From Collinsella sp. An2 (lineage in GTDB: Bacteria; Actinomycetota; Coriobacteriia; Coriobacteriales; Coriobacteriaceae): a DNA stretch of 47,607 nt. Made by a program: the position numbers and the translations under genes. Position 1 is the stretch's first letter. Each line of letters starts with the position of its first letter. Below are positions 1 through 47,607 of this stretch, piece by piece. The DNA is taken from contig NZ_NFJW01000016.1 in assembly GCF_002160065.1 (NCBI RefSeq), forward strand, positions 1 to 47,607. Direction: 5' to 3'. The notes under the pieces were generated by a model. It did not search any database, had not been told where the DNA came from, and saw nothing but the letters and a program-made list of their open reading frames with translations.

Positions 1-54
1 AACAATCACCATGCTAGAGGGGAAGGGGCCTCGTTGCATAGCATCTAGTGCCAT

Positions 55-80
55 CCACCCGCACAGCGGGTGGTTTTCTG
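55..80 (+). terminator. Intrinsic terminator of a gene left of the window
   Basis: CCACCCGC (55-62) and GCGGGTGG (66-73) form an 8 bp stem with a 3 nt loop, followed by TTTTCT. It reads on the plus strand, so it probably ends a transcript entering from the left. No coding region is supported between 1 and 211. Confidence 0.7.
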
Positions 81-124
81 CGCCGCGCGTGCCGCGCGGC
101 ACGGACTAAAGTCCATGAAGTTGA

Positions 125-158
125 GGAGGGGCTCGGCGGTTCGCCGCCGAGCCCCTCC
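125..158. terminator. 15 bp perfect hairpin after lysC
   Basis: A perfect 15 bp stem (125-139 with 144-158) closes a TTCG loop on the plus strand. It lies 54 bp past the lysC stop, so it probably ends the minus-strand lysC transcript. Neither side has a clear T-tract, so termination efficiency is uncertain. Confidence 0.55.
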
Positions 159-211
159 CCTTGTTCCCGTCACGCAGTCAGACACCGCATCTTTCCGGAC
201 TTCCTACAAGG

Positions 212-1594
212 CTAGATGCCCACTCCAGGCTGCGCCGCTGCCTCCGCACGCTTGAGGTCCTTAAGCTCAAGCAGGTGGTCGCCATCGGAGAAGGCGCTGT
301 AGATCGCGCGGATGGCGCGCTCGAAGTCCTCGTCGCGCACGCCCACGATGATGTTGATCTCATCGGAACCCTGCGCAATCATGCGGATGGAGATGCCCTC
401 CTGGCCCAGCGCCGCGAACAGGCTTCCCGAGATACCGGGGCGTCCGCTCATGTTGCGGCCAACGGTGGAGATGAGCGCCAGGTCGTCAACGACCTTGATG
501 CTATCGGGCTGCACCTCGGTCTTGATGTCGGCAACGATGGACCACAGCGAATCCTTTACGTCCTCACCCTGCACCACCACGGCAAACGAATCGATGCCCG
601 ACGGAATGTGCTCGATGGACACGCGGTAGCGCTCGAAAATGGAGAGCACGCGGCGCACGATACCCACCTCATTGGACATGTGGTCCTTAAGGATGTGCAC
701 GGCCACGAAATTGCGCTTACCCGTGACGCCCGTGATGATGGGCTCGTCGGCCACGAAGTCCTCGCGGTCGGAGATGATGGTGCCCGGGTCCTCGGGGCGG
801 TTCGTGTTGCGCACCGCGATGGGAATCCCCGCCTCCATCACCGGGAACACGGCCTCCTCATGCAGCACCGAGGCGCCCATGTAGGAAAGCTCGCGCATCT
901 CCGAATACGTAATGCGCGAGATGGGCTGCGGGTGCGGCACGATGCCGGGGTCCGCCGACAGGAAGCCCGAGACGTCCGTCCAGTTCTCATAGAGGGCCGC
1001 ATCCAGGCACTTGGCCAGAATCGATCCAGAGATGTCGCCGCCGCCACGGTCAAGCAGCATGATGCGGCCTTCGCGGGTGGCACCATAAAAGCCGGGCATG
1101 ACGAAGCCGCCCGGGATGCCGCGCTCCTGAATTAGGGCCTGGGTGCGCGTCATAGAAAGCGTGCCGTCGTGATGGAACGCCACGACATCGGCCGCATCCA
1201 GGAAGGGAAGGCCCAGGTACTCGGCCATGAGCTGCGCAGTAAAGTACTCGCCGCGGCTCACGAGCTCCTCCGTGGAGAGGTCTCCGGCCTTGGCCTTCTC
1301 GGCAAACGCAGCGAACTCCTCGCGGATGGGGTAGTTAAGACCCAGCTCGTCGGCGATATCGAAATAGCGCTGACCGATGTCCGCCAGCAGGTCATCGCAC
1401 GACACGTGGTAGCGCACGTGCGCGCTCACCAGATAGAGAAGGTCGGTGACCTTCGCATCGGACTTGTAGCGGCGTCCACACGCGGAGACCACCACAAAGC
1501 GACGGGACGAGTCGGCCTCGATGATGGCGCGGATCTTCCTGAAGTGTTCGGCATCGGCCACCGAGGACCCGCCGAATTTAGCAACTTTAATCAT
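212..1594 (-). CDS. lysC: Aspartate kinase
   Basis: Aspartokinase phosphorylates aspartate, the first step towards lysine, threonine and methionine. The 460-residue protein opens with the kinase nucleotide motif KFGGSS (residues 5-10), continues with the amino-acid kinase fold, and ends in two ACT-type regulatory repeats (about residues 310-450). The ATG at 1594 is chosen because homology begins there and AGGAAAGG lies upstream; an in-frame start 33 codons earlier would add non-conserved residues and overlap the thrC start. It is divergent from thrC with 97 bp between them, so the promoters are back to back. The ACT repeats imply feedback inhibition by an end-product amino acid, which cannot be named from sequence. 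Confidence 0.95.
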   Translation of the reverse strand: MIKVAKFGGSSVADAEHFRKIRAIIEADSSRRFVVVSACGRRYKSDAKVTDLLYLVSAHVRYHVSCDDLLADIGQRYFDIADELGLNYPIREEFAAFAEKAKAGDLSTEELVSRGEYFTAQLMAEYLGLPFLDAADVVAFHHDGTLSMTRTQALIQERGIPGGFVMPGFYGATREGRIMLLDRGGGDISGSILAKCLDAALYENWTDVSGFLSADPGIVPHPQPISRITYSEMRELSYMGASVLHEEAVFPVMEAGIPIAVRNTNRPEDPGTIISDREDFVADEPIITGVTGKRNFVAVHILKDHMSNEVGIVRRVLSIFERYRVSIEHIPSGIDSFAVVVQGEDVKDSLWSIVADIKTEVQPDSIKVVDDLALISTVGRNMSGRPGISGSLFAALGQEGISIRMIAQGSDEINIIVGVRDEDFERAIRAIYSAFSDGDHLLELKDLKRAEAAAQPGVGI

Positions 1595-1691
1595 GACAAA
1601 GAGGTTACCTTTCCTAAGCCGTGTATGCGCGGCGCGGAGCTCTGATACCATGGGCCTACTGAAAAGCCCAGGCAAACAAGGAGCTACCGAC

Positions 1692-3194
1692 ATGAGTTTG
1701 TATCATAGTACACGTTCCCGTGCTTTAGCATGCTCAAGTAAAGACGCCATACGTACCGGTATCGCGCCTGATGGTGGCCTATTTGTTTCTGACGCCCTGG
1801 GGTCCGAAAAATACGACGTAAGCGCCCTTGCGACCAAGGACTACGCCGAGATTGCCCGCGACGTGCTGGGAATGTTACTACCTGATTACACGCCCGAAGA
1901 GATTGCCGCGTGCGTTGAGGAGGCCTATTCCGGCACCTTCGAAAGCTCCGAGGTCACGCCCCTTGTATCGCTGTCCGACGCCTCCGACGACGCCCCCGGC
2001 ACCTATGTGCTCGAGCTCTTCCATGGCCCCACAAGCGCCTTCAAGGACGTTGCACTTCAGATGCTCCCCCGCCTCATGGCCCGCACGGGCACCGCTGACA
2101 GCGCCCAGAAAATCATGATCGTCACCGCCACCTCGGGTGACACGGGCAAGGCCGCACTCGCCGGCTTTGCCGACGCACCGGGCTGTGGCATCACCGTCTT
2201 CTATCCCGAGGGCAAGGTAAGCCGGGTTCAGCAGCTGCAGATGACCACCCAGGCCGGCAAGAACGTTGCTGTATGCGCCGTGCGCGGCAACTTCGACGAC
2301 GCCCAGAGCGCCGTGAAGCGCATCTTCGCCGACCAGGAGCTCGCCGACCGCCTGAGCGCGCGCGACGTGGTGCTTTCCAGCGCGAACTCCATCAACGTCG
2401 GGCGCCTGGTGCCGCAGGTGGTCTATTACTTCGCCGCCTACGCGCAGCTGCTGCGCCGCGGCGACATCCAGCCCGGCGACGCTGTAGAATTCTGCGTACC
2501 CACCGGAAACTTCGGCGATGTGCTTGCCGGCTACTATGCAAAACTCCTGGGCCTTCCCGTGGCGCGCCTCCTGGTGGCAAGCGACAAGAACAACGTGCTC
2601 TACGACTTCCTCACCACGGGCGTCTATGACCGCAACCGCCCGTTCTTCACCACCACCTCGCCCAGCATGGACATTCTCATCTCGTCCAACCTGGAGCGCA
2701 TGCTGTACTTCCTGTCCGAGGGCGACTGCGAACTCGTCGCAAGCCTCATGGCCGAGCTTGCCGAGAGCGGTCGTTACGAAATCTCGCCGGAGCTGCTCGG
2801 GCGCATTCAGGAGACGTTTGGCTGTGGGTGGGCCGATGAGGACGAGGTCGCGCAGGCCATCGCCGACTGCTGGGGCGCCCACGAATACGTGATGGACCCC
2901 CACACCGCCTGCGGCTACCACGTGCTTGAGCAGACGACCGCAGCCCCCGAGGCCAAGGCGCGCGTTCTGCTGTCGACCGCAAGCCCCTACAAGTTCCCGC
3001 GCGCCGTCGCCCAGGCTCTTGGCCTTGATGTTCCTCGCGACGACTTCGCCTGCATGGACGTCCTTGCCAACGCGACCAACACCGTGCCGCCCGCGCAGCT
3101 CGCCCGCCTGTCGGACGCGCCCATCCTGCACGACAGCGTGGTCGACATCGACCGCATGGCAGCGTTTGTCGAGCGCGCCGCCAAAAAGCTCTAG
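1692..3194 (+). CDS. thrC: Threonine synthase
   Basis: PLP enzyme that converts O-phosphohomoserine to threonine. The 500-residue length fits the long (yeast/E. coli-like) class. The PLP lysine is K118 in the motif SAFKD, and a phosphate-binding stretch TATSGDTGKA follows. The ATG at 1692 has AAGGAG about 9 nt upstream; earlier in-frame starts overlap lysC and add unrelated residues. With thrB 260 bp downstream on the same strand it supplies the last two steps of threonine synthesis. The homoserine dehydrogenase gene is not in the window. Confidence 0.95.
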   Translation: MSLYHSTRSRALACSSKDAIRTGIAPDGGLFVSDALGSEKYDVSALATKDYAEIARDVLGMLLPDYTPEEIAACVEEAYSGTFESSEVTPLVSLSDASDDAPGTYVLELFHGPTSAFKDVALQMLPRLMARTGTADSAQKIMIVTATSGDTGKAALAGFADAPGCGITVFYPEGKVSRVQQLQMTTQAGKNVAVCAVRGNFDDAQSAVKRIFADQELADRLSARDVVLSSANSINVGRLVPQVVYYFAAYAQLLRRGDIQPGDAVEFCVPTGNFGDVLAGYYAKLLGLPVARLLVASDKNNVLYDFLTTGVYDRNRPFFTTTSPSMDILISSNLERMLYFLSEGDCELVASLMAELAESGRYEISPELLGRIQETFGCGWADEDEVAQAIADCWGAHEYVMDPHTACGYHVLEQTTAAPEAKARVLLSTASPYKFPRAVAQALGLDVPRDDFACMDVLANATNTVPPAQLARLSDAPILHDSVVDIDRMAAFVERAAKKL

Positions 3195-3210
3195 GGAAAG
3201 ACTGATTAAA

Positions 3211-3454
3211 GGCTTTCGCGCCCGGGGCCGCTGCGGCGAGACGGATGCGGCCGAAAACGAGTAAGGCGCGGTGGAGCTGCGCCGGCGCCGTCTGAGGCCG
3301 CAGGAACCCGGCACGCTGACCCCGGGCGCGGGATGGCCTAATCGGTGTTTCCCTAAGTCCGTTTGCCTCCCGCAGGCCATCAGGCGGCACACGGCGCGCG
3401 GCTGCGCGCTCAAGCGCCTGGCGGCCTGCGAGCCCTGGAAGGAGTCTCCTCCGC
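3211..3454 (+). promoter_or_regulatory. Structured leader region before thrB (candidate cis-RNA)
   Basis: The gap contains two large nested foldings. Fold 1: 3217-3227 pairs with 3320-3330 (11 bp perfect), inside it 3231-3237 with 3297-3303, 3239-3244 with 3288-3293, and 3265-3269 with 3279-3283. Fold 2: 3371-3378 pairs with 3423-3430 (8 bp), inside it 3381-3386 with 3415-3420, and a 6 bp GCGCGC hairpin at 3394-3409. Fold 2 ends 9 nt before the thrB ribosome site GGAAGGAG, which could itself pair with the CTCC that follows it. No known riboswitch core (T-box, SAM, lysine, cobalamin) was recognised. High GC favours chance stems, so function is inference. Confidence 0.4.
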
Positions 3455-4336
3455 ATGATCCGTGTAACCGTTCCGGCCACAAGCGCCAACCTGGGTATTG
3501 GATACGACACCCTGGGCATGGCGGTGTCACTCTATTCGCATTTCACCTTCGACCGCGCCGACACGCTCACCATCACCGGATGCCCCGAGGAGTTCCGCAA
3601 CGCCGACAACATGGTCTACGTTGCATTTGAGCAGGCCCTTGATGCCTGGGGCGTCGAGCCCTTCCCCATTGCGATCGACATCCAGACCGAGATTCCCGTA
3701 GCCCGCGGCCTGGGATCGAGCTCGACCTGCGTGGTCGCCGGCATCATGGGCGCGGCTGCCCTCACCAATCACACCGTGACGCGCGAAGAACTCGTCGCGC
3801 TTGCCACGTCCCTGGAGGGGCACCCCGACAATGTCGCTCCCGCCATCCTGGGCGCAGCCGTATGCTCCTTCACGCCCGAGGGTGAGCTTCCGCGCTGCCT
3901 GCGCTACGACGTGAGCCCCCGTCTGCGCTTCATCACCATCATCCCGCCCTACGAGGTGCATACGAGCGAGGCGCGCAAGGTGGTGCCGCAGGAAGTGCCG
4001 CTCTCCACCGCCGTATGGCAGATGGGCCGCATCGCCGGACTTACACGCGGGCTTGAGACGGGCGACACCGCACTTATCGCAGCCGCAAACGACGACCGTC
4101 TGCAAGAGCCCTATCGCCGCGCCCTCATTCCCGACTACGGCGCCATTCGTGAAACGTGCCTTGCGGGCGGAGCCAAGACGCTGTGGATCTCTGGCTCGGG
4201 CTCGACCCTCATGGCCGTCACCGACGACACCATTGTTGCCAAGTTCCTGCAGGTGCGCCTGCGCGAGAACTTCCCTGCCTGCGAGACGCATATCCTTACG
4301 TGCGACACCGAAGGCGCCCAGATCGAGTACCTGTAG
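3455..4336 (+). CDS. thrB: Homoserine kinase
   Basis: GHMP kinase that phosphorylates homoserine to give the substrate of ThrC. The 293-residue protein has the N-terminal VTVPATSANLGIGYDTLG signature and the GHMP phosphate-binding loop PVARGLGSSS at residues 81-90. A C-terminal Gly-rich segment (ISGSGSTLMA) matches the family end. The start at 3455 has GGAAGGAG upstream, although CTCC just after it could mask the site. It lies downstream of thrC with a 260 bp structured gap, so it may be regulated separately from thrC. Confidence 0.95.
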   Translation: MIRVTVPATSANLGIGYDTLGMAVSLYSHFTFDRADTLTITGCPEEFRNADNMVYVAFEQALDAWGVEPFPIAIDIQTEIPVARGLGSSSTCVVAGIMGAAALTNHTVTREELVALATSLEGHPDNVAPAILGAAVCSFTPEGELPRCLRYDVSPRLRFITIIPPYEVHTSEARKVVPQEVPLSTAVWQMGRIAGLTRGLETGDTALIAAANDDRLQEPYRRALIPDYGAIRETCLAGGAKTLWISGSGSTLMAVTDDTIVAKFLQVRLRENFPACETHILTCDTEGAQIEYL

Positions 4337-4440
4337 AGCCCCGCACTCGCGCTCGCGCGCACAAGAGCAAACCACCGCCATGCGCTGTGGCGGGGCGCTC
4401 TGCTAGGATGAGGGCAGCACACCACCCGAACAGGAGCACC

Positions 4441-6678
4441 ATGGCACCCTCGTCCCCGAAGCGCGAAGCACGTCATCCTCAATCCCACAAGAGCGGCGCG
4501 GCACACGCCCACGCCCAGCGTGCACGTAAAGCCACCCGTCCTAAGCTTGACCCCACCGGTCCCACGGCGCTCGGTTTCACCCGCGCCGACTTCCCGCCTA
4601 CGACGCGCGCCGACATGGAGGCGCGCGGCTGGGACCAGTGCGACTTTGTCTACGTCTCGGGCGACGCATACGTAGACCACCCGAGCTTCGGCGCTGCGAT
4701 CATCGTGCGGCTGCTTGAATCCCATGGCTTTCGCGTGGGAGTTATCGCGCAGCCCGACTGGCGCGACCCGGCAAGCGTCGCCGTTCTTGGCGCGCCGCGC
4801 CTGGCCTTCCTGGTCTCCGGCGGCAACATGGATTCCATGGTCAACCATTACAGCGTAACGAAACATCGCCGCCGCACCGACGCCTACACCCCCGGCGGCA
4901 TCATGGGCGCGCGGCCCGACCACGCCGTCTCGGTCTACGGCAACCTTATCCGACGCACTTTCAAGGAGACGCCCATCATCCTCGGCGGCATCGAGGCGAG
5001 CCTGCGCCGCCTTGCCCACTACGATTACTGGCAGGACCGTCTCAAGCGCTCCATCCTTCTGGACTCCGGCGCAGACCTCATCAGCTACGGCATGGGCGAG
5101 CGCTCCATCGTGGCCATCGCCGAGGCCCTCGACGCCGGGTTGCCCATAGACCAAATCACCTTTATCGACGGAACGGTCTATCGCACCCGCTCGCTCGACG
5201 AGGTCTACGACGCCACCGTGCTTCCCAGCTGGGACGACCTTGAAGCCGACCGCCTCACCTACGCCAAAAGCTTCAATATCCAGTACGAGAACATGGATCC
5301 CATGAGCGGTGGACGCCTGGTGGAGCCGTACCCCCACGACGTCTTCGTGGTGCAAAACCCGCCCTCGAAGCCGCTCTCTCAAGCCGAGTTCGACGAGGCC
5401 TACGACCTCCCGTACACCCGCACCTATCACCCCGACTACGAAGATGCCGGCGGCGTGCCCGCGCTCAAAGAGGTCAAGATGAGCCTCATCTCCAACCGCG
5501 GGTGCTTTGGCGAATGCTCGTTTTGCGCCCTCACGTTCCATCAGGGGCGCATCGTCCAGGCCCGAAGCCACGAGAGCCTGCTGGCCGAGGCGCGCAAAAT
5601 CACCCAGGAGCCCGACTTCAAGGGCTACATCAACGACGTCGGAGGCCCTACGGCAAACTTCCGCCAGCCGGCCTGCAAAAAGCAGCTCGCCCACGGCGCC
5701 TGCGTGCACAAGCGCTGCCTGTGGCCCAAGGTCTGCCGGCAAATGGATGTCTCGCACCGCGACTACGTGCAGCTGCTGCGCGAGCTCCGCGCGCTGCCCG
5801 GCGTGAAAAAGGTCTTCGTGCGCAGCGGCATCCGGTTTGACTACGCCCTGGCAGACCCCGACGACACCTTTATCCGCGAGCTGTGCGCGCACCACGTATC
5901 GGGCCAGCTCAAGGTGGCGCCCGAGCACGTAAGCGACGCCGTGCTTTCGGTGATGGGCAAGCCGAGCCGCGCCGTATACGACCGCTTCGTGGCGAAATAC
6001 CGCGAGGTGAACCGCGAGCTTGGCAAGAAGCAGTACCTGGTTCCCTACCTCATGTCGAGCCATCCGGGCAGCACGCTCAAAGAGGCCGTCGAGCTTGCCG
6101 AATACGTGCGGGATATGGGCTATATGCCCGAACAGGTCCAGGACTTCTACCCTACGCCCTCGACCATGTCGACCTGCATGTACTACACCGGCGTCGACCC
6201 CCGCACCATGAAACCCGTATACGTTCCCAAAACGGCTCACGAAAAAGCGCTCCAGCGCGCACTCATCCAGTACCGCAAGCCGGAAAACTACGACCTGGTA
6301 CGCGAGGCGCTCATCAAGGCGGGACGAGAGGACCTGATCGGCTACGGGCCCAAGTGCCTCATCCGTCCCACGCGGCCGCATGGGGTCAAATCCACAGGCC
6401 GAGCTTCTGCTGGCCGCAACGGCAAGGGGCAGCGTAGCCAGGGAGCGGAGCAACACGACCGCGCAAATGGCTCTGGAGAGACAACAGGCGCGTCCCGTCA
6501 TGCCAAGACAGCAGGTGGCCATGGTCGCGGCAAACACGGTGGCATGGACGGCCGCAGCCGACATCGCACGCAGCCCTCAGGCGGCGCCTTCGGTCGCCCA
6601 CAGCGCGGCTCGAACGCAGCCGGACGCAACCGGGCCGGCCAGGGACGTGAAGCGAACCGAGGCGGTCATCGCGGCTAG
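4441..6678 (+). CDS. ygiQ: YgiQ-family radical SAM protein (UPF0313)
   Basis: Member of the YgiQ/UPF0313 radical SAM family, whose reaction is not established. The 745-residue protein has a B12-binding-like N-terminal region (about 60-300), then the iron-sulfur motif C355-x3-C359-x2-C362 in NRGCFGECSFC and the radical SAM barrel to about residue 600. The last 100 or so residues (from about 645) are low complexity, rich in Gly, Arg, Ser, His and Asn, and likely disordered. ATG 4441 has AGGAG 5-6 nt upstream. It follows thrB after 104 bp with a small GC hairpin between and is not obviously linked to threonine synthesis. Confidence 0.9.
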   Translation: MAPSSPKREARHPQSHKSGAAHAHAQRARKATRPKLDPTGPTALGFTRADFPPTTRADMEARGWDQCDFVYVSGDAYVDHPSFGAAIIVRLLESHGFRVGVIAQPDWRDPASVAVLGAPRLAFLVSGGNMDSMVNHYSVTKHRRRTDAYTPGGIMGARPDHAVSVYGNLIRRTFKETPIILGGIEASLRRLAHYDYWQDRLKRSILLDSGADLISYGMGERSIVAIAEALDAGLPIDQITFIDGTVYRTRSLDEVYDATVLPSWDDLEADRLTYAKSFNIQYENMDPMSGGRLVEPYPHDVFVVQNPPSKPLSQAEFDEAYDLPYTRTYHPDYEDAGGVPALKEVKMSLISNRGCFGECSFCALTFHQGRIVQARSHESLLAEARKITQEPDFKGYINDVGGPTANFRQPACKKQLAHGACVHKRCLWPKVCRQMDVSHRDYVQLLRELRALPGVKKVFVRSGIRFDYALADPDDTFIRELCAHHVSGQLKVAPEHVSDAVLSVMGKPSRAVYDRFVAKYREVNRELGKKQYLVPYLMSSHPGSTLKEAVELAEYVRDMGYMPEQVQDFYPTPSTMSTCMYYTGVDPRTMKPVYVPKTAHEKALQRALIQYRKPENYDLVREALIKAGREDLIGYGPKCLIRPTRPHGVKSTGRASAGRNGKGQRSQGAEQHDRANGSGETTGASRHAKTAGGHGRGKHGGMDGRSRHRTQPSGGAFGRPQRGSNAAGRNRAGQGREANRGGHRG

Positions 6679-6723
6679 CATTGCGGACGAAACCGAGCAA
6701 GCCGCGATGGCCAAGAGAGCACC

Positions 6724-7455
6724 TTACGAGTCGAGTTCGATCTCCAGGTGATAGCGATCGGCCCGGTAGTAGGTCATAACGAGCTCGCGCGGCACGTTGT
6801 CCATATCGATCGACACGCGGCGCACCAGCAGCAACGGCTCGCCATCGCCAACGTTAAGGAACCGGGCAACCTCGTCGTCGGCCGCCACAGCATAGATGCG
6901 CTGCTGCGCGCGGCTCCACTGGATGCCCAGCTCGTCGTTGACGTAGGCGCGCAGGGACTCCTTGGAGAAATCACGCTCGACGGCATGCGGCAAAAATGCA
7001 CGTTCGAAGTGGTTGACCTCAAAGTACATGGGTTCGTCGCCTGCATAGCGCACGCGACGAAGCCTGTACGCCTGCGTCCCCTCGGGAATGCCCAGCGTCT
7101 CGGCAACGTCGGCCGGCGCCGGAATGATCGACGCATCCACCAGGCGCTTCTCCGCGACAACGCGGTCGTCGACGTTTTTCTTGAGATAGCTCGTCACACG
7201 GCTCAGCGACGTGTTGGGGCGGCTTGAAATGACCTCGGAACCCACCCCGCGCCTTTTGCTGATCATACCGTTGTTGGAAAGCATTTCCATGGCTCGTCGA
7301 GCTGTGGCGCGCGAGACGCCGTACTTGCTCATGAGCTCGCTTTCGGAGGGAATCAGGTCGCCGGGAACATACACCCCGCTGATGATGTCTTGGAAAAGGA
7401 TGTCGTATAGCTGACGATACAGCTGCTCCCTCCCGCTGAAGTCCAAGGTTGTCAT
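6724..7455 (-). CDS. GntR-family (HutC/UTRA) transcriptional regulator
   Basis: The 243-residue protein has an N-terminal GntR winged helix-turn-helix (about residues 8-75, with PSESELMSKYGVSRATARRA) and a C-terminal UTRA effector domain (about 95-235), the architecture of HutC-type regulators that sense sugar-phosphates or related metabolites. GAGGAG precedes the ATG at 7455. It is the last gene of the minus-strand run that begins with the aldolase at 13301, separated from pfkB by a 477 bp gap, so it probably has its own promoter. Control of the PTS operon is inference from position. The effector cannot be named. Confidence 0.85.
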   Translation of the reverse strand: MTTLDFSGREQLYRQLYDILFQDIISGVYVPGDLIPSESELMSKYGVSRATARRAMEMLSNNGMISKRRGVGSEVISSRPNTSLSRVTSYLKKNVDDRVVAEKRLVDASIIPAPADVAETLGIPEGTQAYRLRRVRYAGDEPMYFEVNHFERAFLPHAVERDFSKESLRAYVNDELGIQWSRAQQRIYAVAADDEVARFLNVGDGEPLLLVRRVSIDMDNVPRELVMTYYRADRYHLEIELDS

Positions 7456-7932
7456 CAGGGTCTCCTCAATTGATAGAATATTCGCTCTTCTATTATGCGA
7501 CTTTATACAGCCACATCTCGAAAAAAGCCGTCCTCGTTACATCATTTGGAGCAATACGCGTCGCCTAACATAATGTTTGTAACGTTTGGTCATGGACCTG
7601 GCGAACGAGCAAACTCGGGTGGCCGAGCGAGTCCGGCCGCAGCTCGAGCCCGGGCGGACACGCTAATCCGGCCGCCGAACGAACCCGCACGGCCATGCAG
7701 CCCGGCCGAACGAACCCGCGGGCCCGCACAAACCCGCACGGCCGCGCAGGTGCACAAACCCGAGCCGCCGCGCCGCACAGGCAAACGTTCGCCCACGCCC
7801 GCCGCTCAGCCCCGCACATCGCACACCTTCCGGCCAACGGTCACAAAGAGGGCGCGGCTCGCATGCGTCTATGCAAGTCGCGCCCCTTCAGCGCCGTCCA
7901 AGGACGGCACCCATCCCACGCCGCGCCTGTAC
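7456..7932. other. 477 bp gap with degenerate GC repeats, upstream of gntR
   Basis: No gene is supported here. The gntR-proximal part (7456-7590) is AT-richer and likely holds the gntR promoter; it includes the palindrome GAATATTC at 7476-7483. The rest is GC-rich and internally repetitive: CCGAACGAACCCGC occurs at 7675-7688 and 7706-7719, and AACCCGCACGGCC at 7682-7694 and 7731-7743. Open frames that cross it on both strands have biased, low-complexity translations and no ribosome site. Confidence 0.6.
7675..7743. repeat. Degenerate direct repeats
   Basis: The 14-mer CCGAACGAACCCGC occurs twice (7675, 7706) and the 13-mer AACCCGCACGGCC twice (7682, 7731), in overlapping arrangement. It resembles other locus-specific repeat tracts at 13675-13777, 14490-14565, 15566-15690 and 19035-19190. 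Confidence 0.6.
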
Positions 7933-8838
7933 TTACGCAGAGGCGACAAGCTCCCGGCGGACGTCCGTATATGTGGGGATCGACGTCAGCCCGCCCAGAG
8001 CGCGCACCGACAGGGATGAGGCCATGGAGCTTTGGCGCAGGTTCTCCCTCAGCGAAAGGCCCTGGTACACACCATAGGCAAACGCGCCATGGAAGATGTC
8101 TCCCGCACCCGTGGTGTCCACGGCATGCGCCTTGAATGCCGGCAGGTGCTGCGGCGAGCCGTCCTCGTCGCGATACACCAGCCCACGGTCGCCAAGCGTG
8201 ACCACCGCCACGCCACCATTGATGCCCTCGATACGCTGGAGCAGCGCGTCAACGGCAACCGCATCATCGGGGTTTTCCAGCCCGGAACCCGTGTACTGCC
8301 GGGCGAAGTCCTCCGAACACACCAAAAAGTCGACGGCACGAGCAACCTCATAGGTGCTTTCTCGATACGTGCCCGCATCGACCACGGTTTGCGCCTGGGG
8401 AAAGGCCTCCATAAGCTGCAGGCTCACTGCAGGCTCATGGCCGTCGGACAGTATGACATCTGGCTTCTCTGCAGGCACGGGATACACCACGTCGTGCATG
8501 GCACTCGGCACGTTGAAGATCGTGCGATCGCCCGTCTTATCGTCGACGGCGATAAAGCTGTACCCGGTCGTCGCCTCGGGGTCGGGGATGAGGTAGGAGC
8601 TCCCCACCCCGCAGCGGTCCAGGTCGGCCCGAACAAGCGCGCCGTACGCGTCCTCGCCGATGCGCGCCACCAGCTCGGTGGGCGCGCCCCAGAGCGCGCA
8701 CAGGCACGCCGCGTTGAGCGCCGGAGCGCCCGAGCAGCCATGCGGGGCCGTGATGCGGTACTTTTGGTTGGCCTGCAGCGGCCCGGTGTAGGGCGCCGTG
8801 ATGTCATAGACGGCCTGACCGACGCAGAAGATTCCCAT
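7933..8838 (-). CDS. PfkB-family sugar kinase
   Basis: Ribokinase/PfkB-fold carbohydrate kinase of 301 residues. The C-terminal PfkB signature TTGAGD lies at residues 242-247, with D247 as the catalytic base, and an N-terminal Gly-rich substrate segment (HGCSGAPALNAAC) is present. The ATG at 8838 has GGGGAGAGG just upstream; an upstream extension is not family-like. It follows the P-loop kinase gene in the PTS operon. With a class II aldolase at the operon head it could make a ketose-1,6-bisphosphate from a PTS-derived sugar-phosphate, but the sugar is not determined by sequence. Confidence 0.88.
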   Translation of the reverse strand: MGIFCVGQAVYDITAPYTGPLQANQKYRITAPHGCSGAPALNAACLCALWGAPTELVARIGEDAYGALVRADLDRCGVGSSYLIPDPEATTGYSFIAVDDKTGDRTIFNVPSAMHDVVYPVPAEKPDVILSDGHEPAVSLQLMEAFPQAQTVVDAGTYRESTYEVARAVDFLVCSEDFARQYTGSGLENPDDAVAVDALLQRIEGINGGVAVVTLGDRGLVYRDEDGSPQHLPAFKAHAVDTTGAGDIFHGAFAYGVYQGLSLRENLRQSSMASSLSVRALGGLTSIPTYTDVRRELVASA

Positions 8839-8917
8839 GGCCTCTCCCCTATTCGTCGTGGCCGGCAGCGTCTGCAGAACCCGTCTCGGCCGTGTCGTCG
8901 GCCAGGTGGGCGTCGAT

Positions 8918-9505
8918 CTAATCGAGCAGTGTGGGGTAGTCGATCTTCGACACATCCGTGGCATCGACCTCTATAAGCTCGCCCATGCAGAACCGGTCAT
9001 AGCCCTTGTGGGCGCAGCGGTCCAGGAAGATGTTGAGCGTGACGAGGGCGTCGGCCTTGGTACGGTCCTCCAGAACGTCGCCTTTGTGGTAGTGCGTCAT
9101 AAGATGGCCCAGGTGCCGGTCGGAGCCCAGGTCGCGCGAATAGGAGCGCGCATAGATGACCTTCGGATCTCCCACCAGGCGCACCGTGAGCACCTGGTAG
9201 CCGTACTGCTCGGTGAGCTTTGTCAGCGTGGGCTTCTGCTTGTCCGAGAAGGGGTACTCGCTGATGACCTGTTTGCCCGCAGCGAAGCTCTCCTCGATCT
9301 GTTCGTAGTAGCGGCGCCAGACCTCGAGCTCGACCTTCGCCTTCTCCTCGGCGTTGTCGAAGCCCACCTCGTCCCACACCTGCTCCTTGATGTCGTCGGG
9401 CGTGATCACGGCGAAGGCGTCGGGATGCCGGTCGATGATCTGGTTGGCCAGATACGTCTTGCCCGTCGCGGGATATCCCGCAAGCAGGATGAGTGATTTC
9501 TTCAT
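8918..9505 (-). CDS. P-loop (AAA/zeta-like) kinase of the PTS operon
   Basis: A 195-residue ATP-binding protein with Walker A GYPATGKT at residues 10-17 and a fold like small-molecule or zeta-type kinases. The substrate is unknown. GAGGAGAGG precedes ATG 9505. The frame ends with TAG at 8918-8920, but beyond it the same frame runs open for 22 codons, giving an acidic Ala-rich tail (starting IDAHLADDTAE), to a second TAG at 8849-8851, which is only 10 nt before the pfkB start. That spacing is typical of operon neighbours, so the first TAG may be a recent nonsense change or a read-through site. Confidence 0.75.
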   Translation of the reverse strand: MKKSLILLAGYPATGKTYLANQIIDRHPDAFAVITPDDIKEQVWDEVGFDNAEEKAKVELEVWRRYYEQIEESFAAGKQVISEYPFSDKQKPTLTKLTEQYGYQVLTVRLVGDPKVIYARSYSRDLGSDRHLGHLMTHYHKGDVLEDRTKADALVTLNIFLDRCAHKGYDRFCMGELIEVDATDVSKIDYPTLLD

Positions 9506-9698
9506 GCGCCTCTCCTCTCTTCTGCCTTCATACGCGATAGATACAAAAATTGCGCTGTGCCGGCCGCGCTGCCTAACGGCGCACGACGCGCCTCACGGCC
9601 GGCGCAGCGCATATATGGCGACGCAACGTGCGGCACCGCGGCGGATGGGAGGGACCGCGGCGACGCAAGCGTGCGGTGCCTACGTCTGTGGCAAGGAG

Positions 9699-10091
9699 CT
9701 ATGCCCTGCCGCGCAGAGAGTCCTTGGAGAGGGCCAGCATCTCGTTGACCTTGTCCAGGTAGTACTTGATCTTCTCGTCGTCCTTCGCCTCGGCGGCCTG
9801 GGCGCGCTTCTTGTTGTACAGCTTCACGAGCGAGCTCGAAGCCTTGCCCATGACGTGGTTGAGCTCGAGGCTCTCCTCGTAGGCGGCGATTGCTTCGTCG
9901 ACCTGGTCAATATCTGCATGCAGCTTGCCCAGCTCGATGAGCGCGTTGGCGCGGGCAACGCCCTCGAGGGACGCGACCTTGGCCTTGGCCTCTTCGATCT
10001 TGGCAAGGACTTCCTCGCGGTTCATCGCGGGAGCGGCGGCTTCAGCAGCCGGCGCCTTGTCCTTCTTCTTGCCAAATCCAAACAGTCCCAT
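9699..10091 (-). CDS. Small TPR-like protein of the PTS operon
   Basis: A 130-residue soluble protein. It starts with a basic MGLFGFGKKKDK segment and a short Ala-rich linker, then about 100 residues of amphipathic helices spaced like tetratricopeptide repeats (ALIELGKLHADIDQVDEAIA, then LVKLYNKKRAQ). GGAGAGAAG lies before ATG 10091. It sits between PTS IIC and the P-loop kinase, and the 109 bp before it hold a strong hairpin (10118-10165). No enzymatic motif is visible. A scaffolding or regulatory role is possible but not shown. Confidence 0.7.
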   Translation of the reverse strand: MGLFGFGKKKDKAPAAEAAAPAMNREEVLAKIEEAKAKVASLEGVARANALIELGKLHADIDQVDEAIAAYEESLELNHVMGKASSSLVKLYNKKRAQAAEAKDDEKIKYYLDKVNEMLALSKDSLRGRA

Positions 10092-10117
10092 GTTCTTCTC
10101 TCCTAACTTAAAGCAAC

Positions 10118-10165
10118 GGGGAGCCGCCCCTTGTGCCTAGGGGTCCAGGCGAAGGGCGACTCCCC
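10118..10165. terminator. Intercistronic hairpin between PTS IIC and the TPR-like gene
   Basis: GGGGAG (10118-10123) pairs with CTCCCC (10160-10165), and CGCCC (10125-10129) with GGGCG (10154-10158). There is no T-tract on the minus side, so it more likely stabilises or processes the operon mRNA than terminates it. Confidence 0.5.
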
Positions 10166-10200
10166 TCCACGTCACCGACGCGCAAGGATGTGCGGTCAGC

Positions 10201-11508
10201 TTACGCGATGCCGAAGAGGCCCAGAATCGAGTGAATGGCCATGAAGAAGAAACCGGTGACGACGGTGTCGACGTCGGTGCAGGTCATGTTCACGAAACCG
10301 ATCTGAGCGAGCATCGGCGAGAGCAGCGCAGGCAGGATCATGATGAAGATGCCGTGGAAGATGCCGCCGATGATAGCGCCACGACGGCCGTCGATGGCGT
10401 TGCCGAAGATACCAGCGGTGCCGCCGGCGAAGAAGTTGGACATGACGCCGGGGATGACGAGCGTGCCCATGAAGCCGGTGATGGCCATGCCGATGAGCGA
10501 GCCGATGGTGGTGCAGATGAAGCCGATGATGACCGCGTTCGGAGCATAGGTGAACAGCACCGGGCAGTCGAGAGCAGGACGCGCGTTGGGCACGAGCTTC
10601 ATAGAGATGCCCTGGAAGGCCGGAACCAGCTCGGCGAGGAGCAGGCGGACGCCGGCGAGCAGGACGTAGAGGCCAACGACAAACTGCATGGCCTGCAGGA
10701 ACGCGTACACCATGTAGTTCACGTCGCCCGCGTAGTCAGCAGCAGCCTCGGGACCGGCGAAGCCGGCGATGATCAGGTAGAACGGGATCATGACGACCAT
10801 AACGGCCAGGTAGCTGTCCTGCATGAAGGACAGGCTCTGCGGAAGCTCGAGCTCCTCGGTGGACTGGGACTCATGGCCGCCAGCGAGCTTCTTGGTGATG
10901 GTCGCGATGAGCGCGGTGAACATATAGCCGAAGGTGCAGAAGTGACCAAGGGCGATGTCGTCGCTTTCGGTGATCTTACGAACGACCGGCTGCGCGAACG
11001 CAGGCATGAGGGTCGCGAAAGCGCCACCGACGATGGAGGCGATGAGGATCAGCGGAATGCCACGCAGGCCGCAGAACCAAGCGAACACGACGCAGAGGGT
11101 GGACTCCCACAGAAGGGCCTGGCCGGTCAGGAACACATACTTGAACGGCGTGAAGCGCGCCAGGATGATGTTCACGATGAAGATGCCAGCGAGGCAGATG
11201 GCGATCTCGGAACCAAGGCCGAGGTCGGTCATGGCCTGTCCGTTGATGCCCTCGATGGAGGCAACCACAGCCGACATGCCGTTGAAGCCGAAGGCCTGGT
11301 TGAACATGTCGCCGAAGTAGGTGAGCGACGTCTGCATGACGCTCGAGCCGGCGGAGAGCACCAGGAAGCCGAGCATCGTCTTCAGGGTGCCGGAGATAAT
11401 CTCGTTGATGGGCTTCTTCTGCAGCGCGAGACCCAGCAGCGCGACGAGGCCGATGATCACGGAGGCCTGCGTCAGAATGTTATCGATAATCCATTGCAAG
11501 ATTTCCAT
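10201..11508 (-). CDS. PTS IIC component, ascorbate (Ula/SgaT) family
   Basis: Membrane permease of the phosphotransferase system, 435 residues and strongly hydrophobic, with about ten or more membrane spans. Family marks resembling UlaA include the N-terminal LQKKPINEIISGTLKTMLGF segment and the SMKLVPNARPALDCPVLF-like and FTYAPNAVIIGF stretches. The ATG at 11508 (MEILQWIIDNIL) matches the family N-terminus; a GTG four codons earlier would put the ribosome site too close. Ascorbate-catabolism genes (lactonase, decarboxylase, epimerases) are absent, so the transported sugar is probably not ascorbate. Confidence 0.9.
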   Translation of the reverse strand: MEILQWIIDNILTQASVIIGLVALLGLALQKKPINEIISGTLKTMLGFLVLSAGSSVMQTSLTYFGDMFNQAFGFNGMSAVVASIEGINGQAMTDLGLGSEIAICLAGIFIVNIILARFTPFKYVFLTGQALLWESTLCVVFAWFCGLRGIPLILIASIVGGAFATLMPAFAQPVVRKITESDDIALGHFCTFGYMFTALIATITKKLAGGHESQSTEELELPQSLSFMQDSYLAVMVVMIPFYLIIAGFAGPEAAADYAGDVNYMVYAFLQAMQFVVGLYVLLAGVRLLLAELVPAFQGISMKLVPNARPALDCPVLFTYAPNAVIIGFICTTIGSLIGMAITGFMGTLVIPGVMSNFFAGGTAGIFGNAIDGRRGAIIGGIFHGIFIMILPALLSPMLAQIGFVNMTCTDVDTVVTGFFFMAIHSILGLFGIA

Positions 11509-11564
11509 GCTGTGTTTCACTTCCCTTTCCCATTGGTGAAACGTCTGGAAAGTTCAGGAGATGC

Positions 11565-11867
11565 CTAGAGCAGGCCCATGTCCTTAAGGACGGGGGTAAC
11601 CTTCTCCTCGATCTCCTTCTTGTCGACGAGACGGTGCAGGAACACGCACGGAAGTCCGGTGTTCGCGCTCTCGATCTGCGTCTTGAAGTTCTCGGCGGCG
11701 ATGATCATGTCGAAGTTCCTGGCAGCGCTTGCAACGCTGGAAACGCTGTCATGATCGAGCTTGCAGTCAACTCCGAGGCCCTTCAGGACCCCCTCGACGG
11801 CCATCTGGCAGGCGAAACTGCTCCCCAGGCCGTTACCGCATACCGTCAGAATGCGTAGCTTCCCCAT
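11565..11867 (-). CDS. PTS IIB component, ascorbate (Ula) family
   Basis: A 100-residue phosphocarrier. The phosphorylated cysteine is C10 in the loop TVCGNGLGSS, as in UlaB-type IIB proteins of about 100 residues. GAGGAG lies 9 nt before ATG 11867; an eight-residue longer form is less likely. It passes phosphate from IIA (11983-12435) to the sugar during transport by IIC (10201-11508). Confidence 0.92.
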   Translation of the reverse strand: MGKLRILTVCGNGLGSSFACQMAVEGVLKGLGVDCKLDHDSVSSVASAARNFDMIIAAENFKTQIESANTGLPCVFLHRLVDKKEIEEKVTPVLKDMGLL

Positions 11868-11982
11868 ACGGCATTGCTCCTCTCTGTGCATTCCGGGGCG
11901 TCAACCCCTTTTCCCAACCGGCTATCACATCCGCCTCGCTCGGGCGGATAAAGCCCGTACGTTGCCATCGCAGACGATGGCG

Positions 11983-12435
11983 TTACTCGGCGGCAGCCTC
12001 CACGAAGGCGTCGTAGACCTCCTGCGCCGTGTCGAGCGACACGATCTGGGCGATCTTATCGGCGTCGCAGAAGATGCTCGCCAGGACGCGCATGGCGTCG
12101 ATGTGCGAGTTCGCGTCCTCGGCGGCAAGCGTCACCAGGAGGCGAACCTCAAAGCTGTCCTCGGAGAACTTGATCGGCTCACGCAGCAGCGTCACAGCGA
12201 ACTGCTGCTTCAGGACACCGTCTTCGGGACGGCCGTGGATGAGCGCGACGTCCTCAGTGAGCACGTAATAGGGGCCCATCTTCTTGGTCGCCTCGATGAT
12301 GTTGTCGGCATAGCACGGCTCGACGTACCCGCCCTCTTCGAGGGGCTTCACGGCAAGACGGATGGCGTCTTCCCAGGTATCGACGGACTGAACGATGCGG
12401 ACATTCTCGGGTTTCAGCATTTCGCTAAACTGCAT
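11983..12435 (-). CDS. PTS IIA component (mannitol/fructose-type fold)
   Basis: A 150-residue PTS EIIA type-2 domain that receives phosphate from HPr. The phosphorylated histidine is H67 in ALIHGRP, close to the UlaC position. The ATG at 12435 has GAGAAAG upstream and follows the aldolase stop by 17 bp, so the two are cotranscribed. The next gene (IIB) starts 115 bp downstream. Confidence 0.92.
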   Translation of the reverse strand: MQFSEMLKPENVRIVQSVDTWEDAIRLAVKPLEEGGYVEPCYADNIIEATKKMGPYYVLTEDVALIHGRPEDGVLKQQFAVTLLREPIKFSEDSFEVRLLVTLAAEDANSHIDAMRVLASIFCDADKIAQIVSLDTAQEVYDAFVEAAAE

Positions 12436-12452
12436 GGCTTTCTCGCATTCTC

Positions 12453-13301
12453 TTACGCGATGTTCTTGAACAGCGAAATCTTGTGCTCGACGATGCTCTG
12501 AACGACCTCGAGCGCAGGCACGACGTTGTTGCGGTTGGAGGTGTTCTCCTTGTGCTCGTCGTAGGCCTTCTTGGACTCGATGTTCCAGTTCACCAAAAGC
12601 TCGGTGCCCACGTTGAACTTGCGGATGCCGCGGTCGATGACGCGACGGACGTCCTCGTCCTTGACGCCGGTGCCGCCGTGGATGACCAGCGGGAAACCGT
12701 TCACAGCGTCGCGGATCTTCTCGAGCTGCTCGAAGGAGATGTTGGTCTTGGACTTGTACTGGCCGTGGTTGGTGCCGATGGCCACGGCGAGCGCGTCGAT
12801 GCCGGTCTTCTCGATGAACTCGACAGCCTGGTCAGGCTCGGTGTAGTGCACGTCCTCCTGAGCGACGGCGATGCCATCCTCGGTGCCGCCCACGGTGCCA
12901 AGCTCGGCCTCGACGGAGGCGTTGGTCTTCGAAGCGTACTCCACGATGCGCTTGGTGCACAGGATGTTCTCCTTGAACGGCAGCGCGGAGCCGTCGAACA
13001 TGACCGAGCTGTAACCGGCGTCGAGAGCCTTGTGGATCTCGTCGAAGTTCTTGGCGTGGTCGAGGTGCAGGACAACGTCGACGCCCAGCTCCTCAGCCAT
13101 GGACTTGGCGACGGCGACCAGGTTGCGATGGCCCACGTAGCTCGCGGTGCCCTCGCTGGTCTGGATGATGACCGGGGTGTGCTGAGCTGCTGCGGCGCGG
13201 ATGATCGCCGGCATCATCTCAAGGTTGTGCGTGTTGAATGCACCGATTGCCATGTTAAGCTGCTCGGCCTCGGCCAGCACCTCTCGAAGGGTTACGTACA
13301 T
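12453..13301 (-). CDS. Class II ketose-bisphosphate aldolase
   Basis: Zinc-dependent class II aldolase, 282 residues, the length of GatY/KbaY tagatose-bisphosphate and related fructose-bisphosphate aldolases. Catalytic D81 and zinc ligand H82 (LDHAK), H179 (GTNHG) and H208 (HGGTG) fall at nearly the GatY positions. The ATG at 13301 has AGGAGG 5 nt upstream; earlier in-frame starts lack support. It is the first gene of the PTS operon and would split a ketose-bisphosphate to triose phosphates. Tagatose versus fructose specificity cannot be settled here. Confidence 0.92.
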   Translation of the reverse strand: MYVTLREVLAEAEQLNMAIGAFNTHNLEMMPAIIRAAAAQHTPVIIQTSEGTASYVGHRNLVAVAKSMAEELGVDVVLHLDHAKNFDEIHKALDAGYSSVMFDGSALPFKENILCTKRIVEYASKTNASVEAELGTVGGTEDGIAVAQEDVHYTEPDQAVEFIEKTGIDALAVAIGTNHGQYKSKTNISFEQLEKIRDAVNGFPLVIHGGTGVKDEDVRRVIDRGIRKFNVGTELLVNWNIESKKAYDEHKENTSNRNNVVPALEVVQSIVEHKISLFKNIA

Positions 13302-13392
13302 TGCGTCCTCCTCTTCGCGCATTGTTCCGTCTTCAAGCCCCAACTGACTCTTCACGAAACATCCTTACTTCGGACGTTTATTAGGTTATCAG

Positions 13393-13406
13393 AATGTACG
13401 TACATT
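13393..13406. promoter_or_regulatory. Candidate GntR-type operator palindrome
   Basis: AATGTACGTACATT is a perfect 14 bp palindrome in the AT-rich promoter region about 90 bp upstream of the aldolase start. GntR/HutC regulators commonly bind short GT-rich/AC-rich palindromes. Binding by the 6724-7455 product is inference. Confidence 0.45.
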
Positions 13407-13674
13407 TAATTTGGACTTTTGAAATTTGGTTGTAAATTACCGTTCACCGTGAATATTCTGCCGTCCATGGAAGAAAGCGCAGGTCATACGCTATGTGATG
13501 CCAGTCTGCGTTTCCTTTAGCTAACAGGTTGCTCGGATTTGAAAAGCTATCCCCCTCCGTCAAAAGATAGATTTCTTCGAATATTTGTCCGTACGTTCGG
13601 TCGTTATACCATTCATGCATAGGTCAAATCGAATACCGTCATGCACTGCATGGCTGAAGCTCTATCCCCGGTGA

Positions 13675-13777
13675 CAGACTCGCGTCCTTGGTAGCAGACT
13701 CGCGCCCTTAGCGACAGGCCCGCGGGCAGCAGGCTCGCGCTTTTAATCAGACTCGCGTCCCTGGTGACAGGCCCGAC
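13675..13777. repeat. Six-copy degenerate repeat with about 20 bp period
   Basis: CAGRCYCGCG-like cores begin at 13675, 13695, 13715, 13730, 13748 and 13768. The units share the flank GGTGACAGACTCGCGTCC with variation. There are no spacers of uniform length and no cas genes, so this is a minisatellite-like tract, not CRISPR. Confidence 0.65.
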
Positions 13778-13780
13778 CCC

Positions 13781-14371
13781 TTACAGGCAGGCGTCCTCGA
13801 TACGCTGCTTGAGCTTGTCGATGCCCAAACCGCTCTGAGAACTCGTCACGATGATGTCCTCGGCGGGCACGTTCAACTGCTTGCGAATCGTCGCAAGCTG
13901 ACGCCCCTGCTGCGAGCGGCTCAGCTTGTCAGCCTTGGTGAGCGCCACCACGAAGGGGAAGTTGCCCTCCTGCAGATACTCGATCATCTGATGGTCGAGC
14001 GCGCTGGGGTCATGCCGAATGTCCACCAGTGACACTACGAGGTTGAAGCTGCGCTCCAGGTTGAAGAAATCTCCGATGAGCTTGGCCCAGCGATCGCGCT
14101 CGGCCTTTGAACGCTTGGCAAAGCCATAGCCCGGCAGATCGATGAAGTGGATGCCGTCGGCCTCGAAGAAGTTGACGTTGGCGGTCTTGCCAGGCGTAGC
14201 CGAAACCTTGACCAGGCCCTTTCGGTTGAAGATCTTGTTCATGATGGAAGACTTGCCCACGTTTGACCGGCCTACGAACGACACTTCGGGGCAGGTCGAG
14301 GGCGGAATCTGAGACGCCGTGCCATAGCTGGCAACGAAGTGGACGAGGTTGTAGTTGATGTGAGCGGCCAT
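13781..14371 (-). CDS. engB: Ribosome biogenesis GTPase EngB/YsxC
   Basis: A 196-residue GTPase of the EngB (YihA/YsxC) family, involved in 50S ribosomal subunit assembly. G1 loop GRSNVGKSS begins at residue 34, G3 is DLPGYG, and G4 is TKADK. The ATG at 14371 has AGGAGG 6 nt before it; an upstream in-frame extension is Ala/Gly/Met-rich and derives from a repeat tract, so it is excluded. Neighbours (PTS operon, MTA nucleosidase) give no further link. Confidence 0.95.
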   Translation of the reverse strand: MAAHINYNLVHFVASYGTASQIPPSTCPEVSFVGRSNVGKSSIMNKIFNRKGLVKVSATPGKTANVNFFEADGIHFIDLPGYGFAKRSKAERDRWAKLIGDFFNLERSFNLVVSLVDIRHDPSALDHQMIEYLQEGNFPFVVALTKADKLSRSQQGRQLATIRKQLNVPAEDIIVTSSQSGLGIDKLKQRIEDACL

Positions 14372-14489
14372 GGGAACCTCCTGGTGGATTACAGCGGTAC
14401 CCCTCGGCACCAATGCGTCGTTCGGCATGCCCATCGTATCAGGACTATCCCTCGCCCACGGGGAACGGCAGGAAAACGGCATATCCTCT

Positions 14490-14565
14490 GACACACCACT
14501 CGCCATGCCGGCTGCTGCACTGTTTGCCACACCGGTTGCTGCACCGGTCGCCATGCCGTCATTCA
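14490..14565. repeat. Degenerate repeats upstream of engB
   Basis: Between engB and the nucleosidase gene the text repeats units like CGCCATGCCG and GCTGCACCGGT with variation, about three times. It creates an artefactual low-complexity extension of the engB frame. Confidence 0.45.
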
Positions 14566-14615
14566 ACGGGGCGGGCAGGGCGTGCCCACAGACGACGGCC
14601 CGCTATACAGGGAAG

Positions 14616-15437
14616 CTAGTCGCGAAACGACACGCCCAGCTTTGCGCCAAGGCGCCGGATGATAGACAGCGTGAGGTCGCTCGCCGTCTTCGCATACTCG
14701 TCCAAGTCGAACTCACGCTCGCACAGCGCATCGTACGCCTCGTCGCAGTTGTCCGAAATCGCACGAAGCACCAGGCAGTCCACCTGATTTTTCGCGGCGA
14801 TATGCGCCACCGCGGCCCCTTCCATCTCGGCGCAATCGGCCTGTGTCGCTGCGACCACGGCAGCGCGCAGCCCATCCCCCGTGATAAAGCGATTGCCCGT
14901 AGCGATGGTTCCGCGCAGATACCGGTGCGGATCGGCATCAGGGTTGTTGCGACGGAACAGCGTGGCATCGGCTACGGCACGTGCGTCGCTTCCCGTCTCC
15001 GACGCTTCCTCACCCAGCGCGGCATTTACAAACCCGTGCGCGACAAGGGCCTCCTCTGCCAGATCGACCAGGAAATCGGACGACGCAAACTCCTCCATGT
15101 GCGGCGCGGACTCGGCGATGAGCGCCGTGTCGGTATCGATGTAGCGCAGGCACTCTCCCACCACCACGTCGCCGATGTGAAGCGCCGGGTTGAGCCCGCC
15201 TGCGATACCAGAAAAGATGACGGCGTTCGCGCCGTAGACGCTGATGAGATGCTGAGTTGCCGCAGCAACGTTCACCGTGCCCATGCCGGCCGTCGTCGCC
15301 ACGATGTTGAAGCCGTTATACGACCCGCCCATCACGGTGAGACCGGCTTCGTCGGTGACAGTGCCCTTCTCCAGCGCGTGGTAGATATTCCGAACTTCTT
15401 TATCAAGCGCTCCGATGATGGCGATGGTAGGTGCCAT
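14616..15437 (-). CDS. mtnN: 5'-methylthioadenosine/S-adenosylhomocysteine nucleosidase
   Basis: Phosphorylase-fold nucleosidase that removes adenine from methylthioadenosine and S-adenosylhomocysteine, recycling by-products of polyamine synthesis and methylation. Signatures are IIGALDKEV at the N-terminus, FSGIAGGLNP, and the C-terminal CAEMEGAAVAHIA with its catalytic glutamates. At 273 residues it is longer than the usual 230; the extra length lies in the middle (about residues 115-165). GGGGAGAGG precedes ATG 15437. Confidence 0.9.
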   Translation of the reverse strand: MAPTIAIIGALDKEVRNIYHALEKGTVTDEAGLTVMGGSYNGFNIVATTAGMGTVNVAAATQHLISVYGANAVIFSGIAGGLNPALHIGDVVVGECLRYIDTDTALIAESAPHMEEFASSDFLVDLAEEALVAHGFVNAALGEEASETGSDARAVADATLFRRNNPDADPHRYLRGTIATGNRFITGDGLRAAVVAATQADCAEMEGAAVAHIAAKNQVDCLVLRAISDNCDEAYDALCEREFDLDEYAKTASDLTLSIIRRLGAKLGVSFRD

Positions 15438-15565
15438 GACCTCTCCCCTTCCTGTGCGCCGACAAACGGCGCCGTCGTGTCTGCAGCACATCTTATCAGG
15501 CTATCAGGCGCGACGCGCAAAACACAGGCGCGCACCCCGTTTGCCCCTGGGACACATGCAAAGCA

Positions 15566-15690
15566 CGCTCGACGCCTGTGGCCGTAAAGCGCGTCCGACA
15601 CCTATGGTCGCGAGCCCGACACCGGCGGGCCACAAGACGCGTCCGACACCTGTGGCAACAAAGCGAGCCTGACACCGGCGGGCCAGAAGA
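15566..15690. repeat. Five-copy degenerate repeat, about 24-27 bp units
   Basis: Units centred on CGACACCTGTGG or CGACACCGGCGGGCCA recur near 15568, 15591, 15614, 15641 and 15667, with GCGTCC alternating with GCGAGCC. No gene is supported in the 342 bp gap (15438-15779), which also carries the promoter of the ROK kinase. Confidence 0.6.
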
Positions 15691-15731
15691 CTACGCTCAC
15701 GGATTACGCAAGGGCGGTTCTCCCCCACTTC

Positions 15732-15737
15732 TATAAT
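15732..15737 (+). promoter_or_regulatory. Consensus -10 box before ROK kinase
   Basis: TATAAT at 15732-15737 matches the sigma-70 -10 consensus and lies 43 bp before the ATG at 15780. No convincing -35 box is seen at the expected spacing. Confidence 0.55.
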
Positions 15738-15779
15738 GAAATGATGCATGTGTGACCACCCGCGAAAGGAGCGCTTGAT

Positions 15780-16673
15780 ATGGATAAACCCCTCATTGGA
15801 GCCTTGGAGGCCGGCGGCACGAAGATGGTGTGCGCCGTTGGCTATGGCGACGGCACCGTCGTAGAGCAGGTCTCTATGCCCACCACCACCCCGGCTGAGA
15901 CCATGGAGCAGGTAGCCGACTGGTTCTCCACAAAGGGCATCGCCGCCCTGGGTGTCGGCGCCTTTGGCCCCACCGCCGTAAACCCCGCCGACCCGCGCTT
16001 TGGCCAGATCCTTGAAACGCCGAAGACGGCGTGGCGCTACTTCGACATGCTCGGCTCGGTACGCGACCGCCTGAACGTTCCTTGCGGCTACGACACCGAT
16101 GTAAACGTCGCGTGCCTGGGCGAGGTCACCTTTGGATGCGCCAAGGGGCTTACCGACGTCGTGTACCTCACCATTGGCACGGGCGTCGGCGCCGGCGTGC
16201 TGTCGGGCGGCAACCTCGTGCACGGCAACATGCACCCCGAAGCCGGTCATATCCTGCTGGTCCGCGACCCGCGCGAAACCCTGCCCGAGGGCGAATCGGG
16301 CTGCCCGTATCACGCCAACTGCCTGGAGGGCCTCATCGCCGGTCCCGGCATCGCTAAACGGTGGGACGGCAAGAAAGCTGGCGAGATGGCCGATAACGCC
16401 GAGGCAATGGATCTGCTCGCGGGTTACCTGGGACAGGCGCTCGCGACGTTCATCCTGTGCTATGCGCCGCAGAAGATCATCATCGGCGGCGGCGTTGCCG
16501 ACCACACGCCCATCGTGTCGCTCGCACGAGAGAAGTGCGCCGCGGCGCTCAACGGTTATATCGTGACGCCGGAGTTCGCCGACCTCGACACCTATATTGT
16601 GAACAACAGCCTTGAGGGCAAGCAGGGCATCATGGGCTGCCTGGAGCTTGGTCGCCGCGCGCTCGAAGCGTAA
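15780..16673 (+). CDS. ROK-family sugar kinase (fructokinase-like)
   Basis: A 297-residue ROK kinase that phosphorylates a free hexose, most like bacterial ROK fructokinases (ScrK/YdhR type). The ATP-binding ALEAGGTK motif is at residues 8-15. The zinc site of the family appears as HPEAGH followed by C-x-Y-H-x-x-C (GCPYHANC) and LEGL. GGGVADH is near the C-terminus. AAAGGAG precedes ATG 15780. It is monocistronic and followed by a GC hairpin (16687-16720). Confidence 0.9.
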   Translation: MDKPLIGALEAGGTKMVCAVGYGDGTVVEQVSMPTTTPAETMEQVADWFSTKGIAALGVGAFGPTAVNPADPRFGQILETPKTAWRYFDMLGSVRDRLNVPCGYDTDVNVACLGEVTFGCAKGLTDVVYLTIGTGVGAGVLSGGNLVHGNMHPEAGHILLVRDPRETLPEGESGCPYHANCLEGLIAGPGIAKRWDGKKAGEMADNAEAMDLLAGYLGQALATFILCYAPQKIIIGGGVADHTPIVSLAREKCAAALNGYIVTPEFADLDTYIVNNSLEGKQGIMGCLELGRRALEA

Positions 16674-16686
16674 CGCAGCAGATAGG

Positions 16687-16720
16687 ACGCGCCTGTCGGC
16701 AGGTGTACTGACAGGCGCGT
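16687..16720 (+). terminator. GC hairpin after ROK kinase
   Basis: ACGCGCCTGTC (16687-16697) pairs perfectly with GACAGGCGCGT (16710-16720), 14 nt after the stop codon. There is no T-tract. Confidence 0.5.
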
Positions 16721-16866
16721 ACGCAAACAGGCGCACCGGACATGGATGCGCTGGCAAGCGCGTACAGCCAGAGCGAATCCGAGTCGGAGGAGTCCGGCCC
16801 GGAACGTTCATCCGCCAAACGCCCATCATCGGGTCGCGTTCTTCGTCTCTTACTCTACGTCTTTTT

Positions 16867-16938
16867 CATCTTCGGGCAAGATTGTGCCTTTAAGGCTCTG
16901 ATATTCAGCTGGTAACGGCACATTCTTGCCCAAGAATG
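16867..16938. repeat. Palindromic repeat, downstream copy
   Basis: Arms 16867-16888 and 16917-16938 are inverted repeats (about 18 of 22 positions pair) around a 28 nt loop. The whole unit is a same-orientation relative of 18091-18164; both share AAGATTGT in the left arm and GGTAACGGCAC/GATAACGGCAC plus ATTCTTGCC in the right. The pair brackets the gene 17015-18094. Confidence 0.7.
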
Positions 16939-17014
16939 CATATACGACCCCAAGCAAAGTCCAAACGGATTCGAATGAGGCCAGATGGGCCAAGCGGTTC
17001 ACCAAACGGCGAGC

Positions 17015-18094
17015 TCAAGAGCCCGACGACGCAATTCGCGGAACGCCATACGCATCAAGAAGGCGCGCGAGTGCGCCGGGCGTCATCACCGTACGATAAT
17101 CAAAACGAATCACCGCGTCGCACACTGCCGTCAGACGAGATTCACGCTGACGCTCGTGCATCATGCGCCCCACGGCATCGCCGTGCTCTCCCGCAAAGCG
17201 CGTGTACTTGTCCTTGCCGTCGAACTCCCACACCAACTTTGTCCCGTCATCCAAAAGCCACGCTCCATCGACATAGAATGTTTGCCATGGCTCCAGCACA
17301 TCGGGAAACGCCACTTGGAGGTCGGGCACGACGAACCCTTCCTGAATCATGACGCCGCGCGCGATAGATTCTCCTCCACTTTGGCTGCGTGCATCTACAT
17401 ACGACGCCACACGAAGCGCACCTCTGACGCCGCGCTTACGACCACCGAATCGCTTAACGAGCTGCATGAGCTCGTCGCGCGATATGCCAAGAAGGCGCAA
17501 CGCTGCATCCGCGATGGCCAGCGCCTGGGGAAACGGCGCCGTGCAGAGGCAGTCGACCACGGTCTGTTCGGGCGATGTCACATGGATTCCGTGCACCGTA
17601 CCGCGCGCAAAAGTTGGAATGCCCGGCGTGGCACGCACGCCGCAGCGCACGAATCGGCCCGCCTTTCCCGTGTGAGAGCGAGGCGAAACCGCAAGATACA
17701 CGTCTTCCAGCAGCTCGAGCGATACGGGCAGTCCAAAAACGCATGCCGCAGAGAACGAGGCGAAGATCAGGTGATCGTCATGGCGCGCGAGCGATTTGAT
17801 GATGACGAACGGACGCTCCCATCGCTCAAGATTCGCCCAGTACGCGCTACGCCCAAACAGCTGCGGAAACGGCTCTACCAGCTCACCTCGGCCCACGCGC
17901 CGGCGAAACGCACGAATCTCTTCTCGCGATGGACGGAAAAGCGCGCCGTCCTTCTCGGCCTGAGCAATCTGGCAAGCGATTCGCTCTGAAACCTCTGATC
18001 GCGTGGTCCTCACCCCCTTCTGGGTGAATGCGCTCCGTATACGCCGGAGCACAAGAGGCAAGGGATATGTACGAAGATTCCGCGCCTCTTTCAT
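17015..18094 (-). CDS. Solitary AbiEi/DUF559-like protein (HTH plus PD-(D/E)XK-like domain)
   Basis: A 359-residue protein resembling actinobacterial proteins annotated as AbiEi-family antitoxin or DUF559 endonuclease-like. The middle (about 75-185) holds AbiEi-like helices. The C-terminal half has the SGGES motif (239-243), D276 (YVDGAW) and WEFDGKDKY (289-297, E290, D292, K294), a layout of a PD-(D/E)XK/Vsr-type fold. No toxin partner (AbiEii) is adjacent. The ATG at 18094 lies in the arm of a palindrome with no ribosome site, and a TACAAT box at 18106-18111 would make the mRNA nearly leaderless. Function is unknown. Palindromes at 18091-18164 and 16867-16938 flank it. Confidence 0.7.
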   Translation of the reverse strand: MKEARNLRTYPLPLVLRRIRSAFTQKGVRTTRSEVSERIACQIAQAEKDGALFRPSREEIRAFRRRVGRGELVEPFPQLFGRSAYWANLERWERPFVIIKSLARHDDHLIFASFSAACVFGLPVSLELLEDVYLAVSPRSHTGKAGRFVRCGVRATPGIPTFARGTVHGIHVTSPEQTVVDCLCTAPFPQALAIADAALRLLGISRDELMQLVKRFGGRKRGVRGALRVASYVDARSQSGGESIARGVMIQEGFVVPDLQVAFPDVLEPWQTFYVDGAWLLDDGTKLVWEFDGKDKYTRFAGEHGDAVGRMMHERQRESRLTAVCDAVIRFDYRTVMTPGALARLLDAYGVPRIASSGS

Positions 18095-18164
18095 TCTTAG
18101 GCAAGATTGTACCGATATAAAGCATTATTGAAGCTGATAACGGCACATTCTTGCCTAAGAATGA
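18091..18164. repeat. Palindromic repeat, upstream copy, overlapping the gene start
   Basis: Arms 18091-18114 and 18141-18164 pair at 22 of 24 positions around a 26 nt AT-rich loop. The left arm includes the ATG (18092-18094) and the candidate -10 box of the minus-strand gene 17015-18094, so a protein bound here would block its own transcription. The other end approaches the pflA stop (18184). Confidence 0.75.
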
Positions 18165-18183
18165 TTTGAGAATGGCGCGCTCG

Positions 18184-18984
18184 CTATCCCTCGGCGCGTC
18201 CTTTCTTCATGCCGCGCAGCACCGCCGTACGCAGCTCGGGCATACGCGCCTTATCCATAGCCGGAACGCCTTCCAGAGGGTATGGAATGCCCAGCTGTTC
18301 GTACTTCACGACACCCATGGTGTGATACGGCAGCATCTCAAGTCCAACCACGTTATGCCACGGCGCAATGAGGCGGCCGAGCTGCTCGCACTCCTCCACC
18401 GTATCGGTATATCCCGGCACAACCACATGACGAATGACGACCTTGATGCCCCGCCGGGCGAGCTCGTCACCAAACGCGAGAATACGCGCAGGGTCCCGTC
18501 CGGTAAGTTTTCGATGTCCCTCCGGGTCGGCGTGCTTGATATCCAGCAGCACCAGATCCGTCGCTTCAAGCAGCCGCGCAAACCGCTCGGGATGGTCAGG
18601 CGAAAAGGCGTAGCCACAGGAATCCAAGCAGGTATGCACTCGGCCATGAGGCGCCGCATGCATCTGCTCGAACAGGTCGGCGACAAACTCTGGCTGCAGC
18701 AGCGGCTCGCCGCCCGTTACCGTAATGCCGCCGTTGCGATAGAACTGCCGGTTGTTCTCGAACGCCGCAACGATTTGCTCAACCGACACCGGTGTCCCCA
18801 CATTGACCGGCCAGGTATCGGGGTTGTGACAGTAGGCACACCGCATGGGACACCCCTGCACAAATACAACGAATCGCATGCCCGGGCCGTCCACCGTGCC
18901 CATGGTTTCAATGGAGTGGATATTCCCGATGGCAAAACGCGATGAGGCGTCGCCTCCAAACGACTCGAGCTCCATCTTTGCCAT
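18184..18984 (-). CDS. pflA: Pyruvate formate-lyase activating enzyme
   Basis: Radical SAM enzyme that installs the glycyl radical on PFL. The 266-residue protein has C45-x3-C49-x2-C52 in QGCPMRCAYCHNP and the VTGGEPLLQPEF segment. GAGGAGG lies 8 nt before ATG 18984, which fits the family start. It is on the same strand as pflB and the glycyl-radical gene but separated from them by panE on the opposite strand, so it has its own promoter. Its likely target is the separate glycyl-radical polypeptide at 20623-20874. Confidence 0.93.
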   Translation of the reverse strand: MAKMELESFGGDASSRFAIGNIHSIETMGTVDGPGMRFVVFVQGCPMRCAYCHNPDTWPVNVGTPVSVEQIVAAFENNRQFYRNGGITVTGGEPLLQPEFVADLFEQMHAAPHGRVHTCLDSCGYAFSPDHPERFARLLEATDLVLLDIKHADPEGHRKLTGRDPARILAFGDELARRGIKVVIRHVVVPGYTDTVEECEQLGRLIAPWHNVVGLEMLPYHTMGVVKYEQLGIPYPLEGVPAMDKARMPELRTAVLRGMKKGRAEG

Positions 18985-19367
18985 CGTGGGAACCTCCTCT
19001 ATCCTTGTTGCCACAGCGTCGAAAACGCGGTGCGTGAGTCCTTCGGCCCGCCGGGCGGTCGACGCAAGAGACATCAATCCGCCTGCCGATCAACGCAAAA
19101 GCCATCAGGCTCGCCGCGACGCGCGGTGCGCGAGTCATCAGGCCTGCCGCGCCATACGATGCGCGAACCGTCTGGTCCGCCGCGCCTCACGTCGCCGTAG
19201 CGATTGTTTATCGCCATTGTAAAAGAAACCTAATGCGCGCGCCTTCAGGGACAAGGCGCTCTACCCTTGCGTCGCATCGTACAATGAACCAGCCAATCGT
19301 TAGCCGTACGCCTACTGCTTCGACAGGCGTCGAAGACGCCCGGGCGTTTGAACTCAAAGGGGTATCT
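18985..19367. other. 383 bp divergent gap (pflA / panE)
   Basis: No gene is supported. The central part is a degenerate repeat tract (19035-19190). The panE-proximal part has a possible -10 box TACAAT at 19280-19285 without a good -35. Confidence 0.5.
19035..19190. repeat. Degenerate repeats, about 30-36 bp units
   Basis: Units of the type GTGCGCGAGTCATCAGGCC followed by GCCGCG recur four to five times with substitutions (for example near 19030, 19070, 19095, 19125 and 19160). They lie entirely between pflA and panE. Confidence 0.5.
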
Positions 19368-20279
19368 ATGGACATCAAACATGTCGCCATCATTGGACGC
19401 GGAGCCGTGGGGCTCCTCTACGGCAGTGTCATCGCCGAGCACCTGGGCCAAGACAGCGTGACCTATGTGATGGACGATGCCCGCTACGAGCGTCATCGCG
19501 GCGAGCACATCACCATCAACGGCGAGCCACTTGCGCTGACAACCGTTCCCGCTAGCAAGGCCACGCAGGCAGACCTGGTGATCGTCGCAACCAAGGCGAC
19601 GGGACTCGAGCAGGCGCTTGACACCATGGAGGCGCTGGTAGGTCCGGACACATGCATCATTTCGCTGATCAACGGCATTCGAAGTGAGCAGCGCATCGCC
19701 GAGCGTTTTAGCTGGCAGCGCACGGTGCTTGCAATCGCCCAGGGCATGGACGCGGTCTTTCTTGATGGAGGCCTCACGTTCACGCACACCGGCGAGATTC
19801 GATTTGGCGCCGCCGAAGAAACGCTCCCAGAGGTCGTTCCTGCCCTGGATGCGTTCTTTGTGCGCGCCGGCGTGCCCCATGTGGTCGAGCAGGACATCTG
19901 GCATCGGCTTTGGACCAAACTCATGCTAAACGCAGGCATCAATCAGACCTGCATGGCCTACGGTTGCGACTATGGAGCGGCGAGCCGTCCGGGCGAAGAA
20001 AACCGCTGCTTTGTGGCAGCGATGCGCGAGGTGCTTGCGGTGGGACGCGCCGAAGGCATCAGCCTTACCGAGCGAGACCTTGCGGAGATGGCTGCGCTTA
20101 TCGCGTCGCTTGACCCCGCCGGCCTTCCCTCCATGGCGCAGGACCGCATCAACCACAAACCCACTGAAGTCGACGAGTTCGCCGGAACCGTTGTCGCTCT
20201 GGCGCACAAACACGGCATCCTGGTGCCGCAAAACGAGTGGCTCTACGGGCGTATTCGCGATATCGAGCAGAGCTGGTAG
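19368..20279 (+). CDS. panE: 2-dehydropantoate 2-reductase (ketopantoate reductase family)
   Basis: NADPH-dependent reductase of the PanE/ApbA family, making pantoate for coenzyme A. The 303-residue protein opens with the dinucleotide motif IIGRGAVGLLYG (G10, G12, G15), then ATKATGLEQAL and the C-terminal catalytic-domain marks KLMLNAGINQ with the conserved lysine. AAAGGGG precedes ATG 19368; a longer in-frame start is repeat-derived. The family also contains other ketoacid reductases, so the exact substrate is moderately sure. It lies inverted between pflA and the glycyl-radical gene. Confidence 0.82.
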   Translation: MDIKHVAIIGRGAVGLLYGSVIAEHLGQDSVTYVMDDARYERHRGEHITINGEPLALTTVPASKATQADLVIVATKATGLEQALDTMEALVGPDTCIISLINGIRSEQRIAERFSWQRTVLAIAQGMDAVFLDGGLTFTHTGEIRFGAAEETLPEVVPALDAFFVRAGVPHVVEQDIWHRLWTKLMLNAGINQTCMAYGCDYGAASRPGEENRCFVAAMREVLAVGRAEGISLTERDLAEMAALIASLDPAGLPSMAQDRINHKPTEVDEFAGTVVALAHKHGILVPQNEWLYGRIRDIEQSW

Positions 20280-20622
20280 CGCCGCTGCTCCCCGCGCCGG
20301 CACGCGTCATCCGCGCGTCATCCGCGCATCAGCACGCCTCGCCTTGCTCCAACGTGCGTCGTCCGAACCAACAAGGCGACGCCATCCCCAACAACCCCGG
20401 CAAGCACATCGCCGACTCGCCAACAAAGTCGCCAACAAAAAGGCGCCGCACCTCATACGCCCTATGCGCAGAGGTGCGGCGCCGAATCCATTTAAGCTCG
20501 AAGGGCCCAACTCGCAGCAGATGCTACAAAGCCCGCGCGCAGGCGTCTTGGGTCAGGCCACGAACAAGCGGTCACACGGCCTTCGAACGAGTCGTTGGCC
20601 CACACAGCCTTCGGACGAGTCG
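20280..20622. other. 343 bp convergent gap
   Basis: No gene is supported between the panE stop and the stop of the minus-strand glycyl-radical gene. The main feature is a strong terminator at 20436-20483. The first 100 bp has short repeated text (CGCGTCATCCGCGCGTCATCC). Confidence 0.6.
20436..20483 (-). terminator. Rho-independent terminator of the glycyl-radical gene
   Basis: GGCGCCGCACCTC (20442-20454) pairs perfectly with 20471-20483 (13 bp), and on the minus strand the stem is followed by TTTTTGTTGG (20432-20441). The core GGCGCCGCACC recurs in the terminator at 45389-45420. Confidence 0.85.
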
Positions 20623-20874
20623 TTACATACCCTCGTGGAAGGTACGGGAGATGACCTCGTCCTGCTGCTCCTTGGTGAGGTTGTGGAAGTTCACCGCATA
20701 GCCGGACACACGGATGGTGAGCTGCGGATACTTCTCGGGATGAGCCTGCGCGTCGAGCAGCGTGTCACGGTTGAACACGTTCACGTTGAGGTGATGGCCA
20801 CCCTTCTCGGCGTACGCATCGATCATGCTGACGAGGTTGTCGGCCTGCGCCTGGGGGACGTCCTGGACCTTCAT
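20623..20874 (-). CDS. grcA: Stand-alone glycyl-radical domain of pyruvate formate-lyase (GrcA-like)
   Basis: An 83-residue protein equal to the C-terminal domain of [35 protein letters not shown] and a TFHEGM end. The radical glycine is G58 in RVSGYA. GrcA/YfiD proteins normally repair oxygen-damaged PFL, but here the adjacent PFL (21067-23163) lacks this domain, so this product should be an essential second subunit. It has its own AAAGGAG 6 nt before ATG 20874 and lies 192 bp after the pflB stop, with a hairpin (21027-21060) and a possible promoter (TATACT at 20932-20937) between. That argues against a simple frameshift relic. Confidence 0.92.
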
Positions 20875-20925
20875 GGTATCTCCTTTGCATTGGGGCGCGA
20901 CCGCCCGGGGGTCACGCCATGGGGT

Positions 20926-20965
20926 GTTCTCAGTATACCGCGATATTGATACCGCGCTACTACCA
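20926..20965 (-). promoter_or_regulatory. Possible promoter of grcA with CGCGGTAT direct repeat
   Basis: On the minus strand CGCGGTAT occurs twice, 14 bp apart, the second overlapping a TATACT -10 box (20932-20937). It suggests separate, possibly regulated transcription of the glycyl-radical subunit. The -35 is unclear. Confidence 0.4.
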
Positions 20966-21026
20966 TTTATGGCAGCCGAACACGCGCGCCGCGAGCCAAT
21001 TTCTCGCTGCACGCATGTCCGACACA

Positions 21027-21060
21027 GCATGGGGCCGGGCCCGTTTGTCCAGCCCCATGC
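21027..21060 (-). terminator. Hairpin between pflB and grcA
   Basis: GCATGGGGC (21027-21035) pairs with GCCCCATGC (21052-21060), starting 7 nt after the pflB stop. It lacks a T-tract, so it may be partial or mRNA-stabilising. Confidence 0.5.
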
Positions 21061-21066
21061 CGGCTG

Positions 21067-23163
21067 CTAGCACTCGGCGCAGTCGGGGTTCTCGACCGAG
21101 ATGTCGGCGGTCGAGAAATCGATGCTGTCCAGATCGAGCTCGCCGAAGAACACCTGGTCATCCTTGCCGAGCGCACCCGGAATGATGGAGAAGGTGTTCG
21201 AGATGCCGTCCTGAGCATCGCGGAACGGCAGCTTGGAGACAGAGGACAGCGACGCGATGGCGCCGTGCGTGTCGCGCTGATGCATGGGGTTCGCACCAGG
21301 GGCGAAGGGCACGCCGGCCTTGCGGCCGTCGGGGGTGGCGCCGGTCTTCTTGCCATACACGACGTTCGAGGTGATGGTGAGTACCGAGGTCGTGGGCACA
21401 GAGTTGCGATACGTGTCGTTCATGCGCACGTACTCCATGAACTGGTGCACCACGTCGTGGGCAATCGTGTCGACGCGGTCGTCGTCGTTGCCGTACTTGG
21501 GGAAATCGCCCTCAATCTCGAAGTCAACGATGACGCCGTTCTCGTCGCGCACCGGATGCACCTTGGCGTACTTGATTGCCGAGAGCGAGTCGGCCACGAC
21601 GGAGAGGCCGGCGATGCCCGTGGCGAACCAGCGATGCACGTGCTTGTCGTGCAGAGCCATCTGAATGCGCTCGTAGCAATACTTGTCGTGCATGTAGTGG
21701 ATGATGTTGAGCGCGTTCACGTACACGCCGGCGAGCCAGCGCATCATGTCGTTGAACTTCTCGACCACGTCGTCGTACTCAAGCGTGTCGCCCACGACGG
21801 GACGATACTTCGGGCCGACCTGCTTCTTGGAGATCTCGTCCACGCCACCGTTGAGCGCGTAGAGCAGGCACTTGGCCAGGTTCGCACGAGCGCCGAAGAA
21901 CTGCATCTCCTTGCCGACGCGCATGGAGGATACGCAGCAGGCAATCGCGTAGTCGTCGCCGTGGTATACGCGCATGACGTCGTCGTTCTCGTACTGAATG
22001 GAACTCGAAGCGATGGAGGTCTTGGCGCAGAACTCCTTGAAGGCCTGCGGCAGGTTCTTGGACCACAGCACGGTGAGGTTGGGCTCCGGCGAGGTGCCCA
22101 TGTTCTCGAGCGTGTGCAGGTAACGGAAGGCGGTCTTCGTGACGAGCGTGCGGCCGTCAACGCCCATGCCGCCGATGGACTCGGTGACCCACTGCGGGTC
22201 GCCGGAGAACAGGTTCTGGTACTCCGGGGTACGGGCGAACTTGACCATGCGGAGCTTCATAATGAAGTGGTCGACGAACTCCTGGATCTGCTCCTCGGTG
22301 AACGTGCCGCGCTTGAGGTCGCGCTCGGCGTAGATGTCGATGAAGGTCGAGGTGCGGCCCATGGACATGGCGGCGCCGTTCTGCTCCTTTACCGCGGCCA
22401 GGTACGCGAAGTACATCCACTGGATAGCCTCCTGCGTGTTCTTCGCCGGGCCAGAGATGTCAAAGCCGTAGAAGTCGGCCATCATCTTGAGCTCGCCGAG
22501 GGCGCGGATCTGCTCCTGCAGCTCCTCGCGGTCGCGGATGTTATCCTCGGTCATGACCACCGGGGTCGAGGCCTTCTGGGCCTCCTTGTCCTTGATGAGG
22601 TAGTCGATGCCGTAGAGGGCCACGCGGCGGTAGTCGCCGATGATGCGGCCGCGGCCATAGCCGTCGGGCAGACCGGTGATGATGTGAGCCGAACGACAGG
22701 CGCGCATCTCGGGGGTGTAAACGTCGAAGACACCCTGGTTGTGGGTCTTGCGACGGTAGGTGTAGTTCTCCACCACGTCGTCGTCGACCTTGTAGCCGTG
22801 CTGCTCGGCCGCCTGCATGGAGATGCGGATGCCGCCGTTCACGTGCAGCGCGCGCTTGAGCGGCTTGTCGGTCTGCAGGCCAACGATAGTCTCACGCTCG
22901 GGGTGAGCAGCGTCGATGTAGCCGGCCGGGTGGCTCACGATGCCGGTGACCGTCTTGGTGTCCATGTCGAGGACGCCACCCTGCTCGCGCTCCTTGGTGA
23001 GCAGGCCCATGACGTAGTCCCAAAGCTCCGTCGTACGCTGCGTGGGGCCGGCCAAAAACGAGCCGTCGCCCTCGTAGGGGGTGTAGTTGCGCTGGATGAA
23101 GTCTCGGACGTCGACCTCGCCGGTCCAGGTTCCGCCCTCGAAGCCTTCCCATGCTTCCTGCAT
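21067..23163 (-). CDS. pflB: Pyruvate formate-lyase catalytic subunit lacking the glycyl-radical domain
   Basis: Formate C-acetyltransferase, turning pyruvate and CoA into acetyl-CoA and formate under anaerobic conditions. The catalytic cysteine pair is C409-C410 (AIACCVSSM), matching C418-C419 of E. coli PFL. The protein is 698 residues against about 760 for the usual enzyme. It ends after [16 protein letters not shown] with an acidic tail finishing CAEC, exactly where the glycyl-radical domain should begin. That domain is the next gene. ATG 23163 has GAGGAGCG upstream. The upstream region has two small hairpins (23188-23206 and near 23213). Confidence 0.94.
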
Positions 23164-23734
23164 TGTATAACCACGCTCCTCGTGTCTGTGCCGGTGGGTA
23201 CGGCACGGGATTCACCGATTCTCGGTGCCAGGAGCGGATACGCTAAATGAAAGCACTTTGGAAGCAATTTGCACGGCGGTCACCAGCCGGTGAACGAACC
23301 ACCAAGCCAATCGTAGCCGCCGTACCACTTGCCTGTTCCGCGATGCGTCCAGGGCGCATTCGAAGCCGTTCACCGAGAAATCCTATACGCGGAAGGATAC
23401 CATAGCTAACTGCTTCGGCGACCACGTGTGGGTCATTATTTCTTTTCGGAATGATGGAGGTGTTTGTTCCCGCTTTCCCACCCGCCCCAACGCGCTCCCC
23501 ACCCACTCAGGTGCCGTCCACCGGCAACTTCTCGCCGTTTGCCGCGCGGCCTCCGCATGCCGCCGCTCTTCGGTGAACGGTAGTTGACCTGAACTCAAAG
23601 TGATATCACAATGCAATCAACAAGCGCACAGGGCGCTTGCTCGGGGAGCACCCCCCCCCGCCACCAATTCAGGGGTAGGCCGCGTTAGGCGGCACGGGTC
23701 GCATCGCGCGACCGATAGTGAGAAAGGAACTCCC
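23164..23734. promoter_or_regulatory. 571 bp divergent region between pflB and the SPFH gene
   Basis: No gene is supported. The pflB leader side has hairpins GTGCCG/CGGCAC (23188-23206) and CACCGA/TCGGTG (near 23213-23227). Further up are AT-richer stretches (23390-23470) that may hold the pflB promoter. A run of nine C lies near 23649. Frames in this gap lack ribosome sites and recognisable products. Confidence 0.5.
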
Positions 23735-24769
23735 ATGAGTGCCGAGAAGAAAATCAAGGCTGCATCCGGTTGGGGCATGCTCCTCGCAGTCATTATTGCC
23801 TTCATCGTCATCATCGCCGTGTTCGTCCTTAGCATCATCGGGCTCGCTACCGCAGAAGATACGGGTGTAGCCGCCAGCCCGCTCTATGGCTGGGGCCTTG
23901 GGCTCAGCATCACCGCCTTCTGCCTCATCTGGATTCCCATTTCGGGCTTTTTCACGCTGCAGCCAGGACAGGCGCGCGTATGCATCCTGTTTGGCAACTA
24001 CAAGGGCACCGTCCGTGACGAGGGCTTCCGCTGGGCCAACCCCTTCTACAGCCGCTCCATGGGCTCCAACTCTGCCAGCGAGGATGCCATCGCGTCGACC
24101 GTCACCAAAAGTGGTCTTTCACTCGGTAAGTCCATCGAGGTCGCGGCCAAGGCGGCAGGCGGCCTGTCCACGAAGGTCTCCGTCCGCGCACGCACGCTCA
24201 ACGGCGACATCCTGAAGGTCAACGACAAGGTAGGCAACCCCATCGAGATCGCCAACGTGGTGGTCTGGCACGTGAAAGACACCGCCAAGGCACTCTTTGA
24301 CGTAGACAACTACGAGCAGTTCGTGGCCACGCAGGCCGAGACGGCGCTCCGTCATGTAGCAAGCATCTACGCCTACGACCACGCCGAGGACAGCTCGGAC
24401 TCCATGGACTCCATCACGCTGCGCTCGAACATCGAAGAGGTATCTACCGCGCTCAAGCATGAGCTCACGCAGCGCCTTGCGCCCGCCGGCGTTGCCGTAG
24501 ACGACGCGCGCCTCACACACCTCGCCTATGCTCCCGAGATTGCCCAGGCGATGCTCCGTCGCCAGCAGGCCGAGGCCGTCATCGCCGCCCGCAAGAAGAT
24601 CGTCGAAGGTGCAGTCTCCATGGTTGAGATGGCCGTGGAAGAGCTCTCCCGCGGCGGCCAGGTGGAGCTTGACGAGGAGCGCAAGGCCGCCATGGCGTCC
24701 AACCTCATGGTGGTGCTCTGCGGCGAATCCGAGGCGCACCCCGTGGTGAACGCCGGCTCCCTCTACTAG
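23735..24769 (+). CDS. SPFH/Band 7 (stomatin/prohibitin-like) membrane protein
   Basis: A 344-residue protein with two N-terminal membrane helices (about 13-38 and 48-72), the sequence [20 protein letters not shown] that starts the SPFH domain, the domain itself to about 250, and a helical C-terminal part rich in Ala and Glu. SPFH proteins form membrane-associated oligomeric scaffolds. An extra Ser/Ala/Lys-rich segment (about 112-150) interrupts the early domain, as in an actinobacterial subfamily. AAAGGA precedes ATG 23735. The following gene encodes a ribbon-helix-helix protein. Confidence 0.85.
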
Positions 24770-24966
24770 CCTTTCCTGAAGTGAGGGGCACGGTCGTCTG
24801 GCGGGCGTAGTCAACTTGCGCCCGCAGCGGATACCGGCTCCCACCAGATCGCACACGCGGCGACAGCATGCGCGCACCGCTGCCGCCGCGTTCCCGAACC
24901 CGAGGGACGGCAGGACCGCGCACGTGGAATTCCACCTCCTGTCGCCCAATAAAGCAGGTGACCGCC

Positions 24967-25164
24967 ATGGCACGCAAACAATATCCCCTACGCATCGACC
25001 CCAAAATCTGGGAGGCCGTCCAACGCTGGGCGGATGACGAGATGCGCAGCGCCAACGGCCAGGTGGAATGGATACTGCGCGACGCCCTCAAACGCTACGG
25101 TCGCCTCCCAAAACCCGGCGGAACCGACACCGATGCCACCAAAGCAAACGAACCCAACCAGTAA
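24967..25164 (+). CDS. Arc-like ribbon-helix-helix protein
   Basis: A 65-residue protein. KQYPLRIDPKIWEAVQRWA gives the beta-strand and first helix of the ribbon-helix-helix fold, followed by SANGQVEWILRDALKRYG for the second helix and a polar tail. Such small Arc-type proteins bind DNA as dimers. It lies 197 bp after the SPFH gene; this pairing appears in other actinobacteria from memory, which suggests a functional link. A CAGGTG site is 5 nt before ATG 24967. There is no toxin-like partner beside it. Confidence 0.75.
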   Translation: MARKQYPLRIDPKIWEAVQRWADDEMRSANGQVEWILRDALKRYGRLPKPGGTDTDATKANEPNQ

Positions 25165-25585
25165 GAGCCAACACCTTGCCGCTCCGGACGGGACGCTCTA
25201 GACAGGGCAGCCTGAACAAAGAGACCCGGGCGGAGCGCGCGTTCAAAACAGGCGTGAAGCACGTCCCTGGCCCGAAGGACGGCCGCCCACCTCGCACACC
25301 GCACCATTCCTGCCCGATCGACCTCCTGTCAGCTCGTCTTGTTAGCCCCTCCAGGAAAACTCGTTTCGTTTTTATGCAGTTGTTTTCGGATTCGGCGAGT
25401 AGACGGCCAATATTTCCAACAAAACCGCAGGTCGCGACGAGCCAAAAAGCGGGGCTACTCGGCAAATCGCAAAGTAACTGCATAAAAACGAAACGAGTTG
25501 AAATCAGCACCCTGCAAACGTCCCAAACCGCCTGGATTCTTAATTACAAACACCCTATCCAACAGACTACACGAAGGAGTTACCC
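25165..25585. other. 421 bp gap carrying a large inverted repeat
   Basis: No gene is supported. The main feature is the inverted repeat 25358-25499. The 86 bp after it (25500-25585) must hold the leader, and perhaps the promoter, of the ABC operon. Confidence 0.55.
25358..25499. repeat. Large inverted repeat (24 bp perfect outer arms)
   Basis: 25358-25381 and 25476-25499 are perfectly complementary over 24 bp (sequence AACTCGTTTCG... on the left). Pairing continues imperfectly inward for about 25 more positions, 16 matching, including a perfect CGAGTAG/CTACTCG block. The loop is about 45 nt. Base composition (A/T blocks) differs from the neighbours. It could be a MITE-like insertion or a hairpin RNA. 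Confidence 0.75.
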
Positions 25586-26335
25586 ATGGACATGGCACCG
25601 ACCAGCCCCATCCTCGAGGTTTCCCACTACCAGAAGCGCTACGGCGACAAAGTTGCCGTACGCGACCTCTCGCTTACCGTCGAGCCCGGCGACATCTATG
25701 GCTTCATCGGCCACAACGGCGCCGGTAAGACCACTCTGATCCGATCCGTCGTAGGTGCCCAGGACATCGACGGCGGGCAGATCAAGGTTTGCGGCATCGA
25801 CGTAGCGCGCGATCCCGTGGCGGCCAAGCGACAGCTCGCCTACGTGCCCGATAACCCCGACGTCTATGCGTTTATGACCGGCTTGCAATACCTCGCCTAC
25901 CTGGCAGACATCTTCCGGGTCCCCGCCGACGTGCGCCGCCAGCGCACCGGCGAGCTCTCCGAGCGCCTTCAGCTCTCCGATGCCCTCGCCAATCCGGTGG
26001 CAACCTACTCCCACGGCATGCGCCAGAAGCTTGTGCTCATCGGCGCTCTTCTTCACGATCCCCGACTCCTGGTGCTTGACGAACCCTTCGTAGGCCTGGA
26101 CCCCGTCGCCTCGCACGAACTCAAAGAGATTCTTCATGAAACCGCAGCTCGAGGCGCCGCAGTATTCTTCTCTTCGCACGTGCTCGAGGTGGTCGAAAAA
26201 CTCTGCAGCAAAGTCGCCATCATTCGCGCAGGAGAGCTGATCGCTGCGGGCACCACCGACGAAGTGCGCGGCGACGACTCGCTTGAGGACATCTTCCTCG
26301 AGCTTGTTGAAACTACCGACGAGACGGGGCGGTAG
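25586..26335 (+). CDS. ABC transporter ATP-binding protein
   Basis: A 249-residue ABC ATPase with Walker A GHNGAGKTT, a YSHGMRQK signature-like segment and Walker B LLVLDEPFVGLDP, followed by the SSHVLEVVEKLC H-loop. Its type is that of drug, bacteriocin or lipid exporters with a separate permease. GAAGGAG lies 6 nt before ATG 25586. The stop is 2 bp before the permease start, so the two are translationally coupled. Substrate unknown. Confidence 0.92.
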   Translation: MDMAPTSPILEVSHYQKRYGDKVAVRDLSLTVEPGDIYGFIGHNGAGKTTLIRSVVGAQDIDGGQIKVCGIDVARDPVAAKRQLAYVPDNPDVYAFMTGLQYLAYLADIFRVPADVRRQRTGELSERLQLSDALANPVATYSHGMRQKLVLIGALLHDPRLLVLDEPFVGLDPVASHELKEILHETAARGAAVFFSSHVLEVVEKLCSKVAIIRAGELIAAGTTDEVRGDDSLEDIFLELVETTDETGR

Positions 26336-26337
26336 CC

Positions 26338-28038
26338 ATGCACGACTTTGTCATTCTGTGCCGCGTCCAACTGCTTGGCCTTCTTAATTCGCTCGCACCG
26401 GGACATCGCAACCATGGAAAGCGCAGAACGAAGGGGCGTATAGCCCTGGCCGCCCTTGGCTATGTGGTGCTCGCCGTAATCTGCGTTGGATACCTGTTCA
26501 TGATGGGCTGCGGCCTTGTTGCCCTGGGGCTCGCGAACGCCATCCCTGTCTTTGCCGTGCTCGCCGGCGCCCTGGGCGGCGTGGGGTTTGCCTTCGCAAA
26601 GACGCGCGGCACCCTGTTCGAGCTCACCGACTTTGACCATGTCATGGCGCTGCCCGTCCCGCGTCGAACCGTGGTCGCATCGCGTCTGGCAAGCCTCTAT
26701 CTTGCATCTGTGGCCACATCGATCCTGCTTGCGGGACCGCTCTACGCTGCCTACTTCCTGGAAACGGGAGCAACGGTACCCGGCGTGGTGTGCGCGGCCG
26801 TCACCGTAGTGCTTGCCCCCGCCATCCCGGTGAGCATCGCCGTTTTCGCCTCGTTTGGGCTCACGGCGCTTGCTGCGCGGTTCCGGCATGCCAATTCCGC
26901 CTATATCGTTCTGACGCTTGCGCTCATCACCGCGCTCGTCGTGGGCATCTATGGGTTCTCCTTCGCCATGCCCCGTCAGGACGACGCTGCTGCCATGGCC
27001 ATGGTGACTTCCCTGGCCTCCACCGCGAGCAGCGGCATCGCCACGTTCTGGCCGCCCGCCAACTGGGCAGCCTCGGCGGTGACCTCGGGGTCTGTGGTAA
27101 GCCTGCTGCTGTTCGTCGGGCTCTCCCTGGCCATACCTGCGCTTACACTCGAAGTAATCCAGCGCAACTACCTTGCGCTCACGGGCATGCTCGTCGCACG
27201 GACCGGCCGACGCTCTGGACCGGCGCAGCGCGCAAGGGCCGACCAAGCTGCCCGCACCGACGCCGCGGCGCCCGTGTCCATGCGCTCGCGCACGCCGTTC
27301 CAAGCGCTCCTTCACAAAGAGTTCGCCACCATGGTGGGGGTGCCCGCCTATGCCATCAACTGCCTGTTTGGCTATGTCTTTCTCATAGTCATCGCTATTG
27401 CGCTGTCGGTTGTGGGCCTGCGCGACCTGCTGCTTTCCGGAGTCATCGACGGCGTCGACCTCTCGGCGCAAGACATTGACGCGGCGCTGGGGCAGATCAT
27501 GCTCATCGTGCCGTGGATGTTCGCCTTCTTTGCGACCATGAGCCCCACCGCCGCATGCTCGGTCTCTATGGAAGGGCGCGGTGCCTGGATCATGGAAACG
27601 CTGCCGATACCACCTCGCACCGTATTGGGCGCCAAGCTTGCCGCCAACGCCATTCCCGTCGCCGCCGTGCTCGCGCTCTGCACCGGCGTACTTCTGGGAA
27701 CAGGACAGATCGCCCCGGTGACCGCCCTCGAGATTCTTATCGTAGGCTTTGGCGGCTTCTACCTGGTCACCTGCATTGCGCTGCACCTTGACGCGCGCAA
27801 CCCCAACCTGGACTGGAGCTCCCCAAACGAGGTGGTCAAGCGTGGCTTGCCTGTGATGGTGTGCGTCTTCGGCGGTATGGCGATCGGCTTCGGCGGAGGC
27901 GCAGGCACCATGCTGCTTTCGGCTGTCACCGAGGTCACGGTTGGGCATGTGGTCACCCTCGCCGTCGGCGCGGTCGCCATCGTGGCGGGACAGCTGATCT
28001 TTGAACACACCTGTCGCACCGCAAAGCTTCAGTACTAG
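26338..28038 (+). CDS. ABC transporter permease
   Basis: A 566-residue polytopic membrane protein with about twelve hydrophobic segments in two halves, the second starting near residue 315 after a polar, Arg/Ala-rich linker (about 285-320). It is the membrane partner of the ATPase at 25586-26335, from which it is separated by 2 bp. Family resemblance is to large ABC-2-like export permeases, with no specific substrate mark. A strong hairpin (28067-28099) follows. Confidence 0.85.
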   Translation: MHDFVILCRVQLLGLLNSLAPGHRNHGKRRTKGRIALAALGYVVLAVICVGYLFMMGCGLVALGLANAIPVFAVLAGALGGVGFAFAKTRGTLFELTDFDHVMALPVPRRTVVASRLASLYLASVATSILLAGPLYAAYFLETGATVPGVVCAAVTVVLAPAIPVSIAVFASFGLTALAARFRHANSAYIVLTLALITALVVGIYGFSFAMPRQDDAAAMAMVTSLASTASSGIATFWPPANWAASAVTSGSVVSLLLFVGLSLAIPALTLEVIQRNYLALTGMLVARTGRRSGPAQRARADQAARTDAAAPVSMRSRTPFQALLHKEFATMVGVPAYAINCLFGYVFLIVIAIALSVVGLRDLLLSGVIDGVDLSAQDIDAALGQIMLIVPWMFAFFATMSPTAACSVSMEGRGAWIMETLPIPPRTVLGAKLAANAIPVAAVLALCTGVLLGTGQIAPVTALEILIVGFGGFYLVTCIALHLDARNPNLDWSSPNEVVKRGLPVMVCVFGGMAIGFGGGAGTMLLSAVTEVTVGHVVTLAVGAVAIVAGQLIFEHTCRTAKLQY

Positions 28039-28066
28039 CAGCAGTAACGACCACAATGCCAGCAAA

Positions 28067-28099
28067 GCCGGCCCGACAGCATCTCGCCGCCGGGCCGGC
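28067..28099. terminator. Bidirectional hairpin between ABC permease and carbamate kinase
   Basis: GCCGGCCCG (28067-28075) pairs with CGGGCCGGC (28091-28099) between two convergent genes. No long T-tract is present. Confidence 0.6.
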
Positions 28100-28140
28100 C
28101 CTGTATGAAGTGCGGTGGTTGTGCTCGCCTTTGTAACGCC

Positions 28141-29103
28141 CTAGGCGTAGATGCGCGTGCCGGAGAGGCCGGCCATGGTCTCGGCGGCCTTGTCGAGGGC
28201 ACCGATGATGCACACACGACCTTTACGGGAGCGCGCAAACTTGATGGCGGCGCGCACCTTGGGCTCCATGGAACCCTTGCCAAACTGGCCCTCGTCGGCC
28301 AGACGCTCGGCCTCGTCCGCCGAGACCTCCGTCAGGTCGCGCTGGTCGGGCTTGCCAAAGTTGACCGCCACGTGTTCGACGGCAGTCAGCAAGAACAGCA
28401 CCTGCGCGTCGCAGTCCTCGGCCAAAAGCTCGCCGCCCATGTCCTTGTCAATGACCGCGGCCACGCCCTTGTAGCAGCCCTTGTCCGCGTAATCGCGCAC
28501 GACCGGGATGCCACCGCCGCCGCAGGCGATGACGATGAACTCGTTGTCGAGCAGGTTCAGGATCGAATCGGCCTCGACGATCTTCTTGGGCTCGGGAGAG
28601 GCCACCACGCGGCGCCATCCGCGGCCGGAATCCTCCACGAACATCTTCTCGGGGTCAGCGGCCATGAGCTCGCGGGCCTGCTCCTCGGTATAAAATGGGC
28701 CAATCGGCTTAGTGGGATTCTGGAACGCCGGGTCGTCCGGGTCGCACTCGATCTGCGTCACCACGGTGGCCACGTGCCAGCGCTTGTAGCGGCGATGCAT
28801 CTCGCGGCCGATGCCCTGCTGCAGGTGGTAGCCGATGTAGCCCTGGCTCATGGCGCCGCATTCGGGCAGGTCCATCTCGGGCGTGCCGATCGCGTTGTGC
28901 GCCGCGGCGAAGGCGTTCTGAATCATACCCACCTGCGGGCCGTTGCCGTGGGTGATGATGATCTCGTTGCCCTGCTCGATGAGGCCGATGAGCGCATGCG
29001 CGGCGTGGTTCACGCGCTCGATCTGCTCGGCCGGGGTGTCTCCCAGAGCGTTGCCGCCCAGCGCGACAACGATACGGTCGGGCTTGCCGATAGGCTTGGA
29101 CAT
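28141..29103 (-). CDS. aguC: Carbamate kinase (agmatine pathway)
   Basis: Transfers phosphate from carbamoyl phosphate to ADP, giving ATP, ammonia and CO2. The 320-residue protein has the family marks IVVALGGNAL, HGNGPQVG, and the ACGGGGIPVV loop followed by a conserved DKD. The ATG at 29103 has GAAGGGAA upstream; a GTG five codons earlier is less suitable. It is the last gene of the aguB-aguD-aguA-aguC operon, so its role here is energy recovery from agmatine rather than arginine. Confidence 0.93.
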   Translation of the reverse strand: MSKPIGKPDRIVVALGGNALGDTPAEQIERVNHAAHALIGLIEQGNEIIITHGNGPQVGMIQNAFAAAHNAIGTPEMDLPECGAMSQGYIGYHLQQGIGREMHRRYKRWHVATVVTQIECDPDDPAFQNPTKPIGPFYTEEQARELMAADPEKMFVEDSGRGWRRVVASPEPKKIVEADSILNLLDNEFIVIACGGGGIPVVRDYADKGCYKGVAAVIDKDMGGELLAEDCDAQVLFLLTAVEHVAVNFGKPDQRDLTEVSADEAERLADEGQFGKGSMEPKVRAAIKFARSRKGRVCIIGALDKAAETMAGLSGTRIYA

Positions 29104-29167
29104 AGCGGTTCCCTTCACTGGTCATGTCCCCGGCATGCGCGCGGGGACAGCGTGTGCAGAAGATGAT

Positions 29168-29192
29168 GCGGGGCGCCGCTCGGACGCCCCGC
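29168..29192. terminator. Intercistronic hairpins between aguA and aguC
   Basis: GCGGGGCG (29168-29175) pairs with CGCCCCGC (29185-29192), and a second hairpin, GTCCCC (29126-29131) with GGGGAC (29143-29148), follows it. No T-tracts are seen, so mRNA stabilisation or partial termination is likely. Confidence 0.45.
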
Positions 29193-29206
29193 GAGAGGAG
29201 AAACGA

Positions 29207-30409
29207 TTACGCAGACGGCTCCTGCTGCGTGATGCAGTGAATGTTGCCGCCGCCATACACGACCTGCTCGGACTTGACGCCTACGCAGCGGTACACGCCC
29301 TCGCCCCAGACCTCGTCGTAGATCTTCTGGAGCGTATCGACGGCCAGCTGGTCGTTCTCGTCGCCGTACTGCGGCACGATGACGCCGTGGTTGGTGACGA
29401 GGTAGTTCATGTAGGACGCGATCAGCGGCTCATCGGGCACACGGGGCTCTGCGTTCTCGTCGATGTCGATGGAGTCGCAGGAGGCCTGGTCCATATAGAG
29501 CGGCTTCACGGGCATGGGAAGCTTGTAGACCTTGAGCTTGCGGCCCTTGGCGTCCACCGCGTTCGAGAGCGTCTCGTACGCCTCGTGGCACTGGCGGTAG
29601 AAGGGGTACTCGGGGTCGTCGGTCCAGATGCAGGCCATGACGCCAGGCGCGATGAAGGTCGCGACGTCGTCGATGTGGCCATTCGTCTCACACGGGTCAA
29701 TACCCTCCTTGACCCAGATGACCTTGTCGACGCCCAGGTACTGCTCGAGGTGCTCGGTCATGTATGCGCGCAGCTCCTCGCTCCAGGGCTGGAACTTAAG
29801 GGCGTAGCTCGGCCACAGGTCGTCCTCGTCCTCCTCCACGCGCACGGCAGAGGCGGTGCGGCCCGGAGAGAGCAGGCACTGGTCGGTCACGACGACGGTG
29901 CCCTCGCCGTCGACGGTGATCGAGCCGCCCTCGAGAATCATGTCGTCGGGGCGATAGCGGCGGCATCCAGAGAGCTCGGCCATCTTGAGGGCGATCTGCT
30001 CGTCCTTGTCCCACGGGAAGTACAGACCGTCGATCATGCCGCCGTACGCGTTGAAGTGCCAGTGGCAGGCGCGCTTGTCGCCCTTGCCGTCGATGACGTA
30101 CGTCGCGGCGGTGTCGCGGAACCAGGCGTCGTCGGTGGTCATCTCGAGCACCGTGATGTTCTCGTCCTCTTCAAAGACCGCCTTGCAGTTGGCGTAGTCG
30201 GCCTGGTTGGCGCACATGTAGACCGGCGTGAACTCGGCGATGGCGCGGGCGATGGCAGCATACTGCTTCTGCGCGGGCTTGGCGCCGTGGGCCCAGGTGT
30301 CGGTGCGGTGGGGCCAACCCATCCACACGCGGTCCTGCGGCGCGAACTCGGCGGGCATGTAGAAGCCGTCGGCCTTAGGGGTGGATTCGGACTCGGTGAT
30401 GGTACGCAT
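29207..30409 (-). CDS. aguA: Agmatine deiminase
   Basis: Hydrolyses agmatine to N-carbamoylputrescine and ammonia. It is a member of the peptidyl-arginine-deiminase-like superfamily. The catalytic cysteine is C392 in GGGNIHCITQQ near the C-terminus. TTDDAWFRD and the histidine region ETNGHIDD are the other active-site segments. At 400 residues it is longer than the usual about 370; an acidic insertion (VRVEEDEDD, near residue 200) accounts for part. GGAGG lies 6 nt before ATG 30409. It is the third gene of the agmatine operon. Confidence 0.95.
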   Translation of the reverse strand: MRTITESESTPKADGFYMPAEFAPQDRVWMGWPHRTDTWAHGAKPAQKQYAAIARAIAEFTPVYMCANQADYANCKAVFEEDENITVLEMTTDDAWFRDTAATYVIDGKGDKRACHWHFNAYGGMIDGLYFPWDKDEQIALKMAELSGCRRYRPDDMILEGGSITVDGEGTVVVTDQCLLSPGRTASAVRVEEDEDDLWPSYALKFQPWSEELRAYMTEHLEQYLGVDKVIWVKEGIDPCETNGHIDDVATFIAPGVMACIWTDDPEYPFYRQCHEAYETLSNAVDAKGRKLKVYKLPMPVKPLYMDQASCDSIDIDENAEPRVPDEPLIASYMNYLVTNHGVIVPQYGDENDQLAVDTLQKIYDEVWGEGVYRCVGVKSEQVVYGGGNIHCITQQEPSA

Positions 30410-30567
30410 GGGAACCTCCAAATCGAGTGGTTATGACCTAAAAGGTTTCGTTGCTGATAGGAACGGGACGGGGAATATCCAGCTCGCCCGGCGTGGCCCC
30501 GCCCCGATGGGCGGCAGGAGGCTTTCTCTGCGCATCGCGGGCAGCTGCTCCTGCAGACCGCAAGCGG

Positions 30568-31998
30568 CTACTCGGCCTTGGCCTCCTCGGCCAGACGCTC
30601 CGCCGCAAGCTCCGGCGTAAGTCCGTGATACTCCTCGGCGCGACCGCGTGCGCTCACCACGCGAACGACCTCCCCCACAGCGATGAAGAAGACCACGCCA
30701 ATGAGAATGGGCAGCTTGTCGGCCACCTCATCCGCCGACAGCGGCACCACCGTGGCGATGATGGCGAGCACGAGCTCGATTGCCGGTATGACGAGCGCCA
30801 CCATCATGGCCTTGCCCTTGAAGGGGAAGGTGAAGACGCGCGGACGGTCGGCGTCGACGCGGCGCAGCTTCAAAAACGCCGGGAACATGGGGATGTAGGA
30901 GATGAGCAGGAACACGACGTTGGCCGAGAAGAGCATCCAGAAGACGCCCTCGGACACCGCGGGGATGGGCACAAGCTGCAGCAGCAGCGCAAGCGTGGCG
31001 ACGACGCCGTTGACCACCGAGGCGTGCGTGGGCATGCCGGTCTTGGGGTTCTCGTAACCAAACACCTTGGGCATGTTGCCATGCTTGGCGGCATAGCACG
31101 CCACAGAGTTCACGCCGAAGGACCACGAGGCCATGTTGGCGAACAGCGTGATCAAAAACACGATGGCGATGACGGAGAAGATCGGCGAGTCACCCACGAT
31201 GGTGCGCACGGCCACGATCATGCCGAAGTCGGGGTCGATCTGGTCGGCCGGAATCGCCGCGCCGATGCCAAAGCCGCAGAAGAGGTAGATCACACCGATG
31301 GCGAGGCCGCCCATGATGATGGCCTTCGGGATGTCGCGCTTGGGGTCGGACATGTCGTTTGCGAACGTGCACACGACCTCGAAGCCCATGAAGTTGAAGA
31401 TGATAACGGACAGGTAGCCGAGCGCACTCGTGTTGGTGAGGTCGGGCAGGAACGTCTGCGGGCTCATGTCGCCGGCAAATCCATGCTGCGTGGCAAACCA
31501 GATGCCCAGCGCGCCCACGGCGACGGCGATGGCAACCTTCAGCACGGCGCCGCCGTTGAGGATCCACTCGGAGTCGGAGACCTTGGAAAAGCCCATGACC
31601 ACGACGACCCACACGAAAATGAGCTCGATTACCAGCGCCACCGGGAGGTCAAAGCTCACGCCAAAGACCATGCCCAGAATGTCGGGGAACAGCGTTGCGA
31701 GCGATGCCACCCACAGCGGGTAGTTCACCCAGTAGTAGTACGAAACGCGCGCGCCCCATTTGTCACCGAGCGCTTCGCGCACCCAGTCGTAGAGGCCGCC
31801 CTCAGAGTCGTAGGTGGTTCCCAGCTCGGCGACCACCATGCCGTAGGGCAGCAAAAACGTGAGGATGAGGAAGATCCACCAGAAGAACTGCTGGTTTCCA
31901 ATGGCCGCAGCGGGAGCGGCGGCCTCGCAGACAAACACGACGCAGATGACCGACGCGATGACGGTCAGAAACGATAGCTTCTTTGCTTTTTCTGCCAT
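30568..31998 (-). CDS. aguD: Agmatine/putrescine antiporter (APC family)
   Basis: A 476-residue amino-acid/polyamine antiporter with about twelve membrane helices, beginning with MAEKAKKLSFLTVIASVICV. Position between the putrescine carbamoyltransferase and agmatine deiminase genes indicates exchange of external agmatine for internal putrescine, as in lactic acid bacterial AguD. AAAGGA lies 9-10 nt before ATG 31998; a longer frame upstream is not hydrophobic or conserved. The preceding 317 bp gap has only small GC hairpins. Confidence 0.9.
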   Translation of the reverse strand: MAEKAKKLSFLTVIASVICVVFVCEAAAPAAAIGNQQFFWWIFLILTFLLPYGMVVAELGTTYDSEGGLYDWVREALGDKWGARVSYYYWVNYPLWVASLATLFPDILGMVFGVSFDLPVALVIELIFVWVVVVMGFSKVSDSEWILNGGAVLKVAIAVAVGALGIWFATQHGFAGDMSPQTFLPDLTNTSALGYLSVIIFNFMGFEVVCTFANDMSDPKRDIPKAIIMGGLAIGVIYLFCGFGIGAAIPADQIDPDFGMIVAVRTIVGDSPIFSVIAIVFLITLFANMASWSFGVNSVACYAAKHGNMPKVFGYENPKTGMPTHASVVNGVVATLALLLQLVPIPAVSEGVFWMLFSANVVFLLISYIPMFPAFLKLRRVDADRPRVFTFPFKGKAMMVALVIPAIELVLAIIATVVPLSADEVADKLPILIGVVFFIAVGEVVRVVSARGRAEEYHGLTPELAAERLAEEAKAE

Positions 31999-32315
31999 GA
32001 TACAAAATCCTTTGCTCAGTCGTTGCAACGCCGGCGTGCCGTCGCAAGACATGCGAGGGGGTGCCGGCCATACCGTGGCGGAGACGAGCATCCGCCGGTC
32101 CAGAAGCGCAGGCGCAGCTCCACAGCTCTAAAGCAGGCGTCTAAAGCACACCTGTGGCTTCCGGACGAGTCACACATTGGTGCGTGGGTCGCACGGCGCG
32201 GGCCCGCATGGTCGCCGCGCCGTGCAGCAGAAGGGAAAGCGACCGGAAACGCAAAGAGACAAACGCTCCCGGTTGCCGGGTGGGAGGCGCCAAAGGTCGC
32301 CTCAGGCTTCAGGCC
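31999..32315. other. 317 bp gap within the agmatine operon
   Basis: No gene is supported. On the minus strand, just after the aguB stop, GAGGCG/CGCCTC and CCCGG/CCGGG form small adjacent hairpins (32265-32300). Nothing else was recognised. Confidence 0.5.
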
Positions 32316-33368
32316 TTAGGCCTGCAGTGCCTCGATCTTGGAGAGGGCGGCGTGCAGCTCGTCCTTGCCCGCGTAGTCCACGCCCTCATCGTTGAGCGGC
32401 GTGCGGGGACCAAGGGCGGCCAGCAGTGCGCGGATGGAGTGCTTGCGGTTCTCGGCCTCGACCCAGCAGAGTGAACGCTCGGGATCGTCCATGACCTCGT
32501 CCACGACCTCCTCGCCGCGGGTGGCGGGCAGGCAGTGCATGAACTTGGAGTTGGGGCCGGCGTAGTTCATCATGTCCATGGTCACCTGGTACTTGGGATA
32601 GAACACGTCCATGTAGCTCTCGCCCGAGACCTCCTCGTCATAGAGGCCGTACCACACGTCGGTGTAGATGAAGTCGGCGCCCTTGATGCACTCGATGTCG
32701 TCGGAGATGGTGATGGTGCCACCGGAGACCTTGCAGTTCTCCTCGGCGATAGCCACCAGGTCGACCTTGTTCTCGACCTGCAGGCCGCCGTCCGTGACCT
32801 GATGGCCCTTGGGACCAAACTGCACGAAGTTCATGCCGATCTTGGAGCAGATGAACATGAGCGAGACGCAGACCTGCGTGGCGTCGCCGATGAACGCGAG
32901 CGTGCAGTCCTCGATCTTCTTGCCCTCGGGCAGGTTCTCGAGCATGGTCATGAGGTCGCCCATCTCCTGCGTGGGATGGTTATACTCGGACATGCCGTTG
33001 ATGACCGGCACGGCAGAGCCGGCGGCAAGGCCCACCACGTCCTTGTGGCGGTCGACGCGCGCCATCATGATGTCAAGCAAGCTGCCCATGACGCGAGCGG
33101 TGTCGCCAAGGGACTCGTGGCCGCCCAGCTGGATGCTGCCGGGGCCGTAGAACTGCGCGTGGCCGCCGAGGTCGGTCATGGCCGTCTCGAAGGAGAGGCG
33201 CGTGCGGGTGGAGACCTGCTGGAAGATCATGCCGAGACTCTTGTTGCGCAGCAGGTGCGGATAGTAGCCGCCCTCCTTAATGGCCTTCTTCATGGCGAGG
33301 CCCAGGTCCTCGATCGCGAGGATCTCCTCTTTGGTGAAGTCGTTGGTGTCGATGAAGTCCTTAACCAT
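32316..33368 (-). CDS. aguB: Putrescine carbamoyltransferase
   Basis: Phosphorolyses N-carbamoylputrescine to putrescine and carbamoyl phosphate. The 350-residue protein has the carbamoyl-phosphate loop STRTR at residues 53-57, HPTQ at 131-134 and HCLPA at 278-282. The substrate-side segment [19 protein letters not shown] and a C-terminal extra helix resemble putrescine rather than ornithine carbamoyltransferases, and its operon with agmatine deiminase supports this. AGGAGG precedes ATG 33368. It is first in the operon. Confidence 0.92.
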
Positions 33369-33498
33369 GGTTCCTCCTAAACCCGGCGGTCGCGGTTTGG
33401 CCCGCGACCTTGTCTCTTGGGACGCCGTGGTGCGCGTCCCCGCTGACTCCATCTTTTCGCCTCGCTCAAAAAAGCGTGAGTTTATGCTGGGTTAAATG

Positions 33499-33527
33499 CC
33501 GCTGGCGGAAATAGGACCGGTCTAAAC
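33499..33527 (+). promoter_or_regulatory. Candidate AguR site 1
   Basis: CCGCTGGCGGAAATA is identical to 33708-33722, followed by CCG at a fixed distance and CTAAAC. The core CCGC-TG-GCGG is an inverted repeat. Confidence 0.45.
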
Positions 33528-33707
33528 CGCGCACGCCTCCACAGGTCAGGCGCACACCGCACGCACGGACGCGCCGACGGGCCTGCCGCTCGCCGATTGT
33601 GGCGCCTCGAGACGCCTGAGGCGAACGGTCGGATGCGTCCCGCAAACGGCAGGGGGTCTTCGACCCCAACAACACGCGGTGCAGAGGCGTGAACGGTCGA
33701 TTGAGCA

Positions 33708-33736
33708 CCGCTGGCGGAAATATATCCGCGCTAAAC
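33708..33736 (+). promoter_or_regulatory. Candidate AguR site 2
   Basis: The second copy of the 29 nt element, 114 bp before the sensor gene start. It shares the first 15 nt and the final CTAAAC with copy 1. Confidence 0.45.
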
Positions 33737-33849
33737 TCAGTAAACCCGCAGCTCACAAATGTGCTTACAGTTTAGACACATTACTGGACAGGAATCGCCC
33801 CAAACCGCCGGTACCATCAACTGGAACCCAAATGGCGGATGGAGCGACC

Positions 33850-34815
33850 ATGAACTACGTGTTTTTCTTCTATACGCTCGCGCTTCTGGTGATCTGCGTC
33901 CTCACCGCCGCGATCGCCGGTGCGACCTACCTCTCGTGCCGGCGCCGGTCGTACCTCTTTGCCGCCGGCATCTTTGCGCTCTACGCCGTCGAGACCACCG
34001 AGATCTTCTTCGGCGAGTACGCCATGCAGAACCTTCCCTTCGACGCCGGCATGTACTACGAGATCACCATGCCGGTCTTTCGCACCGTTGTGATCTCCAT
34101 ACTGAACGGATGCATCTGGGCCATCGTGCTCGACGCGCTCGACCGCATCTCTTCACGCAGGTTTTGGACGCCAGTCGTCGTCTTCGCTCTATCGAACGTG
34201 GCGATCCTTGCCCTGCTGCCCACAGGCCCCTGGCGCCAGTGGCTCTACTACACCACGCGGCAGCTGTTCTTGTTCTTCGTGTACGCCTACTGCCTCTACA
34301 CCTATCGTCGCTCAACGGACCAAAGCTACCGCACGCGGCTCCAGCGGTTTCGCACACCGCTCGCGGTGACTGCCGTCTTGACCCTCGTGGTGCTCATCGA
34401 GGACAGCATCGTCATCCTGGGTTCTCCCATGAGCATCTATCCCGACTGGCTGCCCCTCTATCTGTCTGAGCGCAACCTCTCGGAAAACGTGCTCATGTGC
34501 TACTTGGCGGTTTTTCTCATTCGCAACGCCGTCAACGTGCTCTCCATCCGCATGAAAGAGGTGCCGCAGAAGGAGGATGTGAGCGACCTGGACCGCCACA
34601 TCGACGAGCAGATGCCCTTCTATCGCGATGCCCATGGGCTCTCGGCGCGCGAAGCCGAGGTGCTGCGCCTGGTGCTGTTGGGCAAGAACAACCAGGAGAT
34701 TGCCGATGAGCTCTATCTAGCCGTGGGCACCGTCAAGGCGCACGTGCACAATATCTTGGTCAAGACCGAGCAAAAGACCCGCGACGACGTGTGCGTAGAC
34801 TTCTGGAAGTCCTGA
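33850..34815 (+). CDS. aguR: Membrane-bound LuxR-family regulator (AguR-like)
   Basis: A 321-residue one-component sensor. Seven predicted membrane helices span about residues 4-230 and a LuxR/NarL helix-turn-helix occupies about 255-318 (LSAREAEVLRLVLLGKNNQE, then VGTVKAHVHNILVKT). It is divergent from the agmatine operon. In lactic acid bacteria a membrane LuxR protein, AguR, senses agmatine and activates the same genes, so this is the likely role. GGAG lies 6 nt before ATG 33850; an ATG six codons earlier has no ribosome site. Confidence 0.85.
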   Translation: MNYVFFFYTLALLVICVLTAAIAGATYLSCRRRSYLFAAGIFALYAVETTEIFFGEYAMQNLPFDAGMYYEITMPVFRTVVISILNGCIWAIVLDALDRISSRRFWTPVVVFALSNVAILALLPTGPWRQWLYYTTRQLFLFFVYAYCLYTYRRSTDQSYRTRLQRFRTPLAVTAVLTLVVLIEDSIVILGSPMSIYPDWLPLYLSERNLSENVLMCYLAVFLIRNAVNVLSIRMKEVPQKEDVSDLDRHIDEQMPFYRDAHGLSAREAEVLRLVLLGKNNQEIADELYLAVGTVKAHVHNILVKTEQKTRDDVCVDFWKS

Positions 34816-34878
34816 CGGGGCATACGCGCGCCGCCGCACTACTGCCCGTGCCATAGCGCTACCGCACGCGCCGCCGCG

Positions 34879-35007
34879 CTAGCGATTGCGACGAATGGTG
34901 CCGGCAACCAGCCACACCACCGCCGCGGCGGCAAGCCACCCCAAAAGCGGAAGCCAGGAGTCGGTAACGGTTTGGATCACAGCGGACCAGTTGATGCCCT
35001 TGGACAT
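34879..35007 (-). CDS. 42-residue single-span membrane protein of the BceAB operon
   Basis: A tiny protein beginning MSKGINWSAVIQTV, with one hydrophobic helix (about residues 15-36, LPLLGWLAAAAVVWLVAG) and a basic TIRRNR end. AAAGGAG lies 7 nt before ATG 35007. It is the last gene of the minus-strand run after the YxeA-like gene, 80 bp downstream of it. No family was recognised. Its role may be as a small accessory of the exporter. Confidence 0.65.
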   Translation of the reverse strand: MSKGINWSAVIQTVTDSWLPLLGWLAAAAVVWLVAGTIRRNR

Positions 35008-35087
35008 GACGTGACTCCTTTCGGTGCAATGCGCTCCAATGGGGACAGCCGCGCGCAGACGGCACACGGCTGCCGGGGATGTGTCGG

Positions 35088-35522
35088 CTACGCCGCCGCC
35101 TCAGCGCCCACCGCGGCTTCAGCGGCGACGTCCGGAGCGGCGTCCGGCGCGGCAGCCGATGCAGCGTCCGGTGCGGAAAGCTTGTCCTGAGCCGCCGCGG
35201 GAATCTCGTCCCACGACACCTCTTCCCAGCTCACCACGCCGCGCAACGCAAGCGTCTCGAGCTTGAGATAGGCCCCCTCGCGCAGCTCGTGCGAGGCATC
35301 GAACCCCAGCGTCTCCTGCTTGCCCTGGGCATCTGCTGCAGGCAGGTCGTAGTGATAGTCAAAGCCGTTGTTGTTCTCATCTGCCTTGGTGAGGCGCGCG
35401 TTATCCACCTGCACGTACCACTCCGACGAGTCCACGAATACCTGCTGGTACCCCCACCAGGCCGCCGCAGCCGCCGCACAAATGACCAAACACGTCACGA
35501 CGATTCCCAGTACGCGTTTCAC
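35088..35522 (-). CDS. YxeA-like (DUF1093) exported protein
   Basis: A 144-residue protein with an N-terminal signal or anchor helix (about 5-25), then the YxeA-type region WYVQVDNARLT, FDYHYDLPAADAQG and LGFDASHELREGAYLKLET, and an Ala/Asp-rich tail (about 115-144). The start is GTG at 35522, preceded by AAAGGGG. YxeA proteins commonly neighbour BceAB/YxdLM antimicrobial-peptide exporters, as here. Function unknown. Confidence 0.8.
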   Translation of the reverse strand: MKRVLGIVVTCLVICAAAAAAWWGYQQVFVDSSEWYVQVDNARLTKADENNNGFDYHYDLPAADAQGKQETLGFDASHELREGAYLKLETLALRGVVSWEEVSWDEIPAAAQDKLSAPDAASAAAPDAAPDVAAEAAVGAEAAA

Positions 35523-35684
35523 AGCGCACCCCTTTCAACCTATTGCTGTTGTTCCCTGTTGTGTGTCGTGCGTCTCCAGCAGGGGCGGGGCTGGATGCCA
35601 CCACCCCTGCTTCGAAGGCCGGCGCCTCCGGCGGAGCTCGCGGTCGAAGTCCGCCGCTCTGGCGGGCCCCTGCCGCTCGACCGA

Positions 35685-37889
35685 CTACTCCCCGTGACGC
35701 ACTCGGACGGCGTCGCGAATGATGCCCTTGCTCATGAGATAGGTCACCAGGAAGTACCCGCCGTAGGCCACGACAAAAATCGCCGCCGTAAGCCCCACCG
35801 TGCCACCGATGGACATGCCGCCAAACAGCGCCACGAGTTCGATGATCACCGAGAGCGCCACGCAGGAGTGCGCGATGCCCATCACCAGCGGAAAGACGAA
35901 GAAGATCGCCTGCTGCACCAGCACCGAATGCGAGATCTCGCGCGTGGAGGTGCCCAGCTCAGACAGGATGCGGTAGTTGGGGCCGGCGTCGGCCACACCC
36001 GAGAGCTGCTGGATGGTGAGAATGGCAGCGCATGCGACCACGAGCACAAAGCCGATGTAGATGGCCAGGTAGCTGATGAGGCCGTTCATGGAGTCCACCG
36101 ACTGGTAGGTCGTCGTGCGCGTCGCCTCGACGCCCCACCCAGCCACGACATCGCCTTGGCTGTTCGTGATCTCGCCGTACGAGCGGGGCTCCGACACGTA
36201 GTCGTCACCGTCCTGCACGCTGACGCCGTCGGCGTAGTTGCACAGCAGGTATCCGTAGTAAAGCGGCAGGTTCAGCGAATCGACCACATCGTCGGGCAGC
36301 ACGATCGTGCCGGAATTCATGCCCATCGAGGAGTTGATGAAGACGCTCGCCTCCACGTCCACGCGATCCTGCACGGGATGCAGCGACCGCCCGCCGATCG
36401 TAAGGCCTATGCCCTGGCCGAGCACGGCGTTGTACACCCGGTTCACGGTGTCGCCCATATCGGAGAGAAGCGTGTAGCCGTCCTCGCCCACATCGAGCGC
36501 ATCCATTCCTCGGAAGGCGCGGTACGCGTTGTAGTCGCTCGCGCGCATCACCATAAGCCCCAGCGTCTCCACGCCCGCGTCGCTCACGCCCTTGGGCAAC
36601 GGCATGTTCACCGCATCGCACAGGCCCTGCAGCGACACGACCGGGGCATCTGTGCCCAGCGGCGTCGAGTCGTAGGCGTTGACCTCTACGTAGTCGCCCA
36701 CAATCGACTGCAGATCGAACGGCTGCCCCTCGCGCTCACCCGACATAAACGTGTCGGCCTCGCTTGCCTTCATAAGGTCCACCGGCTCCGTCGCCACCGC
36801 ATAGTGCGTGGGCGACGGGTCTTCGGGTGCATCGCCCGAGGCGTTCATCTCGTCGACCGTCTGTGGGCTAAAGTACACAAGGCAGCGCGTGAAATCCACG
36901 GGCGTGCCGCGGTCCACGTTTTCGTTCATGACGCTTGCGAGCGACATGCCCGCCGTGACCGACGTGATGGCCAAAAAGAGAATCATGGCGATCATGGCCA
37001 TAGAGAAGCTCACCGTGTTCACCTTCGCGGCAAGCTGACGCAGCGTGACCATGTTGAGGCCGCGCCAGTAGATGCCGCGAGCGCCCTGCAGCGCCTTGAG
37101 CAAAAAGCCCGAAAGCCCAAAGAAGAAAAGAATCGTGCCCACCACGACGATGATAGTGGTGATGAGAAACGCCTGCATGGCCTGGGGCGAGCCGTCGTAG
37201 GGCAGGCCGTCGTTGAGCAGGCGCACATACGCCACGATGATCGCCGCCAGCCCCACGATGAAAATCGCCGCCGAGACCCAGGGGTTCCGTGTTTTGATGG
37301 TCTCGTTTTTGCGGCTTGCACTCATGAGGTCGATGATGCGGGCGCGGGCGACCACGCGCAGGTTGAAGATGAGCGTCACCAGGAAGATCGCGACCAGGCA
37401 TCCCACGGTGGTCATGAAGGCGCCAACCGAGAAGAAGAAGTGGAAGTTGGCGATCTGCGTCTTGAAGAGCGACGCTGTGAAAAACACCATGAGCTGCGAG
37501 AGCGCAAGGCCCAGCACCACACCAAGCACCAGCGCCGCAAGCGACACGAACAGGGTCTCGAGCGCCATGATGCGGGCCACCTGTCCGCGACTCATGCCAA
37601 GCACCTGGTACAGGCCAAACTCCTTCTTGCGCCGCTTCATGATGAAGTTGTTCGCATACACCATAAGAAAGCCCATGACCACGGCAAGAAACACCGTGAG
37701 GCCCGAAATGATGCTGCCAAGCGTCTCGCCCATGCCGGCGTTTTCCTGGGTGACGCCGGCGATGTCCACCTGCAGGGAGATGGTGTTGAACGCATAGAAC
37801 ACGGTGACGGCCAGCGTGAGCGTAAGCAGGTAAACGAGGTAGTCTTTACCCGCACGCCGCACGTTGCCCAAAGCGATCTTACAGAGCAT
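35685..37889 (-). CDS. BceB-type FtsX-like ABC permease
   Basis: A 734-residue FtsX-family permease. The N-terminal part has TM1 (about 18-38) and a TM pair plus helix (about 55-300), the large extracellular domain of BceB proteins spans about 310-580, and three C-terminal helices follow (about 610-720). The family handles cell-wall-active peptides such as bacitracin. GGAGGGG precedes ATG 37889, which overlaps the end of the ATPase gene by 11 bp, so translation is coupled. No two-component BceRS pair is in the window. Confidence 0.9.
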   Translation of the reverse strand: MLCKIALGNVRRAGKDYLVYLLTLTLAVTVFYAFNTISLQVDIAGVTQENAGMGETLGSIISGLTVFLAVVMGFLMVYANNFIMKRRKKEFGLYQVLGMSRGQVARIMALETLFVSLAALVLGVVLGLALSQLMVFFTASLFKTQIANFHFFFSVGAFMTTVGCLVAIFLVTLIFNLRVVARARIIDLMSASRKNETIKTRNPWVSAAIFIVGLAAIIVAYVRLLNDGLPYDGSPQAMQAFLITTIIVVVGTILFFFGLSGFLLKALQGARGIYWRGLNMVTLRQLAAKVNTVSFSMAMIAMILFLAITSVTAGMSLASVMNENVDRGTPVDFTRCLVYFSPQTVDEMNASGDAPEDPSPTHYAVATEPVDLMKASEADTFMSGEREGQPFDLQSIVGDYVEVNAYDSTPLGTDAPVVSLQGLCDAVNMPLPKGVSDAGVETLGLMVMRASDYNAYRAFRGMDALDVGEDGYTLLSDMGDTVNRVYNAVLGQGIGLTIGGRSLHPVQDRVDVEASVFINSSMGMNSGTIVLPDDVVDSLNLPLYYGYLLCNYADGVSVQDGDDYVSEPRSYGEITNSQGDVVAGWGVEATRTTTYQSVDSMNGLISYLAIYIGFVLVVACAAILTIQQLSGVADAGPNYRILSELGTSTREISHSVLVQQAIFFVFPLVMGIAHSCVALSVIIELVALFGGMSIGGTVGLTAAIFVVAYGGYFLVTYLMSKGIIRDAVRVRHGE

Positions 37890-38916
37890 CGGACCCCTCC
37901 CCGCCCATCATGGCCACGACCTCCATGATGCGTTCGAAGAACTCCTGGCGCGTGGAGTCGCCGCGACGCAGCTCCGTAAAGATGCGCCCGTCGCGGATGA
38001 AGAGCACACGGTGCGTGTAGCTCGCGGCAAAGCTGTCGTGCGTAACCATGAGCACCGTCGCCTGATAGCTCTTGTTCATGGCTTCGAAGCTCTCAAGCAG
38101 CAGGCGCGCGTTTTTGGAGTCAAGCGCGCCTGTGGGCTCGTCGGCCATGATGATGGCGGGGTCGGTCACGAGCGCGCGAGCTGCGGCAACGCGCTGCTGC
38201 TGCCCGCCCGAAAGCTGATAGGGATACTTGTCGAGCGTCTCGTGGATGCCAAGACGGCCGGCGACCTCTTCGACGCGGCTCAGCACCTCCTTGGCAGGTA
38301 CATGGCTGATGGTAAGCGGCAGCGCGATGTTCTCGCGCGCGGTGAGGGTGTCCAGCAGGTTGGAGTCCTGGAAGATAAAGCCCAGCTGCTCGCGGCGGAA
38401 TCGCGTGAGCTTAGAGGACTTGAGCTTCGTGACGTCCTCGCCCATTACAAGCACGTTGCCGCTCGTGACTGCATCGATGGTGGACACGCAGTTGAGCAGG
38501 GTCGACTTGCCCGATCCCGACGCGCCCATGATGCCTACGAAATCGCCCTTCATGACGGTAAACGACACGTCGACGAGCGCTCGGGTCAGGTTGCCGCGCG
38601 CGCCATAGACCTTCTCGATGTGGCGGACGTCTAGGACCGGCTGTTGGCGGGCGGAGGGCGCGAAGGCCGGGGCCGCACCCTTGCGGGCCGCCTGCGCATC
38701 CAGACGCATGTGCACCCCGGGGGCCGCAGGCGCGGACGTGGTCGGCGCTGTGGTGGCTGCGGTCGGCGGCACGGCGGCTGCTGCCGGCGCCGTGGTCGAA
38801 GCGTTCGGTGCCACAACCGCAGCGTTCGGCGCGACCTGGGCAGGGACCGTAGGCGCAGCGCCGTGACGGGACGAAGCGGCGCCAGGCCGTGTGGGAACAT
38901 TCGTGAGGCGATTCAT
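37879..38916 (-). CDS. BceA-type ABC ATPase with a long N-terminal extension
   Basis: A 345-residue ATPase. Residues about 93-345 are a standard MacB/BceA-type ATPase with Walker [10 protein letters not shown] (131-139), Q-loop FQDSN, signature LSGGQQQR and Walker [13 protein letters not shown]. Residues 1-92 are an unusual Ala/Pro/Thr/Val-rich extension, absent in typical BceA proteins of about 250 residues. The start at 38916 is backed by AAGGA 6 nt upstream; the alternative ATG at residue 70 has a poorer ribosome site. It forms the exporter with 35685-37889. Confidence 0.88.
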
Positions 38917-39040
38917 GGTATTCCTTCCTCGTAGACGCCGCACCGCGGGCGGGGCTACGTCGCGGGCGAAGCCACGTCGCGGGCGGGGCGTCCATATCGT
39001 TCAGAGCAGGAGCGCCTTGCCGGCGCCTCTCACCGCGTGC

Positions 39041-39066
39041 GGCCGGGACGGCACACCGCCCCGGCC
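39041..39066 (-). terminator. GC hairpin between the first small protein and BceA
   Basis: GGCCGGGACGG (39041-39051) pairs with CCGCCCCGGCC (39056-39066) with one mismatch, 11 bp, and a CACA loop. It lacks a T-tract and lies 10 bp after the stop of the small gene at 39077, so it may limit read-through into bceA. Confidence 0.5.
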
Positions 39067-39076
39067 CCGGCGATTA

Positions 39077-39289
39077 TCAGTTGCCTGTCTTCCAGAGAAG
39101 CCAGATCATACCCAGCGAGAGCACCGCCATAATGACGAGCCAGGCGATCATCTCGACAAGCGACATGCCGGCTCGCGTCACCCGACCATGCTTGCGCTCA
39201 GCCGGCCTCACCGCATATGGGTTGCGGTCGGTAACACCATACGTAGCGGGCCTTGGGGTCGTTGCGGTTGCATTTGTGATGTTCATCAT
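39077..39289 (-). CDS. 70-residue single-span membrane protein heading the BceAB operon
   Basis: A small protein with a polar N-terminal 40 residues (Thr/Ala/Arg-rich) and one C-terminal membrane helix (about 46-66, LVEMIAWLVIMAVLSLGMIW), ending LLWKTGN. AGGAGG lies 5 nt before ATG 39289; a second ATG follows directly. It is first in the operon with BceA, BceB and the YxeA-like gene. No family was recognised. Confidence 0.7.
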   Translation of the reverse strand: MMNITNATATTPRPATYGVTDRNPYAVRPAERKHGRVTRAGMSLVEMIAWLVIMAVLSLGMIWLLWKTGN

Positions 39290-39344
39290 CGACACCTCCT
39301 GACCCTATACTCGCAGCACCGCCCACGCGCTGCCATCGATTTGG

Positions 39345-39371
39345 CTTACAGCGAGCTTGCGCTTTTGTAAG
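39345..39371. promoter_or_regulatory. CTTACA/TGTAAG dyad in the bce/mutT divergent gap
   Basis: CTTACA (39345-39350) and TGTAAG (39366-39371) form an inverted repeat with a 15 nt spacer, in the 175 bp region between the BceAB operon and the MutT-Vsr gene. It is a candidate operator for the operon. Confidence 0.35.
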
Positions 39372-39464
39372 GTATGCTGAAGGAAGCCTTAAGCGGCAGG
39401 TGGTGGCTGCTATCTGCTAGGATGCATATGCGTTTCTATCCCCGAGTGCATCTGGAGGAGCCCC

Positions 39465-40307
39465 ATGAAAACCGTCCGCGTATCCGCCGGCATCATCTGC
39501 CGCGACGGAAACCATGACGAGGTGCTCGCGGTCCAGCGCGGCTATGGGGATATGGCAGGGCTCTGGGAGTTCCCGGGCGGCAAGATCGAGCGCGACGAGA
39601 CGCCCGAGGACGCTTGCCGGCGCGAACTTGCCGAGGAGCTTCAGGTGCGCGTCACCAACCTGCGGGATTTCTATACCGTCGAATACGACTACCCCGACTT
39701 TCACCTGTCCATGGAGTGCTTCTTCTGCGAGCTTGACGACGCATCGAAGGAGCCACAGCGCTCTGACCGCCAGCTCGACATTCGCTGGGTGTCTCGGCGC
39801 TCCCTGGCCACGCTGGAATGGATGCCGGCAGATCAGGGGCTTATCGATGCCCTCTCCGAGACGCACGACGCCGCGTCCGAACAGGCGCTGGTCAAGCGCC
39901 GCCACGACAGCCGCCACTCCATGCAGGGCAATCGCGGCAAGAACACCAAGCCCGAGCTGCTTGTGCGCCAGCGCCTGCGAGCCGCCGGACTCACCGGCTA
40001 TCGCCTGCAGTGGAAAAAGGTGCCGGGCCGTCCCGACATCGCGTTTCCCGGCCGCAAGGTTGCCATCTTTGTAAACGGGTGCTTCTGGCATCGCTGCCCG
40101 CACTGCCATCCCAGCACCCCCAAGCGCAATACCGAGTTTTGGGAGGCCAAGTTTCGCCGCAACGTCGAGCGTGACGCTAAGGCTATCTCCGAGCTTACCG
40201 AGATGGGTTGGACCCCTATAACGATTTGGGAATGCCAGCTCAAACGCGACTGTATCGACGAGACCATGGACAAGGTCATCGCCACGGTGCGCGCCGCCAA
40301 GCGATAG
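39465..40307 (+). CDS. MutT (Nudix) - Vsr endonuclease fusion
   Basis: A 280-residue two-domain protein. Residues 1-135 are a MutT-like Nudix hydrolase with a Nudix box at 39-61 (GKIERDE, then RELAEEL; Gln replaces the usual final Gly). Residues 150-280 are a Vsr-type very-short-patch endonuclease: NTKPE (160-164), D191 in PGRPD, FVNGCFWHRCPHCH (202-215, with C206, H209 and further zinc ligands) and WEC with C257. N204 replaces the H64 of E. coli Vsr, as in many homologues. The combination would couple oxidised-nucleotide removal to T:G mismatch nicking. GGAGGAG precedes ATG 39465. No dcm methylase is in the window. Confidence 0.88.
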   Translation: MKTVRVSAGIICRDGNHDEVLAVQRGYGDMAGLWEFPGGKIERDETPEDACRRELAEELQVRVTNLRDFYTVEYDYPDFHLSMECFFCELDDASKEPQRSDRQLDIRWVSRRSLATLEWMPADQGLIDALSETHDAASEQALVKRRHDSRHSMQGNRGKNTKPELLVRQRLRAAGLTGYRLQWKKVPGRPDIAFPGRKVAIFVNGCFWHRCPHCHPSTPKRNTEFWEAKFRRNVERDAKAISELTEMGWTPITIWECQLKRDCIDETMDKVIATVRAAKR

Positions 40308-40629
40308 AGCAGCCAGGCTACCGCACGGGCGGGAGTGCCTCGGCCTTGGGCGGCAGCCGGCGGCGCCGCAGACGCATTCATGGTTTCATCACGGCTCGGC
40401 CATGGTTTCGCCACAATATCCCACCTGTACAGGCGCCTGTCTCACACGCTGCAACTGGCTCAGATTTCGCATACCACCTGCGGAATCACGGGTCCTTCAC
40501 GAAGGCGTAAGAAGGTCTTAAGCAGGCTTGTGGTGTAGCTTCTCGGCACCCTGGACATAATGAGGTCAGCGCAGGAGAAGCAGCACTCCTTGCGCGTATG
40601 GTACAGGTGGTGAGCGAGGAGGCTATCGC
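40308..40629. other. 322 bp gap
   Basis: No gene is supported. It contains a repeated CATGGTTTC (near 40378 and 40400) and a possible -10 box CATAAT at 40556-40561 ahead of the small frame at 40630. Confidence 0.5.
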
Positions 40630-40866
40630 ATGTTTTCTCCCAGAGACGCAGCTGACACACGAGCAGCCATGCAGCCATCCTCACATGCGGACCAACTCTC
40701 CTTCCCCCCGACACAGAGATCAGGCCTCCTCAGCTCCCCCACCGCTCGCCAGCAGTCGGCTGCATCGCATCGCTCGCGCGACCAGCGGGACAACCTTGTA
40801 TCGTCCTGCCGCGCGCTGCTCGATGCATTAAGCGTGCAGCCCCTTAATCACGCGGCAGCGCTGTAA
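40630..40866 (+). CDS. Small unrecognised protein (78 residues)
   Basis: An open frame with an excellent ribosome site (AGGAGG at 40617-40622, 7 nt before ATG 40630), a possible promoter (CATAAT 40556-40561) and a strong terminator 54 bp after its stop. The product is polar and rich in Ser, Ala, Arg and Gln (MFSPRDAADTRAAMQPSSHA...), without membrane helix or known motif. It could also be a regulatory RNA with a spurious frame. No homologue was recognised. Confidence 0.45.
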   Translation: MFSPRDAADTRAAMQPSSHADQLSFPPTQRSGLLSSPTARQQSAASHRSRDQRDNLVSSCRALLDALSVQPLNHAAAL

Positions 40867-40919
40867 AGGCTTTCTCTCCCCTTCCCCTTCTACAGCGCGC
40901 CGCCTTTGTGGCGACTCGC

Positions 40920-40958
40920 AGAAAACCCGGCTCCGAAACCTCGGACGCCGGGTTTTCT
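40920..40958. terminator. Bidirectional rho-independent terminator
   Basis: AGAAAACCCGGC (40920-40931) pairs perfectly with GCCGGGTTTTCT (40947-40958). T-rich ends occur on both strands, so it can end the plus transcript from 40630 and the htpG transcript on the minus strand. Confidence 0.85.
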
Positions 40959-41057
40959 GTTATGAGCGGGATTGTTACACGGGCAATCGCACGAGCAGTC
41001 ACGCACAACCGGCACGGCGCCACGGCCGCATCGCGTTGCACAGTGCACCGTTACCAC

Positions 41058-41097
41058 GGTGGGGCTCGCGCTGCGATTGCGCCGCGCGAGCCCCACC
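41058..41097. terminator. 14 bp hairpin after htpG
   Basis: GGTGGGGCTCGCGC (41058-41071) pairs perfectly with 41084-41097, 61 bp past the htpG stop. No T-tract is present. It adds to the terminator at 40920-40958. Confidence 0.5.
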
Positions 41098-41157
41098 GAT
41101 GTTGTGCGACGCTTCACCGCCGCTATGCTCCGCCGCTGTTGGACGACGTGCGCTTTG

Positions 41158-43191
41158 CTACATGAGCTCGCAGACGTTTTGGGCAAACGCTACGGGGTCC
41201 TCAGGCAGCAGGCCCTCAACGAGCAGCGCCTGATCGTAGAGCAGACCTGCATAGAGCTTCAGCTTGTCGGTGTCGCCTGCCTCCTGAGCAGCGGCCAGCT
41301 TCTGGAAAACCGGATGCTTCGCGTTGAGCTCCAGCACGCGCTGCGCCTGCGGCACGCCGGGCATATCGCCATCCGGGCCCTTCTTCAGGACCTTCTCCAT
41401 CTCGAGCGACAGCGGGCCTTCGGTCGTGATGCATGCCGGTGCGCTCGCCGCATCAACCAGACGCGACGACACGGCGACCTTCTCGACCTTGTCGCCGAGC
41501 GCCTCCTTCATGGCGTCGAACAGGCCCTCGTGCTCCTTGGTTGCCTCCTCGGCATCCTTCTTCTCGTCCTCGGTGGCAAGGTCGAGGTCGCCGGTCGCGA
41601 CGTTCTTGAGCGCCAGATGACGGTCCTCGGTCTCGGGCTCGGCGCCGTCGGCCTGGGCCTTCTCGGCCGCCTCGCGCGCCGCGTCATCCTCGTAGACCTT
41701 GGGCATATCCCTAGCCACGTATTCACGCATGGACTGGAAGGTGAACTCGTCCACGTCCTGCGTGCACAGCAGCACGTCGTAGCCGCGCGCCAGCACGCCC
41801 GTCACCACCGGCATCTTCGCCAGACGCTCGCGGTCGTCGCCCGCGGCGTAATAGATGGCCTTCTGACCTTCGGGCATGGCTTTCGCATACTCGGCAAGCG
41901 TGACCATCTTCTGCTCTTTCGCGCTCCAGAGCAGCAGCAGGTCGGCCAGCTCGGAGGCCTTCGCGCCATAGCTCGCATAGATGCCGTACTTGAGGCCGCG
42001 ACCGAAGTTCTCGAAGAACTTCTCGTAGGTCTCACGGTCGTTGTCACGCATGTCCTCCAGCTCGCTCGTGATCTTCTTCTCCACGCGGCGGGCGATGGCG
42101 CGCAGCTGGCGATCGTGCTGCAAGGTCTCACGGGAAATGTTAAGCGACACGTCGGCCGAGTCGACCACGCCGCGCACGAAGTTGTAGTAGTCGGGCAGCA
42201 GGTCAGCGCACTTCTCCATGATCATGACGTTGGAGCTGTAGAGCGCGAGGCCCTTCTCGTAGTCTTTGCTGTACAGGTCGAACGGCGCACGGCCAGGGAT
42301 AAACAGCAGTGCGTCGTACTCGAGCGCGCCCTCGGCATGGAAGCTGATGGCGCGGGCCGGGTTCTCAAAATCATGGAAGGTGCTCTTGTAGAACTCGTTG
42401 TAGTCATCCTGGCTTACGTCCGAGCTGCGCTTCTTCCAAATCGGCGTCATGGAGTTGATGGTCTCAAGCTCCTGATAGTCCTCATACTCGGGCTTGTAGT
42501 CGTCGCCGGCGTCCTCGGGCTTGGGCTTCTGGCGGGACTTCGTGACCATCATCTGAATCGGGTAGCGCACGTAGTTGCTATAGCGCTTGATGAGGTCCTT
42601 GAGGCCCCACTCGGTGAGATAGCGATCGTAGTTCTCGCCCTCCTCGCCATCGTGACCGGGCTCGTTCTCGCGCACTGTGAGGATGACGTCGGTGCCATGG
42701 GTCGCGCGCTCGCCCGGCTCGATGGTATAGCCCTCTAGGCCGTCGCTCTCCCACACATGTGCGGTGTCCTCGCCATACGCGCGCGACACCACGCGGACGC
42801 GGCTTGCGACCATGAACGCCGAGTAGAAACCCACGCCAAACTGGCCGATGATGTCTACGGCGTCGCCCTGGCTCTGGGCGTTTGCCTCCTTGAACTCCTC
42901 GCTGCCGGAGTGTGCGATGGTGCCCAGGTTGCGCTCAAGCTCCTCCTCGGTCATGCCGATGCCATTGTCCGAGATCGTGATCGTGCGGGCATCGCGATCG
43001 AAGGCAACGCGAATAGCCAGGTCGCCTTCATCGAGCTTGACGCTATCGTCAGAAAGGCTCTTGAAGTTCAGCTTGTCCACGGCGTCGGACGCATTCGAGA
43101 TCAGCTCGCGCAGGAAGATCTCCTTGTTGGTGTAAATCGAGTTAATCATGAGGTCGAGGAGCTTCTTGCTCTCGGTCTTGAATTGACGCAT
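41158..43191 (-). CDS. htpG: Molecular chaperone HtpG (HSP90)
   Basis: A 677-residue bacterial HSP90. The N-terminal ATPase region has the ELISNASDAVDKL motif (residues 29-41), DNGIGM and the GQFGVGFYSAF lid segment; middle and C-terminal dimerisation domains follow, ending CELM. AAGGGA lies about 9 nt before ATG 43191. The middle carries an acidic/Lys stretch as in some homologues. It is monocistronic. A repeated GTTCC[TC]AGTGCAT upstream (43260 and 43342) may be its operator. Confidence 0.95.
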   Translation of the reverse strand: MRQFKTESKKLLDLMINSIYTNKEIFLRELISNASDAVDKLNFKSLSDDSVKLDEGDLAIRVAFDRDARTITISDNGIGMTEEELERNLGTIAHSGSEEFKEANAQSQGDAVDIIGQFGVGFYSAFMVASRVRVVSRAYGEDTAHVWESDGLEGYTIEPGERATHGTDVILTVRENEPGHDGEEGENYDRYLTEWGLKDLIKRYSNYVRYPIQMMVTKSRQKPKPEDAGDDYKPEYEDYQELETINSMTPIWKKRSSDVSQDDYNEFYKSTFHDFENPARAISFHAEGALEYDALLFIPGRAPFDLYSKDYEKGLALYSSNVMIMEKCADLLPDYYNFVRGVVDSADVSLNISRETLQHDRQLRAIARRVEKKITSELEDMRDNDRETYEKFFENFGRGLKYGIYASYGAKASELADLLLLWSAKEQKMVTLAEYAKAMPEGQKAIYYAAGDDRERLAKMPVVTGVLARGYDVLLCTQDVDEFTFQSMREYVARDMPKVYEDDAAREAAEKAQADGAEPETEDRHLALKNVATGDLDLATEDEKKDAEEATKEHEGLFDAMKEALGDKVEKVAVSSRLVDAASAPACITTEGPLSLEMEKVLKKGPDGDMPGVPQAQRVLELNAKHPVFQKLAAAQEAGDTDKLKLYAGLLYDQALLVEGLLPEDPVAFAQNVCELM

Positions 43192-43438
43192 GTACCGTCA
43201 TCCCTTCTGCCTGCAATACGGGATTGCACCCGTCTGACGCCTCGTGGGCCATTGTTCATGTTCCTAGTGCATAGTACCCATCTGGACGCTCATAAAACCT
43301 TAGTGTTAAAGACTTAGATTATTTCATTGAACAGCCGCAACGTTCCCAGTGCATGCATTGAGGCGCATACAAAACACCTGCCGCCGGCAAAACACACCGC
43401 CCACCATGATGCGCTCATTTCGATCGCGCTGGGAATTC

Positions 43439-43661
43439 ACGCTAGAAATCGTTTGTGTGGTCAATTTACCCACTGAGGTAGTTTTTTGAGGCGCCTCGAT
43501 GTTACATGCATACGCCAAAAGGCGCTAATAACACCCCATTTACTGCACGCCCACCGGAAAAATGGCTCCGTTGAGGCGCGAGGACGCCCTTGTACGTCCA
43601 AGTTGGAGATAAGAAAAACTACCTCAGTGGGTAAATTGACCACCCATTTGATTTTTAGCGT
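43439..43661. repeat. Long inverted repeat, 48 bp arms
   Basis: 43457-43486 and 43614-43643 are perfectly complementary over 30 bp (left arm starts GTGGTCAATTTACCC). The match extends outward to 43439 and 43661 with about six mismatches (ACGCTA[GA]AAATC). Inside the 127 nt interior, GCGCCTC (43491-43497) and GAGGCGC (43573-43579) also pair. The AT-rich arms stand out from the GC-rich surroundings. Confidence 0.85.
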
Positions 43662-43686
43662 ACGCGAGAGTGGAAGCAGCGGATTT

Positions 43687-43715
43687 TTGATACACAACTG
43701 ACTGTAGTTTATACA
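43687..43715 (+). promoter_or_regulatory. Strong sigma-70-type promoter of the second AbiEi/DUF559-like gene
   Basis: TTGATA (43687-43692), a 17 bp spacer and TATACA (43710-43715), 21 bp before the ATG at 43737. It lies just outside the inverted repeat, so inversion of that element would not remove it. Confidence 0.65.
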
Positions 43716-43736
43716 TTTTGGCGATTGGAGCAGGAC

Positions 43737-44693
43737 ATGCGAGCCTGCGTCTGCAACATATCGGGATTGGAGCTGCTGCGTTCGTATGGACGCCTCCTGC
43801 CCGAGCTGCTTGAACTTCCCCGAACCTCAAAAACGACCGGCTTGGGCATCCCGCCGCACGCAATCCTGGAAGATGAGCTCGTTAGAGTGGGCGTAAAGAC
43901 CCGGCCCTACCACCTGATGGTGGGATCTCACGCAGACTGGCGCAGCCGTGATGATGTCGTTTGCCATAAACAGCTAACAGACCTACCGCGTCGCAGCCTA
44001 ATTGTTGTGAACAGGTGCATTCTGGTAACTGGCCCAGAGCTGCTCTTCTGTGACCTTGCCTCCAGCAGCGCTCTCGACGAACTTGACCTTATATTAATCG
44101 GCTATGAGCTGTGCGGGACGTACGTAGTCGACCAATCCTGGGACGGATTGGTAAACACGGGGATTGCCATGACGTCCGTCGAGAAGATAGCCCGCTTAGC
44201 AGACCAGCTGCCCCACAGGAGAGGCATAAAACGAGCTCGCGGGGCCCTTTCGCTTATCCGCAACGGCTCGAACTCTCCCATGGAAACCATACTGTGCATG
44301 CTGCTTACCCTCCCACGCCGCCTTGGCGGGTTGGACCTGGGTCCCGTTGCGTTGAACTATCAGGTCCAGACCTCCACCGGCCCACGCTGGATAGACGCGG
44401 CGTTCGTGGCATACAACCTAGGTCTCGAATATAAAGGCAAAGAGGCGCATTCACTTGAACGCACAAGCCGCGACGACCGCCGCCAGAACAAGATTGCCGG
44501 CACCGGCATGACCATCTTGAACGTCTGGTATGACGACCTTGTTCAAGAGCATTTGTTTCAGCAGCTCGTAGACGACATCGCTCGGGCCACGGGGCGCCGG
44601 ATACGCGTGCGCAGCGACGCGTTTGCCACGCGCCAGCAGCTTCTTCGCCAGAAGCTGCTGCCTGCGATCGAGCGCTATGGGAGCTTCTTGTAA
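43737..44693 (+). CDS. Second solitary AbiEi/DUF559-like protein
   Basis: A 318-residue protein with the same layout as the product of 17015-18094. It has an N-terminal region of about 170 residues, SPMET (180-184) in place of SGGES, then D220 (RWIDAAF), EYKGK (231-235) and a DDRRQNK helix (246-252). This fits a PD-(D/E)XK/Vsr-like nuclease domain. GGAG lies 6 nt before ATG 43737, and a near-consensus promoter is at 43687-43715. No toxin partner is adjacent, and a long inverted repeat precedes it. Lower GC in its upstream region suggests acquisition. Function unknown. Confidence 0.7.
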   Translation: MRACVCNISGLELLRSYGRLLPELLELPRTSKTTGLGIPPHAILEDELVRVGVKTRPYHLMVGSHADWRSRDDVVCHKQLTDLPRRSLIVVNRCILVTGPELLFCDLASSSALDELDLILIGYELCGTYVVDQSWDGLVNTGIAMTSVEKIARLADQLPHRRGIKRARGALSLIRNGSNSPMETILCMLLTLPRRLGGLDLGPVALNYQVQTSTGPRWIDAAFVAYNLGLEYKGKEAHSLERTSRDDRRQNKIAGTGMTILNVWYDDLVQEHLFQQLVDDIARATGRRIRVRSDAFATRQQLLRQKLLPAIERYGSFL

Positions 44694-44739
44694 CTAACCC
44701 GGCCGGCCGCCACGTTCGCGGTCCACAGGCAGCGCGCTC

Positions 44740-44759
44740 GCGCCGGCGCATGCCGGCGC
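44740..44759. terminator. GC hairpin between the AbiEi-like gene and GNAT gene
   Basis: GCGCCGGC (44740-44747) pairs with GCCGGCGC (44752-44759) around GCAT, between two convergent genes. Confidence 0.55.
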
Positions 44760-44789
44760 CGCACGAAAGACATGTGCTACAAGCGGCAC

Positions 44790-45296
44790 TTATTCCGATG
44801 CGCCGTCCAAACGCTTTGCCATCCACACGTGCGGCTGGCCCTCATCCTCGTAGTCGACCGGCGCGATGGGGTCGTAACCCAGTTTGGCATACATGCCCTG
44901 CACATACTCCTGACCGTGCAGCTTCATAACGCGCGCACCAGCGGCCGCGGCGAGGCGCGCGGCCTCGCGCGCCAACATGCTTGCCAGGCCCTGCCGACGA
45001 AATGCGGGCATCACTGCCACGCGACCCAGCAGGTAAATCTCCTGGGGTGTGACATTGGCGTCAAGGGCGCTTGCAGGAGCGTGTGGAGCATCGGGTGCAA
45101 ATGCATGCTCAAGCGGCTCGGGGAAGGTGCGGGCGCATCCGGCGAGTTCGCCGTCCACATAAGCGGTCACATGGATGCATTCGGGCACGTCATCGAGTGG
45201 TTCGAACTCGTTTTCGTACCCCTGTTCCTCCATGAAGACAGCGCGGCGCACCGCGAACGCATCGTCGCGATTCCCCTGCTCAATGGTGATACTCAT
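44790..45296 (-). CDS. GNAT-family N-acetyltransferase
   Basis: A 168-residue GNAT protein. The acetyl-CoA loop RRQGLAS lies at residues 100-106, preceded by the strand LLGRVAVMPAF. The N-terminal FMEEQGY segment and the HGQEYVQGMYAKLGY end resemble the ElaA/YjcF type. GGGGGAG lies 7 nt before ATG 45296. Substrate unknown. It stands alone between convergent and upstream genes. Confidence 0.85.
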   Translation of the reverse strand: MSITIEQGNRDDAFAVRRAVFMEEQGYENEFEPLDDVPECIHVTAYVDGELAGCARTFPEPLEHAFAPDAPHAPASALDANVTPQEIYLLGRVAVMPAFRRQGLASMLAREAARLAAAAGARVMKLHGQEYVQGMYAKLGYDPIAPVDYEDEGQPHVWMAKRLDGASE

Positions 45297-45383
45297 ATGG
45301 CACTCCCCCTCGATTGCCCCTCAAACGCCTTTCGAAACAGATTCTCGGCATCCAAACGCTCTGGGCACCACACGGAATCCGTA

Positions 45384-45420
45384 GAAAAACGGCGCCGCAC
45401 CGTTATCGGTGCGGCGCCGT
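45384..45420 (-). terminator. Rho-independent terminator of the transketolase operon
   Basis: ACGGCGCCGCACC (45389-45401) pairs with 45408-45420 around GTTATC, and on the minus strand a TTTTT tract follows (45384-45388). The GGCGCCGCACC core is shared with the terminator at 20436-20483. Confidence 0.85.
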
Positions 45421-45454
45421 TGGATTGTTATCGCATCATGCGACGATACGCGCG

Positions 45455-46396
45455 CTAGGCCAGCAGCTCGCGCACGGCAGCCTCCACGCCGTCGGCGTCA
45501 AGGCCATACTTCTTCAGCAGGTCGACCGCGGGGCCAGACTCGCCATACACGTCCTGCACGCCGACCTTCTTCACCGGAACGGGGCAGGACTCGGCCAGCA
45601 CGTCGCACACGGCGCTGCCCAGGCCGCCGATCACCGAGTGCTCCTCGGCGGTGACGACCTTGCCGGTCTTACGCGCGCTCGCAATGATGGTTTCAGCATC
45701 GATCGGCTTGATGGTGTGCATGTCGATGACCTCGGCGTCGATGCCGTCGGCAGCCAGCTTCTCGGCGGCCTCGAGCGCGGCGGCAACCATGAGGCCGCAG
45801 GCGACGATGGTGACGTCTGCGCCCTCGCGCATGACGATGCCCTTGCCGATTTCGAACGAGTAGTCCGGGCGGTCGTTGATGACCGGGGTGGCCAGGCGAC
45901 CAAAGCGCATGTAGACCGGGCCCTCGTACTCGTAGGCGGCGCGGACGCACGCACGAGCCTCTACGTCGTCGGCAGGCACGATCACCGTCATGCCGGGGAT
46001 GGTGCGCATGAGGGCGATATCCTCGTTGCACTGGTGGGTAGCGCCGTCCTCGCCCACGGAGATGCCGGCGTGCGTGGCGCCGACCTTCACGTTGAGGTGC
46101 GGGTACCCGATGGAGTTGCGCACCTGCTCAAAGGCGCGGCCAGCGGCGAACATCGCAAAGGTGCTTGCAAAGGCGACGCGGCCGGTGGTCGCAACGCCCG
46201 CAGCAAGGCCCATCATGTTGGACTCGGCGATGCCGGCGTCAAAGAAGCGGTCGGGATAGGCGGCCTTGAACTTACCGGTCTGCGTGGCAGCGGCGAGGTC
46301 GGCGTCAAAGACGACGAAGTCATCGTGCTCGGCGCCCAGCTCGACCAGGGCCTCGCCATAGCTCTGGCGCGTGGCGATCTTCTTCACATCTGCCAT
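45455..46396 (-). CDS. tktB: Transketolase, C-terminal subunit
   Basis: A 313-residue protein holding the pyrimidine-binding (Pyr) and C-terminal domains of transketolase: DADLAAATQT, RFFDAGIAESNMMGLAAG and GGLGSAV. It begins 2 bp after the stop of the N-terminal subunit gene (46399-47220); the two polypeptides form one enzyme, a known split arrangement in many anaerobes. The operon ends at the terminator 45384-45420. Confidence 0.93.
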   Translation of the reverse strand: MADVKKIATRQSYGEALVELGAEHDDFVVFDADLAAATQTGKFKAAYPDRFFDAGIAESNMMGLAAGVATTGRVAFASTFAMFAAGRAFEQVRNSIGYPHLNVKVGATHAGISVGEDGATHQCNEDIALMRTIPGMTVIVPADDVEARACVRAAYEYEGPVYMRFGRLATPVINDRPDYSFEIGKGIVMREGADVTIVACGLMVAAALEAAEKLAADGIDAEVIDMHTIKPIDAETIIASARKTGKVVTAEEHSVIGGLGSAVCDVLAESCPVPVKKVGVQDVYGESGPAVDLLKKYGLDADGVEAAVRELLA

Positions 46397-46398
46397 CT

Positions 46399-47220
46399 CT
46401 AGGCCTCCTTCGAAAGCTCGGCCATGGCCTGCTCGAACTCTTCATCGTTGGGGGCTTTGCCGTGCCAGCCCACCTGGTTCTCCATGAACGAGACGCCCTT
46501 GCCCTTGACCGTCTCGCAGACGATGCACGTCGGGGCACCGGTGGTCTCGCGGGCCTCGGCGAAAGCCGCGCGAAGCTGCGCCATGTCATTGCCGTCGGCG
46601 ACCTCGATCACGTGGAACTTGAAGGCGCGGAACTTGTCGGCGATGGGCATCGCGGAGTTGACCTCCTCGATGGTGCCGTCGATCTGCAGGCCGTTGTGGT
46701 CGACGATCACGCAGAGGTTGTCGAGCTGGTGGTTGCCGGCAAACATGGCAGCCTCCCAGACCTGACCCTCCTCGATCTCGCCGTCGCCCAGCAGCGCATA
46801 GGTGCGATAGGTATCGCCCCAGTGCTTAGCGGCAAGCGCCATGCCCACCGCGGCCGAGATGCCCTGGCCAAGCGAGCCGGTGGACATATCGACACCCGGG
46901 GTGTCGTTCATGTTGGGGTGACCCTGCAGGTGAGAACCGATGTGGCGCAGCGTCTCCAGGTCCTCCTTGGGGAAGTAGCCGCGCTCGGCAAGCGTGGCGT
47001 ACAGGCCCGGCGCGCAATGGCCCTTCGACAGCACGAAGCGGTCGCGGTCGGCCTTGTGCGGGTCGGCCGGATCGATGTTCATCTCTTCAAAATACAGATA
47101 CGTCATGATGTCGGCAGCGCCAAGCGAACCGCCCGGGTGGCCGGACTTCGCGGCGTGCGTACCGATGATGACGCCTTTGCGGACCTCGTTCGCGACCTTC
47201 TTCAGCTGGTCGTCGGTCAT
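46399..47220 (-). CDS. tktA: Transketolase, N-terminal subunit
   Basis: A 273-residue protein with the thiamine-diphosphate domain: SGHPGGSLGAADI near the start and GDGEIEEGQVWEA with the TPP motif. AGGAGG lies 7 nt before ATG 47220; an earlier in-frame start is not conserved. It pairs with the C-terminal subunit and follows a TalC-like aldolase gene, giving a non-oxidative pentose phosphate unit. Confidence 0.93.
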   Translation of the reverse strand: MTDDQLKKVANEVRKGVIIGTHAAKSGHPGGSLGAADIMTYLYFEEMNIDPADPHKADRDRFVLSKGHCAPGLYATLAERGYFPKEDLETLRHIGSHLQGHPNMNDTPGVDMSTGSLGQGISAAVGMALAAKHWGDTYRTYALLGDGEIEEGQVWEAAMFAGNHQLDNLCVIVDHNGLQIDGTIEEVNSAMPIADKFRAFKFHVIEVADGNDMAQLRAAFAEARETTGAPTCIVCETVKGKGVSFMENQVGWHGKAPNDEEFEQAMAELSKEA

Positions 47221-47289
47221 GAGGTGCCTCCTTTCAAAGCATGCCCGCCCCAGGGCAAGACCCCGCGGCGGGCGTGACAAAACAGCGCC

Positions 47290-47607
47290 TTACTGGGCGT
47301 CAACGACCTTCTTCCAGTCGGCCTCGAAGGAGGCCAGGCCCTGGTCGGTGAGCGGGTGCTTGAGGCACTTCTTGAGCGCGGCGAACGGCACGGTGGCGAT
47401 GTCGGCTCCGAGCAGGGCCGCCTGGGTCACGTGGTTCGGGGTGCGCACCGAGGCGGTGATGATCTCCACCTGGTCGTCGACGTTCTTGCCCGTCCAGTCG
47501 TAGTTCTTGACGCAGGTCACGACGTTGGCGAGCTGCTCGATGCCGTCCTCGGCGATGTCGTCGAAGCGGCCCACGAACGGGCTGATGTAGCGGGCGCCGG
47601 CGTTGGC
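47290..47607 (-). CDS. Fructose-6-phosphate aldolase / transaldolase (TalC/FSA), partial
   Basis: The C-terminal 105 residues of a small transaldolase-family protein, cut by the right edge of the window. The visible part begins ANAGARYISPFVGRFDD, the conserved strand with the RxSPFVGR motif of FSA/TalC proteins, and includes EIITASVRTPNHV. The catalytic lysine lies further upstream, outside the window. It precedes the split transketolase genes in the same operon. Confidence 0.88.
   Translation of the reverse strand, partial: ANAGARYISPFVGRFDDIAEDGIEQLANVVTCVKNYDWTGKNVDDQVEIITASVRTPNHVTQAALLGADIATVPFAALKKCLKHPLTDQGLASFEADWKKVVDAQ

Follow-up and report, generated by a model that had tools for sequence, protein, structure and literature searches.

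We propose, with about even confidence, that a solitary AbiEi-related gene and the two palindromes on either side of it form one unit, a small REPtron-like element that is built on a protein unrelated to RAYTs and that would repress itself and cut at its palindromes. The best-supported part of this reading, judged from sequence comparisons, is that the protein would bind a private pair of half-sites on both sides of its own gene; it probably also represses itself at the upstream copy.

The window gene and its two palindromes

The window is a whole contig of 47.6 kb from a genome of 2.54 Mb. Two palindromes in the same orientation, one upstream of the gene at 18091-18164 and one downstream at 16867-16938, enclose a single ORF (17015-18094, minus strand), as the initial annotation had described. 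The upstream palindrome consists of two inverted half-sites and overlaps the presumed promoter; its 28-nt arms are 89% complementary, and it folds as RNA with -42.7 kcal/mol (z -11.2), the downstream palindrome having a fold z of -6.1. The two are direct copies spaced 1225 bp apart, with 94% identity across 32 bp in one half and 77% across 31 bp in the other, and they rank best and fifth-best in a palindrome scan of the entire window. The inner element of the upstream copy is 52 bp long, from CAAGAATGTG through ACAATCTTG, and that of the downstream copy is likewise 52 bp. Using pattern and BLAST searches, on which all genome-wide palindrome counts are based, we found the element in the 2.54 Mb genome as this pair only, with no further copy. 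Copies of the palindrome spread over the genome apart from such genes, a possibility that had been raised earlier, were thus absent, and we rejected the idea that the window palindrome is a dispersed repeat of its own genome.

As previously claimed, the upstream copy contains a -10-like box, TACAAT (18106-18111, minus strand), whereas CACAAT, with T changed to C, stands at the corresponding position of the downstream copy (16881-16886, minus strand). Each form is found in 3/3 of the respective copies in the three species compared, as expected if only the upstream copy holds a promoter, and this confinement of the conserved TACAAT makes autoregulation of the window gene plausible. Counted from the ATG inside the palindrome (18092-18094), the gene encodes 359 aa. 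The initial annotation had placed the gene's start at this ATG, which is probably wrong. Enorma phocaeensis does not keep it and has ATATAAC at that place, and most homologues start about 27 residues downstream; on these grounds the true start may be an in-frame GTG at codon 28 of the long ORF (18011-18013, minus strand), close to the homologue starts.

The protein carries residues that are invariant in 36/36 aligned members, namely G241-E242-S243, D276, E290-x-D-G-x-x-K296, E314, R317, and R330. Read by motif, these form a PD-(D/E)XK-like pattern in the C-terminal part and mark a putative nuclease, with E290-x-D-G-x-x-K296 (17207-17227, minus strand) as the presumed active site together with E242 and D276; no solved structure of a relative was found. 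AbiEi profiles (PADLOC models, from a defence library) match up to 19/36 family members, at best with 1.5e-10, and the window protein only with an E-value of 0.004 over residues 93-216, while DUF559 is matched weakly by 1/36 members. By profile comparison, the earlier description 'AbiEi/DUF559-like' therefore amounts to a remote relation. A transposase domain is absent from the window protein and from all 36 members, and no transposase gene adjoins the window gene.

Relatives of the window protein occur in 62/67 genomes of its family, with four paralogues in its own genome, and the named records nearest to the window gene are Enorma phocaeensis and Enorma massiliensis. The AbiEi-like family is patchy across species. 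The gene has dN/dS values of ~0.10 and ~0.07 (dS being close to saturation for the latter) and is under strong purifying selection. We found no relatives in phages or viral contigs. The single plasmid match, Collinsella aerofaciens NZ_OY725717.1 (899,693 bp), was deposited as 'plasmid 6' and is probably a piece of chromosome, with glutamate synthase genes on it. On these two points we rejected a phage or plasmid origin.

Private palindrome pairs and the form of the sites

We compared 700 bp on each side of the gene at 102 loci, comprising 100 homologous loci, the window, and E. phocaeensis. A matched flanking pair scoring above 35 bits is present at 60 of the 102, in contrast to 0 of 192 controls with the same geometry shifted by 2.7 kb, which excludes chance as the source of the flanking pair. 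With 900 bp flanks, 61 of the 102 loci are paired (56 direct and 5 inverted, median span 1501 bp), and the remaining 41 have no pair within 900 bp of the gene. In 54 of the 61 pairs, the palindromic character of each copy exceeds that of 95% of background. The paired loci represent about 29 protein groups (55% identity), which include related species, so the 61 loci are not independent. As a rule, the repeat is private to its protein group, being common to orthologues and not to paralogues. A distance of 200-500 nt separates the gene from its upstream copy at many loci. Two loci at the same chromosomal place (L146 in G002, L175 in G000) encode related proteins and carry different palindrome pairs, one inverted and one direct, indicating that sites can change fast.

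To look more widely, we searched 396 genomes of the phylum with a profile and applied the same flank test. Two more families of the order have matched pairs (L216, L217, L219; L221, L224, L226, L228), as do distant families of the phylum (L208, L210, L212, L214, L232), so that the repeats proposed to accompany homologues in other genomes are present there. At some loci (L121, L127, L138, L141, L142, L145, L154, L155, L159, L161), direct half-site repeats (ACGAGCGTGGATTTTCGGAC) stand upstream of the gene beside the palindrome, indicating that the sites are not only palindromic.

The palindromes have fixed lengths. Elements of group 1 are exactly 55 bp in 148 of 150 distinct copies and those of group 4 are 46 bp in 53/53, in searches that admitted several lengths; group-3 elements are 62 bp in 15/15, and the window-type inner element is 52 bp in 6/6 copies from three species, though its middle is free to vary. 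The arms hardly vary, and a change at one arm position is not accompanied by a change at its partner: across 148 group-1, 53 group-4, and 15 group-3 elements, paired counts are approximately at or below expectation, with the exception of one central group-4 pair. An A-A mismatch in the stem of the window element is shared by 6/6 copies. Covariation should be seen in a hairpin under selection, whereas two half-sites bound by protein at a set helical distance can do without it. The fixed length and the lack of covariation therefore favour double-stranded half-sites, bound by protein in pairs, over hairpins. The palindrome has no Rfam match, and together with the fixed length and absent covariation this led us to reject the idea that a hairpin in RNA or single-stranded DNA is what chiefly constrains the sequence. 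The middle of the group-1 element is 95-98% A/T at positions 27-29 between G/C blocks at 22-24 and 32-34, with A/T returning near 18 and 38, at a spacing of about one helical turn, a composition that would be expected of sharply bent DNA.

Empty sites, losses and dispersed palindromes

In the window lineage, the cassette sits between two convergent genes that define the insertion site, pflA (pyruvate formate-lyase activating enzyme, 18184-18987, minus strand) and a ROK-family gene (15780-16673, plus strand). E. phocaeensis and E. massiliensis have both gene and palindromes at this site. Empty sites, the subject of one of the checks outlined in advance, do exist: in G056, G057, G060, and G064, pflA and the ROK gene are adjacent, with gaps of 146-338 bp and neither gene nor palindrome between them. 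At the corresponding place between pflA and ROK, G065 (L078, G065:C6:79000-88000) carries a gene of 46% identity that points the other way and has a palindrome pair of clearly different sequence. This means either that the site received a unit twice or that the unit turned round and exchanged its palindromes. The window also contains, at 15590-15691 upstream of the ROK gene, a 27/53 bp unit (CGACACCGGCGGGCC...) repeated in tandem, with two to three copies, which is unrelated to the palindromes.

The group-3 cassette offers cleaner evidence. Its site is empty in the genomes of six species (G008, G010, G013, G017, G026, G032), and homology of the filled locus, L142, to these sites ends at 3514-3540 and restarts at 5095-5104 (junctions placed with BLAST anchors), just outside the repeats and gene, which lie within ~3560-5080. 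The group-1 gene, in turn, has been lost in G007, G010, and G011, where exactly one palindrome is kept at the locus, and a shortened gene remains at the G032 locus. Comparison of these loci indicates that palindrome, gene, and palindrome are gained or lost as one block. The one-palindrome remnant can be explained by plain homologous deletion between direct repeats, for which no special enzyme is needed.

The initial annotation had also considered a mobile cassette. The joint gain and loss of gene and repeats, and the repeats that accompany homologues, speak for it; against it, no near-identical cassette is found at two sites. Among the 102 loci, no pair at different sites exceeds 62% protein identity, proteins more than 55% identical share the same locus with two exceptions (56% and 61%), and we saw no recent or active transposition. 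The window protein is 86% identical to that of Enorma massiliensis, compared with 78% for the proteins of its neighbours, and the nucleotide identity is 78% for the gene versus 70-77% for the neighbours. These nucleotide identities and the dN/dS values fit vertical descent under selection, and we rejected the idea that the window cassette moved recently between genera by horizontal transfer; by these comparisons, the cassette is inherited together with its neighbours.

Collinsella-type genomes (the genus of G008-G051) contain palindromes away from the gene. The group-1 palindrome has 18-47 copies in each of 24 genomes, where it often stands in tandem clusters that repeat every 80 bp, and 0-1 in the other 21 of the genus; reversed control patterns gave 0 matches. 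The same clade also has dispersed palindromes of group 3 (1-5 copies) and group 4 (1-13 per strand). A match to the group-1 gene is present in 20 of the 24 genomes with dispersal; it is absent from G007, G010, and G011, in which the dispersed palindromes persist, and G032 has a fragment. Because all dispersed families (groups 1, 3, and 4) fall in one clade, the link between gene and dispersal amounts to few independent events. In G008, two identical group-3 palindromes enclose a Fic/DOC-family gene (L280 3171-4710; L281, L282), and G010 has one group-3 palindrome at the place where this Fic gene is absent (L283 2725-2815).

Group-1 clusters in G008 are flanked by a second palindrome that is also repeated, AAACCACCACAAAGGTGCCTGTCCCCTTTGTGGTGGTTT, which occurs by itself at the corresponding sites of G007 (L246 1460-1740, L247 1400-1800, L269 6733-6768, L270 11761-11800). 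The 36-40 bp overlap between G008 and G007 at these clusters is this second palindrome family, and a target-site duplication was rejected for that reason.

We suggest the following course of events for the proposed element. The AbiEi-like part would read a locus-specific half-site on double-stranded DNA, and a dimer would join two inverted half-sites across a fixed, bendable spacer. Binding at the upstream copy would repress the gene's own promoter, and the C-terminal PD-(D/E)XK-like part would nick or cut at or beside the bound palindromes. Repair between repeats could then duplicate, spread, or delete palindromes and the intervening DNA, including the protein's own gene, and the same repair would act on the Fic gene in Collinsella-type genomes. 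The nuclease-like motif suggests the putative cutting and recombination, as do the empty sites, the dispersed arrays, and the single palindromes left behind after loss. Palindrome spread needs an enzyme, for which the cognate protein is the best candidate and not the sole one. In the window lineage, the unit would now be stable and single, like a domesticated element.

Several of these observations would also be expected of a chromosomal gene that merely regulates itself, in which the palindromes are operators of an AbiEi-type repressor, the downstream one serving DNA looping, and the nuclease-like domain acts elsewhere, for instance on invading DNA, with no mobility involved. The AbiEi relation, the TACAAT conserved in upstream and not in downstream copies, the fixed spacing without covariation that suits operator half-sites, and the long residence under purifying selection all agree with it. 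We nevertheless consider it rather unlikely, since it does not account for dispersed palindromes and arrays at places other than the gene, for repeats that come and go with the gene, or for the palindromes around the Fic gene, and at many loci the upstream copy stands 200-500 nt off the gene. It is improbable that the protein is a restriction-like or abortive-infection defence nuclease, bound and restrained by its flanking palindromes until phage DNA or damage frees it. The origin of the AbiEi profiles in a defence library, the nuclease-like motif, and the patchy presence across species are in line with this, but no methylase, toxin, or other defence gene adjoins the window gene, whose neighbours are pflA and the ROK-family gene, phages and viral contigs yielded no relative, and this reading predicts neither dispersal nor palindromes that come and go with the gene. 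Very improbable, finally, is that another repeat-spreading enzyme (e.g., of RAYT type) owns the palindromes and that this family, like the Fic gene between group-3 palindromes, is incidental cargo among single genes trapped between copies; the second palindrome family in the same Collinsella-type sites would suit this, but passive trapping would not couple palindrome sequence to one protein family, as seen in about 29 protein groups with private palindromes common to orthologues, and the neighbouring-gene controls gave 0/192.

Relation to known systems and meaning

In a REPtron, a RAYT (TnpA-REP) gene is flanked by REPs, coevolving palindromes that are also scattered in regularly spaced clusters (PMC2817692, PMC8266576). 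The proposed element resembles it in having a single gene between two palindromes matched to the protein, in its domesticated behaviour, and in palindromes that are scattered and regularly clustered, here for groups 1, 3, and 4 of Collinsella-type genomes and not for the window palindrome. In contrast, it has a PD-(D/E)XK-like motif and an AbiEi relation instead of an HUH/Y1 transposase (Pfam Transposase_17). The flanks of a REPtron are inverted, whereas the window copies are direct, as are those at 56 of 61 loci against 5 inverted. Both window copies lack the GTAG/GTGG head, and the elements, at ~46-100 bp, have long middles of fixed length and arms that appear to be double-stranded half-sites rather than a conserved hairpin. 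The cassette thus works like a REPtron but fails REPtron membership.

AbiEi antitoxins are DNA-binding autorepressors that act at inverted repeats upstream of their operon. The window protein shares with the Type IV toxin-antitoxin system AbiEi/AbiEii an AbiEi-related protein, as recognized by the PADLOC models. However, no AbiEii nucleotidyltransferase toxin gene adjoins it between pflA and the ROK-family gene, and the window unit is therefore not an AbiE toxin-antitoxin pair. It further differs from AbiE in the extra C-terminal nuclease-like part, the matching downstream palindrome, and the dispersal of palindromes in some genomes.

Rpn recombination-promoting nucleases are of the PD-(D/E)XK type. 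These YhgA-like proteins promote recombination or act in defence, and their natural role is unclear (PMC5350276, PMC10327210). The window protein is likewise a putative PD-(D/E)XK-type nuclease, with a possible part in recombination or defence, but belongs to a different family. To our knowledge, private flanking palindrome pairs are not a feature of Rpn. Integron gene cassettes are also single genes beside long imperfect palindromes (attC), and loss between repeats leaves one site. The attC sites are selected for single-strand folding. Unlike integron cassettes, the present units lack an integrase, have a different palindrome in each gene group, and show fixed length and no covariation in these palindromes.

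We found no published description of AbiEi/DUF559 genes with palindromes, or of Collinsella palindromic repeats, in a literature search that covered a minority of subscription papers. The private palindrome of each relative and the genome-wide dispersal in Collinsella-type genomes were not foreseeable from the window alone, and the comparisons suggest that actinobacteria harbour small elements, mobile now or in the past, of a kind not recognised before. More tentatively, and with somewhat less than even confidence, we envisage a class of palindrome-spreading elements in these bacteria in which a sequence-specific AbiEi-PD-(D/E)XK nuclease, not an HUH transposase, would read half-site pairs private to it on double-stranded DNA, repress itself, cut, and copy, disperse, or delete palindromes and the genes between them.

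Dispersed REP-type palindromes have so far been tied mainly to one enzyme family, the RAYTs. If the proposal is true, a second, unrelated family would combine the gene-between-palindromes design with dispersal, and this lifestyle would have arisen more than once. The palindrome arrays of Collinsella-type genomes would be accounted for, and about 30 natural protein/site pairs would be at hand to read the DNA-recognition code of AbiEi-like domains. The numerous solitary AbiEi/DUF559-like genes of gut actinobacteria would also receive a suggested function, and many actinobacterial genes now called 'hypothetical' or 'AbiEi antitoxin' would be such elements.
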